This document shows, one piece after another, positions 1 through 64,000 of a stretch of DNA of 64,000 nucleotides. This DNA comes from Marinomonas sp. KMM3893 (GTDB lineage Bacteria; Pseudomonadota; Gammaproteobacteria; Pseudomonadales; Marinomonadaceae). The DNA is taken from the NCBI RefSeq assembly GCF_004352855.1, contig NZ_SJSC01000004.1, forward strand, positions 62,001 to 126,000, given 5' to 3'. The position numbers were made by a program, and so were the translations under genes. The stretch's first letter is position 1. The number at the start of each line of letters is the position of its first letter. The notes beneath the pieces were generated by a model. The model saw only the letters and a program-made list of their open reading frames with translations. It ran no database searches and had not been told where the DNA came from.

Positions 1-590
1 GGCATGATCATCAATTGACCAAAATCTACCATGGATGAGCCGTATGGTAAGTTTATAGAGCCGGTAGAACCTAGAAGAAAAAGTTGAAAACCAAGTAGTG
101 CTAATAAGCCTGCTAAGGTAGATACAAAGCTAGGCATACCAAATTTGGTACGCAAAAAAGCATAAGCGAAGCCCATCATAGCACCAACACACAAACTTGC
201 CCCAATGGCTAAGGCCAGTGGCCATCCTTGATTAACCCACAGAACGCCCAGTAAGGCTGACCCCACACCACTCATAGAGCCAACGGAAAGGTCTATTTCC
301 CCTAACATTAAGACACATACAATACCTAGTGCGATAATGCCAACGGTTGAACAGTCAAACAATAGGTTCACAAGATTATTTGGGGACAAGAATATTGGAT
401 TAATTACGGTAAAAATCCCCCAAATTAACACTAGGCCAATTATCACGGGCAAGGACCCAAGGTCACCTGATTTAACCCTGTTGATCGACGCTTTTAGGCT
501 GTCTGCAATACTGTTAGAGTGGGTGACGCGTATATCACTGCGATCTAGTAGTGCATTGCTATCATTGGGTTTATGCATTGAATCACTCAT
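1..590 (-). CDS. Sugar ABC transporter permease, RbsC/XylH type (partial)
   Basis: Inner-membrane permease of a group-2 sugar importer (BPD_transp_2 family), cut by the left window edge so only about 196 N-terminal residues are visible. After a polar N-terminus of about 40 residues come hydrophobic helices and the family motif GEIDLSVGSM, near residue 96. The ATG overlaps the stop of the upstream ATPase gene as ATGA, so the two are translationally coupled in one operon with the binding protein and LacI regulator further upstream. The substrate is probably a pentose or related sugar; the sequence alone does not say which. Confidence 0.9.
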   Translation of the reverse strand, partial: MSDSMHKPNDSNALLDRSDIRVTHSNSIADSLKASINRVKSGDLGSLPVIIGLVLIWGIFTVINPIFLSPNNLVNLLFDCSTVGIIALGIVCVLMLGEIDLSVGSMSGVGSALLGVLWVNQGWPLALAIGASLCVGAMMGFAYAFLRTKFGMPSFVSTLAGLLALLGFQLFLLGSTGSINLPYGSSMVDFGQLMIM

Positions 591-1405
591 GCTTGTTCCT
601 CGGTTTTAGTCTCTGCTTCTGCTAAGCGTTTTGCTCTTCTTGATACCGCATTGTCTGTAGCGCCTGTAATGGCGCCGATTAAGGCTTCGTTTGATGCACT
701 TACATCAAATACTCCATTGTTCTTTCCTAGGCGTAAGACCACAATACGATCAGCTATCGCTCGAACGTCTTGCATGTTATGAGAAATCATAATGACGCCT
801 AGGCCTTTCGCTTTTACTCGCTCCACTAAATTCAGAACCTCAGCTGTTTGAGCGACACCCAATGCCGCAGTGGGCTCATCCAGCATTATTATTTTAGGGT
901 TTGATAGCAGTGATCGTGCAATTGCAACGGTTTGTCGCTGTCCCCCCGACAGTGATGCCACCACATCGCGTACACTAGGAATACGAGCGGCTAACTCGTT
1001 TAGTAATGTCCACGAGGTGACTTCCATGGTGGTTTCATCTAAGTGCAATGCGCTCTTTTCTTGACCCAAAAAGATATTGGCTACTACATCTAAGTTTTCA
1101 CAGAGGGCAAGGTCTTGGAAAACGGTTGCAATTCCCAGGTCTAGTGCGTCGCTTGGTCCATTCATAGAGACTTCTTTTCCTTCAAAAAGGATCGACCCAG
1201 AGGTGGGTGAGTGGGCACCAGCTAAGGTTTTAATAAGGGTTGATTTGCCAGCGCCGTTATCTCCAACTAGGGCTACCACTTCACCTGGAAAAACATCCAA
1301 ATCTATGTCGGTGAGGGCTGCAACTGCTCCAAAGTTTTTAGACACTTTACGCAGACTCAAGATAGGCTGAGGCCCTTCTGAGCGTGCAGAAGTATTGGAA
1401 GACAT
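587..1405 (-). CDS. Sugar ABC transporter ATP-binding protein, single domain
   Basis: ATPase subunit of the importer, about 272 residues with a single nucleotide-binding domain (the RbsA/XylG class normally has two, but FrcA-type subunits have one). Walker A is GDNGAGKST, the signature LSGGQRQ and Walker B IIMLDEP, followed by a switch histidine in MISHN. I chose the ATG at 1405 because a GGAGAAG ribosome site lies just before it; a longer reading frame begins with GTG at 1417 inside that site. The stop overlaps the permease start. Confidence 0.9.
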   Translation of the reverse strand: MSSNTSARSEGPQPILSLRKVSKNFGAVAALTDIDLDVFPGEVVALVGDNGAGKSTLIKTLAGAHSPTSGSILFEGKEVSMNGPSDALDLGIATVFQDLALCENLDVVANIFLGQEKSALHLDETTMEVTSWTLLNELAARIPSVRDVVASLSGGQRQTVAIARSLLSNPKIIMLDEPTAALGVAQTAEVLNLVERVKAKGLGVIMISHNMQDVRAIADRIVVLRLGKNNGVFDVSASNEALIGAITGATDNAVSRRAKRLAEAETKTEEQA

Positions 1406-1437
1406 GATCTTCTCCACTAAATATTAGTTAGGAAAGA

Positions 1438-1463
1438 TGCCACTCACAGAATGGTGAGTGGCA
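1438..1463 (-). terminator. Intercistronic hairpin between binding protein and ATPase genes
   Basis: Perfect 10-bp inverted repeat (TGCCACTCAC / GTGAGTGGCA) with a 6-nt loop, just after the binding-protein stop. There is no U-run on the minus strand. In sugar importers such hairpins usually stabilise the abundant binding-protein mRNA or partly end transcription; that role is inferred. Confidence 0.6.
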
Positions 1464-1487
1464 GGTTATTAAAATAATCAGTGCGAC

Positions 1488-2543
1488 TTAGCGCAAGATA
1501 CCAAGTTCTTTACAGCCGGCGATATAGCGCCCAGTGCACACATCGTCTGCGGAAGTGACACCACTATCAAAGATAATTTCTTTGATATTTTCACGAGTCA
1601 CTACTTCAGGAACAAATAATTCAGAAGGTGTGTTGTACAGCGTTGTTTTGGCTACAGGTTTAACACCATTTAACATCTGTACTACCACATTAGCTGCAGC
1701 GGCAGCGACGATTTCAGAGGGCTTAGAAATGGTATTGTATTGATCGCCAGCAATAATCAATTGCAGTGCAGCTATAGTGGCATCATTCCCAGTAACTGGA
1801 GGAAGTGGGTCAACACCAGCTGCTTTTAGGGCGGCGATCGCGCCACCAGCCGTGCCATCATTAGCAGCAACAATACCTATAATATCAGAGCCGAAACGCG
1901 CAATTTGACCATTCGCCCAGGTTTGTGCTTTTGGTGGCGCCCAGTCTGGAGTGTCATATTCTGCGATGGTGGAATAGCCACTGTTATCTAAGCCATCATC
2001 TATTCCATCACGGATTAATCCTGCAGCTGCATCAGTAGGAGAGCCATTAATTTGTAGAACCCCACCTTTATCTTTTGGAATCCCTTCTTTTTCCAGGTGT
2101 TGAATTAAACTCTCGGCAATGGCCTTACCAATTCCTTTGTTATCAAAAGAAACATAAAAATCAGCGGCTTTATCTGGAATAGGGCGATCATAGGCAATAA
2201 CTTTTACACCCTGGCTTTGAGCCAGGTTTACCAAGGAGGCTGCAGCACTGGAATCAACAGGATCCAGCACAATAACCTTGGCTCCTTGTGTGATTACTGA
2301 GTTGAATTGCTGTTGCTGTAACGATACATCACCATTAGCATTTTGATATATTAGTGTACAGTCTGTACAAAGTTTGTTCATAGTGGTTTTGAAACCGGGG
2401 AAATCATGTTCTTCATATCGAGTTGACGCCTGGTCAGGCATCAAAAAGGCGACAGTTGAGTTAGCTTGAGTTTGTGCTGCAAACAGCCCAGCTGTGGCGA
2501 CAAGCGTAGTAAAACCGATTGTTTTTATAGCTATAGATTTCAT
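1488..2543 (-). CDS. Periplasmic sugar-binding protein of ABC importer
   Basis: Periplasmic binding protein of the Peripla_BP_4 (ribose/xylose-binding) family, about 351 residues. It begins with a signal peptide (MKSIAIKTIG..., cleavage probably after TQA near residue 27) and then repeats the two-lobe sugar-binding pattern: VAFLMPD, VIVLDPVDSSAA, VIAYDRPI and GIVAANDGTAGGAIAAL are recognisable. The ATG at 2543 has GGAG eight bases upstream, which is better than the GTG at 2552. It is the first structural gene after the LacI regulator and precedes the ATPase and permease genes. The paired aspartates and DRPI motif resemble xylose/fructose binders, but the substrate is not proven. Confidence 0.9.
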   Translation of the reverse strand: MKSIAIKTIGFTTLVATAGLFAAQTQANSTVAFLMPDQASTRYEEHDFPGFKTTMNKLCTDCTLIYQNANGDVSLQQQQFNSVITQGAKVIVLDPVDSSAAASLVNLAQSQGVKVIAYDRPIPDKAADFYVSFDNKGIGKAIAESLIQHLEKEGIPKDKGGVLQINGSPTDAAAGLIRDGIDDGLDNSGYSTIAEYDTPDWAPPKAQTWANGQIARFGSDIIGIVAANDGTAGGAIAALKAAGVDPLPPVTGNDATIAALQLIIAGDQYNTISKPSEIVAAAAANVVVQMLNGVKPVAKTTLYNTPSELFVPEVVTRENIKEIIFDSGVTSADDVCTGRYIAGCKELGILR

Positions 2544-2869
2544 TACTGACACTCCGATTTAAAAATTAGGGTAAAATTACCCTTTACAATCCATAATAGA
2601 TTGATGCTTTCTGGCCTCACCTTGGGGTTATTGGTTATAAAGCTTGGATGTAATACACTAGTGTTGTCTCTATTGTTGCTGTAACAGCAATAAAGGCGGT
2701 TAGACATCTTAATTGAGCTTTAACCTATGCTAAGGTGTTGGGTTAATATATTGGTATAACTTATTTTTATAATTCTCTATTAACTCTACATCTTGGCCTC
2801 CTAATTTAATGGCACGTTGTCAAAAATAGGATTTCCTTTGAAAATCCTGCTTACGAGCGTGTTTGTATA

Positions 2870-3877
2870 TCAAATACTTTTCACTGAATGACGTTGAACT
2901 AAGCAGGTATTCAGTACCGTAGCTTGTGGGTCGGCGTTTTGACGCTCAGACTCGATACGCTCTAATAGTTTTGACCAAGCGCTGGCAGCCACTAACTCTA
3001 CTGGCTGACGAATAGCGGTTAAACTGGTGCTGCGCGCGGACATCCAAGCGTAATCATCGAATGCCACTAATGAAATATCTTCCCCAACTTTGATATTGAG
3101 TTCTGCAAGTGCAGTGAGAGTGCTAAGTGTCGTGACGTTGGTTAAAGCAAAAATGGCTGTTGGCTTGGGGTGAGTAATTAGCCACTGAGTTATTTTTGAC
3201 GAACCGAGCCCTAGTTCTGAACCTAGTTCAATTACATGAGGGTGTCCTAACTGAGATTGTTTTAGAACGTTATAGGTACCTTCAACACGCTCACGAATAG
3301 GGGGGAAAGATAAATTAGATGCTGCAATAAGAATGTTTTTATGGCCTGCATCTACAAGATGTTGACAGGCTAGTTCACCTGCGGCGTGGTTGTCGATGGT
3401 GACAGTATCAAAAGGTGTTGAATGAATAGATACACGGTCAATTAGCACAGTAGGGCAGCGATTCTTTAGTGTTAGAAGAGCTTCGGATAATTGGCCTGCG
3501 CATGGAATGGCGATCATGCCAGCAGGGCGCCAACTCATTAAAGCTTTGATGCGTGAAGACTCTACATCTTCACGGTCATGGGAACTGGCTACAATCACAT
3601 CATATCCATGTTCAAAAGCAAGGTTTTCAAGATGGGAAACAATGGTGGCAAAGAATGTATCGGTAATATTAGGCACCAATACAGTAATCACCTTATTACG
3701 TTGAGAGCGTAGTTGAGAGGCAGCACGGTCCATTTGATAACCGAGTTGGTCTGCTGCAAATTGAACTCGTGTCTTAAGTGCATCATTAACTGGTTTCTTA
3801 CCTGAAAAGACATTTGAAACAGTCGCGGTGGAAACTTCAGCCAACTTAGCTACGTCACGAATAGACGGCTTTCTCAT
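2870..3877 (-). CDS. LacI-family transcriptional regulator of the adjacent sugar importer
   Basis: A 335-residue LacI/GalR regulator. The N-terminal helix-turn-helix (IRDVAKLAEVSTATVSNV, residues 5-22) and hinge are followed by a periplasmic-binding-protein-like effector domain (VITVLVPNITDTFFATIV). It lies upstream of and co-oriented with the sugar ABC operon, which it probably controls. Two identical TTAAACGTTTAA palindromes sit 26 and 84 bp before its start, a pattern typical of autoregulation with DNA looping or cooperative binding. I see no copy of that palindrome directly before the binding-protein gene, so operon control may work by read-through from this gene. Confidence 0.92.
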   Translation of the reverse strand: MRKPSIRDVAKLAEVSTATVSNVFSGKKPVNDALKTRVQFAADQLGYQMDRAASQLRSQRNKVITVLVPNITDTFFATIVSHLENLAFEHGYDVIVASSHDREDVESSRIKALMSWRPAGMIAIPCAGQLSEALLTLKNRCPTVLIDRVSIHSTPFDTVTIDNHAAGELACQHLVDAGHKNILIAASNLSFPPIRERVEGTYNVLKQSQLGHPHVIELGSELGLGSSKITQWLITHPKPTAIFALTNVTTLSTLTALAELNIKVGEDISLVAFDDYAWMSARSTSLTAIRQPVELVAASAWSKLLERIESERQNADPQATVLNTCLVQRHSVKSI

Positions 3878-3902
3878 TGTTAACGTACCTTTTATATTTA
3901 TA

Positions 3903-3916
3903 GTTAAACGTTTAAC
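3903..3916. promoter_or_regulatory. LacI-type operator, proximal copy
   Basis: Perfect 14-bp palindrome GTTAAACGTTTAAC with the central CG typical of LacI-family operators, 26 bp upstream of the regulator start. An identical copy lies 58 bp further upstream. Confidence 0.75.
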
Positions 3917-3960
3917 TTGAGATTAGGCTAACAGATCATATAGCGTCCATTCAAGTCTTT

Positions 3961-3974
3961 GTTAAACGTTTAAC
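3961..3974. promoter_or_regulatory. LacI-type operator, distal copy
   Basis: Second identical GTTAAACGTTTAAC palindrome. The centre-to-centre distance to the first is 58 bp, between five and six helical turns. Confidence 0.75.
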
Positions 3975-4924
3975 AGTAGATATTTGAGAGAGCTGATTTT
4001 TACAAAACATTTCAATTACCTTTACGGATCGCTTTTACCTTTGTTTTAAAAGGTCTTTAGGTGAGGTGATCTATAAAAAAGTAGTAGTCTTTTGTGTACA
4101 GATTTTTTATCCAGATCATAAAGAAAAATACATATAGGACTTAAGGGCACATGTTTTAGGCGTTGATTTCTTCAATCTTTTTAATAAGAGTTTCTGTAAA
4201 CGACAGACTGAAATTGAAGAGTTGACTGAAAGGGGTCATCAATTAGGAAGTGTTTGGTGTTAATGGAAAATGGAAGTCCTGGATCATAAAAACTGCACTG
4301 GTTTTAGACGGTTAATCACCAGAATCAATTATGCATACTAAGGAAAGGATAAAGAGAGTAGTTGATTTTTTGTGGTAAACAATCACGTTTTGTATTCTAA
4401 ATAAGCCTATTTGTTATCTGTTATCTGTTAGGTGGGGTTGGTGCTCTCTCGCAATTTTATTCGGATGAGAAGCTCTGCTCACTGTGTGAATTTATAATAA
4501 AAGTTTCTCTAACTAGAAGTGATTGCTTAGCATCACATATGGACGAGTTACACCTCCTTTAAACTTTCGTTCTTAATACTCAATTTTAAACGAGCACACA
4601 CTAAGAGTGTCACCATCATAAGTGTAGCCATGAGCTGCAAGAGTTAGCAGAACGTACATTGTCTATAGGTCAGTCTTTTATATTCTATCGGCGTCAATGG
4701 GTTTGAAATTCGCTAGTGGTCCAGACCTTTTTTCTATAAGAGTGATCATATTCACTATGCCACTACATATAGATGTTCTGTAATAGCTCTGTCAAACGAG
4801 GGGGGGTAAGGTCATACAGTAAGTCTTTAGCTTAAAATCCTTTCAAGGGAATGATTTTTCCATAAATCGTTTCATTTAAATAGTTTATTTGTTGTTTTCT
4901 ACTGTGGGCCTAATTTTCTTTTCT
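3975..4924. other. AT-rich non-coding stretch
   Basis: About 950 bases between the regulator promoter and the octamer array. Frames on both strands are broken by frequent stops and I recognise no protein, RNA or mobile element. It may hold decayed genes, but nothing can be supported. Confidence 0.5.
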
Positions 4925-5058
4925 AGCAACATAGCAACATAGCAACATAGCAACATAGCAACATAGCAACATAGCAACATAGCAACATAGCAACATAGCA
5001 ACATAGCAACATAGCAACATAGCAACATAGCAACATAGCAACATAGCAAGATGTTGCT
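4925..5058. repeat. 15 perfect tandem copies of AGCAACAT plus an inverted copy
   Basis: Positions 4925-5044 are 15 exact head-to-tail units of AGCAACAT with no mismatch. A partial sixteenth unit (AGCAA) follows, and then ATGTTGCT at 5051-5058, the reverse complement of the unit. The array lies in non-coding DNA. Perfect identity implies recent slippage expansion; the inverted unit could pair with any repeat unit and form a hairpin. Confidence 0.95.
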
Positions 5059-5390
5059 AGTTGAACAGTCTATAGACTATCTGACATGGGGTTGAATGTA
5101 GGGTGTAATTTAGACAGATTATTTTTTTCAAAAAAGATTAGACAATACTTTCTGTTGATGTATTATACGCACCGTCTTGAAGCGAAGGTCATCCAGCGAT
5201 TTTTTTGATGGGTAGATTTAGTAGAAAGTATGTGACCAATTTTTTATGATTTTTTCAGGTTTTTACCTTATCCATTCTAGATTAACGTAATGAAATGAAG
5301 AAAAATAAAAAATTATTGTTGATTTATAAGGGTTTTATTGTATATCATCACTTAAGGTCATTTGGTGTTGGATGAAATATCTTAACTTTT
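5045..5390. other. Non-coding DNA between octamer array and tRNA fragment
   Basis: AT-rich sequence with no reading frame or RNA I can recognise. The sequence just before 5391 shows no similarity to the 5' half of a tRNA, which is why the next feature is called a fragment. Confidence 0.5.
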
Positions 5391-5440
5391 TCGCCCTTAC
5401 AAGGCGAATGTCGGGAGTTCGAACCTCTCCACACCCACCA
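5391..5440 (+). pseudogene. 3' half of tRNA-Val(TAC)
   Basis: These 50 bases are identical to positions 5865-5914 of the intact tRNA-Val: anticodon arm, variable loop, T arm, acceptor strand and CCA. The acceptor 5' strand and D arm are absent and replaced by unrelated sequence. It cannot fold as a tRNA. It is either the relic of a Val-Asp array whose first gene was cut by a deletion or insertion, or an integration scar. Confidence 0.85.
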
Positions 5441-5492
5441 CTTACTAAACAGTGGGCTTATTGAAAGATAAGCAAGAGTTTTAGATTGTGTT

Positions 5493-5569
5493 GGAGTGGT
5501 AGTTCAGTTGGTTAGAATACCTGCCTGTCACGCAGGGGGTCGCGGGTTCGAGTCCCGTCCATTCCGCCA
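5493..5569 (+). tRNA. tRNA-Asp(GTC)
   Basis: A 77-nt cloverleaf. The acceptor GGAGTGG pairs with CCATTCC (one wobble), the anticodon stem CCTGC/GCAGG encloses a loop with GTC, the T arm carries GGTTCGAGTCC and a genomic CCA ends it. It lies 52 bp after the tRNA-Val fragment, consistent with the Val-Asp arrays common in gammaproteobacteria. Confidence 0.95.
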
Positions 5570-5616
5570 ATTACTTTTGATAGGGTAAGTTGGTAAAGAA
5601 ATACCATCATTATGAT

Positions 5617-5693
5617 GGGTGTGTAGCTCAGTTGGGAGATTCGTTTCCTAGCAAGGCGCAAGACACCGGGAGTTCAAAACTCCACATCTACGA
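5617..5693 (+). pseudogene. Degenerate tRNA-Val-like sequence, copy 1
   Basis: The first 23 bases (acceptor 5' strand, D stem and loop) match the intact tRNA-Val at 5839, and a T loop of TTCAAAA is present. The D stem closes poorly (GCTC with GATT), the anticodon stem is mismatched, the loop reads CTAGCAA and the 3' end is ACGA where ACCA is expected. The acceptor can still pair (GGGTGTG with CACATCT, two wobbles). It is probably a pseudogene, though the retained pairing leaves a tRNA-like RNA possible. Confidence 0.7.
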
Positions 5694-5726
5694 CGATGTA
5701 AAACTACTTTGCTTTTTAAGTAAAGC

Positions 5727-5803
5727 GGGTGTGTAGCTCAGTTGGGAGATTCGTTTCCTAGCAAGGCGCAAAACACCGGGAGTTCAAAACTCCACATCTA
5801 CGA
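5727..5803 (+). pseudogene. Degenerate tRNA-Val-like sequence, copy 2
   Basis: Differs from copy 1 by a single base (G to A in the variable region) across the tRNA-like part. The copies share their 3' flank, apart from a longer T-run here, so the whole 110-112-base unit was duplicated recently. Confidence 0.7.
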
Positions 5804-5838
5804 CGATGTAAAACTACTTTGCTTTTTTTAAGTAAAGC

Positions 5839-5914
5839 GGGTGTGTAGCTCAGTTGGGAGAGCGTCGCCCTTACAAGGCGAATGTCGGGAGTTCGAACCT
5901 CTCCACACCCACCA
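5839..5914 (+). tRNA. tRNA-Val(TAC)
   Basis: A 76-nt cloverleaf. Acceptor GGGTGTG pairs with CACACCC, the D arm is GCTC...GAGC, the anticodon stem TCGCC/GGCGA holds loop CTTACAA with anticodon TAC, and the T loop is TTCGAAC. CCA is encoded. It is the only complete tRNA-Val in the window. Confidence 0.95.
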
Positions 5915-6391
5915 TTTATTCTTCGTTCCGTCTTTCAATCTCCTTGTTTATATAGCTTCTCGTAATTTCTATTTTTATAACTTTATAAATCTTATCTTTC
6001 CTGATATTCCATAAATACTCACTAATATTTTAAAAAAAATTTCCATATGGCTAATTATTAACCACATCTGTAGCCAATCTATCTTCATGTATCTAAATTG
6101 TATTTTTCTTTATCTGCATAACTTCAAGCTTATTTGGATGAGTTGATGCTTAGTCGTGCCTTGTTCTTATTGTCGTTACATCAACACCTAACGCCTAGCT
6201 AATGTCACGGTAAGAGCACGGTTTACGCATTGAAAAGCACAATGACTTCCTTTGCTCACCTTTTCTGGCACAGGCAAGACAAAGTGCTCGAGAGGTGGTG
6301 GCGGGTGACTAGTAGAGCCCTGGTCGTTTAGATACTTCGTTTTAAGTTGTTAAAAAACACTCTTTAATCGTGTAATCCCAGCTGGATAATA
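5915..6391. other. Non-coding stretch after tRNA genes
   Basis: AT-rich up to about 6150, then more mixed. The minus strand around 6160-6310 has short open stretches resembling a decayed helix-turn-helix protein, but they are interrupted by stops and I do not call a gene. Confidence 0.45.
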
Positions 6392-6426
6392 AAAAACTGT
6401 GGCCATTTTGAATGGCTCACAGTTTT
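6392..6426 (-). terminator. Rho-independent terminator of the TonB receptor gene
   Basis: Hairpin with arms AAAACTGTG/CACAGTTTT and an inner CCATT/AATGG stem, followed on the minus strand by a T-rich run. It lies 43 bp past the receptor stop. Confidence 0.85.
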
Positions 6427-6468
6427 CTATCTTTATCACACTTCTAATGCTTTATGAGGTGTTGTTGC

Positions 6469-8526
6469 TTACATCCTGTAAGTGGCGCTTATTCCAATAG
6501 TTCTAGATTGTCCAATCGAAGAAGTTGTGCTTCTGCTCAGGTACACAATGTCCTCATTGGTAATGTTTTTGATATAAGCATCTATAGTGAGATTATCTAG
6601 TTCATATTTTATGCGGGTATTGGTAACAATATAGTCGCCAGCGGTATACTCTTCGTCATTATCAAGATCGGAGTAATACTCGCTCACGTAGGTTGCGTCT
6701 GCTCCAAATGACCAATGCTCACCCACAAACTGGGTAAAGCCTAAGCCAAGGTTTAGATCTGGTGCGTAAGTTACTTCATTACCATCCCAGTCAGATGTAT
6801 CGCTGCTGGTTTCGTTAATTTTCGTTTTTAGCGTGCCTATAGAGCCATTTATCTCAAGGTCTGGATTGATTTGCGCAACGACTTCTAATTCTGCGCCATA
6901 GGTATATACACCTTCCAGGTTGTAAATATGACCATTTTCAGCCGCTTGATAACCTGAATAATCGTTATAAAAAACACTGGCGTTTACAGATATGTTATTG
7001 AACCTGCTTTTGCTGCTAAGTTCGTAAGCCGTTACTTCTTCTTTATCGTATGTGAAATAATTATTGCTGAAGTCGAGTCCCGTGCCACCTGAATTGTATC
7101 CGCGACGGACGGAAGCCCCTAAGGTCGTTGTTTTCGATATATCGTAAGTGGTGCTCAAGCTTGGAAGAAATTCCGTTTCCGTCGTATCTTGGTCTAGGTC
7201 CGTCTCAACGCCGATGCCATTAGTTTTTACCAATGCTCTATCTTGCGTTTCATTATGAATACGACCACCAGCGGTGACGGTGAGTTTATCACTGATGTCG
7301 TAAGAGGTTTCTCCAAAAAGAGCGACTGTCTTAGTGGTTCCATCACCAAGGTATGCATGCGTTGCCCAGCTTGTTTCTACATCCAAAGTGGTATCAGTTT
7401 GCGCGGCATAGAAGCCGAGTAAACTTGTTATTTTAGAATTTGAGGGAGTGAACAGAACTCTGTTTTCCAGCGCCATGGTTTCTTCGGTTCTTTTTACATT
7501 TGTGACGCTTGAATATTGTTCAAAATAGGAATCTTGCTTGCTATAACTGACTTGTAAAATGTTTTTCACGGTATCCGAGATTTGATAGTCAATATCAAAA
7601 GAGACCGTATCAACCGTGGAGTCTTGTATGCGTGTGTTATCGCCGTCTAGATCCAGTGTTTGGGTTGAGGTGTCGCTCGCCCAAGAGAGGTATTCGCCTT
7701 CATTTTCTCTATGGCTGATATTTAATTTTGCAGTCAAACCCTTTATGTTTGAAGGGGTCCAAAGTAATTTACCTTGAAAGCTAGTTGATTCTGAATCATT
7801 TAAATCTGGTGCATCAGTAACTGATGAAGTGTCGTAATTCATCCAGCCTTCACCTTTTGTACCGCTAAAAGTTATCCGGTACGCAAGCTCATCATCAATT
7901 AGTGCCCCAGAATTCATGCCGGCCAGGTTGTATTTTAGGTTATCGTTATCGTATTGCTCTAGACCTAGACGTACGGCGCTTTCTGGCGTGAAGCTTGGGT
8001 CATTAGTTTTAATGACAACGGCACCACCAATCGCATTGGTTCCTTGAGAGGTTGATTGTGGGCCGCGAAGCACTTCAACAGATTGCACGTCCCAAAGTCC
8101 TGCTGGAGTATAATTGTATCCCCCCCAAGCTTCTGTTACGCCATCAACAGTCGTTGCTATGCGTGGTTTGCTTCCTGTGGCGTATGCTTCAGCTCCAGTC
8201 GCGGCACCAGCACCATTAATGCCTCGGATGTTGATGGTGCCGAACCCGGCAGAGGTGACATTGGGGGCTTGTACTGCAATCTCATTTACTTCTTTCACCT
8301 CACCACTTTCATAGTTTTCTTCGCTAAAAACGGTGACGGCTGTTGTAGTGTCCTTGATATCTTTATCAACCTTTTCACCGCTTACAATTAAGTTTGGTAA
8401 AGTCTTTGAGTCTTCAGCTAACAGGTTTGGCGAAATAATCGCTGCATTGACACTGATCACAGCAATAGCGATGCGACTTAAGTCACTTGGAAGGGCTTTT
8501 GAAAATGACTTTTTTGAGTGGTGCAT
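6469..8526 (-). CDS. TonB-dependent siderophore receptor
   Basis: Outer-membrane receptor of 685 residues. A signal peptide (cleavage near LLA/EDS, about residue 37) is followed by a TonB-box-like NLIVSG, a plug domain (about 55-165, with VEVLRGPQST and GAVVIKTNDP) and a beta-barrel to the C-terminus. It imports a ferric complex using TonB energy. The divergent neighbour is a Fes-type esterase and a Fur box lies between them, so a catecholate siderophore is the likely ligand. No siderophore biosynthesis genes are visible in the window, which fits use of foreign siderophores. The last residue is Met instead of the usual Phe. Confidence 0.92.
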   Translation of the reverse strand: MHHSKKSFSKALPSDLSRIAIAVISVNAAIISPNLLAEDSKTLPNLIVSGEKVDKDIKDTTTAVTVFSEENYESGEVKEVNEIAVQAPNVTSAGFGTINIRGINGAGAATGAEAYATGSKPRIATTVDGVTEAWGGYNYTPAGLWDVQSVEVLRGPQSTSQGTNAIGGAVVIKTNDPSFTPESAVRLGLEQYDNDNLKYNLAGMNSGALIDDELAYRITFSGTKGEGWMNYDTSSVTDAPDLNDSESTSFQGKLLWTPSNIKGLTAKLNISHRENEGEYLSWASDTSTQTLDLDGDNTRIQDSTVDTVSFDIDYQISDTVKNILQVSYSKQDSYFEQYSSVTNVKRTEETMALENRVLFTPSNSKITSLLGFYAAQTDTTLDVETSWATHAYLGDGTTKTVALFGETSYDISDKLTVTAGGRIHNETQDRALVKTNGIGVETDLDQDTTETEFLPSLSTTYDISKTTTLGASVRRGYNSGGTGLDFSNNYFTYDKEEVTAYELSSKSRFNNISVNASVFYNDYSGYQAAENGHIYNLEGVYTYGAELEVVAQINPDLEINGSIGTLKTKINETSSDTSDWDGNEVTYAPDLNLGLGFTQFVGEHWSFGADATYVSEYYSDLDNDEEYTAGDYIVTNTRIKYELDNLTIDAYIKNITNEDIVYLSRSTTSSIGQSRTIGISATYRM

Positions 8527-8573
8527 ATGGATCCTTTATTTGTGAATTGCTTTACAGTTATAGTAATAATGGC

Positions 8574-8592
8574 AATAATAAGAATCATTATC
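8574..8592. promoter_or_regulatory. Fur box between receptor and esterase genes
   Basis: AATAATAAGAATCATTATC matches 16 of 19 positions of the Fur consensus GATAATGATAATCATTATC. It sits 48 bp before the receptor start and 50 bp before the esterase start, so it could repress both under iron-replete conditions. Confidence 0.8.
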
Positions 8593-8641
8593 AATAAAGA
8601 TTGTTGTTTTAATGCAATTTCTTTAAGAATAGGGTCAAATA

Positions 8642-9940
8642 TTGAAAATAATGACATTATTGCGCCAGCTTAATGGCGAGGAGCGCTTGATTGGAAGCCC
8701 GCTTTGGTGGGAGAAGATTGCCTCACAACATCTACCCTTGATCACTTATGTGAATGATCAATTCTGTTCGGTAATTTTTCTTTGGCAAGACCCTGAGGGG
8801 GATGAGAACCACTCTAATACAGCAAATGTTTTGTTGAATGTTAACTCTGTGACAAACCACCATAGCTGGGAGCCTAAGTGTCTAGAAAGGATAGCGGGAA
8901 CCGACGTGTGGGTGGGGCAATTAGAGATTAACGCCACATGGCGAGGTGGCTATTCTTTTATCCCTCTTGCGATTGATCAGCTTCCTGAGGGAGTCAAGGC
9001 CGCTGGGAATGGCTCAAGGGAGTCGCAGCGTAACTGGTGGATTGATGTTGTTCAAGGTCAAGTTCACGATCCACTGAATCTTTTGCCAGTACAGTTTAGC
9101 GGTTGGGGGATGAGTTCGTCTCTTCACTTACCAAATGCGCCTATTGAGTTAGGTTGGTCAGAGTGGGAGAAAGGGCAACTAAGGTCAATTGAGCAGAGTC
9201 AAATTACTTTGATCGATTGGCAGTCACAGGCACTGTCTAACCAAAGGCCGTGTGGTGTTTTTTCAACATCTTCAGCAAAGGCGCCATTGGTTGTTCTATT
9301 GGATGGCCAAAAGTGGGGGGCAAAAAGCGGAACGTTATCTGTGCTTCAATATTTAACGGATACGAAGATGATTGCTCCGGCGCATTATCTTTTGGTCCCC
9401 TCTGTGGATAGCCAAACACGCTGGAAAGAGCTGAGCTGTCATCGGCCTTTTTGGCAAGCTTTAATTAATGAGCTTCTTCCTAGTGTGAAAAAAAGTTTGC
9501 AAGCAGTTGATCGAGGAGTGACAGAATATGTTGTTGCGGGCCAAAGCTTAGGAGGGCTCTCTGCACTCTATGCAGGTCTCTACTTTGCTGATTATTTCTC
9601 CAAAGTCATCAGTCTTTCAGGTTCTTTTTGGTGGCCAGAGCAGAACAGAATACGTATACCGAAAGAAAGCTCTGGAGAGTGTGAAGTGCTTAACCAGCCA
9701 CCAGTAAATAGTTTGGCCGATTTGATTTTAAAGGGTCATCTTGATGTTACTAACTTGCAGTTGTTTCAAACCGTTGGTTTAGGAGAAAAAGACATGTGTT
9801 TGTACAATGACCAAACTTTTCAAGCAATAAAAGATAAGGGAGGCCGGGTGTCTTATGAAAAAGTATCTGGTGGCCATGATTGGCTGTCTTGGCGATCTGG
9901 GCTGATGAATGGGCTTATATATTTGATTCCTAGTGAGTAA
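8642..9940 (+). CDS. fes: Fes-type ferric-enterobactin/catecholate esterase
   Basis: Cytoplasmic esterase of about 430 residues that hydrolyses ferric catecholate trilactones to release iron. The N-terminal Fes domain carries HHSWEPKCLERIAGTDVW and the C-terminal alpha/beta-hydrolase domain has the nucleophile motif AGQSLGGLSALYAGL, SGSFWWP and the late catalytic histidine in GGHDWLSW, all matching E. coli Fes. The TTG start at 8642 has AGGG seven bases upstream; the ATG at 8651 is an alternative with poorer spacing. It is divergent from the TonB receptor and shares its Fur box, so uptake and iron release are probably co-regulated. Confidence 0.9.
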   Translation: MKIMTLLRQLNGEERLIGSPLWWEKIASQHLPLITYVNDQFCSVIFLWQDPEGDENHSNTANVLLNVNSVTNHHSWEPKCLERIAGTDVWVGQLEINATWRGGYSFIPLAIDQLPEGVKAAGNGSRESQRNWWIDVVQGQVHDPLNLLPVQFSGWGMSSSLHLPNAPIELGWSEWEKGQLRSIEQSQITLIDWQSQALSNQRPCGVFSTSSAKAPLVVLLDGQKWGAKSGTLSVLQYLTDTKMIAPAHYLLVPSVDSQTRWKELSCHRPFWQALINELLPSVKKSLQAVDRGVTEYVVAGQSLGGLSALYAGLYFADYFSKVISLSGSFWWPEQNRIRIPKESSGECEVLNQPPVNSLADLILKGHLDVTNLQLFQTVGLGEKDMCLYNDQTFQAIKDKGGRVSYEKVSGGHDWLSWRSGLMNGLIYLIPSE

Positions 9941-10562
9941 AAAGAAGGGTGAAACCAAAAACATAAAAAGAGGCAAATTAATAGCCAGGAATAGCGCTTA
10001 TTGTTGTTGCTCATGCTACTTTGCAATGGCTGACCATTGGCGCATAAAACCCTGCTCTGAAGCGATGCTTGTGTTTGGCATAGTGGCACCAGGAACCACT
10101 AAAGGGGCATTGATCGCCAGCAGTGTGTCAGAAAGAATCGGCTAAATGGCCAGATAAAGGGAGCAGTGAGCAAAAAAACGGTGATGGTCTACGAGACCTT
10201 TTGCTTGGAAAAAGATTTGAGCCGATTATTCAGTATTTTTTATTTCATAATCCCCTTACTTTCTTTGTTGTTTTTTATTCGGTCTTTCTGTTTTAATTTC
10301 TCTAAATTAACTAAAGAGATCACAAGCTATGATTAACACTTGGTTAGAAAGAAAACTTGAAGAAAGCTTCCTTTGTTTACTGTTATTGTCTCTTCCTGCT
10401 GCTTTCGCGGTTGGCTACTTTCTTTTCTAAGAAATCATGTATTGGCTTCCGTGATCTCTGTGTCCCAGTACTTCGTCTTTAGCTTTACGCTACCAAATAA
10501 GCCCTAAATTATAAAATTTGAGCATAAGAAAGTTTATGGCTAATAAATTTAGTTCATAATAA
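9941..10562. other. Mostly non-coding gap after fes
   Basis: About 620 bases. A 70-codon frame overlaps the fes end (9933-10145) but is cysteine-rich, lacks a ribosome site and has no recognisable domain. The only item I list separately is the short hydrophobic frame at 10329. Confidence 0.4.
10329..10430 (+). CDS. Possible 33-aa membrane peptide or DctQ-like gene remnant
   Basis: A 33-codon frame reading MINTWLERKLEES followed by one hydrophobic helix (about residues 14-32). The amphipathic W-LE--LEES start resembles the N-terminus of TRAP transporter small subunits (DctQ), so it may be a remnant of such a gene. An AAAGAGAT stretch about 11 bases upstream is a weak ribosome site. Function unknown; it may not be expressed. 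Confidence 0.22.
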   Translation: MINTWLERKLEESFLCLLLLSLPAAFAVGYFLF

Positions 10563-10604
10563 AATCTGACAGATACTAAGTGCAAAGGCAGTAACTGTCA
10601 GATT
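10563..10604 (-). terminator. Inverted repeat downstream of cfa
   Basis: Perfect 10-bp arms AATCTGACAG/CTGTCAGATT with a 22-nt loop, beginning 23 bp past the cfa stop on the minus strand. The left arm runs into TTTTA on the minus strand. Probable transcription end, weakened by the long loop. Confidence 0.5.
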
Positions 10605-10626
10605 AACTTTGTATTAGTGCTGATTA

Positions 10627-11781
10627 TCAGACGGCACGTACATATTCTGGTTTTTGGGTTCCAACTTTAGTCAAACTGAATTGCCAAAGATTTAAGTTTC
10701 TGCTCCGGAATGCAGCTGCGCAGCTCAATAGGTAGTAGCGCCACATACGATAAAATCTCTCATCGTATGTTGAATTCAAAAACTCCCAATTCTTTTCAAA
10801 GTTCTCATGCCAAGAGCATAAGGTTTTATCGTAGTCTGGCCCAATGTTGTGTAAATCTTCTATATTGTATAATCCATTGATACCATTACCAATTTGAGAA
10901 ATAGAAGGGATAACCCCATTTGGGAAGATATATTTATCAATCCAAGGGTCTGTCTTGTTTGATGAAGTTGGACTACCTATAGTGTGAACTAAGAATACGC
11001 CGTTATCGGCAAGCATATCGTATGATTTTTCAAAATATTCTCTGTAATTATCTGGGCCTACATGCTCTAACATTCCAACTGATACAATGCGGTCATATTT
11101 TAATTCTGGGACATACTCTCTATAGTCCTCTAAAATAAAGTTAATAGGGAGTTCTTGATTCTTAATTAATTCTTTTCCATAATTTGCCTGTTCCTGGGAC
11201 AAAGTCAAACCATCGCAAATAACACCATAGTTCTGTGCAGCGTAGACCATAAAGCTCCCCCATCCACAGCCTATATCCAAGACTCTCATGCCTTTTTTTA
11301 GACCAAGTTTGCGGCATAATAGGTCAAGTTTGGCTTCTTGCGCGTCATCAAGGTTATCACTGTCTTTCCAATATGCACATGTATATGTCATGCGTTTATC
11401 TAACATATAAGAATACAACTCGTTACCAATGTCGTAATGATAGCTTACGTCTCTTTTTGCTCTCTCAATGCTCTGTAAATTAAATGCTTTCTTTAGCTTT
11501 CCTGCTCCAACTTTCAGCCCTAAAGAAATCTTTTGTAAAGAACCTAACATTGATTCCACGTCAGATGAAAGTAAACGAGAAATCATTTCGGCGATGTCTT
11601 CGCATTCCCATAAACCATCCATGTAGGCTTCACCAAAAGCAAGTGATCCGCCTGTTAATATTTTTTCGTAAATAGATTCATCATTAATAATTAAATCCCA
11701 ACTTCTATTGCCATTGAGCTTTATGTCTGCTGAAGAAAGAATACTTTCGAATAAGCTGTGGTTACTCATAACTTTTGACAT
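10627..11781 (-). CDS. cfa: Cyclopropane-fatty-acyl-phospholipid synthase
   Basis: A 384-residue SAM-dependent enzyme that methylenates cis double bonds of membrane phospholipid acyl chains (E. coli Cfa has 382). The N-terminal lipid-binding region is followed by the methyltransferase core with the SAM motif VLDIGCGWGSF (about residue 169), SYHYDIGNELY, YTCAYW and the active-site region SVGMLEHVG and HTIGSP. The first of two nearby ATGs is used because AAAGGA lies eight bases upstream. It is the last gene of an AT-rich minus-strand cluster, 266 bp after metK, whose product would supply its cofactor. It may have its own promoter in that gap. Confidence 0.95.
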   Translation of the reverse strand: MSKVMSNHSLFESILSSADIKLNGNRSWDLIINDESIYEKILTGGSLAFGEAYMDGLWECEDIAEMISRLLSSDVESMLGSLQKISLGLKVGAGKLKKAFNLQSIERAKRDVSYHYDIGNELYSYMLDKRMTYTCAYWKDSDNLDDAQEAKLDLLCRKLGLKKGMRVLDIGCGWGSFMVYAAQNYGVICDGLTLSQEQANYGKELIKNQELPINFILEDYREYVPELKYDRIVSVGMLEHVGPDNYREYFEKSYDMLADNGVFLVHTIGSPTSSNKTDPWIDKYIFPNGVIPSISQIGNGINGLYNIEDLHNIGPDYDKTLCSWHENFEKNWEFLNSTYDERFYRMWRYYLLSCAAAFRSRNLNLWQFSLTKVGTQKPEYVRAV

Positions 11782-12047
11782 TACTACATTCCTTTAACTA
11801 ATATAATTAGTTAGATTGATTTTTAAACTAATTGATCAGGGTGGTGCATTGTTTAATAAATACACATGCGTAGATTAAAAGATGTGTTTTATGGTTAAAT
11901 CACCTGATTTTAAAGTGTTTTTAAATAAAATTATTTGAAATGTTCCAATCTAAATTTTTGGGTTTATTGGAAGTTATATTCATAAGAGTGTAATATTGTT
12001 TTCTTTTTATTTTTTTGATAATGTGTACCAGTGTGTTTTTATACACA

Positions 12048-13199
12048 CTATAATTTAGCAAACTCTCTAATTAAGGAGGCTTTGTCTGTTTTCTCCCATG
12101 AAAAATCTTCTCGACCAAAATGACCATATACAGCAGTCTTTTTGTAGATAGGTTTTAATAAGCCCAACATCACTTGAATTCCAAATGGTCGTAAATCGAA
12201 GAATTGACGAATAGCGCCGATGATGACCTTATGCGGTACTTTTTCTGTACCAAAAGTTTCAACCATAATGGATGTTGGCTCAGAAACGCCAATAGCATAT
12301 GAAAGCTGTACTTCACAGCGTTCGGCTAGGCCTGCAGCGACGATATTTTTAGCGACATATCGGGCAGCATAAGCTGCCGAGCGATCGACTTTTGAAGGGT
12401 CTTTGCCAGAAAAAGCGCCCCCGCCATGGCGTGCGGAACCACCATATGTGTCAACAATGATCTTTCGTCCGGTCAAGCCACAATCTCCCATAGGCCCTCC
12501 TATAACGAATCGACCAGTAGGATTTATAAAAAATTTAGTTTCATTATTCATCCACATACTAGGTAAAACGGGGGTGATTATTTCATCCATAACGGCTTCA
12601 CGTAGAGATTCCGTTGATATTTCATTACTATGTTGAGTGGATATTACTACAGTATCAATACCGATGATCTTTCCATGTTCATACTGAAAAGTAACTTGAG
12701 ATTTAGCATCAGGGCGTAACCATGGTAATGAACCATTCTTTCTAACTTCAGCCTGACGCTCCATCAATTTATGCGCATATGTTATTGGGGCGGGCATCAT
12801 TACATCGGTCTCATTAGTAGCATAACCAAACATTATGCCTTGATCCCCAGCCCCTTGCTCTTGTTGGTATTCTTTGTCAACTCCTTGATTAATGTCTGGA
12901 GATTGTTGACCAATCGTGTTTAATACCGCACAGGTATTTGCATCAAACCCCATCTCTGAATGTACATAACCTATATTTCTAATTGTTTCGCGAGTGATGC
13001 TTTCGATATCAACCCATGCGGAGGTGGAGATTTCCCCTCCAACCATTACCATGCCCGTTTTAATGTAAGTCTCACAAGCTACACGAGCCTTTAGATCTTG
13101 TTTTAGAATAGCGTCTAATATCGCATCCGATATTTGATCTGCAATTTTATCAGGATGACCTTCTGAAACAGATTCAGAAGTGAAGAGGTGTTTGGTCAT
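12048..13199 (-). CDS. metK: S-adenosylmethionine synthetase
   Basis: Makes SAM from methionine and ATP; 383 residues from the chosen start, matching the family (E. coli 384). Motifs [28 protein letters not shown] and [19 protein letters not shown] are intact, so it should be active. The ATG at 13199 gives the standard N-terminus [18 protein letters not shown]; a frame-matched ATG at 13211 adds four residues. Its setting is unusual: not beside central methyl-cycle genes but in an AT-rich cluster with cfa, a small ABM-like protein, a membrane peptide and an SDR. It may be a second, dedicated copy; the rest of the genome is needed to tell. Confidence 0.95.
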
Positions 13200-13267
13200 A
13201 TTTTTTCTCATATTGATTATAAGATGGAAATAATTAAAATAAATTGATCTTGTGTATTTATGTTGAG

Positions 13268-13555
13268 TTATCTGTATGTGTTTATTTTAACTGACTCTAC
13301 AATGTTTTTAATTTTCTCTTGTAATACAGTAAAGTGTTTACTTTTATTGTGTAAATCTAAGGCGTTTTGATCTAACCATTTTTCTACAATCATAATTGTC
13401 AATGGTTTAAGGTTGTTTAAAAGGATATCGTACCTTAAACAACCTTGTTCTATTTTGCTGTGTTCTTCGCATTCACGAAGTGCAGAAAGCACAAGGTCAA
13501 ATGAATTGTCCTTGCAGTTTATATCAACTAAAAGAAGTATATTTTCTGTCACCAT
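13268..13555 (-). CDS. Small antibiotic-biosynthesis-monooxygenase-like (ABM) protein
   Basis: A 95-residue protein with the dimeric alpha-beta barrel pattern of the ABM/YgiN family: an initial beta strand ([10 protein letters not shown]), a helix, the [11 protein letters not shown] strand, IMIVEKW and the H--S-HF motif (HNKSKHF). Relatives include quinol monooxygenases and many proteins of unknown role, so a specific activity should not be assumed. GGGA lies a few bases before the ATG. It stands 68 bp before metK and 26 bp after a small membrane-protein gene in the same minus-strand cluster. Confidence 0.7.
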
Positions 13556-13581
13556 GGTATCCCGAATTTCAAGTTAATGAG

Positions 13582-13710
13582 TTATAGTTCGTTTTTATCA
13601 TCATCGTCCCATTCCCAGCTTATATTTAAGTCGCCAATATCTATAAAAATAGAACGTATGTAGAAGAATATAATAATGATGAAGACAACACCTAATATAT
13701 AAATTACCAA
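13582..13710 (-). CDS. Unlisted 42-aa single-span membrane protein with acidic tail
   Basis: Short frame read from TTG at 13710, overlapping the last seven bases of the upstream SDR gene, with GAGG five bases upstream. The product begins with one hydrophobic helix (VIYILGVVFIIIIFFYI, residues 2-18), then a short linker and a tail containing SWEWDDDDKNEL. The compact fit between two genes, the ribosome site and the clean helix-plus-charged-tail layout support a real gene. I recognise no family; size and form recall small membrane subunits or regulators. The start codon is the least certain part. Confidence 0.55.
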   Translation of the reverse strand: MVIYILGVVFIIIIFFYIRSIFIDIGDLNISWEWDDDDKNEL

Positions 13711-14396
13711 GGTAACCTCGTACCGTCATATAGCAAGAAGGAACCGGAATCAGCGTCCGTACAATTATTTATCAGTGCTATCATTGACTTAACACTTTCT
13801 TCAGGAGTGATTTTGGCATTTATTCCTCCCATATCTGTTTGAACCCAGCCTGGATGAATGGCTAATGCTTTAATTTTTTCCTCTGATAAGTCGACGGACA
13901 GAGTTCTAATAACTTGATTCAGTGCTGCTTTGGATGCTCGGTAACTATATCTACCTCCGGACTGGTTATCATCAATACTTGCCATGATCGAAGTCATACC
14001 TACAATAGTTTTATGCTTGCCAATTTTCAGGTTATCAATTAAAGCTTGGGTGACAAGCAAAGGTGAAATAGTATTAGTGACCATTACATCAACCCAATCT
14101 GACATATCCATTGTTCCAAAATCTTCACACTTATTGCCATCAATTCCAGCATTATGAATTAGAACATCAAATTTTTCTTCGAAAAAATAATCAGATAATT
14201 TATTAATTTCTTTTTCGTTTGTTATATCAAGTTTATACGGGGTTAAATTGTTAGTTTCTTCGGAAATACGAATTAAATCTGTTGAATTTTCTTGATTTCT
14301 GTAACATGCAATCACCTTCCAGCCTAAAGTTGAATACTGCTTTGAAAATTCTAATCCCAGTCCTCTATTGGCACCGGTAATAAATACTGTAGGCAT
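13704..14396 (-). CDS. Short-chain dehydrogenase/reductase, C-factor/sniffer-like
   Basis: NAD(P)-dependent SDR of 230 residues. The N-terminal nucleotide motif is TGANRGLG (about residue 7), followed by HNAGIDG, the catalytic serine region GMTSIMAS and YRASK (Tyr-x-x-x-Lys). Length and the C-terminal PGWVQTDMGG motif fit the C-factor/sniffer-like group, which reduces carbonyls; the substrate is unknown. AGGA lies seven bases before the ATG. It is the first gene of the SDR, membrane peptide, ABM, metK, cfa cluster. Confidence 0.85.
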   Translation of the reverse strand: MPTVFITGANRGLGLEFSKQYSTLGWKVIACYRNQENSTDLIRISEETNNLTPYKLDITNEKEINKLSDYFFEEKFDVLIHNAGIDGNKCEDFGTMDMSDWVDVMVTNTISPLLVTQALIDNLKIGKHKTIVGMTSIMASIDDNQSGGRYSYRASKAALNQVIRTLSVDLSEEKIKALAIHPGWVQTDMGGINAKITPEESVKSMIALINNCTDADSGSFLLYDGTRLPW

Positions 14397-14887
14397 AAAA
14401 ATATCCTGTTGTTTAATAATTTAAGTAGAGTTATAGCTCCTTTTAACTCGACGACTGTTTAGGGATTTCGTGAGTTATGTTCTGCGTGATACTTCAATGT
14501 GTTTTTATGGTTTTTATTTTATCTATGTTGAAGTGTTAGTAAAATAGTGTTTATGACAAAAGTAATTATCGATACTGGCAATAATATATATTGAAAGTTT
14601 ATTTTTATTGTGGGGGTGTGGTGGTTTTTGATATAGGTTTTTGTAGGAGGGAGAGGTGCTTTTAATTATTTTTGTTTCTGTTTTTTTTATGAGGTGAATT
14701 GGATTTTGGTTTTAAAAAAGATTTGCTATGATTGTTTCAACTCATAGAATAATTTTAATTCTAGTAATAGTTTTTATCTTGTTTCTGGAGGATGTTTTGT
14801 TTTTGATGTTTTGTAAGATAATTTGTTTATCTATAGTTAGATGGATTTTTTATTAAAATTGAGGGGTGACTTTTTCAGTTAGTAATG
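14397..14887. other. AT-rich intergenic region upstream of the SDR-metK-cfa cluster
   Basis: About 490 very AT-rich bases with no open frame of interest. It must carry the promoter of the minus-strand cluster, but no single -10/-35 pair stands out in such biased sequence. Confidence 0.5.
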
Positions 14888-14913
14888 AAAAACCCAGTCT
14901 TTGACTGGGTTTT
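14888..14913 (-). terminator. Rho-independent terminator of the MFS gene
   Basis: AAAACCCAGTC / GACTGGGTTTT hairpin with a 3-nt loop, 33 bp past the MFS stop. A-rich and T-rich flanks make it usable from both directions. Confidence 0.88.
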
Positions 14914-14945
14914 AAAGGACGAGCTCTATGTATTTTGCTAGATTG

Positions 14946-16130
14946 TTATTTGTAAGCCGCTGCGTATTTTTCGCTATTTTTATCCAAACTTCCACTGAAT
15001 CGCGTAAGTAATAGGGCAACGAATACAACCACAGCTCCAATCCATGGTGTGTGCATTAGTCCAGCATTGGAAACTACCAGACCGCCGCCCCATGACCCAA
15101 GTGCGATACCCACGTTGAATGCAGCTATATTTAGACCTGAAGCAACATCAACTGCATCGGGAGTGTATTTTTCGGCCAGTTTAACTACGTACACTTGAAG
15201 ACCAGGAACATTCCCGAAAGCAAACGCACCCCATACTAGAATGGTAATAACAGCTGCAGTTTGGTTTGTTGCTGCGACATTAAATACAAGAAGAACAACG
15301 ATCAAACCAATGAAAATTGCAGTTAATGCTTTGATTGGCCCCATCTTGTCGGCCATTTTCCCGCCCCAAATATTACCGATTGCTACAGATATACCATAAA
15401 CCAGCATAATTAGACTGATTGCATTCGATCCAAAACCTGATACCTCTTGAAGGATTGGGGCTAAGAACGTAAATGCTGTGAAAGTGCCACCATAACCTAA
15501 TGCAGTAATCGCATAAACCAATAACAGTCTAGGTTGAGTCAATACTTTCAGTTGTGATGACAGTTTAGCTGCTGCTGGTTGCTTAAGATTACTAGGTACC
15601 AAAATGGCGCTGCCAATCAGAGCAATTAGACCGAGAATCGCAACAATTAAGAATGTTGATTGCCAGCCAAATGTTTGACCGATCCAGGTACCAAGTGGAA
15701 CGCCAGTAACTAATGCAACGGTAAGACCTGTGAACATAATAGCAATGGCACTAGCTGCCTTTTCTTTAGCAACCAAACCAGTTGCAATTGTGGAACCAAT
15801 TGAAAAGAACACGCCGTGCGCTAAGCCCGTTAAAATTCGAGCTGTGATCAGCGTGTTATACCCCGGTGCTTTCCAAGCTAATAGGTTGCCAAGTACGAAC
15901 AGGGTCATTACAGCCATCAATACATATTTTCGTTTCCAGTTACCTGTCAGTGCAGTTAATACGGGAGCACCGATCGCAACGCCAAGTGCATATAGGCTAA
16001 CTAAAAGACCCGCTGAAGGTAACGATACGTTTAAGTCTGTTGCCATCGTGGGGATCAGCCCGACAATAACAAACTCTGTGGTTCCAATAGCAAAGGCGCT
16101 AAGCGTCAATGCTAATAATGCTAAAGGCAT
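14946..16130 (-). CDS. MFS efflux transporter, DHA1 (YdhP/AraJ-like)
   Basis: Twelve-helix inner-membrane transporter of 394 residues. The N-terminus FAIGTTEFVIVGLIPTMA is diagnostic of the DHA1 AraJ/YdhP/PbuE group, and motif-A-like GNWKRKYVL lies between helices 2 and 3. These carriers expel sugars, purines or drugs by proton antiport; the substrate cannot be named here. It is divergent from a LysR regulator 153 bp away, whose binding site probably lies in that gap. Confidence 0.88.
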   Translation of the reverse strand: MPLALLALTLSAFAIGTTEFVIVGLIPTMATDLNVSLPSAGLLVSLYALGVAIGAPVLTALTGNWKRKYVLMAVMTLFVLGNLLAWKAPGYNTLITARILTGLAHGVFFSIGSTIATGLVAKEKAASAIAIMFTGLTVALVTGVPLGTWIGQTFGWQSTFLIVAILGLIALIGSAILVPSNLKQPAAAKLSSQLKVLTQPRLLLVYAITALGYGGTFTAFTFLAPILQEVSGFGSNAISLIMLVYGISVAIGNIWGGKMADKMGPIKALTAIFIGLIVVLLVFNVAATNQTAAVITILVWGAFAFGNVPGLQVYVVKLAEKYTPDAVDVASGLNIAAFNVGIALGSWGGGLVVSNAGLMHTPWIGAVVVFVALLLTRFSGSLDKNSEKYAAAYK

Positions 16131-16234
16131 AATAATTCTCTCTTAATCAGTGGACGTTAATATCCGAAACAGCTTCAGCGTTTCAGTGGCGGCAATTATT
16201 GACTGGATTCCAATTGTAAAAAATAGTGTTTATT

Positions 16235-16249
16235 GCAAAATACTTTTGC
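16235..16249. promoter_or_regulatory. Inverted repeat, possible LysR site
   Basis: GCAAAA-TAC-TTTTGC lies in the divergent promoter between the MFS gene and the LysR gene, 34 bp before the LysR start. The T-N11-A layout typical of LysR sites is present in the dyad. Confidence 0.5.
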
Positions 16250-16283
16250 TACATTTGATGTAAATGATTAAAAAGGATAAAGC

Positions 16284-17168
16284 ATGTTAACTAGATCAGA
16301 TGAGCTTGAGATTCTTATCACTGTTGTTGATAGTGGAGGGTTTTCTTCTGCAGCAAACTCACTCGGAATTCAGGTGGCAAGGGTTTCTCGGGCTGTCAGC
16401 AAAATAGAATCTCAACTAGGTGTCACGCTTCTAAATAGGACAACCCGAAGGGTGGAAGTAACAGAGGAAGGCCTGCAGTTTGTCGAGTCTGTTCGTATAG
16501 GTTTACGCCAAATTCAAGAAGCTGAGGAAGATATAATCACAAGGGGCGAGCTGCCTAAAGGACGCCTCAGAGTCGATGCGGCTAGTCCGTTTGTTTTACA
16601 TCAATTGGTCCCATTGATTCAGTCATTTAAAAAGGTATATCCAGATATACAACTAGATTTAACCTCTAATGAGGGGTTTGTTGACTTGCTGGAAATGAGA
16701 ACTGACGTTGCCATTCGGATTGGGAAGTTAGCGGATTCCACATTGCATGCAAAACCGCTTGGTACTAGCCCATTATTTATTGTTGCGTCGCCAGACTATT
16801 TGGCAAAGAAAGGCTTTCCAAAATCAGCGAATGACTTGAAACAGCATAGTTTGATTGGCTTTTCAGGGCCTAAGGTTTTAAACGAATGGCCTCTTCGGGG
16901 ATTTGATATTGGAACTCCAGATCTAATTTCTAGTAGTGGTGAAACCATAAGAAAACTAGTGCTTGAAGGGAATGGGATTGCTTGTCTCTCAGGATTTATG
17001 GTGAAGCAAGACTTAGATTCGGGTCAACTTGTAGCATTACTTGAGTCAGAAAAAACGGTCAACACAGGGAGAGAGCAGGTAAACGCGGTATACTACAAAT
17101 CATCTTCTTTATCTAAGCGAATCACTGCATTTATAGATTTTATTCAGCCTAGACTTACATTGCGCTAA
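16284..17168 (+). CDS. LysR-family regulator, YafC-like (first copy)
   Basis: A 294-residue LysR regulator: winged helix (FSSAANSLGIQVARVSRAVSKIE) then LLNRTTRRVEVTEEG and a two-lobe effector domain. AAGGA lies six bases before the ATG. It is divergent from the MFS exporter, its likely target. It is clearly paralogous to the LysR product at 18493-19398: both share LLNRTTR, the effector-domain phrase NE...DLL...TDVAIRIG-type and SGETIR..VL.G.GI.CLS.FM. Confidence 0.92.
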   Translation: MLTRSDELEILITVVDSGGFSSAANSLGIQVARVSRAVSKIESQLGVTLLNRTTRRVEVTEEGLQFVESVRIGLRQIQEAEEDIITRGELPKGRLRVDAASPFVLHQLVPLIQSFKKVYPDIQLDLTSNEGFVDLLEMRTDVAIRIGKLADSTLHAKPLGTSPLFIVASPDYLAKKGFPKSANDLKQHSLIGFSGPKVLNEWPLRGFDIGTPDLISSSGETIRKLVLEGNGIACLSGFMVKQDLDSGQLVALLESEKTVNTGREQVNAVYYKSSSLSKRITAFIDFIQPRLTLR

Positions 17169-17408
17169 GTCTATTTTTGTTAAAATGACAAAACAGTTTT
17201 TCTTTTGTTGATTTTTATTTGATGTGTATTGTGTTTAATAGGAGTGAAAATTAACAGACTACTTTCTCATTTGATTGGTTAAATCAATCTTTATTCCGAA
17301 GCCTAATAAGGTTTTTAAGGTGGGTGGAAAAAGCGCTTCAAGTACTGAATTTAGTGGTATCAAAGGAGTGTTTGTCAATTTGATATTTGAAGTCTCTTTA
17401 TGGTTAAA

Positions 17409-17443
17409 ACAATGTGCCGTAGCTACTTTAGTCGGCACATTGT
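17409..17443 (-). terminator. Rho-independent terminator of the LLM gene
   Basis: Perfect 11-bp arms ACAATGTGCCG/CGGCACATTGT with a 13-nt loop, followed on the minus strand by TTTTAA. It lies 11 bp past the stop of the LLM gene. Confidence 0.85.
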
Positions 17444-17453
17444 ATCAATTCGT

Positions 17454-18359
17454 TTATTGGAAGTGCGGGAGGACTTCGTTAGCAATTGTTTTTAGAGCAT
17501 TTTCAATAGGCTGCTGGTTCCTTCGGAACTGTAAACCTATGTGGTTTACTCCCACGTTTTTCATAGATTCTAGTTCGGTGATTAACCCTTTGACACCGGT
17601 TTGTACGCCAAAATGATGTCTAATAATGGGAGCATCAGGATCATCAACTAAGTCTAGGTGAATGAAACTGACATAAGGTTTATCTCCAGCAACCTGACGC
17701 CAAAGCTTAACTCGATATTCATGGTTTTGCGGTGTACCTGGGTATGCAAGCCAACCATCTAAATTTTCGCCTATCCATTCTGGACTTTGTTGAGCTAATC
17801 CTGCGGCATAGATAGGAATATCCTTAAACTCAGGGATCAATTGAAGTCCGTTTTTGAGCTTAGCGTTGTTTGTGTCTCTTAGTATGTCCAGGCTGTTACG
17901 AAATACTTCACTACGGTTGTTAAAGTCAACATCAAATACTGGATACTCGCTCGGGCGATCTCCACTCGCAACACCAAGAATCAAACGATTGTTGCTTAAT
18001 TCATTAATGGTTGCAGCGGCTTTTTTAACAAGCCAAGGCTCTCGCAACGGTAGAACAATAGCAGCGGTAGCTAATAAGATGTTATTAGTACATGCTGATA
18101 GATAACCTAGATAACTGAACGCTTCAAAAACTTGGGCTGCATCACCAAAATTTGGATCATAAAGTGGGACATCTCTAATCCAAGCGGCTTTGAAGCCAAG
18201 TTCATCTGCCAACATGATCCGTTCTTTATGTTCGGTCATATCAGGAACGCCAAGGGGTTTATTTTGAAGTAAACGTTTTGTTTGACCTTCTCGGGTCCAA
18301 TCGTTATCTAAGGGTAGCTCGACTCCAATAGAAAAAGATGTGTTTAGATTTTTATGCAC
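17454..18359 (-). CDS. Luciferase-like (LLM) flavin-dependent oxidoreductase
   Basis: A 301-residue TIM-barrel enzyme of the bacterial luciferase-like superfamily, probably reducing FMN or F420-like cofactor-dependent substrates; the reaction is unknown. Recognisable parts are LADELGFKAAWIRDVPLYDPNFGD, the LATAAIVLPLREP strand and LGVASGDRPSEY, the phosphate-binding turn. It starts with GTG, seven bases after an AGG; no better ATG is close. It sits between two LysR genes in a cluster of oxidoreductases. Confidence 0.85.
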   Translation of the reverse strand: MHKNLNTSFSIGVELPLDNDWTREGQTKRLLQNKPLGVPDMTEHKERIMLADELGFKAAWIRDVPLYDPNFGDAAQVFEAFSYLGYLSACTNNILLATAAIVLPLREPWLVKKAAATINELSNNRLILGVASGDRPSEYPVFDVDFNNRSEVFRNSLDILRDTNNAKLKNGLQLIPEFKDIPIYAAGLAQQSPEWIGENLDGWLAYPGTPQNHEYRVKLWRQVAGDKPYVSFIHLDLVDDPDAPIIRHHFGVQTGVKGLITELESMKNVGVNHIGLQFRRNQQPIENALKTIANEVLPHFQ

Positions 18360-18461
18360 AATAATGCCTACCTAACAATGTTAATGTCGCTTAATGATGG
18401 AATTTTGATCTTATTCAATGAAATTATTTCATCTTCAAAGTAAAAAAAAAGAGCTGAAACG

Positions 18462-18476
18462 ACAAAACAGTTTTGT
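18462..18476. promoter_or_regulatory. ACAAAAC-A-GTTTTGT palindrome
   Basis: A 15-nt dyad between the second LysR stop and the LLM start. The stretch GACAAAACAGTTTT recurs at 17187-17200, after the first LysR gene, which hints at a protein-binding site for one of the paralogous regulators. Inference only. Confidence 0.35.
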
Positions 18477-18492
18477 ATAAATAGGTTACACA

Positions 18493-19398
18493 CTAAAGAA
18501 AATTAAAATTTTCGACCAATAGCTCTCCCTTTATAAAGTTAATAAACGAACTTATTCTTCTCGAGGTTCCTGCATTTTTGTAATAAACGGCGTGAATCGG
18601 TTGTTTTACCTCATGCGAGTACTCGCTTAGTACCTCAACTAAGTTGCCACATTTTCTATCGGAATGTGTCATGAAGTCTGATAAGCATCCGATGCCAGCC
18701 CCTTGAAGCACGAGGCATCGAATGGTCTCACCATTGTCAGACCTAAGGCTGCTGTTAATTCGCAGCAATTTGTTGTTCTTATCCATCATTGGCCATTCCT
18801 TTAATGATTCGGGTTGGCTAAATCCAATCAGTTTATGATTCAGTAATTGTTCTACTGAAGTTGGCGTTCCATAGTTACTGAGGTACTCAGGACTAGCGAC
18901 CATTCTAATTCGACTATTTCCTAGGAATGTCGCTCGCAAGGTCGAATCTTGTAATTCACCTATACGAAATGCTACGTCAGTTTTTGTGCCCAAAAGGTCG
19001 ATATTGCTTTCATTGGAATTTAGTTCAAGGTCTACATCAGGGTACAGAGATTGATACTTTGCAATATGTGGAGTCAGTACATGTAACAAAAATGGAGTGG
19101 CGGCATTTATTCTTAGTAAACCAGAAGGGTTAGATTTTTGATTTTGAAGTTGAGCTTCAGCACGTTCCACTGCATCTACGATCTCTCTTACTTTATCAAG
19201 ATAGATTGCTCCTTCATTCGTCACATCTAGCTTACGAGTAGTCCTATTTAGTAATGTTGTTTCCAGCTTATTTTCGAGTCTTGATACCGTGCGACTGACA
19301 GCCGAAACGGTCATTGACATTAGCTTAGCTGCTGCACTCACTGAACCGGTATCAACCACGGTTATAAAGGTTTTCATTTCATCTAAAGTTGCTTTCAT
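18493..19398 (-). CDS. LysR-family regulator, YafC-like (second copy)
   Basis: LysR regulator of about 301 residues from the chosen ATG at 19398 (MKATLDEMKTFITVVDTGS), which matches family length; the open frame extends 30 codons further upstream without homology. Helix-turn-helix residues VSAAAKLMSMTVSAVSRTVSRLE are followed by LLNRTTRKLDVTNEG. It is divergent from dkgB, the same arrangement as E. coli yafC and yafB/dkgB, and probably controls that gene. Confidence 0.9.
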   Translation of the reverse strand: MKATLDEMKTFITVVDTGSVSAAAKLMSMTVSAVSRTVSRLENKLETTLLNRTTRKLDVTNEGAIYLDKVREIVDAVERAEAQLQNQKSNPSGLLRINAATPFLLHVLTPHIAKYQSLYPDVDLELNSNESNIDLLGTKTDVAFRIGELQDSTLRATFLGNSRIRMVASPEYLSNYGTPTSVEQLLNHKLIGFSQPESLKEWPMMDKNNKLLRINSSLRSDNGETIRCLVLQGAGIGCLSDFMTHSDRKCGNLVEVLSEYSHEVKQPIHAVYYKNAGTSRRISSFINFIKGELLVENFNFL

Positions 19399-19436
19399 TG
19401 TTGATATTTTTTCAATATAGATTTGATTATTATTAA

Positions 19437-19465
19437 CTTTACGGAAATGTTGCAAACCCGTAAAG
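19437..19465. promoter_or_regulatory. Inverted repeat in the LysR/dkgB divergent promoter
   Basis: Perfect 8-bp arms CTTTACGG and CCGTAAAG spaced by 13 bp, 51 bp before the dkgB start. A likely site for the divergent YafC-like regulator. Confidence 0.5.
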
Positions 19466-19516
19466 TCAATTTGATATATAACGTTCAAATTTTATCAATG
19501 ACTTTAGGAGAGTTGT

Positions 19517-20317
19517 ATGAAAGTACCATCATTTGGGGTAGGAACATTTCGTCTAGAAGGGGACGTGGTAAAAGATTCTATTAAGAATGCATTAGAAGTT
19601 GGCTATCGAGTAATTGATACTGCTCAGATTTACAACAATGAGAAAGAAGTGGGAGAAGTGATCACGCAATCTAATTTAGAGCGGGATGAATTATTCATCA
19701 CAACTAAGATTTGGGTTGATAATATGAACTCTGAACGACTTATCTCTAGTTTGAAGGAAAGCTTAGAGAAGCTTAACACGGATTATGTGGATTTAACTTT
19801 GATTCATTGGCCGGGTAGCAATAATGATATAAAAGAATATATGACGTCATTGCTTGAAGCAAAAAAAATGGGGTTGACCCGCGAAATAGGTGTATCAAAC
19901 TTCAACATAGACTTGTTACAGCAAGCTATGGATGTTGTTGGTAAAGAAAATATTGTTACAAACCAGATCGAACTTAGCCCATATTTACAAAACCATAAAT
20001 TAGTTAAATTTATGCGTGATAATAATATACAAGTCACTTCTTACATGACACTGGCTTACGGTAAAGTTTTAGGAGATCCGGTTATTGGCGAAATTGCAGA
20101 AGAGGTTTCGGCTACACCCGCTCAGGTGGTTCTCGCATGGGCGCTATCTAAAGGCTACGCCGTCATTCCTTCCTCAACTAAGCGCCATAATTTGGCCAGC
20201 AATCTTGAAGCATTAAAAATTAAACTTAGCGATGAAGCAATATCCAAAATTGACTCACTGGAAAGAAATGGGCGTGAAGTAAACCCTGAAGGACTGGCAC
20301 CGGTATGGAATGACTAA
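19517..20317 (+). CDS. dkgB: Aldo/keto reductase, DkgB-like
   Basis: NADPH-dependent aldo/keto reductase of 266 residues, the same length and sequence pattern as E. coli DkgB (2,5-diketo-D-gluconate reductase B, also active on methylglyoxal and other aldehydes). It starts [13 protein letters not shown]; the tetrad region has DTAQIYNNE (Asp and Tyr), TTKIW (Lys) and LIHWPG (His), and the NADPH site [16 protein letters not shown] lies five bases before the ATG. It is divergent from its probable LysR regulator. Confidence 0.92.
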
Positions 20318-20629
20318 GGTAAAGAATATAGGTAAAAATCCTAAATTCTTAGGTCGATCTTATCTTGTCGGGTATGAAGGATTACCTGTGATTAACACCT
20401 ATAACTCTAACGCTTTTGCTGTTAAGTATAAAATCATCAATGATGTACTTAAATGGACGAGTGGGCAGTAGCCTATCAATGGAATGACCTAGAAAAAGGC
20501 TTTTATTCGGTGTTATGACAGGAAGAGAATAGCGCGAAAGTTGTTTGCCTAGACAATTTAACTAGCGATCAGACTTTATCTTTTTTATATCTAGTTATCT
20601 TGGGGTTTATCAATCAGAAGATTTATTAA
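20310..20629 (+). pseudogene. Broken MoaF-like (calycin) gene
   Basis: An ATG at 20310, overlapping the dkgB end, opens a 53-codon frame ([20 protein letters not shown]...) ending at TAG 20471. A second frame from about 20456 continues in the same style (EWAVAYQWNDLEKGFYSVL), meets a TGA where the family normally has Trp, then QEENSAKVVCLDNL. Together they follow the beta-strand pattern of MoaF-like small proteins. So one frameshift and one nonsense change disable it. Family assignment is by eye and uncertain. Confidence 0.4.
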
Positions 20630-20664
20630 GTAAAAAAGCGAGATTTTAACTGTATTAATAATAT

Positions 20665-20694
20665 AAGCTCGCTTACTTTTAGTATTGCGAGCTT
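20665..20694 (+). terminator. Hairpin AAGCTCGC/GCGAGCTT
   Basis: Perfect 8-bp arms with a 14-nt loop followed by TTCTAATTTT. It may end transcription from dkgB and the broken gene, ahead of the MDR gene. Confidence 0.5.
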
Positions 20695-20865
20695 TTCTAA
20701 TTTTAGGCTGTCTAAAATTGCCAGAGTTTGATGGTAATGCAAGGTTAACCTTATACAGTAGTGAGGAAGAGGCTACATCGATTAAAAAACTTATCAGACC
20801 TAATATACTCGGCATCAATACTAATTCCTTGATACCTTATTTTTTATTAAGCGAACGGAAATAAG

Positions 20866-21807
20866 ATGGAACAATATAAAGTTTGGCAATATCAAATGAA
20901 GACACAGAGTCTTATTCTAGCTATGACAGAAAGACCGTCATTAGCTGACAATGAAATTTTAGTGCAAAACAAAGCCATTGGCATTAACCCTGTAGATTGG
21001 AAGTTTATCAAAACAAACCCTTTGGGTTGGCCAAATGGTCATGTCCCAGGTGTTGATGGTGCAGGTGTTATTGTGCAAGTCGGTGCAAAGGTTGATACGA
21101 GAATAATAGGCCGTCGAGTGGCATATCATAGCTCACTAAAACAACATGGCAGCTTTGCTGAGTATACGGCTTTGAATGTTGAACGAGTGATGATGTTGCC
21201 CGAGAACCTCTCATTTAAACTTGCAGCGGCGCTACCTTGCCCGATGCTTACTGCTTGGCAAGCATTTGAAAAAATTCCGTTAACCCGACAAAGAGAAGTG
21301 CTTATCGTTGGTTTTGGGGCGGTTAATAATTTGCTATCTCAGATCCTTGTTAATGCAGGTTATGTCGTTGATGTTGTTTCAGCTAGTCTGAGCGAAAAGC
21401 GTGCAATAAAGCTAGGTATTCGCCGAGTTTATAGAGAGCAACCTCAAGTTGACATGAAATACTTCGCTGTTTTCGATGCGGTCAGTGGGGAAAATGCCGC
21501 CGATTTAGTGCCACTGTTAAGAGCTAATGGGCATATTGTCTGCATTCAAGACCGTATACCTGAACCGATTGATCCTCCATTTACCCGCACTATTTCCTAC
21601 CACGAAATAGCACTTGGAGCGTTACATGATTTTGGCGATGTAAATGATTGGAATGCGCTGATGCAAAATGGAGAAGCGCTACTTGAACGAATTGACAAAG
21701 GTAATTTTAAAGTTAATGCTCCAATCACTTTTGACTTTGAGCAAATGTCTGAAGCCTTGGAGCATAGCGAATTAACAAAATTAAAAACGGTTATTACATT
21801 GATCTAA
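20866..21807 (+). CDS. MDR-superfamily oxidoreductase without zinc (quinone reductase-like)
   Basis: A 313-residue medium-chain dehydrogenase/reductase. The GroES-like N-terminal part contains GINPVDWKF and [13 protein letters not shown]; the Rossmann part has [15 protein letters not shown], a variant of the usual AxGGVG motif. The cysteines and histidines that bind zinc in alcohol dehydrogenases are missing, so it belongs with zinc-independent NADPH:quinone or enone reductases. The glycine motif is atypical (GFGAVN), so cofactor preference may differ. It ends a run of carbonyl- and quinone-acting genes. Confidence 0.85.
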
Positions 21808-21893
21808 ATTGGACTATTCATTCTTTTTTGATAATTCTATAACTAGGCTCCCTATAAACTTGCATGGATAGCTGATCATATAACTGATGATGG

Positions 21894-21910
21894 GCCCCTT
21901 TGATAGGGGC
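21894..21910 (+). terminator. Short GC-rich hairpin after the MDR gene
   Basis: GCCCCT-TTGAT-AGGGGC, 86 bp past the MDR stop. No T-run follows, so termination is uncertain. Confidence 0.4.
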
Positions 21911-21950
21911 TGGGTTAAGGAAGTCAGCTTGGCTAGTTAGAAGAGCTGTC

Positions 21951-21984
21951 GGTATCTGCTTCAGTAATTACTGAAGCAGATACC
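21951..21984. repeat. 34-bp perfect palindrome between convergent genes
   Basis: Seventeen bases from GGTATCTGC are followed at once by their exact reverse complement, with no loop (centre 21967/21968). It lies 13 bp past the stop of the binding-protein gene. It likely acts as a strong 3' hairpin for that mRNA. Confidence 0.85.
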
Positions 21985-21997
21985 GTTGCTGTGGGAT

Positions 21998-22969
21998 TTA
22001 GTAAGGGGAGTTTTCGAAATAAAACTCAGCGGCGTTTTCGTCGGTGACCAATTGCGCGCCTAAAATAATGCGCGATGGTTCATTATAGAGATCACCCAGT
22101 TTTTCATGTTTGACGCCATGAACGGCCAATGCAATGCCTGACGCTATCATGGAAGGTGGGTAGGTCACCGTAGCGCGAACCATTTTATTGCTGTCCGACT
22201 TGATCATTTTAATGATGTCTTTGGAGCCAGCGCCGCCCAATACGGTTTTAATGTCAGTACGACCTGATTCTTCAATGGCTTTTAATACCCCTTTTAGCAT
22301 GTCATCGTCTTGGCACCATACCGCATCAATTTTAGGGTACTTCTGTAGGAAGTTTTCCATCACAGCTAAGGCTTTTTGCGTAGACCAATCACCGGGTTGA
22401 GAGTCGAGGATTTTGATGTTTGGGTAATCGGCCATTACTTCGTTGAACGCATCCACACGTTGCTTGTTGATTGGAATTTGCAGACCTTCAATGGAGACAA
22501 TGTTGCCTTTGCCAGACATTTCTTTGGCGAGCCATTGAGCGCCAACACGACCGAGTCCTGAATTATCTCCGGCAATGAAAATATTCTGTGCGGGATGAGC
22601 CAGTTCGCGGTCAACAACCACAGTATAGATGCCCTCGCCATAGGCTTCTTCGATCACTTTTTGTAGCGTGGCCGGGTTACTCGGCAAGATAACCAGCGCA
22701 TCGATGCCTTTGACCATGAGATCCTCCACGTCGCCAACTTGCTTTGAGCCAGAGCTGGACGCTACCACGTAGAAGTCGATGTCTTTTTCTTTCATTTTGA
22801 AGTCGGCGGCGGCTTTATTGGCCCACCAAAGTAACCCTGCTGTCCAACCATGATCGGCGGATGGCACGCTGACTCCTATTTTATATTTTGCCGCATAGCT
22901 TGTACCAACAAAGGTGAAAATCAGCATAAACGCGACGACCGTTCTCATGATGTTATTTTTATATTTCAT
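21998..22969 (-). CDS. Periplasmic sugar-binding protein, ribose type
   Basis: A 323-residue Peripla_BP_4 protein. The signal peptide ends near SYAA (residue 27); the mature part opens with KIGVSVPSADHGWTAGLLWW, and DALVILPSNP, VVVDREL and IAGDNSGLG line the expected sugar pocket. GGAGAG lies before the ATG. It is the last gene of an operon of isomerase, dehydrogenase, ATPase and permease, an order in which the binding protein comes after the membrane parts. Confidence 0.9.
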   Translation of the reverse strand: MKYKNNIMRTVVAFMLIFTFVGTSYAAKYKIGVSVPSADHGWTAGLLWWANKAAADFKMKEKDIDFYVVASSSGSKQVGDVEDLMVKGIDALVILPSNPATLQKVIEEAYGEGIYTVVVDRELAHPAQNIFIAGDNSGLGRVGAQWLAKEMSGKGNIVSIEGLQIPINKQRVDAFNEVMADYPNIKILDSQPGDWSTQKALAVMENFLQKYPKIDAVWCQDDDMLKGVLKAIEESGRTDIKTVLGGAGSKDIIKMIKSDSNKMVRATVTYPPSMIASGIALAVHGVKHEKLGDLYNEPSRIILGAQLVTDENAAEFYFENSPY

Positions 22970-23000
22970 GAATACTCTCTCCAGTGATATTAATGTTTAA

Positions 23001-23025
23001 CGAGTAGAACGAAAGGTTTTACTCG
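23001..23025 (-). terminator. Intercistronic hairpin between permease and binding-protein genes
   Basis: CGAGTAGAAC/GTTTTACTCG, a 10-bp stem with one G-T pair and a 5-nt loop. Probably adjusts mRNA stability or expression ratio; no strong U-run. Confidence 0.4.
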
Positions 23026-23073
23026 CATCATTTCCTTCTTTTTATGGCGAATACTCGTTGCGGTAATCGCACT

Positions 23074-24048
23074 TTAGCGATCGCCTTTAAACTGCACTAA
23101 GACCGCTATCAAGATGACGAGCCCCTTCACCATGCCTTGTAAGTAAGGCGAAATCCCCATTAAATTCAGCATGTTATTAATGATGCCTAAAATGATAATC
23201 CCGATGACGGTTCCCCAAATGGTGCCTTTTCCCCCGGACAAAGCCGTGCCGCCAATGACGACCGCAGCAATCGCATCCAATTCATAAAAAATGCCCGCAT
23301 CACTTGGGCTGATGGAATTTAGCCGAGAGGCCAATAAAACAGCAGAAATACCCACAGACGCGCCAGCAATAACAAAAGTCATAAAATAGACCCAGCGAAC
23401 TTTGATGGCCGAATAAGACGCGACTTTTGCATTGGAGCCGACGGCACAAACATGGCGTCCAAAGGCGCTGTGCTTGAGCAGAACATGGAAAATAATGGCC
23501 AGCAGCAAAAATACCCAAACAGGATAGGGGATGCCCCATAAATAGCCGCCGCCAATGTCTGAAAAATGACTGTTTTCAGACACCATTTCGCCAGCGTCAC
23601 TGGTGTATAAGGCCATGGATCGAAAGATCGACATGGTGGCGAGGGTGGCAATAAAAGAGGCGACCTTACCACGGGTAACAATAAGCCCATTCAAAGCACC
23701 AAAAACGCCACCCAAAGCAATCGCCGAAGAGATCGCCATGGCCACCGCCCACCAACCATCGCCAGCCCCATTGATGATCATAATAGTCAGCACACCCACC
23801 ACGGCCACCATGGAGCCTACAGACAGATCAATACCGCCAGCTATGATCACAAAAGTCATGCCCAGAGCAATGATGCCAGTGTAGGAAACTTGTCTTAGTA
23901 CGTTGGTAATATTACGCGGCATTAAAAAACTTTCGCTCGCAATAGACGAAAAAAGAATCAACAAAAGTAACGCGATAAAGGGCGCGTAAGCCGCCATATT
24001 GAGTTGTTTTAGGCGGGTGATCATGGGAGCGGGTTCGAACATGGCCAT
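23074..24048 (-). CDS. Sugar ABC transporter permease, RbsC-like
   Basis: Inner-membrane permease of 324 residues (BPD_transp_2). Helices fill most of the length, with the motifs GGIDLSVGSMVA (about residue 71), GRHVCAVGSN and the C-terminal GGTALSGGKGTIWGTVIG, all typical of RbsC. AAGGA lies six bases before the ATG. It pairs with the double-domain ATPase directly upstream. Confidence 0.92.
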   Translation of the reverse strand: MAMFEPAPMITRLKQLNMAAYAPFIALLLLILFSSIASESFLMPRNITNVLRQVSYTGIIALGMTFVIIAGGIDLSVGSMVAVVGVLTIMIINGAGDGWWAVAMAISSAIALGGVFGALNGLIVTRGKVASFIATLATMSIFRSMALYTSDAGEMVSENSHFSDIGGGYLWGIPYPVWVFLLLAIIFHVLLKHSAFGRHVCAVGSNAKVASYSAIKVRWVYFMTFVIAGASVGISAVLLASRLNSISPSDAGIFYELDAIAAVVIGGTALSGGKGTIWGTVIGIIILGIINNMLNLMGISPYLQGMVKGLVILIAVLVQFKGDR

Positions 24049-24119
24049 AATGAATCCTTGTTTATTTTTATTGTTATCTGCGGTACGAGTGATCAGGGCG
24101 AACGGTTTGATTGCTAGGG

Positions 24120-25622
24120 TTATGCCTCCTGCTTCATGGTTTTTAATCCTGCTGCGTAATACATAATTTCCTTCTCATTGATGGCGTCGCCTGAGAGTTC
24201 GCCCATGATTTCTCCAGAGCGCATCACAATGACCCGATGGGATAAGCCAATGACTTCTTCTAGTTCAGACGAAATCATAATGATGGAGACACCTTGCTCG
24301 GTTAGTGAGCGGATAAAGTGATAGATTTCTTTTTTGGTATTAACGTCTATACCACGGGTCGGTTCATCGAGAATGAGAATATTTGGGTGTGTGTCCATCC
24401 ATTTGGATAAATAGACTTTCTGCTGGTTTCCGCCGCTTAAGTTAATCAGGTTTGAGTTCAGAGACGCGGCTTTTATATCAAATCGTTTGACGTATTCTTG
24501 GGCAACGGCGCGCTCTTTTTTGTGCTGAATAAGCCCTCTAACATAAGCGGCCAACGAAATGAGCGTGATGTTTTTGGGAATATCAAAGTTCATTATTAAG
24601 CCTTTGCCTTGCCGATCTTCTGACAAGTAGGCTAAGTGGTGAGAAACCGCGTCTGCGATGGTGTGGATGGTGACTGCTTGGCCATTGATCTCGATGTCTC
24701 CAGTGTCCTTTTTACGCAGCCCCATCACCGCTTCTGCGGTTTCGGTGCGGCCAGCTCCAATTAAGCCTGCAAAACCAAGAACTTCTCCTTTTTTTAACGC
24801 GAAGTTGATGTCCTTTAATACTCCCTTGATAGACAAATGATGCACCTTAAGAACCGTCTCATCGCTAGGTTCATTGCGATGCGGATAAATTTGATTCAAT
24901 TCACGGCCCACCATTTTTCTGGCCATGTCTTTTTCATTTATCTGCGATACATCGTCTAGGCTAACTAAGTGTCCATCGCGCAGAATGGCTAAGCGATCAC
25001 ACAGTAATTTTACTTCTTTGAGTTTGTGGGAAATAAAAATAATGGTGACGCCGCGCTGTTTGAGAGTGTCGACCAGCGTAAAAAAGATTTCTACCTCATG
25101 GTCGGTTAACACCGTGGTTGGCTCATCCATAATCAGAATGCGTGAGTCATTAACCAGCGCTTTGGCGATCTCCACCATTTGCTTTTCGGCCACACTGAGC
25201 GTTTCTACTAAAGCGTCTGGGCTTAAGTCGGTCGCTAATTCCGTCAAGAGCGTATGGGCTTTATGGCGCATCATGGGTTTATTAAGCAAGATGCCTTTTT
25301 TTATTTCATTACCAAGAAAAATATTCTCAAACACATTAAGGCTGCTGATCAGATTAAACTCTTGGGGGATCATCGCAATCCCTAACCGTTTTGCATCCGA
25401 TGTGGAGCGGATAGAAACCTGGTTGCCATCTAGCGTAATGTGGCCTGAAGTTTGGGTGTAAATACCACTGATGATTTTCAGTAAGGTCGATTTTCCTGCG
25501 CCATTTTCCCCTAAGACGCCTAGTACTTCGCCAGGCAAAATGTCCAAGCTGACATTGTGCAATACACGCACGCCAGCGAACTCTTTGACGATGTCGTAAA
25601 TCTGCATAATGGGTTGCGTCAT
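24120..25622 (-). CDS. Sugar ABC transporter ATP-binding protein, RbsA-like double domain
   Basis: A 500-residue protein with two ABC domains. The first has Walker A GENGAGKST, signature LSVAEKQ (variant) and Walker B ILIMDEPT; the second has the degenerate Walker A GLIGAGRTE usual in RbsA, a full signature LSGGNQQK and LILDEPTRGIDV. This split between one standard and one degenerate site is normal for the group. Its start lies three bases after the dehydrogenase stop, with GAGGA in range. Confidence 0.92.
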   Translation of the reverse strand: MTQPIMQIYDIVKEFAGVRVLHNVSLDILPGEVLGVLGENGAGKSTLLKIISGIYTQTSGHITLDGNQVSIRSTSDAKRLGIAMIPQEFNLISSLNVFENIFLGNEIKKGILLNKPMMRHKAHTLLTELATDLSPDALVETLSVAEKQMVEIAKALVNDSRILIMDEPTTVLTDHEVEIFFTLVDTLKQRGVTIIFISHKLKEVKLLCDRLAILRDGHLVSLDDVSQINEKDMARKMVGRELNQIYPHRNEPSDETVLKVHHLSIKGVLKDINFALKKGEVLGFAGLIGAGRTETAEAVMGLRKKDTGDIEINGQAVTIHTIADAVSHHLAYLSEDRQGKGLIMNFDIPKNITLISLAAYVRGLIQHKKERAVAQEYVKRFDIKAASLNSNLINLSGGNQQKVYLSKWMDTHPNILILDEPTRGIDVNTKKEIYHFIRSLTEQGVSIIMISSELEEVIGLSHRVIVMRSGEIMGELSGDAINEKEIMYYAAGLKTMKQEA

Positions 25623-25625
25623 GAG

Positions 25626-26810
25626 CTAGTCCTCGCGTGACGAATCAGTAGAAACGCTGGCTGCAAGAGGGCGCCATGCACTGTTATGAGCCGAGGAGGC
25701 AAGTACAGCGCTGATGAATTTCATGCCTTCCACACCATCATTAATGCTTGGAATAAAACCTTGAACGGATTGCACATCCGCGCCTGCGTCAATAGCGTGA
25801 ATCGCAGCAGCGATGTCTACATATAGGTTTGCAAACCCTTCCAAATAGCCTTCAGGGTGCCCAGCCGGTATACGAGAAAGACGATTGGCTTCTGCCCCCG
25901 CACCAGGACCTGCACGGGTAATTCTTTGGCTGGGTTCGCCGAGTACAGAAAGCCACAACTCGTTCGGCGATTCCTGCGCCCACTCAAGCCCCGCCTTGTC
26001 TCCATAAAGGCGAATTCTCAGGCCATTTTCGTTGCCTGGCGCTACTTGGCTGGACCACAGCATGCCTTTGGCGCCACCATCAAAACGCAGCATAGTATGC
26101 ACGTTATCGTCCACTCGACGACCACTGACAAAGGCGGTTAAATCCGCAGAGACTTGTTTTACTTTTTGTCCAGAAATGAAACAAGCCAAATTGAACGCGT
26201 GTGTTCCTATGTCTCCTAAACAGCCTGCTAAGCCGGATTTCTCCGGATCTGTACGCCATTTTGCCTGTTTGTTGTCGGTGTTTTCGGCGTTTTCTGTTAG
26301 CCAGTCTTGGGCGTATTCCACTTGAATAACACGCAAATCACCTAATACACCGGTATCTACCAAGTGTTTGGCGTGTCTCACCAAGGGGTAGCCTGTGTAA
26401 TTATGAGTCAGAGCAAAAAATGCTCCAGACTGCATAACAAGTGCTTTTAACGCTAAGGCTTCGTCTAAGTCTTTTGTCACCGGTTTGTCACAGATAACAT
26501 GAATACCTTGCTCTAAAAATGCCTTGGCGACTGGATAGTGCATGTGATTTGGCGTGACAATAATGACGGCTTGAATGCCATCTTCTCGCTGTTTTTCTTG
26601 CTCCGCCATGGTCGTAAATGAAGAATAAGAGCGCGCTTGACTGATGCCAATACGAAGCGCGGAAGCCAAGGCTCTGTCTGGGTCAGAGGAGAGGGCGCCA
26701 GCCACCAGTTCAAACCCATCGTCTAAGCGGGTCGCAATACGGTGAACCGCGCCAATGAAAGCCCCATCACCACCGCCAACCATACCGATGCGAATACGTT
26801 TATGTTCCAT
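25626..26810 (-). CDS. Gfo/Idh/MocA-family sugar dehydrogenase
   Basis: NAD(P)-dependent dehydrogenase of 394 residues. The Rossmann N-terminus reads GMVGGGDGAFIGAVHR, followed by VTPNHMHYPVA, the EKP-like CDKPVTKDL with the conserved lysine, and a C-terminal sheet domain with GCLGDIGTHAFNLACF, where Asp and His of the catalytic set lie. It is paired with a TIM-barrel isomerase and a sugar importer. By analogy with characterised pairs such as YcjS/YcjR or levoglucosan dehydrogenase clusters it may oxidise a glycoside or hexose to its 3-keto form; this is an inference. AGGAGG lies eight bases upstream. Confidence 0.85.
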   Translation of the reverse strand: MEHKRIRIGMVGGGDGAFIGAVHRIATRLDDGFELVAGALSSDPDRALASALRIGISQARSYSSFTTMAEQEKQREDGIQAVIIVTPNHMHYPVAKAFLEQGIHVICDKPVTKDLDEALALKALVMQSGAFFALTHNYTGYPLVRHAKHLVDTGVLGDLRVIQVEYAQDWLTENAENTDNKQAKWRTDPEKSGLAGCLGDIGTHAFNLACFISGQKVKQVSADLTAFVSGRRVDDNVHTMLRFDGGAKGMLWSSQVAPGNENGLRIRLYGDKAGLEWAQESPNELWLSVLGEPSQRITRAGPGAGAEANRLSRIPAGHPEGYLEGFANLYVDIAAAIHAIDAGADVQSVQGFIPSINDGVEGMKFISAVLASSAHNSAWRPLAASVSTDSSRED

Positions 26811-26822
26811 TTTATCTGCCTC

Positions 26823-27878
26823 CTACTTCAAGCCAAGAATACGACGGTTAGCAGCGTCGTCTATGCCGCTGCTGGCAAAGTCATCAAAGGCCCGCTCGGT
26901 CACTTGAATTAAGTGATCGTTGACAAATTTCACGCCTTCTTGCGCACCCGCTTCAGGGTGTTTCATGCAGCATTCCCATTCAATGACAGCCCAGCCACCA
27001 AAATCGTATTGGGTGAGTTTGGAAAAGATGCTTTTAAAGTCGACTTGACCATCGCCCAGCGAGCGAAAACGCCCCGCACGATCAATCCAATTTTGATAGC
27101 CACCATAAACACCTTGTCGCCCTGTTGGGTTAAATTCGGCGTCTTTGACGTGAAACATCTTGATGCGCTCATGGTAAATATCGATGAACTGCAAATAATC
27201 GAGCTGCTGCAAAACAAAGTGAGATGGGTCGAACAAAATATTGGCTCGTGGATGCTGGTTCGTCGCTGCTAGAAACATGTCAAAGGTCACGCCATCGTGT
27301 AAATCTTCACCTGGGTGAATCTCATAGCAGACGTTTACCCCACAGCGGTCGAACTCATCAAGGATGGGCAACCAGCGGTTGGCCAACTCTGTAAAGCCTG
27401 CTTCGACTAACCCAGCGGGTCGTTGCGGCCAAGGGTAAAGGTAAGGCCATAATAGGGCACCGGAGAAAGTAACATGATTGCTCAGACCGAGGTTTTTAGA
27501 CGCGTGTGCGGATTTAAGCAGTTGCTCGACGGCCCATTTTTGGCGTGCATCAGGGTTGCCTTTTAGATGGTCTGGCGCAAAGCCATCAAAGACCTCATCG
27601 TAAGCGGAATGCACCGCGACCAATTGACCTTGCAAATGCGTGGACAGCTCAGTGACTTCCATACCATGTTGAGCGAGTGTTTGCTGAATGTACTGACAAT
27701 AGTCTAGATCCGTCGCGGCGCGATCCAAATCAAATATCCGCGCGTCCCAGGTGGGAATTTGCACGCCTTTAAAGCCGAGGCTGGCCGCCCATGCCACAAT
27801 GTTCTCAAAAGTGTTAAAGGGTGCTTCATCGCTAACAAACTGCGCAAGAAAGAGAGCTGGACCTTTTAAAGCTTGCAT
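26823..27878 (-). CDS. Sugar isomerase/epimerase, xylose-isomerase-like TIM barrel
   Basis: AP-endonuclease-2-family TIM barrel of about 351 residues. It contains KGVQIPTWD near the start, VCYEIHPGE (metal-binding Glu and His), NILFDPSHF and KMFHVKDAEF, and the late AVIEWECC glutamate, the metal and substrate ligands of this family. The ATG at 27878 follows GGAGGTGA by five bases and gives the family start MQALKGPALFLAQF; the open frame extends to 27944 without such support. First gene of the operon with the Gfo/Idh/MocA dehydrogenase and ABC importer. Confidence 0.85.
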   Translation of the reverse strand: MQALKGPALFLAQFVSDEAPFNTFENIVAWAASLGFKGVQIPTWDARIFDLDRAATDLDYCQYIQQTLAQHGMEVTELSTHLQGQLVAVHSAYDEVFDGFAPDHLKGNPDARQKWAVEQLLKSAHASKNLGLSNHVTFSGALLWPYLYPWPQRPAGLVEAGFTELANRWLPILDEFDRCGVNVCYEIHPGEDLHDGVTFDMFLAATNQHPRANILFDPSHFVLQQLDYLQFIDIYHERIKMFHVKDAEFNPTGRQGVYGGYQNWIDRAGRFRSLGDGQVDFKSIFSKLTQYDFGGWAVIEWECCMKHPEAGAQEGVKFVNDHLIQVTERAFDDFASSGIDDAANRRILGLK

Positions 27879-28375
27879 AATAGTCACCTCCATTTTTATT
27901 TTTATTGGTTTGTGTCTTCTACAATGCTTTACATTTAATAGCATAAAGAAGGTTTTTCCAATGTTTCCCCGAGGCGCTTAATGCCTTATCGGCCGCGCGA
28001 AGTCCTGCTGAAAAATACGATTTTTTAAGACAGAGTGATAGCGAGATAAAATGAACAAATGAACGAAGGGATGGGCTTTATTAAAAGCATTATAAAATTG
28101 ATTTTTTAATTTTCTATATAAAACAATGGATTATGTTTTTATTGAAGAGGGTTTCTGTGTTTTTTAATTTGTTTTTCCTTGAAGCTTCTTATGCTTTTCA
28201 GCATTTAAATAGAATTAACGGATGATGTTTTAACGCTATATAAAGGCGAGATTGAGGGCGGTTTTCTATGAAAAAACGCTATCTAAAAACAAAAAAAGAT
28301 AATGAGTTGATAGCGTTGTGTTATGTGGGGTAAGGAGGGCATTATAAGAGGGCGTCGATAGAAAACCTAAGAGAC
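27879..28375. other. Intergenic region holding the sugar-operon promoter
   Basis: About 500 bases, AT-rich, no gene seen. AACGCTATC (28275-28283) and GATAGCGTT (28309-28317) form a 9-bp inverted repeat with a 25-base loop of unknown role. No dedicated regulator gene for the operon lies in the window. Confidence 0.5.
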
Positions 28376-28414
28376 AGTACTGATAAATTAAATCTTCCCT
28401 TATTTATCAGTACT
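28376..28414 (-). terminator. Terminator of the minus-strand NTF2-like gene
   Basis: Perfect 13-bp arms AGTACTGATAAAT/ATTTATCAGTACT with a 13-nt loop, 11 bp beyond the stop. A longer pairing, GACAGTAC with partial GACTGTC, may extend it. Confidence 0.75.
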
Positions 28415-28425
28415 AGAGAAGACTG

Positions 28426-29448
28426 TCAGTCTTCGAATATCCCTAGTCGAGCTTTATTAAGTTCTCTCATTCGTCCTAGCACATCAACACCTATTTGGTT
28501 GTAGACATCTAATAAGTCGATCAAAACCCAATTCTCTCTAATTAAGCCATTCTCGATACGCCAAAAGTCTAGGCTCCTCATGGTGATTTCTTGATTAGAA
28601 GGAGCAATGCCTAGCCATCCGTCTTGGCTTATTGCCATTGACATACCGGGCCAAGCAGTAAAACCTACGTAGTCAGCTTCTGCAAACAGGTAGCCTTTGT
28701 TTGTATCTCCTATGCGATTCGGTAGGGCCTTCAAAAAAGGAATCTGATGCCAATTTCTGAATCCTTTGATGCCTCTTGCCGTGCCAATTCCAGATGGGCC
28801 GTACCAGCTACAGTTAGGGTGCCAGTATTTTTCTAATTCCATAGCCTCAACACCACCATGCGCAAAGTTCCCTAACGATCTGCACATATCTGAGACTATA
28901 TCTAAGCTTTTCTTAGTTATTACGTCATTGTGCTCAGATGTTAGGATGCCATCTTGAGTGGCAGGCCCTGGAACATGCCATTCTCGCCCTAAGCTAGGAG
29001 ATAACGGCCAAGCACCAGCTTGCATCATGACTTCTGGAATATCCCAAACGGCTTGTATTTCAACAATTAGCCCGTCTTCAATACGAAAGAATTCATGAAA
29101 GCGCATACTTACTTGATGGCCTGTGGGTAGAATATCCAACCATGGCTTTTCGAAAGACCCCGTATAATATCCACAGCAGCCTACCCACTGGCTATTGTTA
29201 TTTGAATTGCCTGACATGACGATAGTATCTCGACGCTCTAATCCAACGAATGCCTTAGCAAGTGGATTAAAAATACGACTAAGTAATTCTTGTTTTGACT
29301 CTAATGTCTCAAAGGGGAAAGAAAATTGTAATATGGCGTTATTAGCAATAACGCATTCTATTGTTTTCGCCAAATCTACTTCAGAATAGTCGTATAAACA
29401 TTTTCTAAGCTTATTCACTATCTCTTTGTTTCTGTTATGAATCACCAT
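28426..29448 (-). CDS. Two-domain NTF2/SnoaL-like protein A
   Basis: About 340 residues with two NTF2-like alpha-beta cone domains (roughly 5-150 and 185-335). The second carries WYGPSGIGTARGIKGF, GWLGIAPSNQEITMRSLDFWRIENG and IRENWVLIDLLD, the pattern of SnoaL-like ester cyclases/isomerases. The ATG at 29448 follows AGGTGG by five bases. It is divergent from the MalK-type ATPase gene; a LacI-type operator lies between them, so it belongs to the same regulon as the plus-strand locus. Closest relative in the window is protein D (36002-37018). Reaction unknown. Confidence 0.75.
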   Translation of the reverse strand: MVIHNRNKEIVNKLRKCLYDYSEVDLAKTIECVIANNAILQFSFPFETLESKQELLSRIFNPLAKAFVGLERRDTIVMSGNSNNNSQWVGCCGYYTGSFEKPWLDILPTGHQVSMRFHEFFRIEDGLIVEIQAVWDIPEVMMQAGAWPLSPSLGREWHVPGPATQDGILTSEHNDVITKKSLDIVSDMCRSLGNFAHGGVEAMELEKYWHPNCSWYGPSGIGTARGIKGFRNWHQIPFLKALPNRIGDTNKGYLFAEADYVGFTAWPGMSMAISQDGWLGIAPSNQEITMRSLDFWRIENGLIRENWVLIDLLDVYNQIGVDVLGRMRELNKARLGIFED

Positions 29449-29607
29449 GATTTCCACCTTTTTTTAAAAATGCTTTTGTATTTTTCTAATGTTTTCTTTA
29501 CTTGGTAATTTCTTCATTTCGCTTCTTGCTTAAAGCTCTAAGGTTTTGTCTGTTTACGACAAAAAATGAAAAAAATATTGCAAGAAATGATGGAGTATGA
29601 TTATTTA

Positions 29608-29623
29608 TTGCATACGTATTCAA
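29608..29623. promoter_or_regulatory. LacI-type operator TTGCATACGTATTCAA, site 1
   Basis: A 16-bp near-palindrome with central ATACGTAT between the divergent NTF2-like and ATPase genes, 14 bp before the annotated ATPase start. Position 38187-38202 has exactly the same 16 bases. The LacI-family gene at 37108 is the probable binder. Confidence 0.8.
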
Positions 29624-29636
29624 AAAAATCAACTAG

Positions 29637-30707
29637 ATGAGTAAGAGTATGGCTAAGATACAACTGAAAAATATTTGTAAGCGTTGGGGCTCTACAGTTG
29701 GGGTTAGGGACTTCAGTTTAGATATTGAAGATAAAGAGTTTATTGTATTTTTAGGCCCATCTGGTTGTGGGAAAACGACGACAATGCGAATGATCGCAGG
29801 CCTTGAAGACCCAACGGAAGGTGAAATATTTATCGGGGATCGTTGTGTTAATGGCCTAGATCCTAAAGACAGAGACATTGCTATGGTGTTTCAAAGCTAT
29901 GGTCTTTATCCAAATCTAACGGTATACGAAAACATTCGTTTCCCATTAAAAATACGCAAAGTGGACCCTGCAACGCATGATGCTAGGGTCAACAAAGCGT
30001 CCGATATGGTGGAGTTAGGTAATCTACTAGAAAGGTATCCTCGAGAGCTTTCTGGCGGACAGCGTCAAAGGGTTGCCTTGGGTAGGGCGATCGTTCGTGA
30101 ACCGAATGTATTTTTGATGGATGAGCCTTTATCCAACTTAGATGCAAAGCTCAGAGTCTCTACTCGAGCTCAGATAAAGCATCTACAGCACACCTTACAA
30201 ACAACCACTATTTATGTAACGCATGATCAAATTGAAGCGATGACGCTTGCGGATCGTGTTGTGGTTATGAGCATGGGGGAGTTGCAGCAACTGGGCACTC
30301 CGACAGAGATTTATGATAAACCAGCCAATACGTTTGTTGCTAGTTTCATTGGATCACCGGCGATGAATCTATTACCGGGCAGCGCCAGTGATGGGGAATT
30401 TATGGCTGATCATACTCGCATGAAAGAGGTTCCTTCAGTGCTCGCAGGTGAAGTCATCATTGGGTTCAGAGCAGAAGATATTTCTGTGACAACTGAGTCA
30501 GAAGGGGATATTACGGCGCCCGTTTATAGTGTGGAATTACTTGGAGATTCAACACTGATTTCCATAAAAATTGGAGATAACTTATTGATTGCGAAAGCAG
30601 ATAAGACATTTAGAGTGAACATAGGCCAGACGGTAAGCTTCATTATTCCTCCAGAATCAAGGCATTGGTTTAATAAAGAAAACGGTGCTCGTATCGATTT
30701 TTCATAA
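29637..30707 (+). CDS. ABC transporter ATP-binding protein, MalK/UgpC type
   Basis: A 356-residue importer ATPase. Walker A is GPSGCGKTT, signature LSGGQRQRVALGRA, Walker B VFLMDEPLSNLDAKLR and the switch histidine is in VTHDQ; a C-terminal TOBE/OB regulatory domain (about 240-356) follows, with GFRAEDISV. Start 29637 has no evident ribosome site; the in-frame ATG at 29649 (MAKIQLKNI) is an alternative. First gene of a plus-strand operon with its binding protein and two permeases. Confidence 0.93.
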   Translation: MSKSMAKIQLKNICKRWGSTVGVRDFSLDIEDKEFIVFLGPSGCGKTTTMRMIAGLEDPTEGEIFIGDRCVNGLDPKDRDIAMVFQSYGLYPNLTVYENIRFPLKIRKVDPATHDARVNKASDMVELGNLLERYPRELSGGQRQRVALGRAIVREPNVFLMDEPLSNLDAKLRVSTRAQIKHLQHTLQTTTIYVTHDQIEAMTLADRVVVMSMGELQQLGTPTEIYDKPANTFVASFIGSPAMNLLPGSASDGEFMADHTRMKEVPSVLAGEVIIGFRAEDISVTTESEGDITAPVYSVELLGDSTLISIKIGDNLLIAKADKTFRVNIGQTVSFIIPPESRHWFNKENGARIDFS

Positions 30708-30754
30708 GAAAAAACCATAATTAAAAAACACAAAAGTCTCAAAGGAACCTAATA

Positions 30755-31963
30755 ATGAAGAAATCAACGCTATCAACTCTTATTGTTTTAAGTACATTAA
30801 GCTCTCTTTCCTATGCCAGTTGTGATTTTAAGAACACTCAAGAGGTTAAGACTATTTCCGCAAGCTTTGCTGCGTGGAAAGCCGTCACCAACGCTATGGC
30901 CGAGTGTGGTCATGTTAGCTCGACTCTTGATTCAGAGTTCAAAACTAAAATTGGTTCTGCACTCGCCGCGAACCCCTCATTATATGAGGTGGCAGGTGTT
31001 GCAAATGGGACATTCGTACCGTTATTAAACGGTGGTCTTATTCGCCCTCTAGACAGCCTGGTTAAAAAATATGGTCAAAATTTAAACCCAAATCAACTTA
31101 TTAAAGTGGATGGGAAAATCATGGCCATTGCCATGATGGTTAATACTCAAAACTTCATGTATCGAAAAGACATTTTTGAAAAATTAAATTTAAAAGTACC
31201 CACCACCTGGGATGAGGTTCTTGTTGATGCAGAAAAAATAAAAAAGGCCAACCTTGTTGAATATCCACTAGGTGGGGCGTATGAATCTGGTTGGAATCTC
31301 GGTCTCGAATTCATCAATATATACTTAAGTTATAACGCTAATCTTTTTGATGGAAACCAACCCAGTATTAATAATGCTGCAGGCATTAAAACATTAGAGA
31401 TGATGAAAAAGTTATCCGCTTACATGGATCCAGAGTATTTGATTGCTGATCCCACCTTCGTTCAAAAGCAGCTTCAGCACGGTAAAATTGCAATGGCCAA
31501 CCTTTGGGCGAGTCGTGCTACTGCATTTGACAATAAAGAAGAATCTCAAGTAGTGGGTAAGGTTTATATGTCCGCCACGCCTAAATCAATTGCCGATGGT
31601 CATCCGGCAAGTACTATGTGGTGGGATGGTATTACTATTGCGAAAAACATTACAGATGAGCAGGCTGATAATGCTTTTAGAGTCGCTATGCAAGGCTTAA
31701 ACCAAGATATGGTTAAGAAGAACATGGATGATGCAATCTGGTTAGTCAAAGGCTATAAACCTTCTCGTTTGAGCGATGGTGCTATTCAAAATGCAATTAA
31801 TAGAACGCCAAGCTATCCTCTCAATTCAAAAATCGGTCTTATGCACTCAGCATTAGGAAAAGATGTATCTGATTACCTAACGGGTCAGAAAACAGCCGAA
31901 GAAACATTGAAAGAGGTTGAATATAACTATATTACAGCAGCAAAAGAGTCGGGTCTGTTGTAA
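30755..31963 (+). CDS. Extracellular solute-binding protein, family 1
   Basis: A 402-residue periplasmic binding protein of the MalE/UgpB class. A signal peptide (MKKSTLSTLIVLSTLSS..., cleaved after SYA near residue 22) leads to a mature protein with YEVAGVANGTFVPLLNGGLI, the DGKIMAIAMMVNTQNFMYRKDIF strand region and PTTWDEVL, hallmarks of family 1 binders. No lipobox is seen, so it is probably soluble. AAGGA lies upstream. The mature N-terminus has a cysteine pair (Cys-23, Cys-51) that could form a disulfide. Confidence 0.9.
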   Translation: MKKSTLSTLIVLSTLSSLSYASCDFKNTQEVKTISASFAAWKAVTNAMAECGHVSSTLDSEFKTKIGSALAANPSLYEVAGVANGTFVPLLNGGLIRPLDSLVKKYGQNLNPNQLIKVDGKIMAIAMMVNTQNFMYRKDIFEKLNLKVPTTWDEVLVDAEKIKKANLVEYPLGGAYESGWNLGLEFINIYLSYNANLFDGNQPSINNAAGIKTLEMMKKLSAYMDPEYLIADPTFVQKQLQHGKIAMANLWASRATAFDNKEESQVVGKVYMSATPKSIADGHPASTMWWDGITIAKNITDEQADNAFRVAMQGLNQDMVKKNMDDAIWLVKGYKPSRLSDGAIQNAINRTPSYPLNSKIGLMHSALGKDVSDYLTGQKTAEETLKEVEYNYITAAKESGLL

Positions 31964-32030
31964 CTGGTTTTTTCATAGTGATCCAATATATTGTTGGCTT
32001 CATTTTTGCTAATTGAATTCGGTGATTAGA

Positions 32031-33053
32031 ATGAAAAACAAAACTTTCTTTGCCTTTGTTTCTCCTTCGGTCATTATAATGATTTTGTTTATAGCCATTC
32101 CTTTGGTTACGGTTTTTTTGCAAAGTTTTTATGTGACTCAAACTGTTTATCAGACAGTTAAGGTAGAAACATGTACGCCAAGTTTTCCTACTTCTATTTG
32201 TACGACCACGGAAAAATCCGTTCCAGTGTTAGATGAGAATAATCATCCGGTCACGGAGACAGTATATGTTGGGTTAGACACCTATAAATCTGTTTTAGAA
32301 ACAGATAAAGTTTCTAAATTAATTGACTCTGGCCGTTTTTTTGATGTTTTTACTAATATAGATTTTTATAAGGCTTTGTCGTTTACCTTGCTTTTTACGT
32401 TGATTACGCTTCCTTTGGTATTGGGTGTAGGTCTGGCTATTGCGTTGGCGGTAAATAATGTATCAAAACGAATGAAAGGCCCGGTTATTTTTGTTTCGTT
32501 ACTGCCTTTTATTATAACGCCGATTATCGGTGCCCTTTCTATTAAATGGTTATTTGTGAGTAACGGTCTACTTACAAGAGTGTTAGAAAAAATCACAGGG
32601 CATGAAATATCGGTGTTTGCTAATAGCTGGTCGATCGAGCTACTAATGGTTTTCTACCGTGTTTGGCATGTTGCCCCTTTTGCCTTTGTGCTTTTCTATG
32701 CGGGTTTGCAGTCAGTAAATAAGGACACATTGGAGTCTGCCATTATTGATGGAGCTTCTAGGTTTGAGCGTATTAGATATGTTGTCATCCCTCATTTAAT
32801 GCCATTAATTTACTTTGTTACATTGATCCATCTGATGGATACCTATCGTGTATTTGAAGAAATTATAGGCTTTGCAAGCCAAGCACATGTTATTTCTCTG
32901 CAGTGGCTAACCTATGACTTCTTAGAGCCCGATGACACAGGAAACCGTGCGATATCAAGTGCTTCAGCGTCATCCATGTTGACCATGGTTGGTATTATTA
33001 TTTTGCTCGCCCCAGTGCTAAAACGCACGCTTCGAGATCAGAAAAAAGGATAA
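32031..33053 (+). CDS. ABC transporter permease, MalF type
   Basis: Inner-membrane permease of about 340 residues. After helix 1 (FVSPSVIIMILFIAIPLVTV) a periplasmic loop of roughly 95 residues carries a Cys-x9-Cys pair (ETCTPSFPTSICTTT), then helices and the EAA-like loop SAIIDGASRFERIRYVVIPHL. The ATG at 32031 follows GGTGA; the open frame starts earlier with TTG at 32013. The enlarged loop is unlike most short MalF homologues and may contact the binding protein. Confidence 0.9.
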   Translation: MKNKTFFAFVSPSVIIMILFIAIPLVTVFLQSFYVTQTVYQTVKVETCTPSFPTSICTTTEKSVPVLDENNHPVTETVYVGLDTYKSVLETDKVSKLIDSGRFFDVFTNIDFYKALSFTLLFTLITLPLVLGVGLAIALAVNNVSKRMKGPVIFVSLLPFIITPIIGALSIKWLFVSNGLLTRVLEKITGHEISVFANSWSIELLMVFYRVWHVAPFAFVLFYAGLQSVNKDTLESAIIDGASRFERIRYVVIPHLMPLIYFVTLIHLMDTYRVFEEIIGFASQAHVISLQWLTYDFLEPDDTGNRAISSASASSMLTMVGIIILLAPVLKRTLRDQKKG

Positions 33054-33057
33054 TAGG

Positions 33058-34275
33058 ATGGAAGACGATACTCCTAAAGCATTAAGACAAACGCCGTTAC
33101 TTAAGATCGGTAGTTATGGTTTTTTGGCCTTATGGGCACTGATTGCAGCCTTCCCGTTGGCTTGGATCTTTGTTATGAGCTTTAAACTACCTATTGATGC
33201 CTTTGCGCAGAATCCGCTAGAGGTCATATTTGGGCCAAATACCGCTCAAAAAGACAGTGCCTTCAGTATTATTGATATTCTATTAGGCGGTGCTTTTGCC
33301 TATTACGCATATCAAATACCCATGCGCTTTTATCGAACAACGTTAGATTATTTTGTGCCTGTTCAAAATAAGAGTATGGGGGCTTTCGCACTTGGTTTAT
33401 CATATATATTTATTTTGGTAGGCTTTGCGTTTTATGTTTTACCCGTTGTGAGTCATGTGTTGAACGGAATATTTCATTCTATTTCAGCGTTGTCCTTACT
33501 GGCTAAACCTTTAATTGGCTATACGTTACAGCACTATTATTCTGTATGGGTTGAAAATCAATTTTACATTCAGTTTAAAAACTCTCTTATTATTACTTTT
33601 GGTGTGGTTACTATTTCCCTTACCGTAGGGACATTAGCAGCCTATGCGCTTTCAAGAACAGCTTCTAATCTTGCGATCTGGTTGCTTATTATTGCTCTTG
33701 TTTTTAGAGCGCTTCCTCATTCCGTATTGGTAACAGGGTATTTGCCTTTCTTTATTAACTCTAAAGAGATATTAGAGCCTCTATGGAGCATGCCTGTTAT
33801 TGGTTGGCTTCTTAGCTTGTTTTCTGAAACGCCACCAACCTTATACGGACAGCCGCTTGCCGTTATTGCGGTGTTAGTCGCAATAAACCAACCCTTTACG
33901 ATATGGATGTTACGATCATTTTTTATGAATATACCTAAAGAGTTGGATGAAGCGGCAAGGGTAGATGGCTGCACTCACTTTCAAGCCTTTAGAAAAGTAA
34001 TTTTACCCGTTATGTGGCCTGGGCTGATTACGACAGGGTTGTTTTCTTTCTTGCTGGCTTACAACGATTACTTAGTTACTTCACTGTTATTGGATAATCA
34101 GAACCAAACTATGGTTCCTGCCATATCTGCGTATTTTAATCGAGAAACGACAGCAACCGATCAAGTAAATGCTATTGCCGCTGCTGCCTCGATCACGGCC
34201 CCATTGTTTATTCTTGTGGTTTTCTTCCAGAAACAAATTGTTTCAGGTTTGACTGCAGGGGCGGTGAAAGGCTAA
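33058..34275 (+). CDS. ABC transporter permease, MalG type, with inserted segment
   Basis: A 405-residue permease, about 120 longer than the usual 280. Helix 1 (GFLALWALIAAFPLAWIFVMSFK) is followed by an insertion with at least two further hydrophobic stretches (IIDILLGGAFAYYAYQI and LGLSYIFILVGFAFYVLPVV) before the standard core FKNSLIITFGVVTIS. The EAA loop ELDEAARVDGCTHFQAFRKV is intact. AAGGA lies before the ATG, four bases after the partner permease stop. The extra segment is the odd feature. Confidence 0.88.
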   Translation: MEDDTPKALRQTPLLKIGSYGFLALWALIAAFPLAWIFVMSFKLPIDAFAQNPLEVIFGPNTAQKDSAFSIIDILLGGAFAYYAYQIPMRFYRTTLDYFVPVQNKSMGAFALGLSYIFILVGFAFYVLPVVSHVLNGIFHSISALSLLAKPLIGYTLQHYYSVWVENQFYIQFKNSLIITFGVVTISLTVGTLAAYALSRTASNLAIWLLIIALVFRALPHSVLVTGYLPFFINSKEILEPLWSMPVIGWLLSLFSETPPTLYGQPLAVIAVLVAINQPFTIWMLRSFFMNIPKELDEAARVDGCTHFQAFRKVILPVMWPGLITTGLFSFLLAYNDYLVTSLLLDNQNQTMVPAISAYFNRETTATDQVNAIAAAASITAPLFILVVFFQKQIVSGLTAGAVKG

Positions 34276-34329
34276 TCAGCGATCACTGATAAAACATAAT
34301 CAACAACAATTCTATTTTGGAGTTTTGAA

Positions 34330-34863
34330 ATGAATAAATCTGAGGTTAAACAAGCCCCTTTTACATTAGACAATGATTTAACTAAAACGGAAGCAACAAG
34401 AGCGGTTGTTGATGCGATGGTTAATGGTCTTAACGATCATGATATAGAAGGTATGGGGCGCTTCTTTGATGAGCGTTTTCGCTGGATAGGTAATACCGGC
34501 TGTGGCTTTAAAGATGGTCTACAAGAGTTTCAGGAAAACTGGCAACGACCATTTCAAGCAGCGTTTAGTGAAAAGGTGTGTACGGATGAAGTGCGCATTG
34601 CTGAGGGTGAATGGATGGCTGCTTTTGGTCGTCAGAATGCAAAGCATACTGGAGAATTCATGGGGATCGCACCCACAGGGAAAGATGTTGAAATTCGTTA
34701 TATGGATTTTTGGAAAGTAGTGGACGGTAAAATTGTAGATAATTGGGTAATGGTTGATTTCCCCTATGTTTTAAAACAATTAGGACGTGATGTTTTTGAT
34801 GGAGAAGGCTGGGAGAAAAACGATTCAAAAGAGGTTCAGCACCCAGTAACACCTTTGAAATAA
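34330..34863 (+). CDS. Single-domain NTF2/SnoaL-like protein B
   Basis: 177 residues with one NTF2-like domain (about 25-160): FFDERFRWIGNTGCGFKDG, GEFMGIAPTGKDVEIRYMDF and IVDNWVMVDFPYVLKQLG closely follow the C-terminal domains of proteins A and D. GGAG precedes the ATG. It directly follows the permease genes, so it is probably co-transcribed with the importer. Family members include cyclases, isomerases and dehydratases; no reaction can be assigned. Confidence 0.75.
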   Translation: MNKSEVKQAPFTLDNDLTKTEATRAVVDAMVNGLNDHDIEGMGRFFDERFRWIGNTGCGFKDGLQEFQENWQRPFQAAFSEKVCTDEVRIAEGEWMAAFGRQNAKHTGEFMGIAPTGKDVEIRYMDFWKVVDGKIVDNWVMVDFPYVLKQLGRDVFDGEGWEKNDSKEVQHPVTPLK

Positions 34864-34878
34864 GTTGACGAATGCAAA

Positions 34879-34912
34879 ATGCAATACAAATGATTTTTAA
34901 TTTGTATTGCAT
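34879..34912 (+). terminator. Hairpin between NTF2-like genes B and C
   Basis: Perfect 13-bp arms ATGCAATACAAAT/ATTTGTATTGCAT with an 8-nt loop, 16 bp after gene B. T-rich sequence is mostly in the loop, and only a weak run follows, so it may be an attenuating or stabilising hairpin. Confidence 0.55.
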
Positions 34913-34969
34913 GAGTATTTATTATGCTCGTTTTCAACATGATTCATTTTCTATTTTGAGTATTTTATA

Positions 34970-35938
34970 ATGAAAAATTTCGATCCTGATTTTCTCGATT
35001 TGCCTGATTATATTATTAAAATTACCAAAGAAATTTGGGAGGATCGTGGCCTTAGCACACTTCATAAATATTATGGTAAGGACATAGTGGTACGGGTTCC
35101 TGCTGGAATTACCGTAGGCAATGCCAATGTTATTTCGGCAACCATGGCAACCTTAAGTGAGTTCCCAGACAGGACCTTATTAGGTGAAGATGTTATTTGG
35201 TCAGGAAATGATGAGGCAGGATATCTTTCTTCACACCGGATTTATTCTCAAGCAACACATCTCAAAGACGGTGTTTTTGGTAAGGCGACAGGTAAAAAAT
35301 TAGGCTTTCGGATTATCGCTGACTGTTATTGTATTGATAATCAAATTACTGATGAATGGATGATTCGAGACCAGGGCGCTGTGGTGACTCAATTAGGGCT
35401 GGATCCTAAAACCTACGCTTATAACCAAATTCAAGAAGAGGGTGGTATTGATAAAGCGACTAAGCCATTTAATCCATCCATGGATATTGTTGGGCCATAC
35501 ACAGGGAAAGGCAATGATCACCCTATGGGTCAAGCTTATGCAGAAACTCTGCAACGCCTGATGAATGCTGATTTTAATGCTGTCTTTGCGCTTTTTGATC
35601 GAGCTGTGCAAACAGAATACCCTAATGGTGTTTCAGATCATGGGTATAGTAGTGTGGATTCATTTTGGTTGGGGCTAAGGTCTTCTTTTCCAAATGCGAC
35701 CTTTACTATTCATCATGTTATTGGACGTGATGATAAAGGCATGGCAGACAGAGCGGCTATTCGCTGGTCTCTTCATGGTAAGCATGAAGGCTGGGGGCGT
35801 TATGGGCAGCCAACCAATGCGGATGTTTATGTGATGGGGATTAGCCATGTAGAATTTGGCCCTCGGGGTATTGTTCGAGAATACGTCGCCATTGACGATA
35901 CGGCTATTTGGAAGCAAATCTTATTGCATACAGGTTGA
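34970..35938 (+). CDS. Two-domain NTF2/SnoaL-like protein C
   Basis: 322 residues with two NTF2-like domains (about 10-150 and 180-320). The first contains YYGKDIVVRVPAGITVG and ADCYCIDNQITDEWMIRDQG; the second AVQTEYPNGVSDHGYSSVDSFW and HVEFGPRGIVREYVAIDD. It is more distant from A and D than they are from each other. It sits between B and D in the plus-strand gene series and is presumably part of the same pathway. Function unknown. Confidence 0.72.
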   Translation: MKNFDPDFLDLPDYIIKITKEIWEDRGLSTLHKYYGKDIVVRVPAGITVGNANVISATMATLSEFPDRTLLGEDVIWSGNDEAGYLSSHRIYSQATHLKDGVFGKATGKKLGFRIIADCYCIDNQITDEWMIRDQGAVVTQLGLDPKTYAYNQIQEEGGIDKATKPFNPSMDIVGPYTGKGNDHPMGQAYAETLQRLMNADFNAVFALFDRAVQTEYPNGVSDHGYSSVDSFWLGLRSSFPNATFTIHHVIGRDDKGMADRAAIRWSLHGKHEGWGRYGQPTNADVYVMGISHVEFGPRGIVREYVAIDDTAIWKQILLHTG

Positions 35939-36001
35939 GTCGTTGATTAATTTGGCCAACAGTTTTTGACGAAAATCATACTTTATTTTGAGAGCCTGAA
36001 G

Positions 36002-37018
36002 ATGAGTAAATTTCAAGAAAGTAAATGCTTGGTACGAGCCTATTTTGATGCTTTAGAAGAAGCGACAATAGATACTATTGATGATGTAGTATCTCCTTAT
36101 ATTGCTTCTGAGTATTCATGGCGAGGAGTATACCCTTGGAGAGAAATAGATAGTCTGAAAGACGTTGTCGGAAAATTCTGGAAGCCTTTGTTAACGTCTA
36201 TTAAGCATATGCAGCGCCGTCAAGATATTTTTATTGCTGGTCAGAATGAGTTCGATCAAGAGCAATGGGTTATGAGTATGGGTAATTTTACGGGCTTGTT
36301 TGATGAGGATTTTTTAGGCATTAAAGCAACTCGTAGAATTGTTAATATCCGTTATGCAGAATTTAATTGTGTTAATAATGGAAAAATCACGAAAACGGGT
36401 TTATTTATTGACCTGATAGGATTGATGGATCAAGCCGGAGCGTATCCTTTACCGCCTTCTACGGGGGTATATTATAACTACCCTGGTCCTAGGCATCATA
36501 ATGGATTGCAGTTTCAAGCTGTGTCAGAAGAAGAGGGAAAAAAGACGCTTGATTTAGTGCATGAAATGGTAAATGAGCTAGATGCGCTTAATAAAAGTGG
36601 CTCTATGACATGCACCCCTGAATTGTTAGAAAAAACCTGGTCTTCCAAAATGACATGGTATGGCCCGGCAGGAATTGGTGCTTCTTATACTATTCCTCGT
36701 TATCAAGAGCAGCATCAGCTTCCTTTTAGAGCAGGCCTTGCTGATAAGAAGTTTTGTGGACATGTTTGTCGGTTTGCAGAAGGTAACTTTGCTTGTTTTT
36801 TCGGATGGCCTAATTTATCAAATACGCCAATAGGCGGATGGCTTGGTTTGCCGGGAGGAAATATCAATGCCGAGATGCAAGTTGTTGATATTTATTGCCG
36901 TGAAGGGGATAAACTTAGTGAAAACTGGGTGCTTATCGATATCCCTTACTGGCTTAAACAACAGGGGCTGGATATTTTAAAGCGTACGCAAGATGTGTTG
37001 AATCCGATAATCGATTAA
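36002..37018 (+). CDS. Two-domain NTF2/SnoaL-like protein D
   Basis: About 338 residues with two NTF2-like domains, paralogous to A: TWYGPAGIGASYTIPRYQEQ, GGWLGLPGGNINAEMQVVDIY and SENWVLIDIPYWLKQQGLDIL align with matching phrases in A. The ATG at 36002 has GAGAG upstream; the open frame begins with TTG at 35966. It is followed by the LacI-type regulator gene. Function unknown. Confidence 0.75.
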   Translation: MSKFQESKCLVRAYFDALEEATIDTIDDVVSPYIASEYSWRGVYPWREIDSLKDVVGKFWKPLLTSIKHMQRRQDIFIAGQNEFDQEQWVMSMGNFTGLFDEDFLGIKATRRIVNIRYAEFNCVNNGKITKTGLFIDLIGLMDQAGAYPLPPSTGVYYNYPGPRHHNGLQFQAVSEEEGKKTLDLVHEMVNELDALNKSGSMTCTPELLEKTWSSKMTWYGPAGIGASYTIPRYQEQHQLPFRAGLADKKFCGHVCRFAEGNFACFFGWPNLSNTPIGGWLGLPGGNINAEMQVVDIYCREGDKLSENWVLIDIPYWLKQQGLDILKRTQDVLNPIID

Positions 37019-37107
37019 AAATCGACCAGGTTTTTTATTGATTACAAAGTCTTACAATATTAGTGGTTGATACTACAGCTATTTTTATATAATTCCCTGA
37101 TTAAACT

Positions 37108-38142
37108 ATGGCAAATGATATAAATATGAAAATAAAACCTAGCTCTGTTGACGTTGCTAAAGCGGCTGGTGTTAGCCAATCTATGGTGAGTAGGGCCTTT
37201 ACTCCTGGCTCTTCGATTAATCCAGATAAAAGAGCTTTCATTATTGCGAAAGCGAAGGAGCTTGGTTATCGGCCTAATATCATGGCACGTTCCATGATCA
37301 CTAAAAAAAGTAAGATCATAGGTTTTGTGTTTGGTTATTTAGAAAACCATTATTACCCTCTTGCACTGGAGCAGTTATCTCGCGAATTTCAGGCTAAGGG
37401 TTATCATAGTTTGATGTTTTTCTCGGATAACCAAAGCTCCGCTGATGACATAGTTCAAGAATTTCTCCAATATCAGATTGATGCTGTGGTTTTGGCATCC
37501 GTTTCTTTGTCTCCTGATTGGATTGAGGCTTGTAATTCACTGTCGGTCCCAGTAGTGCTATTTAACCGTGCGATTAAAACAGATGATGTTACGTCAGTGA
37601 CGTCTGCCAACTATGAAGGCGGGAAAACGGTAGCCCGTTATTTAGTGGAAACAGGGCATAAAAGAATAAGTTATATTTCAGGTTTTGTAGAATCTTCAAC
37701 GAACAAAGATAGGGAACGTGGTTTGAATGACGGTCTAGAGGATCACGGGATGACCTTATTCTCTGTTGAAAGTGGTAATTATGATCAAGAGCAAGCAAGA
37801 CTCGCGACATTAAATATGTTTTCTGTGGATAAAGCAGAGACCCCAGATGCACTTTTTGTTGCAAGTGATCACATGGCATTTTCCGTTCTTGAAACCTTAA
37901 GATATGAACTTGGCTTAAGGGTTCCTGAAGATGTTTCTGTCATAGGGTACGATAACGTTCCTCTAGGTGCTGCGCCTTCTTATAATCTAACCACTATGAG
38001 TCAGCCTGTTGATGACATGGTTTCTCATACTGTTAACGCTGTTATGAGTCGTATAGGGCAACCTAACCTTAAGCCAGAAAGAATAGAAATTCCTAGTCAT
38101 TTAATTCTACGTAAAACAGTCAAAAACCGTCTTATTTCTTAA
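37108..38142 (+). CDS. LacI-family regulator of the NTF2-rich locus
   Basis: 344 residues. Helix-turn-helix VDVAKAAGVSQSMVSRAF (about 14-31) and hinge YRPNIMARSMITKKS precede the effector domain (IIGFVFGYLENHYYPLALEQL, VIGYDNVPLGAAPSYNLTTM). It lies between the importer/NTF2 genes and the enzyme genes, and the same 16-bp palindrome stands before both sets, so it probably represses or activates both. No copy of the palindrome is seen before its own start. No strong ribosome site precedes the ATG; MKIKPSSV (37126) is an alternative. Confidence 0.92.
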   Translation: MANDINMKIKPSSVDVAKAAGVSQSMVSRAFTPGSSINPDKRAFIIAKAKELGYRPNIMARSMITKKSKIIGFVFGYLENHYYPLALEQLSREFQAKGYHSLMFFSDNQSSADDIVQEFLQYQIDAVVLASVSLSPDWIEACNSLSVPVVLFNRAIKTDDVTSVTSANYEGGKTVARYLVETGHKRISYISGFVESSTNKDRERGLNDGLEDHGMTLFSVESGNYDQEQARLATLNMFSVDKAETPDALFVASDHMAFSVLETLRYELGLRVPEDVSVIGYDNVPLGAAPSYNLTTMSQPVDDMVSHTVNAVMSRIGQPNLKPERIEIPSHLILRKTVKNRLIS

Positions 38143-38186
38143 TTAAATAAAATATGTTTTTTTATGGCTGTTTTTTTAAAATCGAT

Positions 38187-38202
38187 TTGCATACGTATTC
38201 AA
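38187..38202. promoter_or_regulatory. LacI-type operator TTGCATACGTATTCAA, site 2
   Basis: Identical over all 16 bases to the site at 29608-29623, 130 bp before the HisD-family gene. It marks a second promoter and links the downstream enzyme operon to the importer operon. Confidence 0.8.
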
Positions 38203-38331
38203 ATTAATTCAGTATATAAAAGTTAATCTTATATCTGAAAATAAAAAGGTGTTGATTAGGATGTTTGGATCACGCTTCTTAATTAACTAGGTAATGTCAA
38301 TCATATAACAATTAAAACTAATGAGGTCATC

Positions 38332-39645
38332 ATGGCTATTTATTTAAAAACAGGTAAAGAAGAAAGCGTTGTTGCTGAAATGAACGCTAAAGTTCGAGCG
38401 ATTGTGGAAGCATCTATTCTTGATGTAGAAGCTCGTGGAGATCAGGCAATTCGAGAAATGTCGAATAAATTCGATAATTGGGACCGAGAAAGTTACCAAT
38501 TAACGCAACAAGAGATTCAAGCCTGCTTAGACAGCTTAAGTGACCAAGAACTGAAAGACATCGAGTTTGCTCAAACGCAAGTGCGTCGTTTCGCAGAGCA
38601 CCAGAAAGCGGCACTTCGCGATGTAGAAGTTGAGACGCTACCAGGTGTGATCTTGGGACATAAAAATATCCCAATGAACTCTGTGGGTTGTTATGTGCCT
38701 GGTGGTAAATACCCAATGGTCGCCTCTGCTCACATGTCTGTTTTAACGGCCAATGTGGCTGGTGTGAAACGCATTGTCTCTTGTGCTCCACCATACAAGG
38801 GTAAACCCGCAGCGGCCATTGTTGCTGCGCAACATCTTGCAGGCGCCAATGAAATTTACGCTTTAGGTGGTATTCAAGCGGTCGCCGCGATGGCCATTGG
38901 TACTCAAACGATAAAACCTGTTGATATGCTAGTCGGCCCAGGTAATGCCTTTGTGGCTGAAGCGAAACGCCAGTTATTTGGTCGTGTCGGGATTGATCTT
39001 TTTGCTGGACCAACGGAAACCCTAGTTATTGCGGATGAGACGGTAGACGGTGAATTATGTGCTGTCGATTTATTGGGCCAAGCTGAGCATGGTGTTAACT
39101 CTCCCGCTGTTTTGTTGACCAATTCTGAAAAATTGGCAAGAGACACCATGGCGGAAGTAGAGCGTCAATTAACCGTTCTGCCAACGGCCGATGCCGCTCG
39201 TCAAAGCTGGCAAGAGTACGGACAAGTGATTGTGGCAGAGAGCTACGATGAAATGTTGGCCATTGCGGATGACCTCGCCTTTGAGCACGTGCAAATAATG
39301 ACAGATCGTGATGACTGGTTTAAAGACAACTTAACCAATTATGGTGCGCTTTTCTTAGGTCCTCGTACGAACGTCGCCTACGGCGACAAATGCATCGGGA
39401 CTAACCACACACTGCCGACGAAAAAAGCAGGTCGTTTCACCGGAGGTTTATGGGTCGGTAAATTCATTAAAACCTGTACATATCAAAAAGTGCTAACAGA
39501 TGAAGCGTCTGCTTTTGTCGGTGAACATTGTTCACGCCTTTGTGCTTTGGAAGGTTTTGCTGGCCATGGTGAGCAAGCGAATATTCGTGTTCGTCGTTAC
39601 GGTAAGCGTATCGTAGAGCCATACAGCGCAGTCCAACCTGAGTAA
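38332..39645 (+). CDS. Histidinol-dehydrogenase-family enzyme (HpsN-like)
   Basis: 437 residues of the HisD family, which oxidises a primary alcohol to a carboxylate in two NAD-dependent steps. [45 protein letters not shown] and GQAEHG carry the nucleotide, zinc and active-site residues; [20 protein letters not shown] replaces the histidinol version of the C-terminus. The neighbourhood is not histidine biosynthesis, and the sequence resembles HpsN (sulfopropanediol 3-dehydrogenase), but other HpsN genes are absent. So it is a catabolic dehydrogenase of unknown substrate. GAGG lies six bases before the ATG. Confidence 0.85.
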
Positions 39646-39647
39646 TT

Positions 39648-40415
39648 ATGATGAATTTACCTAAAACACCGTCTTTTAATCTCCAGGGCAAGCGTGCCTT
39701 GGTAACCGGTGCGGGCAGAGGCATTGGTTTGGCATCAGCGGTCGCATTAGCGGAAGCTGGTGCAAATGTCACCCTTACTGCACGTAGTCAACATGAAATA
39801 GAGAAGGCCGCTTTGGCGATTAGAGAGAAAGGTTGGCTGGCAGAATTTAAAACACTGGATGTGACTGATTTTAAGGCTGTTGCCGCCTTTGTTCAGCAAT
39901 CCGATCCCTTTGATATTTTAGTCTCAAGTGCCGGTGGGGCAAGGCATAAGCCTGCTTTGGATGTGACAGAAGAAGATTTTGATTTCACCTTATCTTTGAA
40001 TACAAAATCTGCATTTTTTGTTGCTCAGAGTGTTGCTAAAAAACTGGTAGAGCACAACTTACCTGGGAGCTTAATTACGATATCCAGTCAAATGGGGCAT
40101 GTTGGTGGTCCTGATAGAGCAACGTATTGCGCCAGCAAACATGCCATTGAAGGATTCACGAAGTCGATGTCGAAAGAGTTAGGCGCTCATAATATTCGTA
40201 TTAATACGCTCTGTCCTACGTTTATAAGAACGCCGTTAACAGAACCTGCCCTACAAGATGCCAATTTTAAAGCCTACGTGGAAAATATGATTGCTTTACA
40301 ACGCGTGGGTGAGATTGAAGACATTATGGGGCCTATTGTTTTCTTAGCTTCTGATGCCAGCGCACTGATTACAGGCAGTGCCTTAATGGTTGATGGTGGT
40401 TGGACAGCGTATTAA
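39648..40415 (+). CDS. Short-chain dehydrogenase/reductase, gluconate 5-dehydrogenase-like
   Basis: 255-residue classical SDR. Nucleotide motif TGAGRGIGLA, the SSAGGARHKP strand, catalytic serine region ISSQMGHVGG and YCASK (Tyr-x-x-x-Lys) are all present; the C-terminal GSALMVDGGWTAY is typical. It starts two bases after the HisD-family stop and is co-transcribed with it. It would oxidise or reduce a hydroxyl of the pathway intermediate; the substrate is unknown. Confidence 0.88.
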   Translation: MMNLPKTPSFNLQGKRALVTGAGRGIGLASAVALAEAGANVTLTARSQHEIEKAALAIREKGWLAEFKTLDVTDFKAVAAFVQQSDPFDILVSSAGGARHKPALDVTEEDFDFTLSLNTKSAFFVAQSVAKKLVEHNLPGSLITISSQMGHVGGPDRATYCASKHAIEGFTKSMSKELGAHNIRINTLCPTFIRTPLTEPALQDANFKAYVENMIALQRVGEIEDIMGPIVFLASDASALITGSALMVDGGWTAY

Positions 40416-40424
40416 CAAATATTT

Positions 40425-41405
40425 ATGGTGAGCAAATTGACAAAACAAACTTTAGAAAGTCGTGTTGTACGTTATGGTGAGTTAGTACCTTGCAAAACTG
40501 CATTTATTGATACTCATACACCAGGATCGGATCAAAAAGAAAATTTTACCATTATTGGGGCTGGTGTCTCAGAAAGCCCAGATCAGCATGTCCATATCCG
40601 CGACACACCGGGATTTAATATTGGGGCTGCTGGCCAGCCACCAAAGTGTACTAATTCGCTACACACACACCGAACTGCCGAAGTGTTTTTTGTCCAGAAA
40701 GGAACATGGCGTTTTTTTTGGGGAATAGATGGCACAGATGGTGAGTTTATTGCCAAAGAGGGAGACTTATTCAATATTCCCACTGGCATTTTTCGCGGCT
40801 TTGAAAACGTCGGAGAAGAATACGGCATGATCATGGCTGTATTAGGTGGGAATGATGCGGGAGGCGGTGTGATTTGGGCTCCTCAGGTCATCCAAACGGC
40901 TAAACAGCACGGTTTGATTCTTGCTGAAACAGGCCGTCTATATGACACTAAAAAAGGCGAGTCCTTGCCTGTTGGTGTGAACCCAATGCCGATATTAACA
41001 AACGAGGAGCTCGCCGCGTTTCCGGTTGTGAATGAGCGAGATGTGATTCCTCATTATGTTGCCCGTTATCTAGACATAAAAGCCATGGGCAATAAAGAAA
41101 CGGTTCAAGTACTTGGCGCACACGGCATTCTTAAGGATCGTCCCGGCTTTGAAATTGACTTTCTTCAAGCAGGGCAAAAAGGTCTAGGTGAACGTTATCG
41201 CAGTGACCAGCACGAGGTGTTTATGGTGCATGAAGGTCATTGGAAAATATGGGTGGATGATGAGTCTGCTATTTTAGCGCCGGGGGATACATGCGCCGTA
41301 CCGCCAAACGTAGAGCGTAGTATTCAACCTAATGTCAGTGGCAGCACAGGACTCTTTTTGATACGCAGTACGAATGATGAAGCAGGCTACACCCAAAGTG
41401 TCTAA
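40425..41405 (+). CDS. Bicupin protein
   Basis: 326 residues with two cupin domains (about 45-150 and 220-320). The first has a complete-looking metal site, SLHTHRTAEVFFVQKG (His, His, Glu) and a later FRGFENV segment without the usual second-motif histidine. The second retains RSDQHEVFMVHEGHWKIW but lacks the first His of the HxH pair, so it may not bind metal. The role could be oxygenase or isomerase. It starts nine bases after the SDR stop. Confidence 0.8.
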   Translation: MVSKLTKQTLESRVVRYGELVPCKTAFIDTHTPGSDQKENFTIIGAGVSESPDQHVHIRDTPGFNIGAAGQPPKCTNSLHTHRTAEVFFVQKGTWRFFWGIDGTDGEFIAKEGDLFNIPTGIFRGFENVGEEYGMIMAVLGGNDAGGGVIWAPQVIQTAKQHGLILAETGRLYDTKKGESLPVGVNPMPILTNEELAAFPVVNERDVIPHYVARYLDIKAMGNKETVQVLGAHGILKDRPGFEIDFLQAGQKGLGERYRSDQHEVFMVHEGHWKIWVDDESAILAPGDTCAVPPNVERSIQPNVSGSTGLFLIRSTNDEAGYTQSV

Positions 41406-42111
41406 TTCTACACTTCCTTTAGTGCTGGTCCCCGGCATGATGTGTGATCATCGCTTATACACCCATCAAGCTGTTGCATTAGGGAAAAAGAGACAGGTTC
41501 TTGTTGTGCATGTTGAGCATGGGCGCTCTATGGAAGCCATAGCCTGTGATGTTTTCTCGCAGATTCCTTGGTCACGGTTTGCACTTGGCGGACTTTCTAT
41601 GGGGGGCATTATTGCAATGGAAATGGTGCGTCAGAAACCGGAACGGATTGCGGGTCTGGCGTTAATGGATACCAATCCATGGGCAGAGAGTCCTGACGTT
41701 AAAGCGCTACGGCAGCCACAAATTGACATGGCGAAGCAGGGGCGCTTTCTTGATGTTATTGAGCAGCAAATGGCGCCAAAGTATGGCGGATCTGCCGCAG
41801 AGCAAGAGAGTCAACTAGCGATAGTTTTGGACATGGCAAAGTCGCTTGGGAAAGAAGCCTTCATTAACCAATCAATCGCTCTGCGAGATAGGCCAGACCA
41901 AACAGACACCCTGAGAAACTTTGTCGGACCTAGTATTGCATTATGTGGTGAGCATGATCAGTTGTGTCCATTAGATCGTCATCAGGCTATTTGTCAACTT
42001 ATGCCAAATTGTCAGCTTCATATTGTCCCTAATTCGGGGCATTTAATCACCTTACAAATGCCATTAGCAACGAATTCACACCTTGCTGATTGGTTGGAGA
42101 CACTTATATGA
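41374..42111 (+). CDS. Alpha/beta hydrolase
   Basis: 245-residue alpha/beta-hydrolase-fold enzyme. The oxyanion strand LVLVPGMMCDHRLY, nucleophile elbow GGLSMGGIIA (Ser), acid in CGEHDQLCP (Asp) and late histidine in PNSGHLITLQMP complete the triad. The chosen ATG at 41374 overlaps the bicupin gene by 32 bases; the GTG at 41398 would still leave a small overlap. It probably hydrolyses an ester or lactone formed in the pathway. Confidence 0.82.
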   Translation: MMKQATPKVSNSTLPLVLVPGMMCDHRLYTHQAVALGKKRQVLVVHVEHGRSMEAIACDVFSQIPWSRFALGGLSMGGIIAMEMVRQKPERIAGLALMDTNPWAESPDVKALRQPQIDMAKQGRFLDVIEQQMAPKYGGSAAEQESQLAIVLDMAKSLGKEAFINQSIALRDRPDQTDTLRNFVGPSIALCGEHDQLCPLDRHQAICQLMPNCQLHIVPNSGHLITLQMPLATNSHLADWLETLI

Positions 42112-42812
42112 TATTTGATAAAGCGTATTTTGATGCCTTACGTTCTGTTGATACACCGACCATAGCAAATGCTATTGAAGTCGTATTAGGAAAACGCCAA
42201 GGCGATGGTTTTACACGCAGAACAGTCCTAGCCGCGGACCAATCGTTGCCTCCGATCTGTGGTTATGCTCGCACCGCTAAAATCAAAGCGGCAGTGCCCA
42301 CAACGGAAGAGCCAGACGTCATTGCAGCACGAAGAATGGCTTATTATGAATACATGGCTGAGTCACCGGAGCACAGCATCGCCGTACTAGAAGACCTAGA
42401 TTACCCTGATTGCGTTGGCGCCTATTGGGGTGAAATTAACACAAGTGTGCATAAGGGGTTTGGGTTAGGAGGAACATTAACCAATGGCGTTATGCGTGAC
42501 CTAGATGCCATGGCAGAAGGTTATCAAGTCATAGCCGGCTCAATTGGGCCTTCACACGCGTATGTTCGTATTAAAGAAATTGATACGGCGGTCACCTTGT
42601 TTGATTTGACGATTCAGCCTGGAGATATGATTCACGCAGACAAACATGGTGCGGTTGTTATTCCTAAAGCCGCGCAAGCGGGTATGGTTGATGCCATTAA
42701 GAAGATGATTGAGCGAGAAAAAATCGTCCTAGATGCGGCCAATAAACCTGGTTTTAATTTTGCTGCTTTTAAGCAAGCTTGGACAGAATTTGAAGCAAAA
42801 AGAGAAAAGTAG
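42108..42812 (+). CDS. RraA-family lyase/decarboxylase
   Basis: 234 residues from the ATG at 42108, which overlaps the hydrolase stop as ATGA and has GGAGA eight bases upstream. RraA-family features: VDTPTIANAIEVV at the N-terminus, GEINTSVHKGFGLGGTLTNGVMRDLDAMA (the GG-TNG-RD substrate and metal loop) and HADKHGAVVIP. Enzymes of this fold act as 4-hydroxy-4-methyl-2-oxoglutarate aldolases or oxaloacetate decarboxylases; here a terminal C-C cleavage yielding pyruvate-like products is plausible. Confidence 0.85.
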   Translation: MIFDKAYFDALRSVDTPTIANAIEVVLGKRQGDGFTRRTVLAADQSLPPICGYARTAKIKAAVPTTEEPDVIAARRMAYYEYMAESPEHSIAVLEDLDYPDCVGAYWGEINTSVHKGFGLGGTLTNGVMRDLDAMAEGYQVIAGSIGPSHAYVRIKEIDTAVTLFDLTIQPGDMIHADKHGAVVIPKAAQAGMVDAIKKMIEREKIVLDAANKPGFNFAAFKQAWTEFEAKREK

Positions 42813-42831
42813 TAGATAGGCTATGCCGTTT

Positions 42832-42869
42832 AAAAAGCCTTATTCATCAGACTATGAATAAGGCTTTTT
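42832..42869. terminator. Bidirectional terminator
   Basis: Perfect 16-bp arms AAAAAGCCTTATTCAT/ATGAATAAGGCTTTTT with a 6-nt loop and flanking A/T runs, between the RraA gene and the convergent dehydrogenase gene. Confidence 0.93.
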
Positions 42870-42913
42870 ATTGGCCAAAAACAGCCAGTATAACAGCGAT
42901 TATTACCGCTAAT

Positions 42914-43774
42914 TTACTGAACGGTTTTATACACGGCAGCAATGTCTTCGTCGCTAAAGCCAGCTTTTTTAGCCTGTTTGAACGCTTCGTTAGCGGTAGC
43001 GGCCGTTGGTAGAGACAGGTTTAGCTTATCGCCGAGTGCAACGGCGAGGCGCATGTCTTTTTGCATGTGTTTAAGCGGAAAGCTTACGGTGTAGTCTTCA
43101 GCCAGTAGCATGGCCCCTTTGCCTTTAAACATTGGGTTGGCGATGGCGCCAGCGGCAATAACTTCCAGAATTTTCTCACCGTCTAGCCCGGCTTTTTGAC
43201 CAAGTGACATACCCTCACTAAAGATGCTTAACATGCCCCCCATCATCATATTGACGACCAGCTTCATGCTCGCACCTTGACCAACTTCGCCTAAAAAGGG
43301 CGACATTTTCCCCATGACATCAAACGCAGGAAGCGCCTCGTCATAAAGGGTTTTATCGCCAGCCGCTAAGATGATTAAAGTGCCGTCTTCGGCGGGTTTT
43401 TTGGTACCAGAAACCGGCGCTTCTAAAAAGCGGCCACCCGCGTTGGTAATGGCATCGGCAATCATTTGAGATGTGCTGTCGTCCACCGTCGACATATCAA
43501 TGTAACCGCGGCCTTCACCTATGCCGGCCGCGACACCTTCAGGGCCTTGGCAAATCGCCAACGCCGCCGCAGGGTCGGAAACCATAGCAAAGGTAATATC
43601 ACAGTGTGCGGCAACGCTTTTTGGGCTTGTGCCTTGTTTGGCGCCTAAGACAACGAGCTCGGTTGTCTTTTCGGCATTACGGTTCCAAACGGTGACATCG
43701 AAGCCTGCTTTAATGAGATTTTCTGCCATGGCTTTGCCCATGATGCCTAGTCCTAAAAAACCTACGCGAGTCAT
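42914..43774 (-). CDS. NAD(P)-dependent beta-hydroxyacid dehydrogenase (HIBADH/GarR-like)
   Basis: 286 residues. Rossmann motif GFLGLGIMGKAMAENL, WNRNAEKT, the substrate-binding DMSTVDDSTS and EAPVSGTKKPAEDG, and the catalytic lysine in GASMKLVVNMMM identify the 3-hydroxyisobutyrate/tartronate-semialdehyde reductase family. It reduces or oxidises small hydroxy-acid semialdehydes and could take products of the adjacent RraA-type lyase. It runs convergent to that operon, and AGAGAG precedes the ATG, so it has its own promoter. Confidence 0.88.
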   Translation of the reverse strand: MTRVGFLGLGIMGKAMAENLIKAGFDVTVWNRNAEKTTELVVLGAKQGTSPKSVAAHCDITFAMVSDPAAALAICQGPEGVAAGIGEGRGYIDMSTVDDSTSQMIADAITNAGGRFLEAPVSGTKKPAEDGTLIILAAGDKTLYDEALPAFDVMGKMSPFLGEVGQGASMKLVVNMMMGGMLSIFSEGMSLGQKAGLDGEKILEVIAAGAIANPMFKGKGAMLLAEDYTVSFPLKHMQKDMRLAVALGDKLNLSLPTAATANEAFKQAKKAGFSDEDIAAVYKTVQ

Positions 43775-44231
43775 AATTTTCTCTCTATGTATCTAATGAG
43801 TTACGGATGACGACACTTTATCATGGCGACGTCTTTTGGGTCGATCTGAGCGCTAGCAAGCAATGTGACAATTTACGTCGCTGTTGTCAGCCATTGTTGT
43901 CAGCCATTAGCCAATGCCGTTTGGCGTGGTATTGAGGTCGCCTTGACGCGTGCCCAGACGCCTGATACGAAAGCGCCGGATGAAAGGGAGTGCGCACAAG
44001 ATAAGGCCTAACTGCGAGTGCACTGATCTATGCCAAGGTTCTGTTGGAAGAAGTGTGTGCTAGCGCACAGAGTGGGTGTGCTCTTTGGCGATACAGTGCT
44101 AGGTGTCTTTTATATTCAGTACTGATCCACCCATTCAGTCTACGGATGCCATCAGTAAGGCGAAGATCAAGCTATCAAGCTGCGTGAATATTCATAATCC
44201 ATCATGAACAACAAGCTGGGAGTAATAGGTT
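43775..44231. other. Intergenic region upstream of xfp
   Basis: About 460 bases. It holds the Crp/Fnr-like site at 44054 and, at 43808, a 43-codon frame whose first residues (MTTLYHGDVFWVDL) recall MazF-like proteins; it has no continuing homology and is not called a gene. Confidence 0.5.
44054..44069. promoter_or_regulatory. Crp/Fnr-like site before xfp
   Basis: TGTGTGCTAGCGCACA, one mismatch from the TGTGCG-N4-CGCACA dyad found before atpD and the arc operon. TACAGT at 44092-44097 would be a -10, placing the site near -42. Confidence 0.7.
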
Positions 44232-46613
44232 ATGCAAATGGTACCGTTAGCATCACACCAACTGGCGTTAATGGATAAATATTGGCGAGCCAGTAATTAT
44301 TTATCAGTTGGTCAGATTTACCTGCATAACAACCCTCTGTTAACTCGTCCTTTAGCCCTCGATGACGTTAAGCGTATCTTGCTGGGCCATTGGGGCACCA
44401 CGCCCGGCCAAAATTTCATATACGTGCACCTTAATCGAATTATTAAGCAATACGACCTCAGTATGATTTTTATCTCAGGCCCCGGACATGGCGGTCCTGC
44501 GGTGGTGTCTCAAACGTATTTGGAAGGAAGTTACCGCGAAATTTACCCAGAGATCAGCCAAGACGCGGCAGGGTTACAAAAGCTGTTTAAGCAATTTTCC
44601 TTCCCTGGAGGGATTCCCAGCCATGCTTCGCCAGAGTGCCCAGGGTCGATTCACGAAGGGGGCGAACTGGGGTATTCACTGAGTCACGCATTTGGGGCTG
44701 TGTTCGACAATCCAGAACTTATTGCAGCGTGTGTAATAGGAGACGGTGAAGCGGAAACAGGCCCTTTAGCCACGGCGTGGCATTCGAATAAGTTTCTGAA
44801 CCCAGTGAGTGATGGTGTGGTGTTGCCGATTCTTCATTTAAATGGTTACAAAATCGCCAATCCGACCATTCTGGCTCGCATTGGTGGTGAGGAGTTAGAG
44901 CAATTGCTGCGAGGCTATGGTTGGCAGCCGATTTTTGTGGCAGGCAGTGACCCAAAAAGTATGCATGAAGCCATGGCGCTGGCGCTGGATCAGGCGGTTC
45001 ATGAGATCAAAGACATTAAGGCGAAGGCCGCTCAACAAGGGGCGTTTGAACGACCACGTTGGCCAATGATAGTGCTGAAATCTCCCAAAGGCTGGACAGG
45101 GCCAAAAACCGTGGATGGTGTGCCAATTGAAGGGACCTTTCATTCTCATCAAGTGCCCATTTCGAGCCCTGCTGCACGCCCAGAGCATTTGCCATTGCTT
45201 GAGGAATGGCTGCGTAGTTATCGGCCTGAAGAATTGTTTGATGAAAATGGGCGTTTATTAGACGCGTTGGCTGAGTTAGCGCCAAAGGGTAACCGTCGGA
45301 TGGGGGCCAACCCTCATGCTAACGGTGGACTCTTGCTCAAGCCATTGGCGATGCCAGATTTCAAAGAGTTTGCCTGTGATGTACCAAATCATGGGGTGAT
45401 GGGCATAGGCGATACCCATGTTCTAGGGCCTTTTCTACGGGATGTGGTAGCGCTTAACCCTGATAATTTTCGAGTCTTTGGCCCAGATGAAACCATTTCT
45501 AATGGCTTGGTGGCGTTATTCGACACCACTCAACGTCAATGGATGGGAGCAAATGACAGCAATGATGAACACCTAGGGCCACGCGGCCGAGTGATGGAAA
45601 TGCTCAGTGAGCACCAGTGTCAGGGGTGGTTAGAAGGCTATTTATTAACTGGTCGACATGGTTTGTTCAATTGTTATGAGGCCTTTATACACATTATTGA
45701 TTCGATGTTTAACCAGCACGCAAAATGGCTAAAAGTCGCTGGGCAGTTACCATGGCGCCCCAAAATTGCGTCGTTAAATTATCTCTTAGCGTCCCATGTA
45801 TGGCGCCAAGATCACAATGGATTTTCCCATCAAGACCCAGGCTTTATTGATCATGTGGTGAATAAAAAATCGTCCATTGCCCGAGTCTATTTACCACCCG
45901 ATGCCAATTGCTTGTTGTCGGTGATGGATCACTGTTTGCGCAGTCGACATTACGTCAATGTGGTGATAGCAGGCAAACACGCGGCGCCACAATGGTTAGA
46001 CAAAGAGGCCGCCGCCGAACACTGTGCAGCGGGTATTGGTATCTGGTCATGGGCCAGTAACCTAGACCAAGCGCAAGGCGCAGATGTGGTAATGGCGTGT
46101 TGTGGTGATGTGCCAACGTTAGAAACCTTGGCGGCCGTGTCTATTTTACGAGAGGCGTTGCCAACGCTGAAAATTCAAGTGGTCAACGTCGTCGATTTAA
46201 TGAAGCTGCAGGCGGAATCTGAGCATCCGCATGGTCTTAGTGATCACGCTTTTGATGCGCTCTTTACCACAGACAAACCGGTGATTTTTGCCTTTCACGC
46301 TTACCCGTCGTTGATCCACAAATTGACTTATCAGCGCACCAATCATAGCAACATTCATGTTCATGGTTATCAGGAAGAAGGCACGATTACGACGGCATTT
46401 GATATGACCGTATTAAATAAGATCGACCGTTTTCATTTGGTGATGGACGCGATTGATCGATTGCCTCAAACCGGCGAAAAGGGACGAGCGTTAAAACAAG
46501 AGCTCACTGACAAACTGGCTGAGCATCGCCTTTATATTAATGAATTCGGAGAAGACATGCCGGAGATTCGCGAGTGGCGCTGGTCTTGTGATAACGCAGA
46601 GCAAGAAGGGTAG
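44232..46613 (+). CDS. xfp: Xylulose-5-phosphate/fructose-6-phosphate phosphoketolase
   Basis: 793 residues. This TPP-dependent enzyme splits xylulose-5-P or fructose-6-P with phosphate into acetyl phosphate and an aldose phosphate. [39 protein letters not shown], the TPP motif [10 protein letters not shown] and HLNGYKI-NPT match the family, and full length is kept. GGGAG is nine bases before the ATG. A Crp/Fnr-like site lies upstream. Acetyl phosphate gives ATP through acetate kinase, which is not in this window. Confidence 0.95.
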
Positions 46614-46639
46614 GGTGAGCCTGCTCAAATAGCGCTCTT

Positions 46640-46655
46640 TGTGCGATGGCGCACA
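46640..46655. promoter_or_regulatory. Crp/Fnr-like site before the N-ATPase operon
   Basis: TGTGCGATGGCGCACA, a perfect 6-4-6 dyad. A TATGAT -10 element at 46677-46682 would put the site centre at about -41.5, the class II activator position. Confidence 0.78.
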
Positions 46656-46757
46656 GAGAGTGTGAGCACGAGTCATTATGATGAAACCCCCGCTATCACT
46701 TAACGATAAAGTGCAGTGTGCTTGGTCGAGTAACGGTTATTTTCAGGAGCGATATAG

Positions 46758-48590
<1,833 letters not shown>

Positions 48591-48594
<4 letters not shown>

Positions 48595-48992
48595 AAAACG
48601 GCCCAGAAAAAGACATCAAGCCGGCCTCTACACAGAGCGATCCGCCACGGTCAGCGGATCCATTAAGCGGCGATCAGCAAGACGATCACCAGAAACGTTA
48701 TAGCCAACAAGTCGGCAAGATTGCGAAACGCAAACTCAATGCCCAGCGTCACATCACCAAAACAGTATGGTCGGGGTTGGGCATGATGGGGTTAGTGGGC
48801 TGGTCCGTGGCCATTCCTACGTTACTCGGTGCGGCACTTGGTATGTGGCTCGACGGTCGATACCCAGACACACACTCATGGACATTGGCCTTGTTGATCG
48901 CAGGGCTGTGTCTTGGTTGTTTTAATGCATGGCATTGGGTTGATAAAGAAGACAAAAACATTCATCGAAATGAGGAAGACGAGGATGATTGA
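48591..48992 (+). CDS. atpQ: N-ATPase-specific membrane protein AtpQ
   Basis: 133 residues, AtpI-like. A polar N-terminal 60 residues precedes two helices (WSGLGMMGLVGWSVAIPTLLG and WTLALLIAGLCLGCFNAWHWV) and an acidic tail EDKNIHRNEEDEDD. AtpQ is specific to N-ATPase operons and is thought to help assemble the rotor ring or carry Mg2+. Its ATG overlaps the atpC stop as ATGA. Confidence 0.88.
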
Positions 48993-49335
48993 TTTCGGAA
49001 GTAACTTATGGGCCAGCAGTACGTTTTCGTTGTTCATCGGTGTGCTGCTGGGGGCTTTTTATTTTGCAGGACTGTGGTGGACAGTACGCCAACTAGGCCG
49101 CAGCCAATATACCGCTGGTTTGTTTTTATTGAGTCTGTTGGTGCGAACCTGCGTTGTCGTGATGACCTTTTATGTGTTTTTAGGGCATGACTGGCGGCAG
49201 TTATTGTTGGGTTTACTTGGCTTTTTTGTGATGCGTTTATTCACGACACACTGTATTCAGCTGAAGAATACTCAAGCGTTAGCGCCGGCCACATTGAGCG
49301 CTAAAGAAGCCGCTTCCCAGCAGAGGAAACCCTAA
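48985..49335 (+). CDS. atpR: N-ATPase-specific membrane protein AtpR
   Basis: 116 residues from the ATG at 48985 (MIDFGSNLW), with three hydrophobic helices including FSLFIGVLLGAFYFAGLWW and LLSLLVRTCVVVMTFYVFL. AtpR is diagnostic of N-ATPase operons; its charged residues in helices were proposed to interact with the c-ring. GAGG lies before the ATG, and the start overlaps the atpQ end by 8 bases. Confidence 0.88.
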   Translation: MIDFGSNLWASSTFSLFIGVLLGAFYFAGLWWTVRQLGRSQYTAGLFLLSLLVRTCVVVMTFYVFLGHDWRQLLLGLLGFFVMRLFTTHCIQLKNTQALAPATLSAKEAASQQRKP

Positions 49336-50030
49336 TGCACCTTAGTCCAGATCAAATTGTGTATTGGCAAATGGGCTTTCTAAAACTGAATGCCACTATC
49401 GTTTTTACCTGGTTGGTGATCTTGCTATTGGTGGTGATGTCTGTGTTGGTAACGCGACATTTATCGACCAATTTGCAGCGATCACGCTGGCAAAATTTAT
49501 TGGAAGTGGTGGTCATCACCATCAATAAGCAGATCGAGGAAGTCGGCTTAAGTCAGCCCCATAAATACCTTGGCTTTTTAGGCTCATTGTTTTTGTTTAT
49601 TGCGGTTTGTGCGTTGGGCACCATGATACCCGGTTTTGAGCCACCGACTGGCTCACTGTCGACCACCGCGGCGTTAGCATTGTGTGTGCTGGTCGCTGTG
49701 CCCTTGTTTGGCATTCAAGAACAAGGCTTAGCTCGGTATCTGTCTACGTACGCCAAACCGACCATTATCATGTTGCCATTTAATATTATTAGCGAAGTGT
49801 CTCGTACCCTAGCTCTCGCTGTACGGCTCTTTGGCAACATGATGAGTGGTGCCATGATCTTGGCGATTTTGCTGACGATCACGCCGTTTTTATTCCCGAT
49901 TGTGATGACCTTACTTGGGTTGCTGACGGGCATAGTGCAGGCGTATATCTTTTTTATTTTGGCGACTGTGTACATCGCAGCGGCGACGCGAACGCAAGAG
50001 TTTTCAGCACGCGATATTGCTCAACCCTAA
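49335..50030 (+). CDS. atpB: N-ATPase a subunit
   Basis: 231 residues. Membrane stator subunit forming the ion path. The essential arginine lies in LAVRLFGNMMSG, after PFNIISEVSRTLA. The ATG overlaps the atpR stop (TAATG) and AGAGGA is eight bases upstream. Confidence 0.94.
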   Translation: MHLSPDQIVYWQMGFLKLNATIVFTWLVILLLVVMSVLVTRHLSTNLQRSRWQNLLEVVVITINKQIEEVGLSQPHKYLGFLGSLFLFIAVCALGTMIPGFEPPTGSLSTTAALALCVLVAVPLFGIQEQGLARYLSTYAKPTIIMLPFNIISEVSRTLALAVRLFGNMMSGAMILAILLTITPFLFPIVMTLLGLLTGIVQAYIFFILATVYIAAATRTQEFSARDIAQP

Positions 50031-50067
50031 TCCCCTTTTTAATGTGATTAACCTAGACGGAGTAACT

Positions 50068-50349
50068 ATGGACAGTATGACAATTATTGCAGTGGTATCG
50101 ATTATTACCGCAGGGCTAACCATTGCCATCGGAGTGATCGGCCCTTCACTAGGGGAAGGTAAAGCGGTGGCCGTTGCTTTGTCCTCTTTGGCTCAGCAGC
50201 CAGATGCGTCGGCGACGATTACTCGAACCTTGTTTGTCGGTTTGGCGATGATTGAATCCACGGCTATTTATTGTTTTGTGGTGTCGATGATTTTGCTGTT
50301 TGCCAACCCTTTCTGGAACTATGGTGTTGCTCAAGTGACAGGGCAATAA
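50068..50349 (+). CDS. atpE: N-ATPase c subunit
   Basis: 93 residues from the ATG at 50068, which follows GGAG by six bases (an in-frame upstream TTG is unsupported). Two helices form a hairpin around AQQPDA. The second helix has MIESTAIYCF: the ion-binding Glu with Ser-Thr, as in Na+-type rings. The first helix has GPSLGEGKAVAV, a second Glu where Na+ rings often have Gln. Two carboxylates per hairpin are typical of N-ATPase rings, and one from Burkholderia was reported as H+-specific, so the coupling ion is open. Confidence 0.93.
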   Translation: MDSMTIIAVVSIITAGLTIAIGVIGPSLGEGKAVAVALSSLAQQPDASATITRTLFVGLAMIESTAIYCFVVSMILLFANPFWNYGVAQVTGQ

Positions 50350-50352
50350 ATT

Positions 50353-51153
50353 ATGTTAATTGATTGGTTTACTGTGATCGCACAGCTGGTTAATTTTCTG
50401 CTTTTAGTATGGTTACTGAAGCGCTTCTTATATCAGCCTATTTTGAGCACCATAGACGCTCGAGAAAAACGCATTGCCGATGAGTTTGCTGACGCCGATG
50501 CGAAAAGAACACAAGCTGAGCAGCAAGGTGAATTGTATCGCCATAAGAACCAAGTGTTTGATCAGCAGCGTATGGAAAAAATGAACAAGGTAAGCGCAGA
50601 AAGCAGTGCGGAGAAAGCGCGCTTGTTGGCGGCGGTTCGCGAGGAAGCAAATGCACTGCGCACCAAATTACTGCAAGCCTTACAAGACGAACAGCGTAGT
50701 TTGCAAGTGACCTTGCGTGATCGGGCACAGCAAGAAATTTTCGAAATAGCGCGAAAAACCCTCAAAGACCTTGCCGATGCGCCCCTTGAAACCAGTATGG
50801 TGGCGGTGTTTATTCGTCGCTTAAGAGAGCTAACAGGGCCAGAGAAGGCCCATTTTCAGGCCGGATTCAAAGACATTGAATCACCGGTGATAGTACGCAG
50901 CGCCTTTGATCTCTCAGAGCAACAAAGAGGGCTTATTAGCGAGGCGATCACAGCGCTTATTAACCCTAGCGTAAAGATTCAGTTTGAGACCGCGCCTGAG
51001 CTGATTAGTGGCATTGAAATGAATGCCAACGGACAGAAAGTGGCCTGGAGCATTGCGGATTATTTGACAACACTGACCCAGCGCGTGAATCAAGTGATGC
51101 AATCCCGAGATGAGCAAAACACAGAGCAGGGTAGCCATGACAAACACCTTTGA
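50353..51153 (+). CDS. atpF: N-ATPase b subunit, long form
   Basis: 266 residues. One N-terminal helix ([20 protein letters not shown]) then a long coiled coil rich in Ala, Glu, Lys and Gln. The length, about 100 more than a standard b subunit, and the absence of an atpH gene suggest the C-terminal part does the work of the delta subunit, as described for N-ATPases. Confidence 0.92.
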
Positions 51154-52699
51154 TGAACTCTTCTCAAGCTTAGAGATCGCTCGAAACACCACGAACGCTG
51201 AGTTGAACCCCAGAGAAATTGGCATTATTACCAGTGTGGCAACTGGGGTTGCCAAGGTGTCTGGCTTGCCCAGTGTTGGGTTTGAAGAGTTGCTGAAATT
51301 TCCAGGCGATGTTTATGGCATTGCATTCAATGTGGATGAAGACGATATAGGCGTCGTGTTGCTGGGGGATTATTGGCATTTGCAAGCGGGGGACGAGGTC
51401 GAACGCTGTGGTCATGTGGTTGATGTTCCTGTGGGAAACAGCTTGATCGGGCGCATCATTACCCCGCTAGGCAAGCCGTTAGACGGTAATGGCGTTTTAG
51501 CCGCCACTCAGCGTTTACCGGTTGAGCGAGCGTCACCTGCGATCATGGATCGTGCCGCGGTGAGTGTGCCCTTGCAAACAGGCATTAAGGTCGTTGATGC
51601 CTTGATCCCCGTGGGCCGAGGTCAGCGAGAATTGATTTTGGGCGATCGCCAGACCGGAAAAACCGCCATTGCCCTCGATACTATTTTGAATCAGCGCGGC
51701 AAAGATGTTTTGTGTGTGTATTGCGCCATTGGTCAACGAGCCTCTGGGGTTGCGAAAGTCATCGCCAAGCTGCGTGAAGAAGGCGCCTTGGAATACACAG
51801 TGGTGGTCGTGACAGAAGGCAACGATCCACCAGGGCTTGCGTATTTGGCGCCTTATGCTGCCACCAGCATCGCTGAATATTTTATGGAGCAAGGTCGTGA
51901 TGTGCTGATTGTGTATGATGATCTGACGCATCATGCGCGAGCGTACCGTGAACTCTCACTGTTACTGCGTCGTCCTCCTGGTCGAGAAGCGTTCCCCGGG
52001 GACATTTTTTACATTCACTCTCGGTTATTAGAGCGTGCTACCCATTTAAGCGATGAACTTGGTGGCGGCTCATTGACGGCCTTGCCGATTATTGAAACAG
52101 AAGCGCAGGACATGTCTGCCTATATTCCGACTAATCTGATTTCGATTACCGATGGCCAAATCTACCTTTCTCCTGAGTTATTTGAGTTGGGCGTATTGCC
52201 CGCGGTAGACGTGGGTAAATCTGTGTCTCGTGTGGGCGGTAAAGCGCAACGGGCGGCGTATCGTAGCGTTACCGTTGACCTCAAATTAGCGTATGCCCAG
52301 TTTGAAGAATTGGAAACTTTTGCTCGTTTTGGTGCTCGATTAGACGAGCAGACGTTAGCCATGATTGAGCATGGTCGACGCATTCGGGCGTGTTTGATGC
52401 AGTCTGAATTTGCGCCTGTGTCGATGGCTGAGCAAATCATTGTGTTGATCGCTTTGACTGGCGCTTTGTTCGACCCTGTCCCTTTAGCGAAAATGCCAGC
52501 GGCAGAGCAAGCGGTAAGGCAAGCCGCGGCCAATCTGTCCGACGACATGCTGGCACGTTTGGCCAGCACAGAAAAACTCAGTCACCAAGACAAAGCGGGC
52601 TTGTTGCAGTTGGCAGAGCAGGCGATGAAGGGATTTTTAGCCAAGGCTGAGCCAACCTCAGAAGCGCCCACGTCGACTGATGTAAGTGAGCCCTCATGA
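51137..52699 (+). CDS. atpA: N-ATPase alpha subunit
   Basis: About 520 residues from the ATG at 51137, which overlaps the atpF end by 17 bases and follows AGGG by five. P-loop [35 protein letters not shown] and [16 protein letters not shown] are intact regulatory-site motifs. The N-terminal extension typical of binding the delta subunit is present (FDELFSSLE). Pairs with beta in the hexamer. Confidence 0.95.
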
Positions 52700-53613
52700 G
52701 AGACAGTATTGCCAGTCTGCGCCATAAAATCCGCAGTGCTCAAGATCTAAAGTCGGTCGTGCGCAGTATGAAAGCGATTGCGTCATCCAGTATTGGTCAA
52801 TACGAAAGCGCGGTGCATTCACTGGACGATTACTATTACACGGTGAAATTAGGCTTGGCCGCGAGTTTAGGCTCAACGACTCAATACGCGGCTTCCCATG
52901 GAACACCTAGGTCGCAAGACATGGCGCCACAACAAGGTCTCCCATCGTCATCGCGTGTTCCTGCTGTAGGGGTGATCGTATTTGGTTCAGATCAAGGCTT
53001 GGTGGGGCAATTTAATGAATCCATGGTCGAATTTGTGGTGGCGTCCTTGGGCAATATCCCAGGAAAAAAACACCTTTGGGCCGTTGGAGAGCGTGTTCAA
53101 TCCCGTTTGCAAGAGACGGATTTAGCAACAGAAGTGTGTTTCGCGTTACCTAATTCCATTCATGGAATTACGGATTTGGTTGGGAAAATCTTGATTTCAT
53201 TGGAAGCCCAAAGAGAGCAGGGGGTGATTAATCAGGTGTATATTTTTCATCATCGGCCAGAATCGAATGCCATCTATCGGCCTGTGAATCAGCAATTGTT
53301 GCCCCTAGACGATGTTTGGCAGCGTCAGCTTATGGACATAGAGTGGCCGAGCAATAACTTGCCCGAAGTGATGCCAAACCAAGATCAAACACGCCGTGCG
53401 TTTGTGCGAGAATATTTATTTGTTAGCTTGTTTAGGGCGTGTGCGGAATCACTGGCCAGTGAAAATGCCAGCCGTTTGTCGGCGATGCAACGGGCTGAAA
53501 AGAACATTGATGAATTGCAGGAAAGCCTCAATCAAACATATCATCGACTACGTCAAAGTGGCATTGACGAAGAGTTGTTCGATGTTATCTCTGGCTTTGA
53601 AGCCCTGAGCTAA
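52696..53613 (+). CDS. atpG: N-ATPase gamma subunit
   Basis: 305 residues; the start overlaps the atpA stop (ATGA). The N-terminal helix [26 protein letters not shown] and the C-terminal helix with [22 protein letters not shown] form the rotating shaft, and [12 protein letters not shown] is the conserved middle motif. Last gene of the operon. Confidence 0.93.
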
Positions 53614-53668
53614 CAGATTAACCAACCCACAAGAAATAGTTCATTGTGCCTCCTTCGCTTAAGTGGCC

Positions 53669-53741
53669 GGGGTCAAATCTCTTTAAACGCACCCCATTGA
53701 GTAACGGCTAGTCCAGTAGGATTTTAAAGGGAAATGACCCC
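53669..53741. repeat. Imperfect inverted repeat GGGGTCA...TGACCCC
   Basis: GGGGTCA-nn-TC-n-CTTTAAA at 53669-53687 recurs inverted at 53723-53741 (about 15 of 19 bases). It resembles the ends of small IS200-like or REP-type elements and may also act as a terminator for the N-ATPase operon. Confidence 0.45.
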
Positions 53742-53947
53742 TTAGTCCGAAAGCGGCATTTAGATTTCCTTAGGTGGATCTTGGTTCTTGAAGCGATAGA
53801 TTCGTTCATTCGATGCAACGAAGTTGCGCGACTTGATGACATATCAACATTTAAACACGCTCTAAACACCTTCCTTAAATAATCGACGTATTGCCGCTGT
53901 CATGTACAACGGAAATCATACGCTAAAGGTCTTAAAGAGACTTTTTG

Positions 53948-53977
53948 GTTACTTTTTTATCAATTGAAAAAAGTTAC
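53948..53977. repeat. Hairpin GTTACTTTTTT / AAAAAAGTTAC
   Basis: Arms match at 10 of 11 positions around an 8-nt loop. It looks like a dispersed intergenic hairpin; role unknown. Confidence 0.4.
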
Positions 53978-54244
53978 ACGCTCAGCAGAGCGGAATAAAG
54001 GTCGGGAATACAAAGCGTTGGAATGAAAGCGACACATTCAGATGTTCAGATTTCGAGGTATTTGGCCACTCTCTTTTTCAAGTATTCCAACCCACAAGAG
54101 CAAAAACTACGGTGGATGATATCTGATCGATTGTAAAAGTGTGTCCTAGATCAAGAAACAGACAAATGAGGCAGTCTTATTCTAAGCGATTGTTCAAAAT
54201 ACACCCTATGATGGAAGAACGAATTCTTAAGAGTGGACAATATT

Positions 54245-55000
54245 ATGCTCGAAGCCATTAACCCAGCCCTGTCACCGCTTAAAAATCAACTGCTCGCGTC
54301 TTTAACGCCGGAGGAGCAAGGTCGCCTGTTTCCTTACCTTGAATTGGTTATGTTGCCACTTAAGCAGGTGTTGTACGGAATAGACGATAAAGTCGCGACG
54401 CTTTACTTTCCTATTGATGCCATAGTGTCATTGCTGCACGTAATGGAAAATGGCGCCTCGGCGGAGACGGCGATGGTGGGCAAAGAGGGGCTGGTGGGTT
54501 TCGCTTTGTTTATGGGGGGAGAAAGTTCGTCGAGCCGAGCGATTGTTCAAAGTGCAGGCTATGCCTACCGTTTAAAAGGGTCTGTGTTTATCAGCGAATT
54601 TCAGCGTCACGGCAAATTGCTTGATTTGGTATTGCGTTATACGCAGTCACTGATGTCCCAAAAAGCGCAGACGGCAGTGTGCAATCGCCATCATTCGATT
54701 GATCAGCAATTGTGTCGCTGGTTATTGTTGTCCATTGACCGTTTGCCAGACAACCATTTGGCGGTCACCCATGAATTAATTGCCAATATGCTGGGCGTGC
54801 GTCGCGAAGGCATTACAGAGGCAGCGGGTAAATTACAAAAATTAGGTGTCATTGAGCATCATCGTGGGCATATAACCGTATTGGATAGGCAAGCGCTCGA
54901 AGCATTGAGTTGTGAGTGTTATGCGGTGGTGAAAAAAGAAACCGATCGCTTGCTGCCGTTCCCATGTCGCAATCACCATACCCATCTTAAAATCAGCTAA
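54245..55000 (+). CDS. Crp/Fnr-family transcriptional regulator
   Basis: 251 residues: N-terminal cyclic-nucleotide-binding-type barrel (about 20-145), central dimer helix, and a C-terminal winged helix with LAVTHELIANMLGVRREGITEAAGKLQKLGVI. The recognition helix keeps the Arg-Glu of CRP, which reads TGTG half-sites. The cysteines that hold an Fe-S cluster in FNR/ANR are absent, so it is not an FNR-type oxygen sensor. ATG at 54245 follows GGA by seven bases. It lies between the N-ATPase and arc operons and is the likely binder of the shared TGTGCG-N4-CGCACA sites. Confidence 0.88.
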   Translation: MLEAINPALSPLKNQLLASLTPEEQGRLFPYLELVMLPLKQVLYGIDDKVATLYFPIDAIVSLLHVMENGASAETAMVGKEGLVGFALFMGGESSSSRAIVQSAGYAYRLKGSVFISEFQRHGKLLDLVLRYTQSLMSQKAQTAVCNRHHSIDQQLCRWLLLSIDRLPDNHLAVTHELIANMLGVRREGITEAAGKLQKLGVIEHHRGHITVLDRQALEALSCECYAVVKKETDRLLPFPCRNHHTHLKIS

Positions 55001-55629
55001 TTTCTTCATCTAAGCGGCTTCTGATATTAGCTGTTCTCAAGTCTTTCAGGTGTTTTTAGCCTGCGTGCTTGTGTACGAAAGTCTTTTTTAGAGCCTCCCT
55101 TTTTAAAACTTTTAGGGTATTACCCTTCGCTACCTTGTGTGAATCTACCCATTTGATGATTAAACTCTTTTAAATTTAAAGTCTTTTAAAAGTTTAAATA
55201 AAAAGTAATCGTCTCAATACACAAATCGGTATTTTAATTAATAATGTTTGTCTGTGCGCTATCGCACATAAGCAACACTGGTTTTAATGTAAATAAAAAA
55301 TAACCTTAAAGGTTGGCTTTTATTAGACTCATGATTGATAGTCTTGTTTTTAAATGGGTTTGTTTGACGGTTTGTCTGTTTTATATTTTTTGTTTGGTGT
55401 TTTTTTTATTTTTATAAATGGTTTTTTAGTTGGCCTTTTAATGATTTGACGCAATGAAATTGTGCGTCATCTTGCCTCATAATATGTCGTGTTTTGAATT
55501 CTGATTGATCTGGTGTGGTGATTTTTAATTTGAATGATATTCCTCTCTTTGTTTTATGCAGTGAGAGTGAATAGATGTTTTTAGAATGGAAAATCAAAAT
55601 GAATTATTTGATTGGAAAGGATAATAATA
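55001..55629. other. Intergenic region upstream of the arc operon
   Basis: About 630 AT-rich bases with the Crp/Fnr-like site at 55253. No TTGAT-N4-ATCAA FNR box is seen. A loose dyad AATCAAAAT/ATTTGATT lies near 55592-55613, beside the first gene's start. Confidence 0.6.
55253..55268. promoter_or_regulatory. Crp/Fnr-like site before the arc operon
   Basis: TGTGCGCTATCGCACA, a perfect 6-4-6 dyad equal to the atpD-site arms. TAAATA at 55290-55295 would be a -10 with the site at about -41.5, implying a 5' leader of about 330 bases. Confidence 0.72.
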
Positions 55630-57036
55630 ATGACATTTCGATTCCCAACCGCTTATACAATTCTATTTATGTTGATTGTATTGGTTGCAGCAGGCACTTG
55701 GATTGTACCTGCTGGTAACTATGAACGCGTACAAAGTGCGCTCTTAGGAAAAGAAGTGCCTGTACCAGGCACTTACCATTCTGTTGAGGCCAACCCTCAA
55801 GGGGTGGTTGATGTGTTTTTGGCGCCTATCGCTGGTTTTTACAACCCTGATAGTTATGAAGCCGCCGCCATTGATGTGGCTTTATTCGTGCTGATCCTAG
55901 GTGGTTTCTTAGGGGTTGTTGCGCAAACTGGCGCCATTGATACGGGCATCGGTCGTGCGATGGTGAAGTTAAAAGGCCATGAGAAATGGATGATTCCTAT
56001 TCTTATGGCGTTGTTTGCTTTAGGTGGTAGTACCTACGGTATGGCGGAAGAGTCGCTCGCCTTCTACGCCTTGTTAATTCCTGTCATGCTCGCGGCTGGG
56101 TATGACGCTGTGGTTGCCGTTGCGGTGATTCTTTTAGGCGCAGGCATTGGCTGCTTAGGGTCGACCATTAATCCTTTTGCAACCGTCATTGCAGCGAACG
56201 CCGCCGATATTCCCTTCACACAAGGGATAGGCTTGCGCTGTTTTATCTTGGTGAGTGGCTGGCTAGCGTGCGTTGTTTATGTGATGCGATACGCTGCCAA
56301 AGTGAAAAAAGACCCTTCTTTGTCGATAGTCGCGGACCACAGTGCAGAAATTGAAGCGCAGTTTCGCAAAGACGCCCATAACGACAGTGATTCCATTTTG
56401 AGTCTTTCGCAAAAAATTGTGCTGATTATCTTTGCTTTGACATTTGTCGTGATGATTTGGGGTGTTTCTAGCCAGGGTTGGTGGATGGCCAAAATGGGCG
56501 CGCTCTTTATTGCTTCTTCTATTTTGATCGGTTTGATCACCAGAATGGGCGAAAAACATTTTACCGAGGTGTTTATCAATGGCGCTCGTGACCTGCTTGG
56601 GGTGGCCATTATTATTGGTATCGCACGGGGTATTGTCGTTGTTATGGATGCAGGGCACATGACCGATACGATTCTGCACCTTGGTGAACAAACACTCAGT
56701 GGACTACCGGCGGTGGTCTTTATCAATGCTATGTATGGCATTGAACTTCTCATGTCATTTTTCGTTCCTTCTTCGTCTGGTTTGGCGGTCTTAAGCATGC
56801 CGATCATGGCGCCTCTTGCTGATTTTTCCGGGGTGGGGCGTGAGCTGGTGGTGACGGCTTTTCAATCCGCGAATGGCTTGGTGAACCTGTTTAATCCAAC
56901 ATTTGCCGTGGTAATGGGGGCGTTGGCCATTGGCAAAGTGCCTTACGAACGATGGTTGCGTTTTATTTGGCCGCTGTTGCTGATACTCAGCGCCATCATT
57001 ATGGGGTCGTTAAGTGTGGTCGCGTTAAGCGCTTAA
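55630..57036 (+). CDS. YfcC-family arginine/ornithine antiporter-like permease
   Basis: About 468 residues with some 12 hydrophobic helices. FPTAYTILFMLIVLVAAGTWIVPAG opens it; GSTYGMAEESLAFYALLIPVM and GAGIGCLGSTINPFATVIAAN are typical YfcC-family motifs. AAGGA lies upstream of the ATG at 55630. As the first gene before arcA-arcB-arcC it likely exchanges arginine for ornithine, taking the place of ArcD; the family is distinct from classic ArcD. Confidence 0.85.
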   Translation: MTFRFPTAYTILFMLIVLVAAGTWIVPAGNYERVQSALLGKEVPVPGTYHSVEANPQGVVDVFLAPIAGFYNPDSYEAAAIDVALFVLILGGFLGVVAQTGAIDTGIGRAMVKLKGHEKWMIPILMALFALGGSTYGMAEESLAFYALLIPVMLAAGYDAVVAVAVILLGAGIGCLGSTINPFATVIAANAADIPFTQGIGLRCFILVSGWLACVVYVMRYAAKVKKDPSLSIVADHSAEIEAQFRKDAHNDSDSILSLSQKIVLIIFALTFVVMIWGVSSQGWWMAKMGALFIASSILIGLITRMGEKHFTEVFINGARDLLGVAIIIGIARGIVVVMDAGHMTDTILHLGEQTLSGLPAVVFINAMYGIELLMSFFVPSSSGLAVLSMPIMAPLADFSGVGRELVVTAFQSANGLVNLFNPTFAVVMGALAIGKVPYERWLRFIWPLLLILSAIIMGSLSVVALSA

Positions 57037-57061
57037 GGCGTTGCGTGTTCACTTCTTTAAT

Positions 57062-57106
57062 GGGCCTGCATGGATTTCTTTGTGGTGATCGTGGGTAGGC
57101 CTTTTT
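57062..57106 (+). terminator. Intra-operon hairpin with T-run
   Basis: GGCCT...AGGCC arms extended by weak pairs and followed by TTTTT, between the antiporter and arcA. It could give partial termination and higher or lower arcA expression than the permease. Confidence 0.45.
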
Positions 57107-57129
57107 AGACAGTTTAAAAGGACAAGAAA

Positions 57130-58371
57130 ATGATCGAGTTTGGTGTTCATTCTGAAATAGGTAAATTACGAAAAGTCATTGTTTGTCGACCAGGCCTTGC
57201 CCATTCTCGCCTGACGCCTGCCAATGCGGCTGAATTATTGTATGACGATGTGTTATGGGTTCAGCAAGCACGCACGGACCATATGGATTTTTGCATGAAA
57301 ATGGAAAGTCGCGGCGTACAAGTATTGGAATTTGGTCAATTATTAAAAGAAACCATCCGCAATAAAAAGGCTCGGGCATGGATTCTGGACCGTCGTATTG
57401 ATGAGAATCAAGTGGGCGTGGGCATGCTCAATGAACTGCGCAGTTGGCTTGATGGCATGTCTGATGATCAGCTGGCTGTTTTTTTAATCGGTGGTATTTC
57501 AGTGCATGACTTGCCATTCAAACCGCACGGTATGTTTGGTAATTATCTGGGTGAAGATGGCTTTGTGATTCCACCATTACCGAACACCCAATTTACGCGG
57601 GATAACAGTAGCTGGATTTACAACGGCGTCACTGTAAATCCTATGTATTGGCCTGCCCGCCGTCCTGAAACATTATTGATTACCGCTATTTACCAGTTTC
57701 ATCCGGCTTTTGCTCCAGCGTTTAATCGTGGTGATTTTAAAATCTGGTGGGGAAATCCAGATGAAGATCATGGTCCGGCGACCGCAGAAGGTGGAGATGT
57801 GATGCCTTTAGGTAATGGCAGTGTGCTCATCGGTATGGGAGAGCGGACATCGCCTCAAGCGGTTGGGCAAATTGCACAACAACTCTTTGAACAAGGCACT
57901 GCCACTCGCGTGGTGGCTTGCCAAATGCCTCGTTCACGTTCGGCAATGCATTTAGACACAGTATTTAGCCATTGTGACCGTGAGGTAGCAACGGCATTTG
58001 TCGATGTGTGTGACGAGATCCAATGTTATAGCCTTCGCCCTGGCGACAATGCCAAAAATATTGATTTTAGAAAAGAAGAGAAGCACTTATTTGATGTTGC
58101 AGCAGAGTGCATAGGGATTAAAGCATTAAACATAGTACAAACCGGTGGTGATAATTATCAAAAAGAGCGCGAGCAGTGGGATGACGGTAATAACGTGGTG
58201 GCATTAGAACCTGGCGTGGTGGTGGCTTATGACCGGAATACTTACACCAATACTTTATTGCGCAAAGCCGGAGTGGAAGTAATTACGATTAGCAGCGCAG
58301 AATTGGGAAGAGGGCGTGGTGGTGGCCATTGTATGACCTGTCCTGTTTGGCGCGACCCTGTTGACTATTAA
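57130..58371 (+). CDS. arcA: Arginine deiminase
   Basis: 413 residues. Converts arginine to citrulline and ammonia, the first step of the ADI pathway. [17 protein letters not shown] at the start, the [10 protein letters not shown] region with the Asp, [12 protein letters not shown] and the C-terminal catalytic cysteine in [14 protein letters not shown] are intact. AAGGA lies seven bases before the ATG. Confidence 0.96.
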
Positions 58372-58407
58372 TAAGCGGTTCTACTAACGCACAACTTATT
58401 AATAGTC
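58363..58407. repeat. Inverted repeat overlapping the arcA stop
   Basis: Perfect 13-bp arms GACTATTAATAAG/CTTATTAATAGTC around a 19-nt loop; the arcA TAA stop lies in the left arm. A possible processing or protection signal in the arc mRNA. Confidence 0.6.
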
Positions 58408-58413
58408 GGTTAT

Positions 58414-58441
58414 AACAGACCATTGTGTTAGAGGGTCTGTT
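58414..58441. repeat. Second inverted repeat between arcA and arcB
   Basis: Arms AACAGACC/GGTCTGTT (8 bp) with a 12-nt loop, six bases after the previous hairpin. No T-run follows. Confidence 0.45.
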
Positions 58442-58544
58442 GACTAAGCCAGTAGCGAATTATTGATAAAACATCGGTTTATGCTTCTTTAATAAGTGGC
58501 CGATGTTATCTGCTGTTGCAGACCATTAGCAAAGGAACTCACAG

Positions 58545-59546
58545 ATGTCATTTAACATACGTAATAAAAATTTTCTCAAATTATTGGATTTTAATCAGAG
58601 AGAAGTCAGTTTTTTATTGGATTTGGCTCGAGACCTAAAACGCGCCAAATATTCAGGCATGGAGCAGAAGGGACTACTAGGTAAAAACATCTGCCTTATT
58701 TTTGAAAAGTCCTCAACACGAACATTTTGCGCGTTTGAAGTTGCAGCTTTTGATCAAGGCGCACAGGTTACGTATTTAGGCCCAACGGGTTCTCAAATTG
58801 GTAAAAAAGAATCGATGAAAGACACCGCCCGAGTATTGGGTCGGATGTACGATGCGATTGAATATCGCGGCTATGGTCAGAAGGTTGTTGATGAGCTTGC
58901 TCGCTATGCGGGGGTGCCTGTTTTTAATGGTTTAACCGATGAGTTTCACCCAACACAGATGTTGGCTGATTTATTAACCATGCAAGAAAATAGCCGTAAG
59001 CCATTGAGCGATATCAGTTATGCCTTTGTGGGAGATGCGCATTCTAACATGGGGCATTCGTTGATGATTGCGGGCTGCTTAATGGGCATGGACGTACGCA
59101 TTGCCGCCCCTAAATCACTTTGGCCAAGTGCCGAGTATTTAACACCGGCGAAAGAGCTCGCGGAGCGCTACGGCGCCAGACTCACGATCACCGAAGACCC
59201 AAAAGAAGCGGTCAAGGGATGTGACTTTATTCATACCGATGTCTGGGTGTCTATGGGTGAACCTGACGAGGTTTGGAAAGAAAGAATTGAGCTACTCACA
59301 CCGTATCGGGTGGACAGTGAATTGATGAAAGCCACCGGTGTCAGCAACACCAAGTTTATGCATTGTTTGCCGGCTTTTCATAATCGCGAGACTGTGATCG
59401 GGGAGGAGATGTTCCAAAAGTTCGGTATTTCTGAAATGGAAGTGTCTGATGAGGTATTTGAATCGGTTGCTGGTATTCAGTTTGAACAAGCAGAGAACCG
59501 ATTGCACACGATCAAAGCCATGCTAGTGGCGACATTAGGCAACTGA
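58545..59546 (+). CDS. arcB: Ornithine carbamoyltransferase, catabolic
   Basis: 333 residues. Phosphorolyses citrulline to ornithine and carbamoyl phosphate. The carbamoyl-phosphate motif [24 protein letters not shown] and the ornithine motif [10 protein letters not shown] are present. AAGGA precedes the ATG. Its place between arcA and arcC indicates the catabolic role. Confidence 0.95.
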
Positions 59547-59556
59547 GGAAGGGTTT

Positions 59557-60486
59557 ATGCGAATTGTAGTTGCACTCGGTGGTAATGCCTTATTGAAACG
59601 CGGCGAGCCACTGACCGCTCAAGCGCAGCGCGCAAACATTAAAATTGCGGCCAGCGCATTGGCGAAAATTGCAGTGGGAAATGAGCTTATTATTACCCAC
59701 GGTAATGGGCCGCAAGTTGGTTTGCTTGCGTTACAAGGCAATGCGTATAAACCCAAAGAACTTTACCCGTTGGATGTGTTGGGGGCAGAAACAGAGGGCA
59801 TGATCGGCTACATGATCGAGCAAGAGATGGGCAATTTAGTCCCTACTGAACGTCCATTAGTGACCTTGTTGACCATGGTGGAAGTGGATTCGCAAGATCC
59901 AGCGTTTTCTAATCCTACGAAATTCATTGGCCCGGTTTATGACGAAGCGGAAGCAAAACAAGTCGGTCAAGATAACGCTTGGACGATGAGGCCGGATGGC
60001 GACAAGTGGCGTCGTGTGGTGCCATCGCCGTTACCAAAGCGGATTTTTGAAATTCGTCCCATCCGTTGGTTATTGGAGAAAAACACCATAGTGATTGCCA
60101 GTGGTGGCGGTGGCATTCCAACGCTGTTTGATAAAGACCATCGTCTACAGGGCGTGGAAGCGGTGATCGATAAAGATTTATCCAGCGAATTATTGGCGCG
60201 CGACTTGGATGCGGATTTGTACATCATGGCCACGGACGCCCCCGCGGTGTTTCTGGATTGGAATAGCCCGAAACAAAAAGGCATAAAAGCCGTCAATCCC
60301 ACCGATCTTGCTCAGTATGAATTTGCCGCTGGGTCGATGGGGCCCAAGGTTAACGCGGCTTGCCAATTCGCAGAAAGAACCGGTAAACGTGCCGCCATTG
60401 GGGCATTAGACGCATTAGAAGAGATAGTCGCAGGCACCGCAGGTACGCACGTTAGTCAGCAGACGCCAACCATGACGTGCTATTGA
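59557..60486 (+). CDS. arcC: Carbamate kinase
   Basis: 309 residues. Makes ATP from carbamoyl phosphate, the energy-yielding step. [24 protein letters not shown] and IASGGGGIP carry the amino-acid-kinase nucleotide and substrate sites. It starts ten bases after arcB with AGGAAGGG in range. Confidence 0.95.
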
Positions 60487-60583
60487 TTGCTTAGGGTTTG
60501 GCTGTCTAGTGCTTAATAAATAATGTAACGAATCACTTAATGAATCACGCAGCGATCTGTTTGCTGTAATGGAGATATTTAAC

Positions 60584-61576
60584 ATGGCGAGTAAACACTT
60601 TTCAATCAAGCTATTGATCGGCGTATTAGTGTGCGCCTTGCTCGCTCTAGGGGGCTGGTTTTACTACCAAAGTCACCTAGAGTCCGCCATGCCGGATTAT
60701 GTTGCTTCTGGGAACGGGCGTATTGAAGCGGTTGAGTATGATATTGCCACCAAATACGCAGGACGTTTAGAGGCGGTATCAGTCAATGAAGGGGATATGG
60801 TCGCAGCAGGCCAACGCCTGGCCACCATGAACACAGACGCAATCGAAGCGCAATTACGCGAAGCACAGGCGGCTTGGCGCGAGGCCCAGAGCAGTCGTGA
60901 TTATGTGCAAGCAATGGTTGAGGTGCGAAAAAGTGAGTTAATTTACGCGCAAAGAGAGCAAGAACGCGCGGCAAAATTGGCCAGCTCGGGTCATATTTCA
61001 CAAGAAAAACTGGATCAGGCAAATACAAAATACGTCACGGCAAAAGCCATGCTCAAAGCGGTGAATATTCAAGTCACGCAAGCGGAGTCCGGCATTGAAG
61101 CGACGCAAGCCGCCATTGCTAGGCTGCAAGTGACGTTAGACGAATCTTATCTTACTACGCCAATCCAAGGGCGTGTTTTGTACAAATTGGCGCAGCCTGG
61201 CGAAGTACTTGGTTCAGGAGGAAATGTCTTTACGGTTCTGGATCTGACGGATGTTTCCATGTCCATTTTTGTGCCTACGGAACAAGCCGGCAAAATACAG
61301 GTTGGCAGTGACGCACGCATTATCCTTGATGCTATTCCGCAGTATGTTATTCCAGCAAAGGTGTCATTTGTCGCCGCTAGAACGCAATTTACCCCGAAAG
61401 CAGTAGAGACTCGATCAGAACGTGACAAGCTGATGTTTAGAGTGAAAGTTACAATAGACCCAGCGCTATTAAAAGCGCATTTAAACGCAGTGAAAACCGG
61501 TGTACCAGGCAGTGCCTATGTGTTGCTCGACCAGCAGCAAGACTGGCCTGAAAATCTAGACGTTAAGTTGCCATAA
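60584..61576 (+). CDS. HlyD-family membrane fusion protein
   Basis: About 330 residues. One N-terminal helix ([19 protein letters not shown]), a lipoyl-like half motif ([20 protein letters not shown]), a coiled-coil hairpin (about 75-185) and the second lipoyl half [21 protein letters not shown] at 60584 follows GGAGA by eight bases. The stop overlaps the next gene (TAATG). It links the ABC protein to the outer membrane or periplasm, like E. coli YhiI beside RbbA. Confidence 0.88.
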
Positions 61577-64000
61577 TGAGTACCACTAAGCCAAGCGTTG
61601 TTCGTCTTTCTGGAGTCTGTCATCGGTATGGTGATCTTGATGCGCTAAGTCAGATAGATTTGGACATTCCTGCTGGCTGCATGGTGGGGTTGATTGGGCC
61701 AGACGGTGTGGGTAAATCCACCTTGTTGGCCTTAATTGCTGGCGCGAGGGAAATACAAGAGGGCTCTATTCAAGTCTTTGGTGGAAATATTTCGAGCGCA
61801 AAATACCGCGACAATATTGCTCCGCGCATTGCTTTTATGCCGCAAGGGTTGGGTAAAAATCTGTACGCGACTTTATCGGTGTTTGAAAACATTGATTTTT
61901 TTGGTCGCTTGTTTGGCATTCCAACCCCACAACGGCATAAGCAGATTGATGAGCTGTTATTGGCTACCGGATTAGCGGCGTTTCGTCATCGACCGGCTGG
62001 CAAGCTTTCTGGCGGTATGAAGCAGAAACTTGGCCTTTGCTGCGCGTTAATTCACGCCCCAGATTTATTGATATTGGACGAGCCAACGACAGGCGTTGAT
62101 CCGTTATCGAGGCGCCAATTTTGGCAATTAATTGAACGTATTCGGCGACGCCGGACTGGCATGAGTGTCATTGTGGCCACCGCGTATATGGATGAGGCGG
62201 AATTATTCGATTGGATTATCCCCATCAACATGGGCAAGGTGTTGGACACAGGGACGGTTGCACAGATCAAGCAGCGTACCAATAGCGATACTTTAGAAGC
62301 GGCTTTTATTCATTTGTTGCCGGATGACGTAAGCCGCGCGCACCACGAATTAGTCATTCCCCCTTTGAATAGTAACAAGGCCGCCATTGCCATTAGTGCG
62401 CGTGGATTGACGAAAACATTTGGTGATTTTACCGCGGTAGACAACATAAATTTAGACATTACTCAGGGCGAAATATTTGGTTTTCTAGGCTCAAACGGCT
62501 GTGGTAAAAGCACCACCATGAAGATGCTAACAGGGCTATTGCCGGTGAGTCGTGGAGAAGGCTTGTTATTTGGCAGCCCAGTTGAATCGAACTCAATGGC
62601 GATTCGTCATCGAGTCGGCTACATGTCTCAAGGTTTTTCGCTGTATGGTGAACTCACCGTGCTGCAAAATTTAGCCTTGCACGCCAAGCTGTTTCATATG
62701 CCAGCAGAAGAAGCCGAACAACGGATTAACCGTTTATTAGACCGCTTTACCTTACGCTCCTATCAACATATGAACGCCATGGCGTTGCCTTTGGGGATTC
62801 GGCAGCGGCTGTCACTGGCGGTCGCTGTGGTGCACGATCCAGAACTGCTGATTTTGGATGAACCAACGTCAGGTGTGGACCCAGTCGCGCGTGATGATTT
62901 TTGGGCTTTATTGATCGATTTGTCACGTAATCACGGTGTGACCATCTTTATTTCAACCCACTTTATGAACGAAGCCATGCGCTGCGATCGTATTTCATTG
63001 ATGCACGCAGGCAAGGTGTTGGTGACGGACACCCCAGAGGCGATCAGTGCCTCGCGCCATGCCAACACATTAGAAGAAGCCTTTATCGGCTATCTTGAAG
63101 ACGCACAAGAACACAAAGAAGCGCCTCCTGTCGAGCCGGAAATCAATGAAAAAGAATACCCAATAACCGTTAATCGAGCGTTCAGTTTGCGGCGTTTATT
63201 TGGCTTTGGTTATCGAGAGTCTTTGGAAGTGTTGCGCGACCCCATTCGTTTGGCGTTTGCGTTATTGGGCTCCGCGCTCCTGATGCTGGTACTGGGCTAC
63301 GGTATTTCTTTGGATGTTGATGACCTAACGTTTGCCGTATTAGACCAAGATCAAACGCCGCAAAGCCGCCAATATATTGAGACTCTCTCAGGCTCACGCT
63401 ATTTTATCGAGCGCCCGGCGTTAAGCTCGAGCAGTGAGCTTGATCGGCGTATGCAAGATGGCGAACTGAGTTTTAGCCTGATTATTCCACCCAGTTTCGG
63501 GGTGGATCTAAAACGCGGCCGCTCGCCAGAAGTGACTGTGTGGGTGGATGGTTCTATGCCATTTCGGGCAGAAACGATTGGCAGCTATATGCAAGGCGTG
63601 CACAGTGCGTACTTAACAGACTTGACGTTAAAGTCCCTCGGCTATGTGCCCAATACTTTGCCCGCCAGCATGGCATCACGCTATCGCTTTAACCAAGATT
63701 TTAAGAGCATTTATGCGTTGGCCCCGAGTGTTATTCCCCTGTTATTGATGTTTATTCCTGCCATATTGACGGCGTTGTCGGTCGTTCGTGAAAAAGAAAT
63801 GGGCTCCATTGTTAATCTCTATGTAAGTCCGGCCACCAGACTGGAGTTTTTATTAGGCAAGCAGATTCCTTATATTCTGATTAGCATGGTGAGCTTTATG
63901 ATCCTGCTTTTTGTGACCGTGTTTATTTTCCAAGTGCCCATCAAGGGGGATCTTTACGCGCTCTACAGCGCGGCATTGATTTACATAGTGGCCACCACGG
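61576..64000 (+). CDS. rbbA: RbbA-type ABC ATPase fused to ABC-2 permease (partial)
   Basis: About 808 residues are visible before the window ends. Two ABC domains: the first has Walker [18 protein letters not shown] and [12 protein letters not shown]; the second [10 protein letters not shown], a variant signature [12 protein letters not shown] (as in E. coli RbbA) and [12 protein letters not shown]. From about residue 535 an ABC-2-type membrane domain begins, with helix [20 protein letters not shown]. RbbA was reported as a ribosome-bound ATPase, but the HlyD neighbour points to export. Confidence 0.93.

Follow-up and report, generated by a model that had tools for sequence, protein, structure and literature searches.

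Units derived from tRNA-Val with a new predicted fold in the tRNA operons of Marinomonas

Two tandem units upstream of a tRNA-Val(UAC) gene in Marinomonas sp. KMM3893 are best read as members of an old family of tRNA-Val pseudogenes whose fold has changed and which has been retained in the tRNA operon as structured spacer RNAs, a reading to which we give about even confidence. It is supported by homologues with the same signature, a shared stable fold, compensatory changes, and slowly evolving stems. The initial annotation had described the units as tRNA-like; its view of their descent from tRNA-Val is upheld and its suggestion that they are RNAs with a role may be right, while the likeness to a tRNA itself did not stand. 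The features lie in a window of 64,000 nt, by which we mean the whole stretch of DNA analyzed, and are listed below; R1 is a covariance model of the new fold, and the parts of the units are from the predicted fold.

5391 to 5440, + strand: 3′ half of a tRNA-Val (5′-truncated), then a normal Val-Asp spacer; matched by the Rfam tRNA model
5493 to 5569, + strand: tRNA-Asp(GUC), intact, upstream neighbour; ARAGORN and Rfam
5617 to 5726, + strand: tRNA-Val-derived structured unit 1, 110 nt; R1 92.4 bits, fold z -3.81
5618 to 5667, + strand: unit 1 rod, pairing 5618-5622/5663-5667, 5626-5628/5655-5657, and 5631-5639/5644-5652, with the UUCG loop at 5640-5643; helix kept in relatives
5669 to 5683, + strand: unit 1 H2, GGAGUU/AACUCC, from the tRNA T-arm; 92% of cells paired in relatives
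5684 to 5703, + strand: unit 1 H3, ACAUC/GAUGU, then AAAA; the motif equals the CCA-UC..GAUG-UAAAA trailer of real operon tRNAs
5707 to 5725, + strand: unit 1 tail hairpin H4, the leader immediately 5′ of unit 2
5727 to 5838, + strand: tRNA-Val-derived structured unit 2, 112 nt; R1 93.8 bits, fold z -5.11
5728 to 5777, + strand: unit 2 rod
5779 to 5793, + strand: unit 2 H2
5794 to 5813, + strand: unit 2 H3 and AAAA
5817 to 5837, + strand: unit 2 tail hairpin H4, directly 5′ of tRNA-Val
5839 to 5914, + strand: tRNA-Val(UAC), intact, the parent gene type; ARAGORN, Rfam 70.9 bits

The two units are arranged head to tail, and over 101 nt only one position differs (G5662 / A5772; 99% identity), an agreement well beyond chance (E = 1.6e-112); the tail of unit 2 has two additional T. 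Their near identity had been reported before, as had their phase with the intact tRNA-Val, and both were confirmed: each unit begins exactly as tRNA-Val does, the first 23 nt (GGGTGTGTAGCTCAGTTGGGAGA) being identical. Recent duplication of such a unit had been considered odd if the unit is inert, but units and whole tRNA blocks often duplicate in these arrays, and a single gap in one Marinomonas genome holds four units. Units of this kind are also present at other places in the KMM3893 genome (E about 1e-36), which has three more full ones besides the pair in the window. In this genome the remainder of the tRNA array is some 62 kb off on the same contig (C10:1-4845) and on contig C9, a split that may reflect either insertion at a tRNA or a rearrangement; no integrase, as a genomic island would suggest, was present among the ORFs looked at. 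The Val-Asp array is also found at two or more chromosomal places in several other species (L052/L053 in G031, and in G016, G061, and G003). Upstream of the units, an array of about 16 perfect TAGCAACA 8-mers, likely unstable in number, occupies 4924-5050, and immediately 5′ of unit 1 (5602-5620) lies CCATCATTATGATGG, a spacer element common to other species whose hairpin overlaps the first bases of the tRNA-type 5′ end that follows. A search for a local promoter of the window copy gave 4 sigma-70-like sites against 2.8 expected.

Neither unit is recognized as a tRNA. ARAGORN called the intact tRNA-Asp and tRNA-Val in the window, no other tRNA, and nothing in either unit. The Rfam tRNA model (RF00005) recovered the true tRNA-Val and the half-tRNA at 5391-5440 and left both units unmatched even at E<=5, contrary to the proposal that they are tRNA-like RNAs. 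At the gathering threshold the only Rfam family in the window was tRNA, and the units match no family at E<=5. The D-stem is gone, and the parts formerly assigned to a cloverleaf have other positions in the predicted fold. The stretch CACATCT, read earlier as a retained 3′ acceptor strand, forms the 5′ arm of a separate hairpin (ACATC...GATGT, H3); ACGA, taken for the 3′ end, is the loop of that hairpin and is replaced in relatives; CTAGCAA, taken for the anticodon loop, is mostly paired in the rod; and the supposed T loop is reduced in relatives, most units having only 2-4 nt there. When cloverleaf pairs were counted in relatives, 75.6% were paired compared to 75.4% in shuffles (176/500), with no covariation signal and only 45% pairing in the D-stem. 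The cloverleaf reading was thus ruled out by the Rfam tRNA miss, the predicted rod fold, and the lack of covariation, and at the level of sequence the case for the units as a tRNA is already refuted. Lacking an anticodon loop, D-stem, T-loop, and CCA end, the units are also unlikely to be the decoys that had been suggested, whether for tRNA-binding proteins or for anticodon nucleases. A tRNA-like decoy or functional odd tRNA would have the 23 nt of tRNA-Val in its favor but would have to accommodate the silence of ARAGORN and Rfam, a D-stem and cloverleaf of this kind, and the missing CCA, and we find it barely credible.

Judged from the alignment, the units are nonetheless shown to derive from tRNA-Val. 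All units share the same losses relative to tRNA-Val, namely the 3′ half of the D-stem, part of the T-arm, and the 3′ acceptor strand, and since this derived form is shared, they make up one old family rather than the product of repeated independent decay. The hairpin H3 is the trailer of real operon tRNAs, CCA-UC..GAUG-UAAAA, found in 18 distinct tRNA-Val and 8 tRNA-Asp flanks, which indicates that the ancestor was a tRNA-Val with its normal trailer. The sequences show that such a gene, with its usual trailer hairpin, lost the D-stem and 3′ acceptor strand by small deletions; the leftover 5′ third is now predicted to pair with the former anticodon and variable region in a long rod, and the T-arm shrank to a perfect hairpin while the trailer hairpin stayed. 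The patterns in the arrays suggest that unequal recombination between repeats of the (Val-Asp)n array then multiplied the units. The trailer itself, CCA-UC(n)GAUG-UAAAA, recurs in the 3′ flanks of Val and Asp genes (L022-L036, L039, L043, L056, and L095), its CCA end can pair into the hairpin, and it is possibly a 3′ processing signal of Marinomonas.

For both units the minimum free energy and centroid predictions give the same structure, a rod followed by H2, H3, and a tail hairpin. In the rod, GGUGU, GCU, and GUUGGGAGA from the 5′ third of tRNA-Val pair with ACACC, GGC, and UUUCCUAGC from the former anticodon and variable region, and a UUCG loop closes the helix. The predicted energies lie 3.8 (unit 1) and 5.1 (unit 2) standard deviations below dinucleotide shuffles, compared to about 1.7 to 1.9 for tRNA-Val, and the mean fold z of units is -2.97, whereas ordinary spacers in these operons average -0.26 to -1.03 and tRNA-Val -1.87. 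In 11 of 11 genomes the antisense strand of the units is less stable than the sense strand, by about 6-12 kcal/mol.

Homologous units were sought with R1, with which intact tRNA-Val genes score about 38 to 47 bits, so that a threshold of at least 50 bits separates the units from them. About 50 homologous units, in 14 of 49 Marinomonas genomes including M. pollencensis, M. foliarum, and M. spartinae, passed this threshold, and none was found outside the genus among 294 genomes of the order (118 genera); the single match in another genus (38.5 bits) is in the range of tRNA-Val. In the operons read, of the form Pro-Thr-(Val-Asp)n, units follow Asp or Thr and precede Val, and none lies in a Val-to-Asp spacer. 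All units read in context are inside a tRNA operon and directly upstream of tRNA-Val, 33-280 nt from their neighbours; they thus occupy the spacer of a polycistronic tRNA operon, with co-transcription suggested by gene order. One apparent Val-to-Val context (G034) has upstream a tRNA-Asp copy with a damaged anticodon arm, and at L049:1075-1151 a tRNA-Asp copy with such damage was miscalled by ARAGORN as tRNA-Val(CAC). Two Asp-to-Asp candidates (G031 and G032) were rejected as units, being unrelated fresh deletions of tRNA-Val. A viral, plasmid, or phage origin was likewise rejected: IMG/VR held no unit, and the plasmid and phage matches looked at cover normal tRNAs only.

The units are absent from 35 of the 49 genomes, complete ones included, and are therefore dispensable and not essential. 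On a gyrB tree the carriers are scattered over several separate lineages and at least 7 state changes are required; one incomplete genome in it (G069) has an evidently foreign gyrB. This patchy distribution would fit either an old origin followed by repeated loss or a spread from species to species. Eroded or truncated copies occur in five relatives (G003, G004, G005, G008, and G033) and in KMM3893 itself, and much of the fold is lost in two of the three units of G033 and in one of G008. In KMM3893 a 5′-truncated unit with only H2 and H3 lies directly upstream of tRNA-Val (L038:4660-4769, contig C10), with similar truncated units at L043, L044, and L047. On the same contig, L038:902-969 is a tRNA-Val that has lost 8 nt internally (46.7 bits), with short ORFs resembling transposase fragments downstream; it is a fresh pseudogene, unlike the old unit family. 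The spacers of the arrays are mosaic, and TCTTTCGACAAGATGTAAAACTACGAGTC is identical or nearly so across distant Marinomonas species (L043, L056, and L093).

The comparison with relatives also bears on whether the units are simply decaying. The random decay in relatives that had been named as evidence against a role was not seen; the rod, H2, and H3 are the same in nearly all units of relatives, a shared new fold kept across the genus. Run on the raw alignment, RNAalifold recovered only 5 pairs, the arms being misaligned by indels in the loops, and pairs were therefore counted for the stated structure and by structural blocks. For rod, H2, and H3, 87.7% were paired versus 86.8% in shuffles (2/500), and 7 pairs had changes on both sides versus 3.2 (6/500), counts that ignore relatedness and are weak as sole evidence. 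The outer rod helix is only 80% paired and the covariation signal is modest, which counts against the spacer-RNA reading. Random-substitution controls from the consensus showed the observed fold to be more stable than expected in 10 of 10 species, and with stem changes only the mean z was -1.2 to -1.4, over species that are not fully independent. Aligned positions differed by 0.108 in stems and 0.240 in loops. By parsimony over 21 pairs, 26 of 43 single changes keep pairing versus 6.4 to 17.2 expected (transition fractions of 0.24 to 0.65), and all 5 double changes are compensatory. A 27-nt stem block of the unit (the rod 3′ strand and H2) differs between species by 0.127, compared to a mean of 0.50 at gyrB fourfold sites.

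These measurements have to be set against the view that the units are inert, decayed copies of tRNA-Val carried along by array recombination, their structure inherited from an accidentally stable ancestor and homogenised by conversion. Patchy presence, mosaic spacers, the copies reduced to H2 and H3 (G004, G005, and C10 4660-4769) or eroded (G003), and the fresh tRNA-Val deletions at C10:902-969, G031, and G032 speak for this view, yet against it stem blocks evolve 4-fold more slowly than gyrB fourfold sites, stems are better conserved than loops, and compensatory changes occur. Moreover, KMM3893 and a distant species (G012) have identical stem blocks with different loops, unlike whole-unit exchange, which indicates constraint more than exchange of units. 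Exchange or conversion between arrays could explain part of the slow stem evolution, since part of the 27-nt blocks still resembles tRNA-Val, and ordinary spacers too are common to distant species. We regard inert pseudogenes as an unlikely explanation, albeit one to be taken seriously. Like a tRNA pseudogene, the units are homologous to tRNA-Val (the 23 nt plus matches in the anticodon and T regions) and cannot form a tRNA, but unconstrained decay was not found, the fold being retained and the stems slower than both loops and gyrB fourfold sites.

Template switching readily occurs at inverted repeats within tandem arrays, and the hairpins could in principle be maintained by quasipalindrome correction of the DNA at replication rather than by selection on an RNA. 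The T-arm did become a perfect short palindrome; however, such correction would make Watson-Crick pairs, and G-U pairs of the rod are kept across species (U12-G39 in 38 of 39, G18-U33 in 30 of 39). The retained G-U pairs, together with the much greater stability of the sense strand, argue for events at the RNA level and against DNA palindrome repair, which we consider very improbable. Selection on the sense-strand RNA fold of the units is statistically supported.

For units kept as structured spacer RNAs, a role in cis is most likely, and this, like transcription with the operon and excision from it, is inferred. In cis, the unit would act as a self-folding spacer in the polycistronic precursor, placed after Asp or Thr and before the next tRNA-Val, would bring a trailer-type processing hairpin ahead of that tRNA-Val, and would be excised as a by-product of roughly 90 nt in tRNA maturation. 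A further proposal, that the rod sequesters its 5′ third from the 3′ acceptor strand of tRNA-Val, was unsupported at equilibrium: ViennaRNA ensembles showed strong competition for the acceptor strand, but shuffling the rod 3′ strand had no significant effect on the correct acceptor (0.25 versus 0.21, p = 0.11, equilibrium folding only). Alternatively, a rod-H2-H3 RNA freed from the precursor may be a trans-acting regulatory small RNA or a sponge. Its fold is stable and conserved, it is multicopy and excisable between processing sites in an operon type that is strongly transcribed, and sponge RNAs cut by RNase E from tRNA precursors provide a precedent (PMC5222698, PMC6191717). The conserved stretches are mostly paired, however, leaving no conserved unpaired seed, the loops vary in length and sequence, and the units are absent from most species, so that we think a trans role improbable.

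In place of the tRNA-like reading, the better-supported description is an RNA element of tRNA origin, genus-wide and with a new, conserved predicted fold. More broadly, it is plausible, though slightly short of an even bet, that in one genus a tRNA gene was converted to a functional non-tRNA RNA, an extended stem-loop that was selected, multiplied inside the tRNA operon, and acts either on pre-tRNA maturation in cis or as a trans-acting small RNA, in parallel with BC1 (below). Bacterial tRNA pseudogenes are generally regarded as debris, and a search of the literature library for those of Marinomonas or Photobacterium returned no match. About 50 copies of graded age in 14 related species, with the parent genes adjacent, make the change of a tRNA fold and its retention traceable, and whether a dead tRNA can become a new bacterial RNA gene becomes testable in marine strains that are culturable and harmless. 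Such RNAs are missed by tRNA finders, and long spacers of tRNA operons can hold conserved structure.

Several known systems resemble the units in part. The tRNA-Pro/His cluster of Photobacterium phosphoreum is an example of bacterial tRNA pseudogenes in a repetitive tRNA operon, likewise with degenerate tRNA copies between intact tRNAs in tandem repeats; the units differ in having one derived form in 14 species and a new fold with compensatory changes. The rtT RNA of the E. coli tyrT operon comes from repeats that hold only a short 3′ piece of tRNA-Tyr, located 3′ of the tRNA. It too involves tRNA-derived repeats in a tRNA operon and gives a non-tRNA RNA, but the units lack that layout and match no Rfam family, rtT included. 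The Bacillus cereus tRNA-Other, a pseudo-tRNA with a Trp anticodon that is weakly aminoacylated and has been suggested to be part of a regulatory RNA (PMC3399842), is also a non-translating relative of tRNA, although the units have no cloverleaf. The 3′ETS-leuZ of E. coli and Salmonella, a sponge RNA from the 3′ spacer of glyW-cysT-leuZ (PMC5222698, PMC6191717), is, as the units would be, a transcribed spacer of a tRNA operon, and RNase E would plausibly free both; unlike them, it is not derived from a tRNA and has a known target, RyhB. Finally, the 5′ domain of rodent BC1 RNA, as described in a secondary account, is tRNA-derived and forms a single extended stem-loop instead of a cloverleaf (Rozhdestvensky et al. 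2001, cited in PMC3976132), as is predicted for the units. BC1 is eukaryotic, neuronal, and derived from tRNA-Ala, and the two are unrelated, the analogy being one of structural conversion only.
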